Positions 1 through 35,234 of a DNA stretch of 35,234 nt are shown here, piece after piece. The translations under genes and the position numbers were made by a program. Source of the stretch: an uncultured bacterium. GTDB taxonomy: Bacteria; Verrucomicrobiota; Kiritimatiellia; RFP12; UBA3636. Every line of letters starts with the position of its first letter. Position 1 is the stretch's first letter. The stretch covers positions 1 to 35,234 of the forward strand of contig CADBEF010000019.1 of the NCBI GenBank assembly GCA_902793555.1, given 5' to 3'. The notes below the pieces were generated by a model. It was not told where the DNA came from, did not search any database, and saw nothing but the letters and a program-made list of their open reading frames with translations.

Positions 1-1
1 G

Positions 2-1168
2 GTCACGCTTTGCCTCACCCACGATTGCACGCTGCGCTGCCCCTACTGCTACGCGGGGGAGAAGCGCCAAGCGGCGATGCCGTGGGAGGTGGCGAAGGCC
101 GCGATCGACCGGACGGTCGCCTGGCAGCTCGCGCACTATCCCGAGAAGGACTACGTCCTCGGCTTCTTCGGCGGCGAGCCGCTGCTCGAATGGGACCTGC
201 TGCAACGCGCCGACGCCTACGCGGCGGACGCCGCGCGCGCGGCGGGGCTGCGCTTCGGCCGAACGGTGACGACGAACCTCACGCTCCTCGACCGCGGGAA
301 GGCCGACTGGCTCCGCGCCCGCCGCTACAAGCTCGGGCTCTCGATCGACGGCTCCCCGGCGATGCACGACGCGAACCGCCGCTTCCCCGACGGCCGCGGC
401 TCGCACGCCGCGTGCATGGCCGCGCTCCCGCTCGTCGAGGACTTCCCCGCGCCGCGCCCGGAGATCATCTGCGTCGTCACCCCCGCCACCGCGCCGCTCC
501 TCGCCGAGGGCGTCCGCTTCCTCCACGCGCGCTCGGCGCTGCCGATCGCCGTCAACCCCGACTTCACCGCCGACTGGGACGATGCCTCCCGCGCCGCCCT
601 CCGCGCCGCCTACGAGACCCTCGCCGGCGACGTCCTCGCCTCGTGGCGGGCGGCCGCCCGCGAACCTTCGAACGCCGCCAAAGGCGGCTTGCGAACCTTC
701 GAACCTTCGAACGGTGCGGCGGCGCAGCCGCTGCACCTCACGTGGTTCGACGGCAAGCTCAAGGCGCTGCGCATCGGCGGCTACCGCGCGTGCGACAAGT
801 GCGACCCCGTGCGGCGGGAGCTCGCCGTGGCGCCGTCGGGCAACCTCTACCAATGCCCGAACCTCGTGGGCGACGACGACAAGGAGGACCTTCGCCTCGG
901 CTCCGTGCAGACGGGCTTCGACCCGGCCGCCGTCGCGCGCGTCCTCGCGCGCCGCGGCAACCGCGACCCGGCCTGCCGCGACTGCCCGGCCGCGCCGCGG
1001 TGCGTGAACTGGTGCTGCTGCGCGAACTGGTTCTCGACGGGCCGCACCGACCACGTCGGCTCCTTCGGCTGCTTCCACGAGAAGCTCTCGATCGAGCTCG
1101 CGGACCGCGTCGCCGAAACCCTCCTCGCCGAGCGCAACGAGCCCTTCGCCGCCTGGTTCAAGGCCTAG
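2..1168 (+). CDS. Radical SAM/SPASM-domain protein, 5'-truncated by the window edge
   Basis: The frame is open from base 2 and has no start inside the window. The first visible residues carry the radical SAM cluster motif CxxxCxxC (CTLRCPYCYAG, about bases 26-60), so the gene must begin just upstream; the first internal Met at 77 lies after the motif and is not the start. A GGEPLLEW motif follows (about 170-195). The C-terminal third has SPASM-like cysteine groups: CDKC near 793, YQCPN near 851, and CRDCPAAPRC then CVNWCCCANWFSTG near 976-1040. Such proteins use SAM cleavage to modify peptides or protein side chains. The ending resembles peptide or sulfatase maturases, but no substrate peptide is visible, so the substrate is unknown. 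A repeat-derived in-frame insert interrupts the region just before the SPASM part. A perfect hairpin follows the stop. Confidence 0.8.
   Translation, partial: VTLCLTHDCTLRCPYCYAGEKRQAAMPWEVAKAAIDRTVAWQLAHYPEKDYVLGFFGGEPLLEWDLLQRADAYAADAARAAGLRFGRTVTTNLTLLDRGKADWLRARRYKLGLSIDGSPAMHDANRRFPDGRGSHAACMAALPLVEDFPAPRPEIICVVTPATAPLLAEGVRFLHARSALPIAVNPDFTADWDDASRAALRAAYETLAGDVLASWRAAAREPSNAAKGGLRTFEPSNGAAAQPLHLTWFDGKLKALRIGGYRACDKCDPVRRELAVAPSGNLYQCPNLVGDDDKEDLRLGSVQTGFDPAAVARVLARRGNRDPACRDCPAAPRCVNWCCCANWFSTGRTDHVGSFGCFHEKLSIELADRVAETLLAERNEPFAAWFKA
661..712 (+). repeat. In-frame octad array plus mini-hairpin inside the radical SAM gene
   Basis: Copies of the 8-bp unit CGAACCTT flank a 6-bp-stem mini-hairpin (GCCGCC-AAA-GGCGGC, 674-688). 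Translated in frame it reads [12 protein letters not shown]. It lies between the core and the SPASM-like part and aligns with nothing expected of the family. A near-identical hairpin-plus-octad block lies in the pyrG leader (1363-1418), so this is a copy of a dispersed element and not native protein sequence. Confidence 0.8.
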
Positions 1169-1179
1169 CCGTCCCGCGC

Positions 1180-1203
1180 GTGGCGGGGTCTCCACCCCGC
1201 CAC
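1180..1203 (+). terminator. Perfect hairpin after the radical SAM gene
   Basis: A 10-bp perfect stem (GTGGCGGGGT paired with ACCCCGCCAC) and a CTCC loop begin 12 bases after the stop codon. There is no downstream T-tract, so it may be a 3'-end stabiliser, a Rho-dependent end or a dispersed hairpin repeat instead of a classical intrinsic terminator. Confidence 0.45.
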
Positions 1204-1228
1204 GGCGTGGAAGGTCGCGCAACGGCGG

Positions 1229-1245
1229 GCGACAGAATTTGTAAA
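1229..1245 (+). promoter_or_regulatory. 17-bp palindromic candidate operator/UAS upstream of pyrG
   Basis: GCGACAGAATTTGTAAA matches the consensus TTTACAGA-W-TCTGTAAA derived from three sites in this window (also 24166 and 26356). The right half has one mismatch and the left half three. It is centred 52 bp upstream of the GG of the sigma-54-type promoter, a position suitable for an enhancer-binding activator. The cognate regulator is not in the window. Confidence 0.5.
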
Positions 1246-1287
1246 GCGGGGCCGCGAAGAAGGCGCAATGGCGGCCGCTTCGCGGGG

Positions 1288-1303
1288 TGGCACGGAGAAT
1301 GCT
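1288..1303 (+). promoter_or_regulatory. Candidate sigma-54 (-24/-12) promoter of pyrG
   Basis: TGGCACGGAGAATGCT fits the RpoN consensus TGGCACG-N4-TTGCW, with GG and GC at exactly the required spacing. The predicted transcription start is near 1314, leaving a ~105-nt leader. Similar sites precede purF and carA. Confidence 0.6.
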
Positions 1304-1313
1304 CACCCGAAGA

Positions 1314-1418
1314 CGAACGGCGGCGAAGCCGCCTTCGGACGCGCGCGAAGCGCGCCTGGAACGCCGCCGAAGGCGGCTTCGAACCTGCGAACTTTCGAAC
1401 CTGCGAACCTTCGAACCA
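1314..1418 (+). repeat. pyrG leader made of three GAA-loop mini-hairpins and an octad array
   Basis: Three perfect 6-bp hairpins with GAA loops lie at 1319-1333, 1341-1355 and 1363-1377. They are followed by about five copies of CGAACCTT-like octads (1379-1418) that run directly into the pyrG ATG. No Shine-Dalgarno sequence is visible between array and start codon. Bases 1314-1336 are identical to 24306-24328 upstream of purF. Confidence 0.75.
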
Positions 1419-3231
<1,813 letters not shown>

Positions 3232-3274
3232 CTCGCTTCGCTCGGTCCCGCACCGCTTCGCGCCATTCGGGACG

Positions 3275-3369
3275 ATTGGAACTGGCAACACTGGAGCTGG
3301 CAACACTGGATATTGGCAACACTCGACAATGTTGCCAATGTGCGAATGTTGCCAATGGCCAGTTCCAAT
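3275..3369 (+). repeat. Intergenic palindromic array of GGCAACACT / TGTTGCC units
   Basis: The left half has three copies of GGCAACACT; the right half has two TGTTGCCAAT copies in inverse orientation. The outermost 11 bp are perfectly inverted (ATTGGAACTGG and CCAGTTCCAAT). It has the same architecture as the heptad palindromes in the coding genes but a different unit sequence. Confidence 0.7.
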
Positions 3370-3421
3370 TGCCAATGACCTTCCGCTGGCACGAGGAGAT
3401 CTTGTTCTCGCCCCCCGAAAA

Positions 3422-3467
3422 GTGTTCGGAAACATCTTTTTTGCTCGAAAAAAGTGTTTCCAAACAC
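3422..3467 (+). repeat. Imperfect 46-bp palindrome with A/T core
   Basis: GTGTTCGGAAAC..CTTTTTT and AAAAAAG..GTTTCCAAACAC form a ~20-bp stem with one mismatch and one bulge around GCTCG. It is the most AT-rich spot in this stretch. It could end pyrG transcription from either direction or be a protein-binding or mobile hairpin. Confidence 0.55.
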
Positions 3468-3739
3468 TATTTCTGTCGAACGGCGCGGCGCGCAGCGCGC
3501 AGCGCGATTACCGCTTGCGCGCGCGAGGGCGGGTGTGGTAGGATAACTACCGCTACGGAGCCATTGTCATGACGCCGCCCCCCAAGACAGGAGCCCCATC
3601 GCTTCCGCGTCCGAAAAACGGTCGTGCGTCTTGGCTTACATCCAGCGACTCTCGCGGGGGGCAACGCCCTACCCCACGCACTCCTTTACGCCTCGTAGCA
3701 GGCGCGTCGGCCGTATCGTTCGCCTCGCGCGAAGCGGAA
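3468..3739. other. Intergenic stretch without a convincing gene
   Basis: This holds low-complexity GCGC runs (about 3480-3530) and a small hairpin (GGTAG-GATAA-CTACC, 3537-3551). A weak open frame starting at ATG 3569 has a GGAG 8 bases upstream, but most of its length is produced by the nested inverted repeat that follows. No family was recognised. Confidence 0.5.
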
Positions 3740-3925
3740 CGCAATCGCTTCGCGACGCAATCCCCGCGGAAACGCTTCCCGCATCGGACGCCGCTCCGCG
3801 GCTATGCGGAGAAGCGTTTCCGCCGATACGGACCCACCCCGGGCGAAAGCCGGTTCCGCATAGCGGCGAAGCCGCGTGCGATGCGGACCGGCTTTCGCCC
3901 CAAATGGCGTCGCGAAGCGATTGCG
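3740..3925. repeat. Nested inverted-repeat (cloverleaf-like) element
   Basis: Outer perfect 19-bp arms (3740-3758 and 3907-3925; core CAATCGCTTCGCGACG) enclose two hairpins. Hairpin A is 3766-3778 with 3811-3823 (13 bp). Hairpin B is 3841-3854 with 3887-3900 (14 bp). Both continue inward through the same CCGCAT/ATGCGG pairs, and B contains a GCGGC-GAA-GCCGC mini-hairpin (3863-3875). The layout resembles a structured, non-autonomous mobile or regulatory element. No transposase gene is present. Confidence 0.8.
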
Positions 3926-3935
3926 GTTTCTGGAC

Positions 3936-4013
3936 GTGAGACGCGAGACCCGAGACGCGGCCCCTTGACCCTCCCGACCATCTAGACCATACGACCATAC
4001 GACCATCCCGACC
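3936..4013 (+). repeat. Heptad and octad arrays abutting the start of the giant surface gene
   Basis: Three GAGACNC heptads (about 3938-3958) are followed by ACCATACG-type octads (about 3977-4013) that end on the ATG of the next gene. No Shine-Dalgarno sequence is present, so the repeat occupies the normal ribosome-binding position, as it does before pyrG. Confidence 0.65.
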
Positions 4014-7000
4014 ATGAAAAAGACCCTCCTCGCACTCCTCGCGCTGCTCTGCACGCCGTTCGCGCTCCGCGCGGACACGCTCTACGTGACGCCCACGGGC
4101 GCCGGAAACAAGGACGGCTCCTCCTGGGCCAACGCCTTCGCCGGCATCCAGGCCGCCGTCGACGCCGCCGACGCCGCGTATGCCGCCGACGGCACGCTCC
4201 ACGACATCCTCGTGGGCGACGGCACCTACACGCGCGTCGTCGTCTCTCGCAACTTCGCGCTGCAGGTGCGCTCCGTGAACGGCGCGGCCTCGACCGTCAT
4301 CGACGGCAACAACACGAACGGGTGCATCCGATGCTTCGCCAACGGTTTCGTGACGGCGCCCACCTTCACCGGCTTCACGCTCCGCAACGGCAACGTGGAC
4401 ATCCTCACGGGCAACGACAACGTGCGCTACGGCGGCGGCGCGGGCGGCGGCACGCTCTACGACTGCATCGTCGAGGACTGCATCGCCAACTGGGGCGGCG
4501 GCACCTATAGCGCCAACACCTGGCGCTGCATCATCCGGCGCTGCACCGCGACGGGCGGCGGCGGTGCCTGCGCCGAGGGGGGGACACACCGCAACACGCT
4601 CATGTGCCAGTCGACCGGACAATCCTTCCTCACCTACGGCGTGACGCTCTACAACTGCACGGTGGTGGACAACGTCGCGGAACGAAGTGGCACCAACGTC
4701 CACGTCAATCGCCGCTACAACAGCATCGTCTGGGGCAACCTCGCCGCCGGACAGCCCGTCGAGCAGAACGACGCCGTGGACCCGAAGCTCGTGGGCGACG
4801 GCGACTACCGCCTGCGCGTCGGCTCGCCGGCGATCGACGCAGGCGACGCCGCCTACGCGACCGAGCAGTATGTCGGCACGACCGATCTCGCCGGCAACGC
4901 CCGCGTCCAGGGCAACGCCATCGACCGCGGCTGCTACGAGGCCGAGAACGGCCAGGGCGTCGAGGGCTGCCTCGTGACCGCCGTCGCGGGCGGCAACGGC
5001 GTCGTCTCGCCGCGAAGCATCTTCACGAACGCGAATGCGTCGGTCACGATCACCGCCGACACCTCCGTCTACAACCGCCCCGTCGTCGGCTGGTACACGA
5101 ACGGCGTCCTCGCGGCGGCGTCGGGCAACACGTTCACGCTCACGACCGGCGAGGAGGACGTCGCCATCGTCGTCGAGTTCGCCGATTACCAGTGGTTCGT
5201 GGACGGCGCGACCGGCAGCGACGCCAACGACGGCCGCACGGCCGCCACCGCGTTCAAGACCATCGCGAAGGCGGTCTCCTCCGCCATAAACGACGAGACG
5301 GTCAACGTGGCCCCCAGCACCTACGCCCCCATCGACACGACGGGCAAGCGCGTGAACATCGTCGGCACGGCCGGCGCGGCCGCGACGATCATCGACGGCG
5401 GCGACGCGCGGCGCTGCGCGACGCTCTCCGACGGCACCACGCTCACGGGCTTCACGCTCCAGCACGGCAAGAGCCTCGCCGCCGACGACCAGGACGGCGG
5501 CGGCGGCGCGAAAGGCGGCACGCTCGTCGCCTGCGTCCTCCGGGAGAACATCGCGGTCTGCGGCGGCGGCGCCTACGGGGCGACGCTGATCCGCTGCACC
5601 GTCACGGACAACAACGCGGGCAACGGCGGCGGCGTCTACGACTGCGACGCCTACAACTGCCTCGTCGCCTACAACGCCGCCGCGCGCGGCGGCGGCGCCT
5701 GCTACGGCGAACTGCGCGGCTGCACGGTCGTGTACAACCGCGGCCTCGTCTCCGGCGGCACCGACTACGCCCGCGTCTTCAACAGCATCCTCCGCTACAA
5801 CCGCACGTCCAACGGCCGCCCGAACTACAACCTCTGGGGCTACGACGGCAACTGCATCGACGAAGAGAACGCCAACCGCGAGGACGGCGAGTGGGCGGAC
5901 GGCTACACCATCGTCCGAGATCCGCTCTTCGTCGATCCCGAGAACGGCGACTTCCGCCTCCGCGCCGGTTCGCCCTGCATCAATTACGGCGACGAGGAGA
6001 TCATGTACGTTGCGGACGGCCTCGACCTGGCGGGCAACCCGCGCATCGTCGACGACGATCCCGACCTCGGCTGCTACGAGAGCGAGGTGGAAGGTTTCGT
6101 CGTCTCCGTTCGCGTGGACGGCCACGGCTCCGTCTCCGACCGCACCCTCGTCGTCGCCGAGGGCGGCACCGCCACGATCACGGCCACGACGGACGGCCGC
6201 GCCTTCCAGAAATGGCTCGTTGACGGCGCGGACGCCGGCACGGGCGCGACGCTCACGCTCACGGACATCGACGAGGACCACGTGGTGACGGCCTGCTTCC
6301 AGCGCAACACGACGACCGTCTCCGGCGGCGGCGCGGCGCTCCAGAACGCCATCAATGCGGCGAAGGACGGCGACACGCTCGTCGTCTCGCCCGGCACCTA
6401 CTCGGCCATCATCGCCACGAACGCCGTCCTCGACATCGTGAGCCGCGACGGCGCCGAGACGACGATCATTCAGGGCCAGACCGGCCTGCTCTCCGGCACG
6501 CGCGCGGCCACCTTCTCCAAGACGCAGACGCGCCCGACCTGCACGCTCTCCGGCTTCACGCTCACGGGCGGCTTCTGCGGCGACCCGACCTACGGCGGCG
6601 GCGGCGTGTTCGGCGGCATCGTCTCGAACTGCGTCATCCGCGGCAACGGCGCCCTCCTCGGCGGCGGCGGCGCGGCCTACAGCATGCTCACGCACTGCGT
6701 CGTCTCCAACAACACGGCCTACGTCGTCGGCGCCGGCGCGGCGTGCTCGGCCCTCGACAACTGCCTCGTCGTGGACAACCGCGTCCCGTTCAGCTCGACC
6801 GAGTGGGCCGCGAAGCTCCAGGACACGCTCGGCGTCTCGATCGTCCTTCCGGCCGAATGCAAGGGCGGCGCGGGCCTCGCCTTCTCCTCGGCCGACCACT
6901 GCACGGTCACGGCCAACCAGTCGACCGACGCCGCTTCCGGCGGCGGCACCTGGCTTGTCCTTGACAACACCATCGTCGCCGGCAACACGGCCCCGGAGGA

Positions 7001-10000
7001 CGCGAACCAGAACCTCTTCCGTTTCGACACCCCCGTCGACCCGCTCTACACCTGCACGACCTACGACGACTTCTGGGGCGAGATCGATCCCCCCGGCTTC
7101 GTGAACGCCGCCACCGACGACACGTTCGTCAATGCCGCCGCCGGCGACTACCGCCTCAAGGCGACCTCCGCCTGCGTCGACGGCTGCGACGGCACGTTCG
7201 ACCTCGAAAACCCGGACATGGAGCGCATCGCCCTCTTGGAAAACGGCACCGACCTCGTGGGCTCGCCGCGCTGGCTCGCGCTCGCCCCCGACATCGGCTG
7301 CTACGAGACGACGCCCGCCAAGCCCGGCGCGGTGCCGGACGTCGCGGCGACGCGCAGCGCCTACCGCGAGGACGTCCTCGTCACCTGGACCGGCGCGAAG
7401 CACGGCGCGTGGTACACGATCCACCGCGGCCCGTGGAACAACGGCGCGGGCACGTTCGCCCAGGCGGAGCAGATCGGCATCGTGACGAACGTCTTCACGT
7501 GGTACGTCGACGACACCGCGGAGGCGAGCGTCGACTACCGCTACTGGGTGGTGGCGCACTCGGGCGCCGGCTCCGGGCCGTACGGCGCCGGCGACCACGG
7601 CTACTGGGTCGCGCCGCTCGTCATCACGACGGAATCGCTGCCCGACGGCACGGTGCGCGAGCCCTGGACCGCGCAGCTGGCGGCGACCGGCGGCATCGGG
7701 ACCTACACGTGGGAGGTCACCCAACCGGACTGGCTCTCCTTCTCCGGCGCGACCCTCTCCGGCGTGCCGCGCGTTCAGGGCGACGTCTGGGTGGTGGTGA
7801 CCGTCACGGACCAACGAGGGACCGAGGCCCAAAAGGCCTTCCAGATCTCGATCGCGAAGAACCCCAACCCGGTCAGCGTCACCATCTCCAACCTCGCCGA
7901 GCTGCGCCAGTTCATGGAGGACGTCCACGAATACTACTTCGAGGGCGACACGGTCACGCTCGCGGCCGACATCGACTGCGAGGGCGGGCGCTTCAACACC
8001 GGCGCGTCGGGGAGCAGCGCCTACTCCTGCTTCAAGGGCACGTTCGACGGCCAGGGGCACGTGATCTCCAACTTCGTCAACACGGCCCTCCCCCCCGGCA
8101 CGGGCAATACCACCACCTTCGGCGTCGCGATGTTCGACATCGCGCGCGACGGCGCGGTCATCAAGGACCTCACGCTCCGGGGCCACTTCGGCCACGAAGC
8201 GTCCCACGAGTACGCCGCCGCGTTCGCCGCCTACGCGATCGGCCACACGAACGGGACGCTCGGCCTCACGCTCGAGAACTGCCACTTCATCGGCTCCGTC
8301 ACCAACTACAAGAACTCCGCCGCCTTCGTCGGCGCGGCGCTCCACGGCAGCGGCGCGCCCGACGGCCGCGTCCTCTACATGACGAACTGCACGGCGCGCG
8401 GATCGATCGTCTCGACCTACACCTACACCGTCGGCGGCCTCGTCGCGTCCGGCGAGGGCGTCGAGGCGGCGGACTGCTCGTTCGAGGGTTCCGTGGTCAG
8501 CCGCTGGACGCTCGGCGGCCTGATCGGGCAGGCCTACGACAGCTCCTTCAAGAACTGCTCGTTCGAGGGGACGATGGGACCGGGGCCTGGGAGCGGCACC
8601 AGCAACAGCGGCTGCGGCGGCCTCGTCGGCTACTCCTCGAACGCGGTCTTCCGCGCCTGCACGTCCAGCGCGGACATCACCTGGAGCGCGTACCAGGCAA
8701 GCGTCTTCACGGCCGTCGGCGGCGCGGCCGGCGTGACGCTCGGCAACAGCGCGTTCTTCGACTGCTCGGCGACGAACTCGGTGACGGTGCCCTACGGCCG
8801 CGTCGGCGGATTCGTCGGCTGGACGGCCGGCGCGGAGACCTTCTCGAACTGCACGGCGAAACTGGCCCTTGAACGCACCAACCCCAACAACAGTCTTGTC
8901 TCCGGCGGCTTCGCGGCGAGCGTCGCCTCCGACGGCGCGCTCTTCGTGGATTGCACGGCCACCGCCCGGGGGAACGACCTCAAGGCCGGCTTCTACCACG
9001 ACCAGACCCCGAAGCAGGGCGTTCCGGTCGGGAGCAACACGTTCCGCCGCTGCCACGTGGTGGATCCTATCGCCAAGACGGCCGGGTTCTGCTCGTACGC
9101 GTGGAACTGCACGTTCGAGGGCTGCACGGTGCGCGGCGGAACGGGCGCGGCGGGCTTCGTCCAGAGCGCCGGCCGGCGGCCGGACGACTCGAACTCCAGC
9201 ACCTACCCCTACGCGCAGACCTCGACCTTCACCGACTGCGCCGTCGTCGGCTCGCAGGCGAACTACGGCTTCGCCGAATACTCCAACTTCGACAACAAGA
9301 ACGGCAGCACCAACGTCTTCCGCCGCTGCCGCGCCTCGTGCGTGTTCGTATCCTCCTCGGACTACGAAGCCGGCTTCGCCGCCATCCTCTACAAAGGCTC
9401 GATCGCGGAGGACTGCCTCGGGCACGGCATCTCGACGGCCAGTTCGACCACCTACGGCTTCGCCTCCTCCATCGGCGTCGGCGCGGCCGTCCGCCGCTGC
9501 GTCGGCGCGGTGCTGCCGCGCGCGCAGGGGAACCGCGGCGCGGGCTTCGCTTCGTCGATCTCCTACAATGCGCCCGTCGAGGACTGCTACTCCGTCTTCG
9601 CCCCGCCGGTCCCGGACACGAGCGCGAGGATGGGCGGCTTCGTCTCCTCCGCGTCCGTCGGCTACGACTCCACCGGCCCCGCCGTCACGCGCTGCTTCGC
9701 GCTCGCCGCGCCGGCCGACGGCAGCGACTCGGGGAACTCCGGATCCTTCTGCGGCTACGTCTACAACGCGGACTACGCGAACTTCGTCGATTGCTGGCGT
9801 CCCGCCGAATCGAACGTGCGCGACGTCGGCAACGGCAACAATGGCGGCGACGACGCGGGCGTCGGCGCGCTCACCAAGGCGCAGTTCGCGAGCGCGACCG
9901 CCGCGACGATGCCGAACTACGACTTCCAGCACGTCTGGCACGCGCCGCGCGGCGTCGCCTCCAGCCCCTACCTCGACGCCTCCGTGGACGCGAACACCAA

Positions 10001-13000
10001 CTTCTGGTTCCTCGCGACAGTCATTGGCGGCGAGGGCCGCATCCTCGTGAACGGCGCCGAGCCCGCCGAGGCGTATCCGGCGGGCACGGTCCTCACGGTC
10101 GAGGCGGTCCCGAACACCCCCGGACTGCCGTTCGCCGGCTGGGTGGGCGAGGGCTTCGCCGACCCGATGTCGCCGAGGACGACCTACACCGTGAAGAACG
10201 TCTCCGCCATCGGCGCGTCGTTCTGCACGCCGATCTACACGGTGGCCGACTGGACGAACGTCCTCAGCTGCGCGAGCGTGTCCGCGCCGTCGGGCAACTA
10301 CGCGCTGATGAACGACCTCGACTTCACGGGGCTCTTCGAATCGAACGGCTGGCAGAACGTGCGGGTCGGCTCCTTCACGGGCAAGTTCTTCGGGCAGGGC
10401 CACACCATCAGCAACCTCTGCACGACGCGGGGCGACTTCTCCTCGACCGTCGCGCTCTTCCGGAAAGTTTCGTCTGGCGCGGAGATCCGCGACCTGACGG
10501 TCTATTCGTCCAACGTCACGAACGACCAGAACACCCTCAGCATGGCTGGTCTGGTGAATGAAGTCGAGAGCGGCGTGACGATCAGCAACTGCCACGCCGT
10601 GGTGGACTGGCAGGGCGTCTATCCCGCGAACTACTACAGCGGCGCCCTGGCATCGTGCAAATACTACGGCCTCGCCCAGACCGTGAGCGGCGTGGGCATC
10701 CGCATCGTGGACTGCACGGTGGAAGGGAAGCTGGCGGGCGGCACGCGGGCGTGCGGGTTCGTCGGCAGCGCGTCGATGACCGGCGGCGAAATCGCGCGGT
10801 GCGCGGTGTTCGCGGATGTTTCGACGCTCACGAACCGCACCGACGGCGCGGCCGCGGGCTTCGCGGGGGAGATTACCCTTTCCGGCGGCGCGGTCGTGCG
10901 CGAGTGCTTCTCGGCGGGGAGCGTGGACGCCGCCGCCGACGCGGCGGGGTTCGCCTGCCGGATCGACCTGCGGGACGACCAGTCCCAGGTGCACGACTGC
11001 TACTCGACGGCGGAGGTCATCGGCGGCGAAAACCAGAATCCGGCGGGCTTCGTGTGCAGGATTTCCGACATCAACGACGAGGGCGGGGTGCTGCCGGTCG
11101 CGAACTGCTGGTTCGGCGGCACGGCGCGGGTCCGGGGCCGGGCGAGCCAGTATTACCAGCCCTACGGCTTCGCGCATTACCTGGACGGCGACGCGTCGCT
11201 CGAAAACTGCGCGTGGGTGGCGGTGGACGGCGTGAAGGAGGCGGGGACGGCGGGCGCGACGGCGCTGGGGCAGGCGGCGAGCCGGAAGGCGGCGTCGTGG
11301 CCGGGCTACGATTTCGCGGGGACGTGGAGCCTGTCGGAGGACGGGACGACGCCGTATTTCGCGTGGTCGCTGGCGGAGGGGACGGACTTCCGCCTCTTCG
11401 CGGTGCAGGAGCCCGGCACCACGATCACGCACCCCGCCACGGCGCTCCCCGGCTCGAACGCCGCCGTCTCCGCCGATCCCGGCGAAACGGGCGCCTTCTT
11501 CTGTAGTTGGGCGGGCGGCGCGCCTTACACCAACGCCGCCGTCAACCCGTCGGCCTTCCTCGCGGACAACCACCGCACCGTCCGCTGCGTCTGGGGCAAG
11601 GCCATCACCACGCGCGCCGAACTCGAGGCCGTCGCGAACGACCCCGCCGGCGTCTACGCCCTCGGCTGCGACATCGATCTCGGCGGCGAGCCCTGGACGC
11701 CGCTCTGCCAGGACGAATACACGCCGTTCACCGGCACGCTCTACGGCAACGGCCACACGATCTCCAATCTGACCGTGGAGACGGAGACCGCCCGCGCCGG
11801 CCTCTTCGGAGGACTCGGCGCCGGCGCGACGATCGCCGACCTCCACCTCGCGAACCCCGTCGTCCGCGGCGCCAACTGCGTCGGCACCCTCGCGGGATAC
11901 GTGGACGGCGCGACCATCAGCGGCTGCACCGTCTCGGGCGCGGACGTCACGGCGACGTCCGAGCGGGCGGGATGCTTCGTCGGGCAGATCGTGGGCGACA
12001 CCTCGGTTTCGCGCTGCTCCGTCACCGGAACCATCGCCGGCGAAGCCCGCTACGTCGGCGGGTTCGTCGGCTCCGCGGAGGGCTCCGCCGCAATCGAAAA
12101 GTGCTACGCGCTCTGTTCGGTGACGGGAACGGGCGGCGAGGGCTTCGGCGGCTTCGTCGGCTACGCCTCCGGCGATTCGGTCTCCTTCTCCGAGTGCTTC
12201 GCGTGCGGCGCCGTCGCGGCGTCCGGCCGCAACAGCGTCGGCGGTTTCGCCGGATACGTCTACGACAGCCCCTCCGTTTCCGACTGCTACGCGCTCGCGG
12301 ACGTGACGGGCGCCAGCTACGTCGGCGGCTTCGCCGGGCAGCTCAACTACTGCAATACGGCGTTCGATCGCTGCTACGCGGCGGGCTCGACCGTCGGTTC
12401 CTCCGAATCCGGTGGCTTCGCGGGCCGCCAATACCGCGGCAGCCCGTCCTTCACGGACTGCTTCCGCATCGCCGATGGCCTGGCAGACGTCGGCGCCGCC
12501 GACCTCGTCGGCATCGACGCGCTTTCCGCCGCCGCGATGCACAGCCGCTCCAGCTTCGCCGCCTTCCACGCGACCGGCAAGTGGGCGCAGACCGACGGCC
12601 TCACGCAGCCCTACTTCGCGTGGTCGCTCGTGGACGGCAAGTTCCTCCTCTCCGGCGACGCCGCCACCGTAAACGGCCTCGGTGCCTACGCGCCCGGCGC
12701 ACAGGCCCCGATCTCCGCGAACGCGCAGGGCCGCTTCTTCATCGGCTGGACCGGCGGCGCCACCTACGCCGACGCCTCCGCGTCCTCCACGACCGTCCTC
12801 CTCGACAACTTCCGCGTCGTGGACTACCTCGCGGGCGCCTCGATCTCCACGCGCGCCGAGCTCGCCGCCATCGCGAACGACCCCGCCGGCACCTACGGCC
12901 TCGCCGCCGACATCGACCTCGGCGGCGCGGACTGGACGCCGATTGCCACGTTCACCGGCAAGCTCTACGGTCGCGGCCACACGATCTCCAACCTCACCGT

Positions 13001-16000
13001 GACCGGCTCCTCCAACTACGCGGGCCTCTTCGCCTACGTCTCCGGCGAGGTCTCCGGCCTCACGCTCGTGAACCCCGTCGTTTCGGGCGGCAACCACACC
13101 GGCGCCTTCGCCGGCTGCGTGAACGCCGGCGCAACCGTGAACCGCTGCGCCGTCATCGGCGGCCGCGTCACGGCCTCCGACAACTATTCCGGCGTCTTCT
13201 CGGGAAGCATCGAGGGCGCCGCCAGCGTCGGCGAGTGCTTCGCCGTCGGCACGATCGCGTCCACCGCCAGCTACGTCGGCGGCTTCTCGGGCTACGTCGG
13301 CCAGAGCAACACCTCCGTCTCCGACTGCTACGCGGTCTCGGACGCCACGGGCAGCCAAAGGGTCGGTTCCTTCACCGGCCACGCGGAGACCTCCAGCTGC
13401 TCCATCCGGCGCTGCTACGCGGCCGGCACGGCGTCCGGCTCGTCGTATGCGGGCGGCTTCGCGGGCTACGTCTCCTCCTCGCCGGTCATCGCGGACTGCT
13501 TCGCGCAGACCCCCTCCGCCGCGATGACGGGCGTCACGGTGCTCGACGCGGCCGGAATGCGCGCGGCGAGCAACTTCACCGCGTTCCGGGCGGCCGGCTG
13601 CTGGTCGCAGATCGACGGCAAGACGCAGCCCTACTTCGCGTGGGGCCTCGTGGACGGCGGCTTCCTCCTCTCCGGCGACACCGCCACCATCACCGGCCTC
13701 GGCGCCTGCGCGCCCGGCGCGCAGGCCCCGATCTCCGTCGACCCGACGGGCGGCATCTTCCTCGGCTGGACGGGCGGCGCCACCTACGCGGATTCGTCCT
13801 CGCCCTCCACGACGGTCCTCGTCGACAACTACCGCACCGTCTCGGCCAAGTTCGGCTCGCTCATCACGACCCGCGCCGAGCTGGAGGCCGTCGCGAACGA
13901 CCTCGCCGGCTCCTACGCCCTCGGCGCGGACATCGACCTCTCCGGCTCGCCCTGGACGCCGCTCGGCGCCACCTCCTCGACGCCGTTCACCGGCTCGCTC
14001 TACGGGCACGGCCACAAGATCACCGGCCTCACGTTCAGCAACACATCCTCCGGCGACTCCAACGGCAGCCACGCGGGCCTCTTCCGCTACGCCAGCGGCG
14101 CGACGTTCGACGGCATCCACCTCGAAGGCGTCTCGATCCGAGGCTACCAGTACACCGGCGCGCTCGCGGGCGAGGTGCAGGGCGCGACCACGGTCCGCAA
14201 CTGCTCCGCGCAGGGCGTCGTCACGAACTCCAACGGTTACGCCGGCCTCCTCGTCGGCCAGGTTTATGGCTCCGGCACGTCCTTCGAGAACTGCGCCGCC
14301 ACCGGCACGGTGTACTCCTCCTCGACCTCCTCGTCGGACTGCGGTGGCCTCGTCGGCCGCGTGTACTACAGCCCGGCCTCCTTCACGGACTGCGACGTGA
14401 ACGTCGAAGTCTCCGGTGCGGGCGGCGGCGACAAGGGCGGCTTCATCGGCGCCGTCAGGGACGGCAGCGCGGGCGCGACCTTCACGCGCTGCACCGCCTC
14501 GGGCGCCGTCGCCTCGTCGAACTCCGACTCCGTCGGCGGCTTCCTCGGCTACGCGAACAAGGCCGTCTCCTGCACGGACTGCTCCGCGACGGGCGCCGTG
14601 ATCGGCAAGAACGCCACCGGTGGATTCGCTGGAAACATCGACAGCGTCGCCCATTCCTTCACGCGCTGCGTCGCGGCGGGCGACGCGAGCGGTACGCAGA
14701 ACGTCGGCGGCTTCGTCGGCAGCACCTCCGGCGGCAACACGCAGTTCGTCGAGTGCGAGGCGCAGGGCAAGGCCACGGGCACCGGCGGAAGCAGCAACTA
14801 CAGCGTCGGCGGCTTCGCCGGGCAGACCACGGGCGGCGGCACGCGCTTCGCGCGCTGCTCCGCGATGGGCGACGCCTCGGCCCCGTCGTCCTACTGCGTC
14901 GGCGGCTTCGTCGGCTACCTGAGCAGTTCCAACGACGTCTGGCGCTGCCGTGCGTTCGGCTCGGCGGAGGGCTCCTACCAGGTCGGCGGCTTCGCCGGCC
15001 GCCTCTACGGCGGCAACGCGGCAATCCGCGAGTGCTTCGCCATCGGCGACGCCACCGCCTCGCGCACCGGCAACGAATCGCTCGCCGGCGGCTTCGTCGG
15101 CCTGATCGACAACTCCGTGCGCCTTTCGGACAGCTACGCCATCGGCGTCGCCTCCGGCGAACGCTGCATCGGCGGCTTCGCGGGAAAGTTCTCCAACTCG
15201 TCGCTCTCCGTCCAGCGCTGCTACGCGGCGGGCGGCATCGAATGCACGGGCTATTACGGCGGCGCCTTCGTGGGCTACGACTACCAGCACGGCACCGTTG
15301 CGGACTGCGCGGCTGTCCTGGCGGGCGGCATTCATGCCGTCGGCACCTCCACGGCCGGCTCCACAGCCACGCTCGCCGCCATTTCCGAGCTCACGGCCGC
15401 CGAGTTCCGCCTCCGCGCCAATTTCCAGGCCTTCCACGAGACCGGCCTCTGGTCGCAGGTGAACGGCTCAACCCAGCCCTACCTCGCGTGGGGCCTCGTG
15501 GACGGCAAGATGTCTCTCGCGGGCAAGTCCGTCGGCGCGCTCGGCGGCTCGATTTCCGGCCTCGGCCTCTACGAGCCCGGCGCGACGGCGACGATCCGCG
15601 CCGTCGCGACCGGCAACGCCGTCTTCCTCGGCTGGACCGGCAACGCGCCCTACGCCGACCCCGACGCCGCGCAGACCACGCTCGTCCTCGACAACTTCCG
15701 CTGCGTCGTCGCATCCTTCGGCACCTCCATCACTACCGCCGCGGACCTCGCCGGCATCGCGGACAAGCTCGACGGCTCCTACGCGCTCGGCGCGGACATC
15801 GACCTTGCCGGCACGACGTGGACGCCGATCGGCGCCTCCACGCCGTTCACCGGCACGCTGAAGGGCAACGGCCACGTCATCACGGGCCTCTCCTTCTCCG
15901 ACGCCTCGAACAGCGACACGGGCGGCAACTACGCCGGCCTCTTCCGTCACGTCCAGGACGCCACGATCGAGGACATCCACCTCGAAGGCGTGTCGCTCTC

Positions 16001-19000
16001 CGGCAACAAGTACGTCGGCGCGCTCGCGGGCGAGGTGAAAGGCGCGACCACGATCCGCAACTGCTCCGCCGAGGGCACGGTCGCGGCCAACGGCGAACAG
16101 GCCGGCCTCCTCGTCGGCCGCGTGACCGGCGCGGGCACGACGTTCTCGAACTGCGCCGCCACGGGTGCGGTCGTCTCCGCCTCCTCCAGCGCCGGCGGCC
16201 TCGTCGGCTACGCGAACGTCGCCGCCACGTTCGAGGACTGCGACGCGGCGGTCTCCGTCTCCGGCAAGGGTTCCGCCGTCGGCGGCTTCATCGGCAAGAC
16301 CGACACGACCGCCGCGACCTTCCGCCGTTGCTCCGCCTCGGGCGACGTGTCCAACACCTCCGACACCACCGGCGGCTTCGTCGGCCAGAGCGGCGCGGCG
16401 GGCACCGTGTTCGAAAATTGTGTGGCCGAGGGCGCCGTCTCCGGCACGAGCAGCGTCGGAGGCTTCGTCGGCAGCACCACGGGCGGAAACACGCAGTTCG
16501 TCGAGTGCGACGCCCTCGGCACCGTGAAGGGCTCCTCGTATTACGCCGGCGGCTTCGTCGGGCAGACCACGGCGAACGGCATCCGCTACGCGCTCTGCCG
16601 CGCGCTCGGCGGCGTGTCGTCCACCTCCTACGACGTGGGCGGCTTCGTCGGCAAGATCTCGAACTCCAACGACGTCTGGCGCTGCATGAGCGCCGGCTCC
16701 GCGTCCGGCACCTACGACGTGGGCGGCTTCGTCGGCAACTTCGACGGCGCGAACACCGCCATCCGCGAGTGCTTCGCCCTCGGCGACGCCACCTCCACGC
16801 GCACCGGCAACAACGACGCCGTCGCCGGCGGCTTCGCGGGCCGCATCGGCAACACCAATCCGAAGATCTCCGACAGCTACTGCCTCGGCGCCGTATCGGC
16901 CGCCGCGCGCGTCGCCGGCGGCTTCGCGGGCAAGTTCGACAGCGGCACCATCTCGCTCACGCGCTGCTATGCGGCGGGCACGGTCGATTGCCCCGGCACC
17001 TACGTCGGCGCCTTCGTCGGCACCACCAACACCTACGCCGCCGTCCTCAGCGACTGCGCCGTCCTGTGCGACGGCATTTTTGCCGTCGGTTTGTCCACCG
17101 CCGGCGCGAACGACACCCTCGAGGGTGTCGCCGAATACGATGCGGCCGGCATGAAGAGCGCCACCAACTTCCACACCTGGCTCGCCATCGACGACCTCGA
17201 CGGCTCGGTCTGGTTGCAGTCCGACGGCTTTTCCCAGCCCGTCCTCGCGTGGAGCGCGCCGGGAGGCAAGCTCACGATCTACGAATCGATCGGCGGCTCG
17301 GGGCGCGGCCACGTCGATGGCGCGTACGACTGGTACGATCCCGGCACCGTCGTCGAGATCGCGGCCGTCCCCGACGAGAGCTTCTTCCTCGACTGGACCG
17401 GCTCGACGCCCTACGCCGACCCGACGGCCTCGCCCACCACGATCCCGCTCGACAACCACCGCGTCGCCGCCGTTCGGTTCGGCAAGCTCATCCACGACGC
17501 CGACGAGCTGGACGCGGTCCGCAACGACCTCGCCGGCTACTACGGCCTCGCGAACGACATCGACCTGACGGGCCGCGACTGGGTGCCGATCGGCTTTAAC
17601 AATGCCAAGTTCACCGGCACGTTCTACGGCTTCGGCTACGAGGTGAAGAATATGGTCTGCACGAACAGTCCCGGATCCTCGTACCACGGCCTCTTCGGCT
17701 GGACCGAAGGCGCGACGCTTGACGGCGTCAAGGTGTCCGGCGTCGTCCGCAGCACGTCCCAGTACACCGGCGGCCTCGTCGGAGTCGCGAACGCGACGAC
17801 GATCCGCGGCTGCCACGCGGACGTGACGGTGTCCTCTACCGCCTACTACACCGGCGGACTCGTCGGCGGCATCGGCGCGGGCACGACAATCTCCGGCTGC
17901 TCGTCCAAGGGGTCCGTGACCTCGACCTCCGACTATGCCGGCGGCCTCGTCGGCAACGGAGGCGGCGGCAACTTCGAAATCCGCGACTGCGTCTCGTCCG
18001 TGGAGACGGTCGGCAGCACCTACGTCGGCGGACTCATCGGCTATGTCTCCGGCGGCGACACCGTCATTTCGGGCTGCCGCGCCGACGGCTACGCCTGTTG
18101 CACCTCCCAATCAGTCGGAGGATTCATTGGAGGTGTCAATTCCTCGCTGACGATCTCCAATTGCGTGGCGCGCGGCGATGTGCGCTGCAAGAAGGGAGCC
18201 ACGTACGCCGGCTACGGCGGTTTTGTCGGCTACATGAACGGCAGCAGCACGGTGATTGCCGACAGCTGGTGTTCCGGTGCCGTCTGGGGACAGGGGGCCA
18301 ATTGCGGGGCGTTCGTGGGGTATTCCCGCTACGGAACGGTCAGGAACTGCAGCATCTACGCATTCGGCGCGGGGCCGCGTCCGTTCAGCGGAAGCGACGG
18401 CAACCTGAACGGCGGCTCGCTCAACGCCTCGCAGATCGAGCTTCTCTCCAAGGACGAGAACGGCGATCCCTGGCCGACGGTGAAGAATCATGCCCATTCC
18501 GCCACTAAGATCCGAACTGTCGAGGACCTCTTCGCCGTCACCAACAACCTTGATGGAATCTACGCGCTTGCCAACGACATCAACCTCGGCGGCGCGGCGT
18601 GGACGCCCATCGGCAACGCCTCGGCGGGCTTCACGGGCGAGTTCTACGGCGAGAACCATTGCATCTCCAACTTCGTCGTGAATTCCTCCGTATCCGGCGC
18701 GGGTCTGTTCGGCTGCATCGCCGGCGGCCGCGTGAACGGCGTGAGGGCATACGGCTCCGTCACCGGTTCGAACGAGCAGGTCGGCGGATTCGTCGGACGA
18801 CTCGCGCAAATGTCGCTTGTGGACGGCTGCTCGTTCTCCGGCACCGTCTCCGGGTCGCAGTACGTCGTCGGCGGCTTCGCCGGACGCATCTGCGATTCGC
18901 CCGTCGTCCTCCGCTCCTGCGCCGTGAACTGCACGGTCACGTTCACCGGCGAGGGCGGATCCTACAAGAACGCCTACGCGGGCGGCTTCGTCGGTTCGCA

Positions 19001-19763
19001 CGACGCCGGCTACGTCATGGACTGCTACGCCGTCGCCGACGTCTCGTCCGTCAACCAGGCGCGGTATGTCGGCGGTTTCGCGGGCAACGTGAACGGCCAG
19101 ATCACCACCTCCTGGTGCGCGGGCTCCGCCGAGACGACGGGCAGCTTCTTGGGTGCCTTCGCCGGCTACGCCCAGTCCGGCTACATCACGAAATCCTACT
19201 ACGACTCCGGCAAGACGTCGTACCTCGCGGTGAGCGACGCGGCCTACGACGGCATCACGCCGCTCGCCTCGGCGCAGATGCTGCACGGCGCGAACTTCGA
19301 CTTCGACTTTATGGCCACGTGGCGCATCGACGAAGGGGAGACCACGCCGTATCTGCGGACGTTCCTCGTGCAGCTCACGGGCTTCACGGCCTGGCTGGAC
19401 GAATACAAGCTGCCGCCGGACACGGATCCGCTCCTCGTGACGAACGGCATCCCGCTCCTCGCGCGCTACGTCTACGGCATCGTCCCGATGAACCGGCAGA
19501 CGACCATCGACGGCGTTCCGCTGGTGGACATCCACATCGGCTCGGACGGCGCCCCGTGGTTCTCGCTGCCCGTGCCGCAGAACGTCGACGAATACGGCAT
19601 GCGCTTCAGCGTCCTCTGGTCCCGCGACCTCGTGAACTGGCAGACGCTGGGCGAAACCTGGTTCGACCGGGACGGCGACGGCAACGACGCCACCTGCCAT
19701 CCCCCAATCGACCCCCGCGAGACGCAGATGTTCTTCAAGTACAAGATCGTCATCGACGACTAG
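4014..19763 (+). CDS. Giant secreted GLUG/beta-helix repeat protein (5249 aa)
   Basis: A classic Sec signal peptide (MKKTLLALLALL.., likely cleavage after FALRA, ~residue 20) points to export. Residues ~24-1100 hold three parallel beta-helix blocks, each ending in an AIDAGD..DLAGNARV..GCYE motif, separated by InlB B-repeat-like segments (GGNGVVSPRS.., GHGSVSDRT..). Next come an Fn3-like segment (~1103-1196) and a putative Ig domain (~1201-1281, WLSFSGATLSGVP). From ~1290 on there are about eight GLUG modules. Each opens with ITTRAELEAVAND..DIDLGG.PWTP, has many GGFVG turns with regularly placed Cys, and from module 3 on mostly closes with W.Q.DG.TQPYFAW plus an InlB-like linker. The C-terminal ~130 residues match those of the next gene. 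It is probably a cell-surface or released adhesin or glycan-interacting protein; function is inferred from architecture only. No Shine-Dalgarno sequence is visible. Confidence 0.9.
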   Translation: MKKTLLALLALLCTPFALRADTLYVTPTGAGNKDGSSWANAFAGIQAAVDAADAAYAADGTLHDILVGDGTYTRVVVSRNFALQVRSVNGAASTVIDGNNTNGCIRCFANGFVTAPTFTGFTLRNGNVDILTGNDNVRYGGGAGGGTLYDCIVEDCIANWGGGTYSANTWRCIIRRCTATGGGGACAEGGTHRNTLMCQSTGQSFLTYGVTLYNCTVVDNVAERSGTNVHVNRRYNSIVWGNLAAGQPVEQNDAVDPKLVGDGDYRLRVGSPAIDAGDAAYATEQYVGTTDLAGNARVQGNAIDRGCYEAENGQGVEGCLVTAVAGGNGVVSPRSIFTNANASVTITADTSVYNRPVVGWYTNGVLAAASGNTFTLTTGEEDVAIVVEFADYQWFVDGATGSDANDGRTAATAFKTIAKAVSSAINDETVNVAPSTYAPIDTTGKRVNIVGTAGAAATIIDGGDARRCATLSDGTTLTGFTLQHGKSLAADDQDGGGGAKGGTLVACVLRENIAVCGGGAYGATLIRCTVTDNNAGNGGGVYDCDAYNCLVAYNAAARGGGACYGELRGCTVVYNRGLVSGGTDYARVFNSILRYNRTSNGRPNYNLWGYDGNCIDEENANREDGEWADGYTIVRDPLFVDPENGDFRLRAGSPCINYGDEEIMYVADGLDLAGNPRIVDDDPDLGCYESEVEGFVVSVRVDGHGSVSDRTLVVAEGGTATITATTDGRAFQKWLVDGADAGTGATLTLTDIDEDHVVTACFQRNTTTVSGGGAALQNAINAAKDGDTLVVSPGTYSAIIATNAVLDIVSRDGAETTIIQGQTGLLSGTRAATFSKTQTRPTCTLSGFTLTGGFCGDPTYGGGGVFGGIVSNCVIRGNGALLGGGGAAYSMLTHCVVSNNTAYVVGAGAACSALDNCLVVDNRVPFSSTEWAAKLQDTLGVSIVLPAECKGGAGLAFSSADHCTVTANQSTDAASGGGTWLVLDNTIVAGNTAPEDANQNLFRFDTPVDPLYTCTTYDDFWGEIDPPGFVNAATDDTFVNAAAGDYRLKATSACVDGCDGTFDLENPDMERIALLENGTDLVGSPRWLALAPDIGCYETTPAKPGAVPDVAATRSAYREDVLVTWTGAKHGAWYTIHRGPWNNGAGTFAQAEQIGIVTNVFTWYVDDTAEASVDYRYWVVAHSGAGSGPYGAGDHGYWVAPLVITTESLPDGTVREPWTAQLAATGGIGTYTWEVTQPDWLSFSGATLSGVPRVQGDVWVVVTVTDQRGTEAQKAFQISIAKNPNPVSVTISNLAELRQFMEDVHEYYFEGDTVTLAADIDCEGGRFNTGASGSSAYSCFKGTFDGQGHVISNFVNTALPPGTGNTTTFGVAMFDIARDGAVIKDLTLRGHFGHEASHEYAAAFAAYAIGHTNGTLGLTLENCHFIGSVTNYKNSAAFVGAALHGSGAPDGRVLYMTNCTARGSIVSTYTYTVGGLVASGEGVEAADCSFEGSVVSRWTLGGLIGQAYDSSFKNCSFEGTMGPGPGSGTSNSGCGGLVGYSSNAVFRACTSSADITWSAYQASVFTAVGGAAGVTLGNSAFFDCSATNSVTVPYGRVGGFVGWTAGAETFSNCTAKLALERTNPNNSLVSGGFAASVASDGALFVDCTATARGNDLKAGFYHDQTPKQGVPVGSNTFRRCHVVDPIAKTAGFCSYAWNCTFEGCTVRGGTGAAGFVQSAGRRPDDSNSSTYPYAQTSTFTDCAVVGSQANYGFAEYSNFDNKNGSTNVFRRCRASCVFVSSSDYEAGFAAILYKGSIAEDCLGHGISTASSTTYGFASSIGVGAAVRRCVGAVLPRAQGNRGAGFASSISYNAPVEDCYSVFAPPVPDTSARMGGFVSSASVGYDSTGPAVTRCFALAAPADGSDSGNSGSFCGYVYNADYANFVDCWRPAESNVRDVGNGNNGGDDAGVGALTKAQFASATAATMPNYDFQHVWHAPRGVASSPYLDASVDANTNFWFLATVIGGEGRILVNGAEPAEAYPAGTVLTVEAVPNTPGLPFAGWVGEGFADPMSPRTTYTVKNVSAIGASFCTPIYTVADWTNVLSCASVSAPSGNYALMNDLDFTGLFESNGWQNVRVGSFTGKFFGQGHTISNLCTTRGDFSSTVALFRKVSSGAEIRDLTVYSSNVTNDQNTLSMAGLVNEVESGVTISNCHAVVDWQGVYPANYYSGALASCKYYGLAQTVSGVGIRIVDCTVEGKLAGGTRACGFVGSASMTGGEIARCAVFADVSTLTNRTDGAAAGFAGEITLSGGAVVRECFSAGSVDAAADAAGFACRIDLRDDQSQVHDCYSTAEVIGGENQNPAGFVCRISDINDEGGVLPVANCWFGGTARVRGRASQYYQPYGFAHYLDGDASLENCAWVAVDGVKEAGTAGATALGQAASRKAASWPGYDFAGTWSLSEDGTTPYFAWSLAEGTDFRLFAVQEPGTTITHPATALPGSNAAVSADPGETGAFFCSWAGGAPYTNAAVNPSAFLADNHRTVRCVWGKAITTRAELEAVANDPAGVYALGCDIDLGGEPWTPLCQDEYTPFTGTLYGNGHTISNLTVETETARAGLFGGLGAGATIADLHLANPVVRGANCVGTLAGYVDGATISGCTVSGADVTATSERAGCFVGQIVGDTSVSRCSVTGTIAGEARYVGGFVGSAEGSAAIEKCYALCSVTGTGGEGFGGFVGYASGDSVSFSECFACGAVAASGRNSVGGFAGYVYDSPSVSDCYALADVTGASYVGGFAGQLNYCNTAFDRCYAAGSTVGSSESGGFAGRQYRGSPSFTDCFRIADGLADVGAADLVGIDALSAAAMHSRSSFAAFHATGKWAQTDGLTQPYFAWSLVDGKFLLSGDAATVNGLGAYAPGAQAPISANAQGRFFIGWTGGATYADASASSTTVLLDNFRVVDYLAGASISTRAELAAIANDPAGTYGLAADIDLGGADWTPIATFTGKLYGRGHTISNLTVTGSSNYAGLFAYVSGEVSGLTLVNPVVSGGNHTGAFAGCVNAGATVNRCAVIGGRVTASDNYSGVFSGSIEGAASVGECFAVGTIASTASYVGGFSGYVGQSNTSVSDCYAVSDATGSQRVGSFTGHAETSSCSIRRCYAAGTASGSSYAGGFAGYVSSSPVIADCFAQTPSAAMTGVTVLDAAGMRAASNFTAFRAAGCWSQIDGKTQPYFAWGLVDGGFLLSGDTATITGLGACAPGAQAPISVDPTGGIFLGWTGGATYADSSSPSTTVLVDNYRTVSAKFGSLITTRAELEAVANDLAGSYALGADIDLSGSPWTPLGATSSTPFTGSLYGHGHKITGLTFSNTSSGDSNGSHAGLFRYASGATFDGIHLEGVSIRGYQYTGALAGEVQGATTVRNCSAQGVVTNSNGYAGLLVGQVYGSGTSFENCAATGTVYSSSTSSSDCGGLVGRVYYSPASFTDCDVNVEVSGAGGGDKGGFIGAVRDGSAGATFTRCTASGAVASSNSDSVGGFLGYANKAVSCTDCSATGAVIGKNATGGFAGNIDSVAHSFTRCVAAGDASGTQNVGGFVGSTSGGNTQFVECEAQGKATGTGGSSNYSVGGFAGQTTGGGTRFARCSAMGDASAPSSYCVGGFVGYLSSSNDVWRCRAFGSAEGSYQVGGFAGRLYGGNAAIRECFAIGDATASRTGNESLAGGFVGLIDNSVRLSDSYAIGVASGERCIGGFAGKFSNSSLSVQRCYAAGGIECTGYYGGAFVGYDYQHGTVADCAAVLAGGIHAVGTSTAGSTATLAAISELTAAEFRLRANFQAFHETGLWSQVNGSTQPYLAWGLVDGKMSLAGKSVGALGGSISGLGLYEPGATATIRAVATGNAVFLGWTGNAPYADPDAAQTTLVLDNFRCVVASFGTSITTAADLAGIADKLDGSYALGADIDLAGTTWTPIGASTPFTGTLKGNGHVITGLSFSDASNSDTGGNYAGLFRHVQDATIEDIHLEGVSLSGNKYVGALAGEVKGATTIRNCSAEGTVAANGEQAGLLVGRVTGAGTTFSNCAATGAVVSASSSAGGLVGYANVAATFEDCDAAVSVSGKGSAVGGFIGKTDTTAATFRRCSASGDVSNTSDTTGGFVGQSGAAGTVFENCVAEGAVSGTSSVGGFVGSTTGGNTQFVECDALGTVKGSSYYAGGFVGQTTANGIRYALCRALGGVSSTSYDVGGFVGKISNSNDVWRCMSAGSASGTYDVGGFVGNFDGANTAIRECFALGDATSTRTGNNDAVAGGFAGRIGNTNPKISDSYCLGAVSAAARVAGGFAGKFDSGTISLTRCYAAGTVDCPGTYVGAFVGTTNTYAAVLSDCAVLCDGIFAVGLSTAGANDTLEGVAEYDAAGMKSATNFHTWLAIDDLDGSVWLQSDGFSQPVLAWSAPGGKLTIYESIGGSGRGHVDGAYDWYDPGTVVEIAAVPDESFFLDWTGSTPYADPTASPTTIPLDNHRVAAVRFGKLIHDADELDAVRNDLAGYYGLANDIDLTGRDWVPIGFNNAKFTGTFYGFGYEVKNMVCTNSPGSSYHGLFGWTEGATLDGVKVSGVVRSTSQYTGGLVGVANATTIRGCHADVTVSSTAYYTGGLVGGIGAGTTISGCSSKGSVTSTSDYAGGLVGNGGGGNFEIRDCVSSVETVGSTYVGGLIGYVSGGDTVISGCRADGYACCTSQSVGGFIGGVNSSLTISNCVARGDVRCKKGATYAGYGGFVGYMNGSSTVIADSWCSGAVWGQGANCGAFVGYSRYGTVRNCSIYAFGAGPRPFSGSDGNLNGGSLNASQIELLSKDENGDPWPTVKNHAHSATKIRTVEDLFAVTNNLDGIYALANDINLGGAAWTPIGNASAGFTGEFYGENHCISNFVVNSSVSGAGLFGCIAGGRVNGVRAYGSVTGSNEQVGGFVGRLAQMSLVDGCSFSGTVSGSQYVVGGFAGRICDSPVVLRSCAVNCTVTFTGEGGSYKNAYAGGFVGSHDAGYVMDCYAVADVSSVNQARYVGGFAGNVNGQITTSWCAGSAETTGSFLGAFAGYAQSGYITKSYYDSGKTSYLAVSDAAYDGITPLASAQMLHGANFDFDFMATWRIDEGETTPYLRTFLVQLTGFTAWLDEYKLPPDTDPLLVTNGIPLLARYVYGIVPMNRQTTIDGVPLVDIHIGSDGAPWFSLPVPQNVDEYGMRFSVLWSRDLVNWQTLGETWFDRDGDGNDATCHPPIDPRETQMFFKYKIVIDD

Positions 19764-19820
19764 GACGGCACCGCAGCGGTCCGTCCCTCTCGCCCATCTC
19801 ACACGAAGCCACGAAGTCAG

Positions 19821-19846
19821 GCGCCCCCCTCCGAGAGGGGGGGCGC
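19821..19846 (+). terminator. Strong GC hairpin after the giant gene
   Basis: GCGCCCCCCTC pairs with GAGGGGGGGCGC around a CGA loop, 57 bases after the stop codon. No T-run follows. It may reduce read-through into the paralogue, or the two genes may still be co-transcribed. CACGAAGC-type octads lie just upstream (19802-19817). Confidence 0.45.
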
Positions 19847-19901
19847 GAAGCGCCGGGGGAGTGTTCCGTGTGCCGCCCGCCCCGCACCATCCGCCCGCAC
19901 A

Positions 19902-19917
19902 ACTCTTTCGTAAGAGT
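19902..19917 (+). promoter_or_regulatory. Small hairpin 22 bases before the second surface-protein gene
   Basis: ACTCTT-TCGT-AAGAGT is a perfect 6-bp stem in the leader of the following gene. It could be an operator or an RNA hairpin; nothing else supports a role. Confidence 0.25.
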
Positions 19918-19939
19918 CTTGCCCCTACAAAGACACGCC

Positions 19940-22900
19940 ATGAAAAACCGCATGACCCTCCTCCCACTCCTCGTCGCCGCATTCTTCGCGGGCGCAACCA
20001 CCGCCCTCGCGGCCACGCGCATCACCACGCGCGCCGAGCTCGCCGCCATCGCGAACGACCTCGCCGGTGCCTACGAGCTCGGTTGCGACATCGATCTCGC
20101 GGGCGAGCCCTGGACGCCGATCGGCAATAACTTCCATAAGTTCACCGGTTCGCTCGACGGGTGTGGCCACGTCATCTCCAACCTGACCGTGACCGCCGGC
20201 TCCTCCAACTACGTGGGCCTCTTCGGGTACCTCGGGTCCAGCGGCACGGATGCGAGAGTCGCCAACCTCCGCATCGCGAACGCGACCGTGAGCGGCCGCA
20301 GCTACGTCGGCACCCTCGCGGGCTGCGCCGAGGACGCGACCGTGACCAACTGCTCCGTCGTGGGCGCGACCGTCATGGCCACCGGCGGACCGAACTACGG
20401 ACGCGCGGGCGGCCTCATCGGCCACATCAAGATCAACTGTTTCGTCTCGCGCTGCTTCGCGATCGCCGATGTTTCCGCCGGTTCCCACCACGTTGGCGGC
20501 TTCATTGGCGTCATCGATGATGATAACCATGCCCCGTGCGTCGTGAGCAACTGCTTCTCGGTCGGCTCGGTTTCATCCACCGCCAACTGCGTCGGAGGCT
20601 TCATCGGCTATGTGACAGGCGGGCATGGTAGCGGTTCCTTCGTCTTCGACTGTTACACGGTCGCGCGCGCCCATGGCTCCGACAGTGTCGGCGGCTTCTT
20701 CGGCAAGTTGGAGCAGAACAGCAAAGTCACCCTTGCGCGCTGTTACGCGGCGGGTGGCGACGGCGACACGACCGGCAATTCGCACGTCGGCGGCTTCGCG
20801 GGCACCCTGTCGGGTAGTGCGACCTGCGACAACTGCTTCCGCCTCGTGGACGGCCTCGCGGATGTCGGTTCGGAGGAGATGGGGGGGGGCTATAACGGGA
20901 CCATCGTCGCCCTTGACGCGGCGGAAATGCGCTCGACGAACAACTTCACCGCGTTCCAGGCGGCGGGCTGCTGGACGCAGACCGATGGCCAGACGCAGCC
21001 CTACTTCGACTGGGGGCTCGTGGACGGCAAGTTCCTCCTTCTTGCCGGTGACACCGCCACCGCCACTGTCAACGGCCTCGGCGCCTACGCCCCCGGCACG
21101 GACGTCCCGATTTCCATCAACCACCCGGCGGACCGCATCTTCCTCGGCTGGACCGGCGGCGCGACCTACGCCAACGCCTCCGCCAATGAGACGACCGTCC
21201 TTCTCGACAACTACCATGTCGTTTCGGTCACGCTCGGCACGCGCATCACGACACGCGCCCAGCTGGAGGCGATTTCCTCCAATCTCTCCGGCCTCTACGG
21301 ACTCGCTGCGGACATCGACCTCTCCGGCTCGCCCTGGACGCCGATCGGCTCCTCGGGCTCGCCGTTTACCGGCAAGTTCTACGGCTTCGGCCACAAGATC
21401 ACCGGCCTCACGTTCGACAACACGTCGGATTCTGCCGGGACCCAAGTCGGCCTCTTTGGCTATATCGACGGCGCGACGATCGACGGCGTCCACCTGGAGG
21501 ACGTCTCCATCAAAGGATACGAACGCTGCGGCGCGCTCGCGGGCGAGGTACACGGCACCTCCACGATCCGCAACTGCTCCGCGCAGGGTTCCGTCAGCGG
21601 CAACTACTCCTACATCGGCCTGCTCGCCGGATTCATCTCCGGCCCCGGCGTTCTCTTCGAAGGCTGCGCGACCACCGGCACAGTCTCCGCCGCCGGCTCG
21701 GACGCCGGCGGCTTCGCGGGCATCGCCAGAGGCGGTTCGGTGACCTTCACCGGCTGCCACGCGTGCGCGGACGTCACCAGCGTAGGCGCCAACGACTCCC
21801 GCGGCGGTTTCATCTCCGCGATCTTCGACATCGGCTCGTTCACCTTCACGCGCTGTACCGCCGAGGGCACCGTCTCCGTGTGCAAGGACGAAATTAGTTA
21901 CCAAAATAGTAACCTCGGCGGCTTCATCGGCTACTTGGACTGGAGGTGCAGGGGCACCTTCACCGACTGTTCCGCGAACGTGAGCGTGTCAGCAGGTTAC
22001 CGGAAGGCGGGCGGCTTCGTCGGTTACATCCGTGACGGCTCCGACGGCTCGTCCTTCCTCCGCTGTACCGCCGCGGGTGACGTGTCCGTGACCGATGCGT
22101 TCGCCGGCGGCTTCGTCGGTTCCAACGAAGGGAACGCCAGCTTCACGGATTGCCGCGCCGACGGCCATGTCGACGGCAAGGGCGACGTCGGCGGCTTCGT
22201 CGGCAACGTCTCCGCTCCGCTCGTGATCTCCAACTGCGTGGCGCGCGGCGACGTGCGCTCCTCCGGCGACAACTACGGCGGCTTCGCCGGAACTCTCACC
22301 AACGCCGCCGCGGTGGTTTCCGACAGCTGGTGCTCCGGCGCCGTCTGGGGTACGGGCGACACGATCGGCTCCTTCGTCGGGAACGCCGGGGACACGGCGA
22401 ACGGCACCATCCGGAACTGCAGCATTTCCGCCTGCGGCGCGGGGCCGCGTCCGTTCTGCGGCGGCAACGGCTCGGTGACGGGCGGCTCGCTCACCGTGCA
22501 TCAGGTCGAAGAACTCTCGAAGGACGGCAACGGCACCCCCTGGCCCGAAGTGAAGCAGCGCGCCCAAGGCGCCACGAAGATCCAGACGGTCGAGGACCTC
22601 TTCGCCGTCACGAACAACCTCGCCGGCATCTACGTGCTGGACGGCGACATCGACCTCGGCGGCGCGGCGTGGACGCCCTTCGGCAGTTTCACGGGCGAGT
22701 TCTACGGACAGAACCACCGGATCACGAACTTCGTCGTGAACGCTGCGGGCGGGTCTGCCGGTTTCTTCGGCAGGATTGCGGGCGGACGCGTGAGTGGCGT
22801 GGTGCTGGAGGGCACCGTCACCGGCGCAACGGACGTCGGCGTGGGCGGCTTCGCGGGCGCAATCGATTCCAAGTCCCTGGTGGAGGGCTGCTCGTTCCAA

Positions 22901-23818
22901 GGCGCGGTCACGAACGCGACGACCTGCAACGCCGGCGGCTTCGTCGGTTCCGTCTCCGATTCGCCCGTCATCCTCCGCTGCTGCGTCCCGCGTGCCACGG
23001 TGGCGGCGAACATCTCCGGCCAGTCGGACTCGTATGCGGGCGGCTTCGTCGCCTCGCTCGACGGGGGCTACATCATGGACTGCTACGCCATCGCGGACGT
23101 GCAGGGCGACGGCAGCTACGTCGGCGGCTTTGCGGGATTTGTCGACGGTTCGATTACCAACGCCTATTGCGTCGGCTCCGTGACGAGCTCGGGTTCCTAT
23201 CACGGCGCCTTCGCCGGCGGCAGCGGCAGTTCGGGCACGATCACGACATCCTACTACGACTACGGCAAGACCGGACTCGGCGCCGTGAACAATGCCGGCT
23301 ATACCGGCGTCACCGGCCGTTCGAGCGGGCAGATGTGCCACGCTGCGAACTTCGCCTTCGATTTCGACGACGTCTGGAAGATCGACGAAGGGGAGACGAC
23401 GCCGTACCTGCGGACGTTCCTCGTTCAGCTCACGGGCTTCACGGCCTGGCTGGACGAATGGAAGCTTCCGCCGGACACGGATCCGCTGACGGTTACGAAC
23501 GGCATTCCGCTCCTCGCGCGCTACGTCTACGGCATCGTCCCGATGAACAAGCAGACGGACAACGACGGCAATCCGCTGATGAACATCGGCATCGACGGTT
23601 CCGGCAAGCCGTATTTCTGGCTCCCCCCGCAGAAGTGGGCGGACGACTACGGGATGCGCTTCAGCGTCCTCTGGTCCCGGGACCTCGTGAACTGGCAGAC
23701 CCTGGGCGAATGCTGGTTCGACCAGGACGGCGACGGCAATGACGCCACCTGCCATCCCCCGATCGACCCCGCCGAGCCGCAGATGTTCTTCAAGTACAAG
23801 ATCGTCATTCCGGATTAG
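19940..23818 (+). CDS. Secreted GLUG-repeat protein, tandem paralogue (1292 aa)
   Basis: The ATG at 19940 begins a clear signal peptide (MKNRMTLLPLLVAAFFAG.., cleavage likely after TTALA, ~residue 24), which fixes the start. The mature protein goes straight into three GLUG modules (TRITTRAELAAIAND near 20015, TRITTRAQLEAISS near 21240, ATKIQTVEDLFAVTNN near 22571) with InlB-like linkers (GLGAYAPGTDVPIS.., FLGWTGGATYANAS). The part from ~22,100 to the end is closely paralogous to 18,000-19,763 of the upstream gene, including the C-terminal LTGFTAWLDEWKLPPDTDP..LLARYVYGIVPMN and the ending MFFKYKIVI.D. That shared C-terminus is a candidate sorting or anchoring domain. The protein lacks the beta-helix N-terminal part of its neighbour, so the pair arose by duplication plus module loss or gain. 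Surface adhesion or glycan binding is inference. Confidence 0.88.
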   Translation: MKNRMTLLPLLVAAFFAGATTALAATRITTRAELAAIANDLAGAYELGCDIDLAGEPWTPIGNNFHKFTGSLDGCGHVISNLTVTAGSSNYVGLFGYLGSSGTDARVANLRIANATVSGRSYVGTLAGCAEDATVTNCSVVGATVMATGGPNYGRAGGLIGHIKINCFVSRCFAIADVSAGSHHVGGFIGVIDDDNHAPCVVSNCFSVGSVSSTANCVGGFIGYVTGGHGSGSFVFDCYTVARAHGSDSVGGFFGKLEQNSKVTLARCYAAGGDGDTTGNSHVGGFAGTLSGSATCDNCFRLVDGLADVGSEEMGGGYNGTIVALDAAEMRSTNNFTAFQAAGCWTQTDGQTQPYFDWGLVDGKFLLLAGDTATATVNGLGAYAPGTDVPISINHPADRIFLGWTGGATYANASANETTVLLDNYHVVSVTLGTRITTRAQLEAISSNLSGLYGLAADIDLSGSPWTPIGSSGSPFTGKFYGFGHKITGLTFDNTSDSAGTQVGLFGYIDGATIDGVHLEDVSIKGYERCGALAGEVHGTSTIRNCSAQGSVSGNYSYIGLLAGFISGPGVLFEGCATTGTVSAAGSDAGGFAGIARGGSVTFTGCHACADVTSVGANDSRGGFISAIFDIGSFTFTRCTAEGTVSVCKDEISYQNSNLGGFIGYLDWRCRGTFTDCSANVSVSAGYRKAGGFVGYIRDGSDGSSFLRCTAAGDVSVTDAFAGGFVGSNEGNASFTDCRADGHVDGKGDVGGFVGNVSAPLVISNCVARGDVRSSGDNYGGFAGTLTNAAAVVSDSWCSGAVWGTGDTIGSFVGNAGDTANGTIRNCSISACGAGPRPFCGGNGSVTGGSLTVHQVEELSKDGNGTPWPEVKQRAQGATKIQTVEDLFAVTNNLAGIYVLDGDIDLGGAAWTPFGSFTGEFYGQNHRITNFVVNAAGGSAGFFGRIAGGRVSGVVLEGTVTGATDVGVGGFAGAIDSKSLVEGCSFQGAVTNATTCNAGGFVGSVSDSPVILRCCVPRATVAANISGQSDSYAGGFVASLDGGYIMDCYAIADVQGDGSYVGGFAGFVDGSITNAYCVGSVTSSGSYHGAFAGGSGSSGTITTSYYDYGKTGLGAVNNAGYTGVTGRSSGQMCHAANFAFDFDDVWKIDEGETTPYLRTFLVQLTGFTAWLDEWKLPPDTDPLTVTNGIPLLARYVYGIVPMNKQTDNDGNPLMNIGIDGSGKPYFWLPPQKWADDYGMRFSVLWSRDLVNWQTLGECWFDQDGDGNDATCHPPIDPAEPQMFFKYKIVIPD

Positions 23819-24165
23819 GGCCTCTGCCCCAGAACGCGAAGGGCGCGATTCCTGGCGCGAATGCGCCTGCCTCCGATCCTCGCCGGACCTTGCGCTTCGC
23901 GCAGGATCCGGCTCGGCCGGCAGAGCGCCTTCGCGCCGGGTGGGGCGAGCTCTCCGAGCGAGCCGCAGAGCCTGCGCCGCATGCGCCGCGGCTCGCACGG
24001 AGTGCTCGCCCCACCGGCGCCGCCCTGCGCCTTTGCGCCCCGGCCCGGAGGCGGTGTGCCGGCCCCGCGCGGCGGCAGCCGCGCGGGGATCGTAGGCACC
24101 CGCATCCGGGCCTCCCTTCGCGCCCTTCGCGTCTCCCCCCCCTGCCGCGGGCGGCGCGTGGCGGG
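23819..24165. other. GC-rich intergenic region with two hairpin structures, no gene seen
   Basis: A perfect 12-bp inverted repeat (GGTGGGGCGAGC at 23939-23950 with GCTCGCCCCACC at 24004-24015) encloses further partial pairing (CGAGC../GCTCG). A second perfect 11-bp hairpin lies at 24063-24088 (CCCCGCGCGGC-GGCA-GCCGCGCGGGG). Weak open frames here lack start signals and family resemblance. The hairpins may end transcription of the upstream surface-protein gene. Confidence 0.6.
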
Positions 24166-24182
24166 TTTACAGAATTTGTCGG
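24166..24182 (+). promoter_or_regulatory. 17-bp palindromic candidate operator/UAS upstream of purF
   Basis: TTTACAGAATTTGTCGG has a perfect left half of the consensus TTTACAGA-W-TCTGTAAA and a degraded right half. The heptad array at 24206-24266 separates it from the promoter. Without the eight heptads (56 bp) its distance to the -24 GG would be 49 bp, close to the 52 bp seen at pyrG. Confidence 0.5.
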
Positions 24183-24205
24183 TTTCGGACGCGGGGAGGG
24201 TGCCC

Positions 24206-24266
24206 GATGCGTAATGCACAATGCACAATGCACAATGCACAATGCAGAATGCGCAATGCGCAATGG
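24206..24266 (+). repeat. Eight-copy heptad array between the purF operator and promoter
   Basis: Eight consecutive 7-bp units of the AATGCAC family plus a partial copy. It is the same unit as in the pyrG, carA and carB inserts, but here it is in one orientation only and noncoding. Confidence 0.9.
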
Positions 24267-24277
24267 AATTTTGTTCG

Positions 24278-24293
24278 TGGCACGGGGGGTGCT
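24278..24293 (+). promoter_or_regulatory. Candidate sigma-54 (-24/-12) promoter of purF
   Basis: TGGCACGGGGGGTGCT has GG and GC at correct RpoN spacing. The expected start near 24304 leaves a ~36-nt leader holding one GGCGGC-GAA-GCCGCC mini-hairpin (24311-24325). No Shine-Dalgarno sequence is visible before the ATG. Confidence 0.55.
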
Positions 24294-24339
24294 ACTTCGT
24301 AAAGGCGAACGGCGGCGAAGCCGCCTTCGAAGCATCCGA

Positions 24340-26278
24340 ATGTCCGACGAAATCAAGCACGAATGCGCCGTGGCGCTGCTGCGGCTGCTGGATTCCCCGG
24401 CGGCCGCAGGGGGTTCGGGGGGCGTCGCCCCCCGTTCGTTGCCCGACCCCGGCGGGACGCTGCTCTCGCTCCTGCTCGAGAAACAGCACAACCGCGGGCA
24501 GGACGGCGCCGGCGCGGCGATCCTTTCGCTCGCCCCCGAGCCCGGCCGGCCGGCCTGGTGGATCCGCAGGTCCGCCTCCGCCACCGCCCTCGCGGACCTG
24601 CTCGGCGCGATCGGGCGACGTCCCACCTCGCCCGGCGAGTCGCTCTTCCTCGGCCATCTGCGCTACGCGACCTATGGCCGAGGGGACGAATCGTTCTGCC
24701 ACCCGTTCGTCCACGCCGAGCCCCGCCTCGACCGAACGCTCTTCCTCGCCGGCAACTTCAACCTCACCAACACGCACGAGCTGTTCGAGGCGTTCCGGAA
24801 GGCGGGGAACCATCCCGCGAGTTCGGCGGACGGATACCTGCTTTGCGAACTATTGGCCGCGGAGCTGGAGGGCGGCCGCGGAATCGCGGCCGCCCTCCGC
24901 GCGGTGCTTCCCAAGCTCGACGGCGCGTTCACGCTGTGTGGCATGACGGGCGACGGCTGGGCGTTCGCGGTGCGCGACGCGCACGGCATCCGGCCGGGAT
25001 GGTACTGGGCGCCCTTCCTGGACGGGGCGCCCGCCTCTCCGCGTGCGGTGGCGGTCGCCTCCGAGCGGCCCGCGATCCAGGCGGCGCTGGACTGTCCGAC
25101 GGACGCGGTCCGCGAGCTGCCGCCCGGCGTGGCGCTGCTGGTGTCCCCCTCGGGCGAGGTTCGTTTCGAGCGCGTGCTCGAGCCGGCCGAGCCCCGCCCC
25201 TGCGTGTTCGAGAGAATCTACTTCTCCCGCGCGAACGACGCCGACATCCACCGCGAGCGCAAGGCGCTCGGCGCCGCGCTCGCGGCGCCGATTCTGCGCG
25301 CGGTGGACTTCGACCTCGACCGGACGTTCTTCAGCTACATCCCCAACTCCGCGCAGGTCGCGTTCCACGGGCTGCTGGAGGCGCTCTGGACCGAGGGGCT
25401 CGCCGAGGGGCGGCCCGTGCGGTTCGGGCAGGTCGCCGTGAAGGACGCCAAGTTCCGCACGTTCATCGCGGACGCCGCCGCGCGCCGCGAGATCGGCAAG
25501 CACGTCTATGACGTCACCTACGGCCTCGTGCGCCCCGGCGTGGACACGCTGGTCGTGCTCGACGACTCGATCGTGCGCGGCACGACGATGCGCGAGGCGA
25601 TCCTGCCGATGCTCGACCGCCTCGGGCCGCGGCGGGCCGCGGCGGATCGTCGTCGCCTCCTCCGCCCCGCCCATCCGCTACCCCGACTGCTACGGCATTG
25701 ACATGTCCACGCTGGGCGAACTCGTCGCCTTCCGCGCGCTCGTGAACCTGCTCGGCGACGAAGCGGAGGCGGAGCTGCACGCGGCGATGGAGGAGATGTC
25801 TCACGCAGAGAGCGCAGAGAACGCAGAGACTTCTTCATTTGCCGCGAAGCGGCACCCTTCATTTGCGCCGCAGGCGCACCCGTCATTTGTCGCGGAGCGA
25901 CACCCTTCATTTGCGCCGCAGGCGCACCCGTCATTCGTCAATCCGCTCGCCGCCCTCTACGCCCGCTTCACCGAGGAGCAGCACGCCGCCGAAATCGCGC
26001 GGCTCCTCACGCCGCCCGGAATGCGCGCGGAGGTCTCGGTCGTCTACCAGACCGTGGACGCGATGCGTGGCGCGCTGTCGCCGAGTTCGCACGTTCGCCG
26101 GTTCGCACGTTCCAAGTCCGAACCTTCGAACCTTCGAACCTTTGAACCTTCGAACGCGCGCGAAGCGCGCTTCGGCGACTGGTACTTCACCGGCGACTAT
26201 CCGACGCCGGGCGGCTACCGCGTCCTGCGCCGCTCGCTCGAGAACCACCTCGCCCGCCGCGAAGGGCGGTCCTACTAG
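24340..26278 (+). CDS. purF: Amidophosphoribosyltransferase, Bacteroidetes-type, with one frameshift and two in-frame repeat inserts
   Basis: PurF catalyses the first step of purine synthesis (PRPP + glutamine to phosphoribosylamine). The start MSDEIKHEC places the N-terminal-nucleophile Cys at residue 9 after a short propeptide, and [15 protein letters not shown] follows, as in the long Bacteroidetes-type enzymes; this fixes the ATG at 24340. The glutaminase domain covers roughly residues 9-270. The PRPP-binding motif [13 protein letters not shown] lies near 25550-25590. A 10-bp tandem duplication at 25624-25643 shifts the frame; with one copy removed, [25 protein letters not shown] reads on normally to the C-terminal [18 protein letters not shown]. 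Two repeat-derived inserts (25798-25939 and 26118-26170) enlarge the C-terminal part. It is a pseudogene or an assembly error. A sigma-54-type promoter and palindrome lie upstream; carAB follows in the same direction. Confidence 0.9.
25624..25643 (+). repeat. Perfect 10-bp tandem duplication in purF (frameshift)
   Basis: GGGCCGCGGC occurs twice in a row. One extra copy moves the frame by one base, directly before the conserved [21 protein letters not shown] region. Confidence 0.9.
25798..25939 (+). repeat. In-frame insert in purF: 9-bp units followed by a four-step 24-nt hairpin ladder
   Basis: Three CGCAGAGAN 9-mers (AES-AEN-AET) lead into four 24-nt units. Each unit holds a 5-bp hairpin with a GNA loop at 25841-25853, 25865-25877, 25889-25901 and 25913-25925. 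The stems are GCCGC, GCGCC, GTCGC and GCGCC, each with its exact complement, while the spacer ACCCGTCATTTG is nearly constant. Twenty-four bases make eight codons, so the protein reads [32 protein letters not shown]. Confidence 0.92.
26118..26170 (+). repeat. In-frame octad array plus mini-hairpin near the purF 3' end
   Basis: CGAACCTT-type octads ([12 protein letters not shown]) are followed by a perfect GCGCGC-GAA-GCGCGC hairpin at 26156-26170. The array splits the family-typical C-terminus between [12 protein letters not shown] and [15 protein letters not shown]. Confidence 0.85.
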
Positions 26279-26281
26279 CTC

Positions 26282-26354
26282 GCAAGTCCTGCGCAACGCG
26301 TCGGCGCATCGCGCCGACGGCCGCGCAGGGCGTTGAAGCTTCGCTTCGCTCCGG
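26282..26354 (+). repeat. 3'-end hairpin element after purF
   Basis: GCAAGTCCT and AGGGCGTTGAAGCTTCGCTTC flank a long GC stem with a TCG loop (about 26291-26328). The flanks match the element at the pyrG 3' end, but the stem is different and still self-complementary. It begins three bases after the stop codon. Confidence 0.7.
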
Positions 26355-26355
26355 C

Positions 26356-26372
26356 TTTTCAGATTCTGTAAA
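26356..26372 (+). promoter_or_regulatory. 17-bp palindromic candidate operator/UAS upstream of carA
   Basis: TTTTCAGATTCTGTAAA is the best palindrome of the three sites (one mismatch between halves). It is centred 82 bp upstream of the -24 GG of the carA promoter. Confidence 0.55.
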
Positions 26373-26444
26373 ACCATGCTCTCCGCTGGCGCGGATTGTG
26401 TCGCGGCGCAGTGCCGAAACGCGGAAAACGGCGAACACACTGTC

Positions 26445-26460
26445 TGGCATGGGGAATGCT
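26445..26460 (+). promoter_or_regulatory. Candidate sigma-54 (-24/-12) promoter of carAB
   Basis: TGGCATGGGGAATGCT has GG and GC at RpoN spacing. The -12 element ends 12 bases before the carA ATG, so the transcript would be leaderless or nearly so. Confidence 0.55.
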
Positions 26461-26472
26461 TTCTCATCGCGT

Positions 26473-27894
26473 ATGAACTACGAGGAAAAGTGGCGGGCGG
26501 AGCGCGAGCGCGCGGGATTCCTCGCGCTGGCGGACGGCGCGGTGTTCCGCGGCGTCGCGTTCGGCGCGCGGGAGGACCGGCTCGGCGAGGCGGTCTTCAA
26601 CACCGGGATGTCCAGCTACCAGGAAATCGCCACGGACCCCTCCTACGCCGGGCAGATCGTCGCGCTCACCACCGCCGAGGTCGGCAACTACGGGACGAAC
26701 CCCGACGACGCCGAGTCGCGCGGGCTCTTCCTCTCCGGGCTCGTCGTGAACGAGCTCGCGGAGCCGTCCAACTTCCGCTCGACCCTGCCGCTCGACCGGC
26801 TCCTCGCCGACGCGGGGGTGCCGGGGCTGCGCGCCCTCGACACGCGGAGCCTCACGCTCCACCTCCGCGACCACGGCTCGCAGAAGGCCTATCTGCACGC
26901 GGGGCCCGAGCCGATGGACCCGGCCGAGGCCGTCCGGCGCGCACGCGAATGGGAGGGCCTCGACGGACAGGACTACGCCGCGCGCGTCTCCTGCAAAGTC
27001 GCCTACGATTTTCCGCACGCGGAGTCCGCGGAGTTGATATCTCACGCAGAGTTTGCGGAGTCCCCGGAGTTTGAATCTCACGCAGAGAGCGCAGAGAACG
27101 CCGAGACTTCTTCATTTGCCGCGGAGCGGCACCCGTCATTTGCGCCGCAGGCGCACCCGTCATTTGCCGCGAAGCGGCACCCGTCATTTGCGCCGCAGGC
27201 GCACCCGTCATTCAGCGGGGCGGCGGACGTCGCCGCCCCGCTGGTAGCGGTCTATGACTTCGGCGTAAAGCGCAACATCCTGCGGTCGCTCGCGTCGTTC
27301 GCGCGGGTGCGGGTCGTGCCGGCGAAGACGCCCGCGGAGGAGGTCCTCGCGCTCAAGCCCGCCGGCGTCTTCCTCTCCAACGGCCCCGCCGATCCGGCGG
27401 CCCTTCCCTACGCGATCGAGAACATCCGGAAGATCCTCGGCCTCGCCCCGCTGGAAATGCACAATGCACAATGCACAATGCACAATGCGGATGCAGTTGA
27501 CGGCAAGCGGACATTCAGCATTCAGCATTCAGCATTCAGCATTCCCGTCATGGGCATCTGCCTCGGCCACCAGCTGCTCGCGCTCGCCTGCGGCGCGAAG
27601 ACGGGGCGGCTCGCGTTCGGGCACCACGGGTGCAACCATCCGGTGAAGGAGCTGGCAACGGGCAAGGTGCAGATCACCTCGCAGAACCACAACTTCGCGG
27701 TCCTCGCGGACTCCCTCCCGCCGGAGCTCGAGGTCACGCACGTCAACCTCAACGACGGAACCATCGAGGGCCTCCGCCACAAAACCCTCCCCGCCTTCTC
27801 CGTCCAGTACCACCCCGAGGCCTGCCCCGGCCCGCACGACGCCGCCCCGCTGTTCGCGCGCTTTCAGGAGATGATCCATGCCGAAACGCACTGA
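26473..27894 (+). CDS. carA: Carbamoyl-phosphate synthase small (glutaminase) subunit with two repeat inserts
   Basis: CarA hydrolyses glutamine and passes ammonia to CarB for carbamoyl phosphate, feeding pyrimidines and arginine. The chosen ATG at 26473 lies just before the family start ([15 protein letters not shown]). The N-terminal domain has the typical [23 protein letters not shown]. The class I amidotransferase domain has its nucleophile in GICLGHQ (~27550) and the His/Glu pair in YHPEA. At 473 aa it is ~100 residues longer than usual. The excess is two repeat inserts: one in the linker before [14 protein letters not shown], one immediately before the strand leading to the nucleophile Cys. 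The frame stays open throughout. The 3' end overlaps carB by 17 bp, suggesting translational coupling. Confidence 0.95.
27012..27220 (+). repeat. In-frame insert in carA: GCAGAG-rich units plus a four-step 24-nt hairpin ladder
   Basis: Degenerate CGCAGAG/GCGGAG units (27017-27110, [18 protein letters not shown]) precede four 24-nt units with GNA-loop hairpins at 27118-27130, 27142-27154, 27166-27178 and 27190-27202. Stems alternate GCCGC and GCGCC with exact complements. It closely resembles the purF ladder and translates in the same frame ([16 protein letters not shown]). Confidence 0.92.
27456..27544 (+). repeat. In-frame heptad element inside the carA glutaminase domain
   Basis: Five AATGCAC-family heptads (27456-27490, [11 protein letters not shown]) and, after a 21-nt spacer, four CATTCAG heptads plus a partial copy (27512-27544, [10 protein letters not shown]). 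The two arrays pair imperfectly (about five of each seven positions). The insert ends one codon before [10 protein letters not shown]. Confidence 0.9.
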
Positions 27895-30800
27895 CATCCG
27901 CAAGATCCTCGTCGTGGGCGCCGGGCCGATCGTGATCGGCCAGGGGTGCGAGTTCGACTACTCCGGCGTCCAGGCGGTGAAGGCCCTCAAGCGCGAGGGC
28001 TACGAGGTGGTGCTCGCCAACTCGAACCCCGCCACGGTGATGACCGATCCCGAGCGCGCGGACCGCACCTACATCGAGCCGCTCACGGCCGACGTGCTGC
28101 ACGAGGTCATCCGCCGCGAGCGCCCGGACGCGCTCCTGCCGACGCTCGGTGGCCAGACCGCGCTCAACCTCGCGATGGAGCTCTCGAAGAGCGGCGTGCT
28201 GCGCCGCTACCGCGTGGAGCTCATCGGCGCGGACGCGGACGCCATCGCGCGCGCCGAGGACCGCAACCTCTTCCAGGGCGCGATGCGCGAGCTCGGGCTC
28301 GACCTGCCGCGCGGCGGCAGCGCGCACACGCCCGAGGAGGCGCGCGCCGTCGCGCGCGCCATCGGCTCGTGGCCGCTCGTCGTGCGCCCCGGCTTCACGC
28401 TCGGTGGCACGGGCGGCGGCATCGCGCGCGACGCGGCGTCGTTCGACGCCATCGTCGCGCGCGGGCTCGCCGCGTCCCTCAATGGCGAGGTGCTCGTCGA
28501 GGAATGCCTCGAGGGCTGGAAGGAGTTCGAGATGGAGGTGATGCGCGACCGCGCCGGCACGGCGGTGATCGTCTGCTCCATCGAGAATCTCGACCCGATG
28601 GGCGTCCACACGGGCGACTCGATCACCGTCGCCCCGATCCAGACGCTCACGGACCGCGAGTACCAGGCGATGCGCGACGACTCGATCCGCGTCCTGGAGA
28701 AGGTCGGCGTCGCCACCGGCGGCTCGAACGTCCAGTGGGCGGTCGATCCGAGGGACGGCCGCCGCGTCATCATCGAGATGAACCCGCGCGTGTCGCGCTC
28801 GTCCGCGCTCGCGTCGAAGGCGACCGGCTTCCCGATCGCCAAGATCGCCGCGCTGCTCGCCGTCGGCTACACGCTCGACGAGCTCCCGAACGACATCACG
28901 CGCAAGACGCCCGCGTGCTTCGAGCCGGCGCTGGACTACGTCGTCGTCAAGGTTCCGCGTTTCGCGTTCGAGAAGTTCCCCGGCGCGGACATCACGCTCG
29001 GCACGCAGATGAAGGCCGTCGGCGAGGTGATGGCCATCGGGCGCACCTTCAAGCAGGCCTGGTGCAAGGCCGTGCGCTCGCTCGAGGCGCCCCTGCGCTA
29101 CCACGACCTCTCGCGCTTCGACCCCTGGTTCCGCCGCGAGATCGCCGAGGTCGCGGCGTTCAAGGTGTATCTCGGAAAAGCCGGGAAAACCATGTTTGCG
29201 GCCAAGAAGCGCCCCAACCACCGAACCACCGAACCACTAAACCACCCAACCAGTCTTCTGCGCCAGGCGAAGGTCTTCGGCCTTTCCGACGCGGAGATCG
29301 CGGAGGCGTGCGGAACGACCGAGGAGGCGGTCCGCGCGCGGCGCCTCGCGCTCGGCATCCGGCCGGAGTTCCGCGCGGTCGACACCTGCGCCGGCGAGTT
29401 CAAGGCGGCGACGCCGTATTTCTATTCATGCTACGGGTGGGACGACGGAAGGCCAATGCACAATGCACCATGCACAATGCACAATGCAGAACGCGATTCC
29501 ATTGTGCATTGTGCATCGGGCATTGAGCATTCGCGGCGGCAGCGCCGCCGCAAGGTCCTCGTCCTCGGCGGCGGACCGAACCGCATCGGGCAGGGCATCG
29601 AGTTCGACTGGTGCTGCTGCCACGCGGCGTTCGCGCTGCGGGAGCGCGGGTTCGAGGTGGTGATGATGAACTCGAACCCCGAGACGGTCTCCACCGACTA
29701 CGACACGAGCGACCGGCTCTACTTCGAGCCGCTCACGTTCGAGGACGCGATGGAGGTCTACGAGCGCGAGGGGTGCGACGGCGCGATCGTCCAGCTCGGG
29801 GGACAGACCCCGCTCAACCTCGCCGCGCGGCTCGAGGCGGCGGGCGTGAAGGTGCTCGGCACGTCGCCGCGCGACATCGACCGCGCCGAGGACCGCGACG
29901 AATTCCAGGCGCTCGTCGCCGAGGCGGGCGTGAAGCAGCCGCCGAGCGGCATCGCGCACTCCGTCGCCGACGCGCGCCGGATCGCCGCGAAGCTCGGCTA
30001 CCCCGTCCTCGTGCGGCCGAGCTTCGTCCTCGGCGGGCGGGCGATGGCGATCGTCTCCACGCCGGAGGAGCTGGAGAAATACGCCGCGGAGGCCGTCGCC
30101 GCCGCGCACGGCAAGCCGATCCTCGTGGACAAGTTCCTCGACCACGCGGTCGAGCTCGACGTGGACTGCGTCGCGGACGGCCGCCGGTGCGTCGTCGGCG
30201 CGATCCTCGAGCACGTCGAGGCCGCGGGCTGCCACTCCGGCGACGCCGCCGCGGTCACCCCGCCGCGCTCGCTCTCGCCCGGGACGATCGCCGAGGTGGA
30301 GCGCATCGCGCGCGTCTTCGCGGAGAAGCTGCACGTCGTGGGCCTCATGAACATCCAGCTCGCCGTCCGCAAGGGCGAGGTGTGGATGATCGAGGTCAAT
30401 CCCCGCGCCTCGCGCACCGTGCCGTTCGTCTCCAAGGCCGTGGGATGGCCGCTCGCCGACGTCGCCGCGCGCTGCATGCTCGGCGAAACACTCGACGACA
30501 TCCTCGGCCCCGAGACGCCCGACGCGGAGCGCGGCGCCGCAGGCGTCCCGCGTTCCGCGTCCAAATCTCCGTATTACTGCGTGAAGGAGGCGGTCTTCCC
30601 CTTCGCGCGTTTCCCGGGCGCGGACGTCGCGCTCACGCCGGAGATGAAGTCGACGGGCGAGGTGATGGCGATCGACGCCGACCCGGAGATCGCCTACTTC
30701 AAGAGCCAGGTCGCGGCGGGGAGCCCGCTACCGAAGGGCGGCGACGTGTTCGTCTCGCTGCGCGACGAGGACAAGACCGGTGGCGTGGAGCTGGCGCGCG

Positions 30801-31150
30801 AGCTCGCGCGGCTCGGCTACGGGATCTACGCGACGCTCGGCACCTCGACGGCGCTCTGGGCCGCGGGGATCAAGAGCAAGGCCGTCTTCCGCATCTCGCG
30901 CGGACGGCCGAGCGCGCTCGACCTGCTCCGCGAGAAGGCGGTCGGCTGGATCGTGAGCACCGCCGAGACGGGCCACGAGGCGACCGAGGACAACGCGCGC
31001 CTGCGCACCGCGGCGACCGCGGCGGGCGTGCCGCTCACGACGACCCTCGCGGGCTTCCGCGCCGCCGTCGCCGGCCTCGCGGAGGACCGGGCGGAGGAAG
31101 CGGTCTACAGCCTGCAGGAATACCACCGCCTGCTCGGCCCGTCCGCCTGA
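27878..31150 (+). CDS. carB: Carbamoyl-phosphate synthase large subunit with two repeat inserts
   Basis: CarB joins ammonia, bicarbonate and two ATP to make carbamoyl phosphate. The ATG at 27878 follows AGGAG by a few bases, the only clear Shine-Dalgarno in the high-GC part, and overlaps the carA end. The first half starts [22 protein letters not shown] and contains its ATP-grasp with [17 protein letters not shown]. The oligomerisation region spans ~400-525. The second half starts [21 protein letters not shown] (~residue 555) with [15 protein letters not shown]. An MGS-like allosteric domain begins near residue 958 ([16 protein letters not shown]..). Length is 1090 aa against the usual ~1065-1075. 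One octad insert lies in the oligomerisation region and one palindromic heptad insert in the linker between halves. No frame break was seen. Confidence 0.96.
29215..29254 (+). repeat. In-frame octad array inside carB
   Basis: Five 8-bp units of the NAACCACC type, translated [14 protein letters not shown]. The unit is the reverse complement of the GGTGGTTA array upstream of aroF (32244-32279), so the same family occurs coding and noncoding, in both orientations. Confidence 0.88.
29455..29531 (+). repeat. In-frame palindromic heptad element inside carB
   Basis: The 32-bp arms 29455-29486 and 29500-29531 are inverted copies (29 of 32 positions) around a 13-nt loop. The arms are AATGCAC/GTGCATT heptads and read [23 protein letters not shown]. 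It separates the two halves of CarB just before [17 protein letters not shown]. Confidence 0.92.
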
Positions 31151-31164
31151 ACGGAGCGGCGGGC

Positions 31165-32181
<1,017 letters not shown>

Positions 32182-32243
32182 GGTCTTGGAACGCTCCCCG
32201 CGGCCGGTCGGGGCTCGCGCCTCGCCGGCGCGGGGAGACTTGG

Positions 32244-32327
32244 GGTTAGGTGGTTAGGTGGTTAGGTGGTTAGGTGGTTGCGGGGCATTCGCCATTCATC
32301 ATTCATCATTCAGCATTCAGCATTGTC
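32244..32327. repeat. Octad array followed by heptad array between aroF and pheA
   Basis: About 4.6 copies of GGTTAGGT (32244-32279) are followed by six 7-bp CATTCNN units (32286-32327). These are the noncoding counterparts of the arrays translated within carB and carA. Confidence 0.9.
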
Positions 32328-32348
32328 CATCGGCTCCGTCCTGCTTCT

Positions 32349-32447
32349 CAAACGGCGAACGGCGCCTGGGGTCTTGCCCGGGCGCCGTTCCGTTTGTGCG
32401 GGTTCCGCGTCGTGCGGAGGTCCTGCTAGGAAGCGACGGCGCCCGGG
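32349..32447. promoter_or_regulatory. Mutually exclusive hairpins in the aroF-pheA divergent region
   Basis: GAACGGCGCC (32357-32366) pairs perfectly with GGCGCCGTTC (32381-32390), extended by CAAACGG/CCGTTTG outside. The middle strand can instead pair as CCCGGGCGCCGT (32377-32388) with ACGGCGCCCGGG (32436-32447). Two alternative stems sharing one strand resemble an attenuator or riboswitch-like leader, most plausibly of aroF, since pheA looks leaderless. No T-run or leader peptide was identified, so the role is speculative. Nothing else gene-like was seen in 32182-32587. Confidence 0.35.
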
Positions 32448-32587
32448 CCGGCAAAGAGGAAGAACCACTTTGCCTGTCCGTCGAAGAAGAATCGGGCGCT
32501 GTCGCGTTGCATGACGGCAGGGGATTCTCGCATTTCCGCGGACGGAACGCAAGCGGAAAGTTCGTGCATTGGGATGCCGCGCTGTGC

Positions 32588-32593
32588 TAGAAT
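32588..32593 (+). promoter_or_regulatory. Candidate -10 element of pheA (leaderless transcript)
   Basis: TAGAAT lies 7 bases before the pheA ATG, so transcription would begin at or next to the start codon. This agrees with the absence of a Shine-Dalgarno sequence. No convincing -35 was found. Confidence 0.35.
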
Positions 32594-32600
32594 CACCGAC

Positions 32601-33668
32601 ATGCAACCCGACGACCACAAGGACCCCTCCGGCGGCCTCGCCGCGCTTCGCGCCGGCATCGACCGGTGCGACGAGGAGCTCGTCGCGCTGTTGCGCCGGC
32701 GGATGGACATCTCGTCGCGCGTGGCGGCCAGCAAGGCCGGCACCGGGAAGCCCGTGCGAGACCCGGAGCGCGAGGCGGCCGTCGTCGCCCGCGTCCGGGC
32801 CCTCGCCGGCGCGGACCTCGCGGCCGCCGCCGAGTCGCTCGTGACGACGCTCATGCGCACCTCGCGCGAGCGGCAGTACGACATCCTTCTGGCGAAGGAC
32901 GCCGAGGCGTTCCGCGCGGATACCGGCCTCCCGGAGCGCGCGGACGGCTCGCTCGCGGGCGTCCGCCGCGCCGCGTTCGCGGGCGATGCCGGATCGTGGT
33001 CCGCCGCCGCCGCGCGGCGGCTTTTTCCCGACGCGGAGTCCGTTGCCGCGCCGAGCTTCGCGGCGGCGTGCGATCTCGTCACGGACGGCCGCGCGGACGC
33101 CGCGGTGCTGCCGCTCGCCAACACGACGGGCGGCCCGGTGGACACCGTCTACCATCTGCTGGAGCGGAACCTGCGCATCGTTCGCTCCGCCGACTTGGCC
33201 GTGCGCCACTGCCTCGCCGGCGTCCCGGGCGCGACCCTCGCGGGCGTCCGCACCGTCTCGAGCCACCCGCAGGCGCTCGCGCAGTGCTCCCGCGCGATCC
33301 GCGAGGGCGGGTGGGCCGCCGAACCCGCGGAGAACACGGCCTTTGCGGCGGCCGAGGCCGCGCGCCGCGCGGACCCGTCCTTCGCCGCGATCTGCTCGCC
33401 CGCCGCGGCGCGCGGGCACGGTCTCGCCATCCTGCGCGAGGACGTCTGCGACACGGGCGTGAACGCCACGCGGTTCGTGGCGGTCTCGCGCGAGCTTCTG
33501 GTGACGCCCGACGCCTCGCGCCTGAGCCTGCTGCTGCTCCTTCCGGACCGGCCCGGCGCGCTGGCGGCGACGCTGGACGTCTTCGTCGACCGTGCGCTCA
33601 ACCTTTCGTCGATTTGTTCGCAGCCCGTGCCGGAGCGGCCGTGGGAGTACGCCTTCTTCCTCGACGTC
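32601..33668 (+). CDS. pheA: Bifunctional chorismate mutase / prephenate dehydratase, 3'-truncated at a junction
   Basis: The protein turns chorismate into prephenate and then phenylpyruvate. Starting at ATG 32601, residues ~12-90 form an AroQ chorismate mutase (LRAGIDRCDEELVALLRRRM.., VAASK, R at PVRDPER). The prephenate dehydratase domain follows (AAFAGDAGSWSAAAA.., VLPLANTTGGPVDTVYHLL, SHPQALAQCSRAI, NATRFVAVSR with the TRF motif). An ACT domain begins LSLLLLLPDRPGALAATLDVF and reaches PERPWEYAFFLDV, where homology stops at 33668. The frame stays open to 33818, but those last ~50 residues are antisense of dnaN, so the true ACT end is missing. The usual Glu of the P-[IL]-E-N motif is Ala here (LPLANTT), which could affect activity. 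It is divergent from aroF. Confidence 0.9.
33651..33668. other. Junction joining truncated pheA to truncated dnaN through 18 shared bases
   Basis: GCCTTCTTCCTCGACGTC codes AFFLDV of PheA on the plus strand and DVEEEG of DnaN on the minus strand. Both fit their families. To the left only pheA makes sense, to the right only dnaN. G+C drops sharply at this point. Confidence 0.8.
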
Positions 33669-33845
33669 GCAACCAATCACGCTACGGATGGAAATGTCAA
33701 GATCAGTGGTCGTCAACATCAACTGCTTGTCTTTCGCCTCGATGAGAACGTTTTGCAGGATCTGCATCGTTCCCTTCGAAACGACGATGTTCTGGACTCT
33801 TTTCAGTCCTTCAAGTAACTTCGACCTGACGATTTTGAACTTCAT
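33651..33845 (-). pseudogene. dnaN: DNA polymerase III beta (sliding clamp), 5' fragment only
   Basis: From the ATG at 33845 (preceded by AAGGAG at 6-base spacing) the minus strand encodes about 65 residues typical of the start of the beta clamp: MKFKIVRSKLLEGLKRVQ, LQNVLIEAKD, LMLTTTDLDISIRS..CDVEEEG. The family is ~370 residues. After the shared 18-bp junction the frame runs into antisense pheA, so at least four fifths of the clamp is missing here. A longer TTG start two codons upstream is not needed. The dnaA-dnaN order is the usual one at bacterial origins. Loss of the only clamp gene would be lethal, so the break is probably a contig-joining error or a rearrangement with an intact copy elsewhere. 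Confidence 0.88.
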
Positions 33846-33895
33846 GGACAACTCCTTTTGGTTAGACCACTTTCTAGTTTGGGTTGGTGCCTAAA

Positions 33896-33925
33896 ATTGT
33901 ACACTATTTCTGGTAGTGAAGTAAA
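33896..33925 (-). promoter_or_regulatory. Candidate housekeeping promoter of dnaN
   Basis: On the minus strand TTTACT (33925-33920) and TACAAT (33901-33896) are separated by 18 bases, giving a ~44-nt leader that contains the strong AAGGAG before dnaN. This canonical promoter and ribosome-binding-site style contrasts with the left part of the window. Confidence 0.5.
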
Positions 33926-34127
33926 GCATGAAGTAAATAATATTAGGAATGTTGATACTGTCGACAAGTCGCGCTCAGCTCGTTTTCAGAGGGGTTTGAA
34001 GTAGTTCGTCGGTGTTGACATCGCTTCAAGTACTTTGTTGCAGACAGTCGACAGCGGAAAAAAAGTTGATTGCTGTTGATAAAGGGATGGCTTGTGAACA
34101 GGTTGTGCACGGCTTGTCTGCACCTTG
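33902..34127. promoter_or_regulatory. oriC: Candidate replication origin between dnaA and dnaN
   Basis: This is a relatively AT-rich intergenic region with three TGTTGAYA repeats: TGTTGATAC (33950-33958), TGTTGACA (34013-34020) and TGTTGATAA (34074-34082). The last is one base from a reverse-complement DnaA box (TGTGGATAA). Two GAAGTAAA direct repeats and the AT stretch GTAAATAATATTAGG (about 33931-33946) could be an unwinding element. Location beside dnaA is the main support. Box similarity is weak. Confidence 0.4.
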
Positions 34128-35234
34128 TCATTTCATAAGTTCCGATGGATTTCTGCCAAGCTGCGAGGTGATGTTCTCGACCGTCTTGCGCAGTTCGTTT
34201 TCGACGTCGATTCGTTTCTGGATGGTTTGCGCGCCATGGTAGACCGTTGCATGCGTTTTCCCGAACGAGCGGCCGATCTCCACAAGCGACCGCGTCGTGA
34301 GCTTGTAGGAAAGGTACATGGCGACTTGACGCGGCGTGACGAGCGTCTGCGTGCGTTGCGAGGAAAGAATGTCGGAAAGCGTCACGCCGTAGAAATCCGC
34401 GACGACTTTCATGATTTCCTCGACCGTCAGGTCTTTGATTGTCTTTTCCTGTTCGATTGAGTCCTTGAGAAGATGCTGCACGATTTCAAGCGTCATGGGA
34501 ATGGAGGTGTTCAGGGCCATGAACGTGATGACTCGGCTGACGGCACCCTCAAGCGCACGGACGTGTGAGCGAATGTTCTCAGCAATGTACTTCAAGATTT
34601 CCTCGGGGATGATGCGCCCCGAACTCTGCATCTTGACCTTGAACTTGAGAATGGCCAGACGCGTCTCGTAGGAAGGCGCTTCGATTTCCACGGCCATGCC
34701 TTGCTGAAAGCGACCGATCAGACGTTCTTCGCACCCTTTCAGGTCTTTCGGTGCCACATCGCTCGTCATGACGACTTGCTTCCTGTAGGTCATGAGCGAG
34801 CTGAAGGTATTGAAGAACTCCTCTTGGAATTGGCGTTTGTCTGCAATGAACTGGACGTCGTCCAACAAGAGGACATCCACTTTACGGTAACGTTCGCGAA
34901 ACGCCTGCATTGCGTTGTTCGCGAGCGCGTTGACATATTCGTTCAAAAACGTCTCCGACGTGATGTAGCAGACGGATGCAGACGGATTGTTTCGCAGCAC
35001 GTAATGGCCAATCGACTGCATGAGATGCGTTTTGCCCAGCCCCGTGCCGCCGTAAATGAACAACGGATTGTTCAACGTGCGTCCAGGACCGTTTGCGACG
35101 GCCATGGCCGTTGCATGGGCAAAGGAGTTCGACGGACCAACGACGAAATTCTGGAAGGTATAGTTTTCCGTCAACGGGAGCGTTGACGGCATTCCCATGA
35201 GAGTGGGGGCGGCTGTCTGCTTGAGGAAAGATGC
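34128..35234 (-). CDS. dnaA: Chromosomal replication initiator DnaA, 5'-truncated by the window edge
   Basis: DnaA is the AAA+ ATPase that binds origin boxes and opens the DNA for replication. The frame is open to the window end on the minus strand, so domains I-II lie outside. Domain III starts LTENYTFQNFVVGPSNSFAHA and has Walker A GGTGLGKT, Walker B VLLLDDVQF and the SERLIGRF-equivalent CEERLIGRF. The C-terminal DNA-binding domain has TPRQVAMYLSYKLTTRSLVEIGRSFGKTHATVYHG. In the signature the usual DHTT/DHST is THAT, so the box-reading residues differ from E. coli, which may match the unusual TGTTGAYA repeats beside it. The ATG at 35198 is internal and not the start. Base composition is clearly lower in G+C than the genes left of 33650. 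Confidence 0.95.
   Translation of the reverse strand, partial: ASFLKQTAAPTLMGMPSTLPLTENYTFQNFVVGPSNSFAHATAMAVANGPGRTLNNPLFIYGGTGLGKTHLMQSIGHYVLRNNPSASVCYITSETFLNEYVNALANNAMQAFRERYRKVDVLLLDDVQFIADKRQFQEEFFNTFSSLMTYRKQVVMTSDVAPKDLKGCEERLIGRFQQGMAVEIEAPSYETRLAILKFKVKMQSSGRIIPEEILKYIAENIRSHVRALEGAVSRVITFMALNTSIPMTLEIVQHLLKDSIEQEKTIKDLTVEEIMKVVADFYGVTLSDILSSQRTQTLVTPRQVAMYLSYKLTTRSLVEIGRSFGKTHATVYHGAQTIQKRIDVENELRKTVENITSQLGRNPSELMK

Follow-up and report, generated by a model that had tools for sequence, protein, structure and literature searches.

What is the palindromic element that lies upstream of a giant open reading frame in an uncultured rumen bacterium of the Kiritimatiellia, and how did it get there? 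The preliminary description of the window, by which we mean the whole stretch of 35,234 nucleotides analysed here, had drawn the element as a cloverleaf of two hairpins enclosed by outer arms, and had suggested a folded element, perhaps a non-autonomous mobile unit or a structured leader of the giant gene. The element comprises 186 bp (window 3740–3925), with 19-bp inverted ends, a 17-bp central spacer and no intact gene inside.

Fold and covariation of the element

The perfect outer arms, the 13- and 14-bp stems and the CCGCAT/ATGCGG segment common to both large hairpins all proved exact (Table 1). On its own, the left repeat forms a mini-hairpin, TCGC-TTC-GCGA, in which positions 3745–3748 pair with 3752–3755. 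Beyond its basal stem, hairpin B contains an unpaired A at 3810, a middle stem (3779–3784/3804–3809), a 5-nt internal loop (3785–3789) facing T3803, and an upper stem (3790–3794/3798–3802). Hairpin A differs from hairpin B in its basal stem; the tip and the bulge are identical and lie on the minus strand. Folding of the element as DNA yielded a minimum free energy of -83.5 kcal/mol, compared with a mean of -46.9 kcal/mol for shuffled sequences (z = -10.9; 0 of 200 shuffles equally low). As RNA, the two strands gave z = -12.1 and -10.8.

Table 1. Features of the window element and its neighbouring reading frame (window coordinates)
Feature	Position	Strand	Remarks
Left terminal repeat, CGCAATCGCTTCGCGACGC	3740–3758	+	perfect 19-bp inverted repeat; pairing in 18 copies
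Large hairpin B	3766–3823	+	exact 13-bp basal stem, 3766–3778/3811–3823
Variable spacer, hairpin B to hairpin A	3824–3840		position of the GxxExxY gene in L255 and L257
Large hairpin A	3841–3900	-	mirror of B; exact 14-bp basal stem, 3841–3854/3887–3900
Right terminal repeat	3907–3925	-	inverse of 3740–3758; also a mini-hairpin
Neighbouring open reading frame, 5249 aa	4014–19763	+	begins 88 bp past the element; outside the element

Each outer arm pairs locally as a mini-hairpin in 144 of 144 Watson-Crick cells of an 18-copy alignment, whereas the same columns pair across the element in only 108 of 144, which rules out the outer arms as the closure of a cloverleaf. The alignment supports a layout of four separate hairpins in the order small-big-big-small. 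The mini-hairpin occurs in the subtypes TCGC-TTC-GCGA, TTGC-TTC-GCAA and CGGC-TTC-GCCG; the 19-bp arms of the window copy are perfect because both of its ends belong to one subtype.

The stems also covary. When 39 half-elements were aligned, standard pairs accounted for 97.6% of the cells and 15 of the 28 pairs varied on both sides; covariation scored 0.416, versus 0.127 in shuffles. Because the A and B arms represent two subtypes, we counted them apart; both-sided Watson-Crick changes were seen in eight pairs within A and in six within B. The large hairpin is built from a basal, a middle and a GC-rich upper stem; a single unpaired purine lies on the 3' side between the first two, and an asymmetric internal loop separates the middle stem from the upper one. 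This plan was found again in families whose basal stems are quite unlike, and the single unpaired purine and the tip are common to hairpins from families I, II, IV and V.

The window contains further repeats. A GC-rich, perfect 20-bp inverted repeat with a loop of 1 nt is located at 3182–3222, and TGGCAACAC words are clustered in direct and inverted orientation at 3275–3380. Tandem GACCATACGACCAT words at 3967–4015 stand immediately ahead of the giant open reading frame start, in an array that is longer in the G009 orthologue of the window site (L080, G009:C21). An open frame of 3922 aa that runs antisense to the giant frame (3669–15437, minus strand) is probably a by-product of the high GC content.

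Distribution and insertion sites of the copies

The search for copies yielded four full ones in the element's own genome (3.38 Mb in 325 contigs) and full copies in eight of 11 same-genus genomes and in G041, a member of another family of the order; these counts come from a search with a loose first pass and may miss diverged copies. Searching 58 further relatives gave matches in same-genus genomes, in G041 and, short and marginal, in G030. Matching public contigs are titled uncultured Kiritimatiellae or Verrucomicrobia, some of them from goat gut or rumen samples. Neither plasmid and phage records (blastn) nor viral contigs (exact pattern) contained a match to the element, which argues against a plasmid or phage element. 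Similarly, a known structured RNA was discarded as a candidate, as no family in Rfam 15 matched the element above its gathering score. A SAM-I-IV riboswitch above the gathering score is located near one copy of the cassette (family I; L013 1231–1346, minus strand).

About 13 unrelated sites account for the full copies, of which four groups have common flanks and are therefore orthologous: the window site and its counterpart in G009, a site in an ABC transporter fusion gene in four genomes, L008 with L083, and L007 with L084. Outer sequences vary between family I sites. Copies are mostly intergenic, after stop codons or between unrelated genes, and sometimes lie in frame within genes; the gene context is not constant, and we found no promoter or terminator pattern at them. 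A specific leader of the giant gene is not supported for a unit so placed, and an intrinsic terminator was rejected for want of the pattern. Close species differ in the presence or absence of family I; at orthologous sites, G002, G008 and G009 have remnants. No target duplication was seen at the cassette borders in 18 copies. Nor did we find, for the cassette of family I, a clean empty site accompanied by a target duplication; orthologous places hold unrelated filler, another palindrome or remnants. The L083 site in G000, for example, is occupied by a different palindrome (L221) with GGAACGCAAAGG ends.

Two of the sites are within genes. A 183-bp cassette (L011) lies in frame inside a purF homologue in G003; one of 196 bp is in frame in the linker of an ABC_tran-FecCD fusion in G000, G006 and G002 (L002, L009 and L017). 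The cassette is GC-rich and has few stops, so that an open frame by itself says little; more telling is that the host gene continues on either side of the cassette. In L222 (G008:C103), the ABC_tran-FecCD linker consists of a tandem repeat of the peptide EMTGRPSA where other genomes carry the cassette.

Some copies sit inside other miniature elements (MITEs). One such MITE, which has GTAATCGGTCAGCCGT ends, encloses the family I copy L018; its 8-bp duplication reads CCGGCCTC, and G001 has the empty counterpart of this site; L012 is another copy of the same MITE with its own 8-bp duplication, GCCGCGCG. The ends of this MITE (GTAA) are IS66-like. In family II (G001, G003 and G007), the family I tip is found within a 232-bp MITE with GGTGTGACC ends, for which duplications of about 10 bp are legible in four copies. 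Other MITEs thus enclose two copies of family I, along with those family II copies whose two ends are intact; duplications of 8 or 10 bp accompany several of them, and part of the dispersal is therefore due to other enzymes. At the remaining family I sites, no outer inverted repeats or duplications were found next to the cassette.

Relatives that carry a GxxExxY gene

Longer relatives of the element were identified in G002. Locus L255 contains an intact GxxExxY gene of 144 aa (TIGR04256, E = 4.9e-33; PF13366, E = 6.2e-32) with a mini-hairpin and a large hairpin on either side. In L257, what stands between two hairpins with the family I tip is a GxxExxY gene fragment; an internal deletion has joined the gene's N- and C-terminal portions. 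To avoid choosing ends by eye, we built a covariance model, R1, from gene-less family I halves only. Over 45 GxxExxY loci, its top four matches came from the two loci just described, at both of their ends: 45.4 and 30.8 bits for L255, 39.6 and 39.5 bits for L257. Both pairs face inward around the gene. Fifth came L253 (30.4 bits), where the matching hairpin belongs to family II and lies about 1 kb from a GxxExxY gene, not at the gene's end. Over 30 four-helix-bundle and 12 RAYT loci, R1 reached a maximum of 16.9 bits. An R1 search of the genus revealed gene-less double-hairpin units with L255-type ends on two other contigs of G002 (L310 and L311). L257 is as expected of an intermediate between the gene-bearing and the gene-less unit; the reverse order, in which a gene-less unit gained the gene, may also apply. 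Ends matching R1 at both sides were found for only two GxxExxY genes, both in G002. A GxxExxY gene was found neither in G009, which is 73% complete and holds many copies, nor in G007.

GxxExxY genes are widespread: PF13366 matches occur in 115 of 162 genomes of the order, and such genes are also present on plasmids of several phyla. No GxxExxY gene was confirmed on viral contigs. The profile retains the PD-(D/E)XK residues E27, D67, E77-x-K79 and Q91/Y95. Solved structures gave weak profile matches only, among them the junction-cutting T7 endonuclease I with E values of 0.31 and 0.54, which are not significant. In the 200-bp flanks of 43 GxxExxY loci, inverted repeats had a median score of 43, compared with 17 in windows taken at random from those loci, and 32 of these loci, which are not fully independent, were above the 99th percentile. 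Most of these ends consist of short words repeated two to three times (CACGGAATA CACGGAATA CACGGAA), without large hairpins. Among plasmid genes of other phyla, clear inverted repeats were seen in two of eight. Two plasmid loci stand out by their surroundings: in L367 (Sphingomonas parapaucimobilis plasmid), the GxxExxY gene has fabD on one side and fabG, 2 bp away, on the other, and in L362 (Fusobacteria bacterium ZRK30 plasmid) it has AGATTTAATCCGTGTACCTAT on both sides, a long repeat that is direct and not inverted.

Four-helix-bundle (PF05635) genes (L330–L359) are likewise surrounded by inverted clusters of short tandem words, with 17 of 24 above the 99th percentile. Since these genes show a similar excess of inverted repeats, the flanks are no proof that GxxExxY is the driver. 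The four-helix-bundle genes themselves were rejected as carriers of window-type ends: although they lie within inverted repeats, no model match was obtained.

Origin and possible mobilization of the element

The element belongs to a dispersed, structurally conserved repeat family, and a single genome contains a gene-bearing and gene-less pair as well as an intermediate with a deleted gene. With moderate confidence, we interpret the window unit as a gene-less, MITE-like derivative of a hairpin-ended mobile element whose longer members carry GxxExxY. Its many copies and strong covariation bear out the folded, non-autonomous mobile unit that the preliminary description had considered, but we found no transposase to go with it; the gene linked to the ends is the nuclease-like GxxExxY (PD-(D/E)XK). 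As in MITEs (reviewed in PMC10969869), the units are short, gene-less and dispersed, with inverted ends, stable stem-loops and a longer gene-bearing relative in a related genome. They differ from MITEs in that the gene is GxxExxY and no known transposase, that the ends are paired bulged hairpins, and that the target duplications looked for are missing at most copies, being confined to the enclosing MITEs of L012, L018 and family II. We use the term MITE-like because no target duplication is present at the cassette borders.

Each element end is composed of a small hairpin and a large bulged hairpin, the two ends being in mirror image. Such ends may extrude as hairpins or as a cruciform in single-stranded or supercoiled DNA. 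The GxxExxY protein, encoded between the ends of the long relatives and keeping the PD-(D/E)XK residues of its family (TIGR04256, PF13366), would recognise the bulged tip and cut there, and gene-less copies would thereby be moved in trans. The weak match to T7 endonuclease I would fit the proposed cutting mechanism. In the literature searched, which says almost nothing on the family, we found no mobile-element role for GxxExxY, and the gene could be cargo rather than driver. A broader proposal is that an undescribed class of transposable elements is mobilised by GxxExxY proteins, acting as PD-(D/E)XK structure-specific nucleases that cut hairpin or cruciform ends, with the gene-less palindromes as their MITEs; we put it forward only tentatively and consider it doubtful.

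The double hairpin might instead not be mobile by itself but travel inside DDE-type MITEs and by recombination, with GxxExxY as another passenger. The IS66-like and family II MITEs described above, with their duplications, speak for such transport, but it is an unlikely explanation, as the other family I sites lack outer inverted repeats and duplications adjoining the cassette and their outer sequences vary from site to site. It is still less probable that the structure is kept for the host, as an mRNA leader, a processing site or a topological site. The strong stem covariation, the conserved tip and bulge, and the retention of orthologous copies (in G009 at the window site, in four genomes at the ABC fusion) would agree with a host function; the inconstant gene context, the copies inside open reading frames, the presence/absence differences between close species with their remnants, and the lack of a terminator pattern argue against it.

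A further candidate is an element of the REP/BIME type moved by the RAYT (Y1 tyrosine) transposases of the genus. RAYT-type genes are present in 10 of 11 genomes, and like BIMEs the units are mostly intergenic, irregular-stemmed, inverted pairs of bulged hairpins without duplication. However, REPs are 20–40 bp long and carry a GTAG or CGTC tag (PMC3733652), whereas the large hairpin here measures about 60 nt and shows no such tag at its foot in the alignment. Window-type ends are absent at the 12 RAYT loci, which led us to reject RAYT as the driver and makes this origin highly improbable. Several RAYT-type genes (L025, L028, L029 and L031) instead have a GGGGTTTGTCCCC-type flank in common, as for the TIR-flanked tyrosine transposases in PMC3733652.

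By description, the family also resembles the Rickettsia palindromic elements (RPE), which are about 150 bp long and lie in frame in genes (PMC10969869): it is palindromic, 180–200 bp long and found in frame inside protein genes. It differs from them in belonging to another phylum, in being mostly intergenic and in having a known gene-bearing relative. The in-frame copies represent an RPE-like route of protein change outside Rickettsia. For the GxxExxY family, the gene-bearing and gene-less pair with common hairpin ends offers the first concrete substrate and a role that can be tested.
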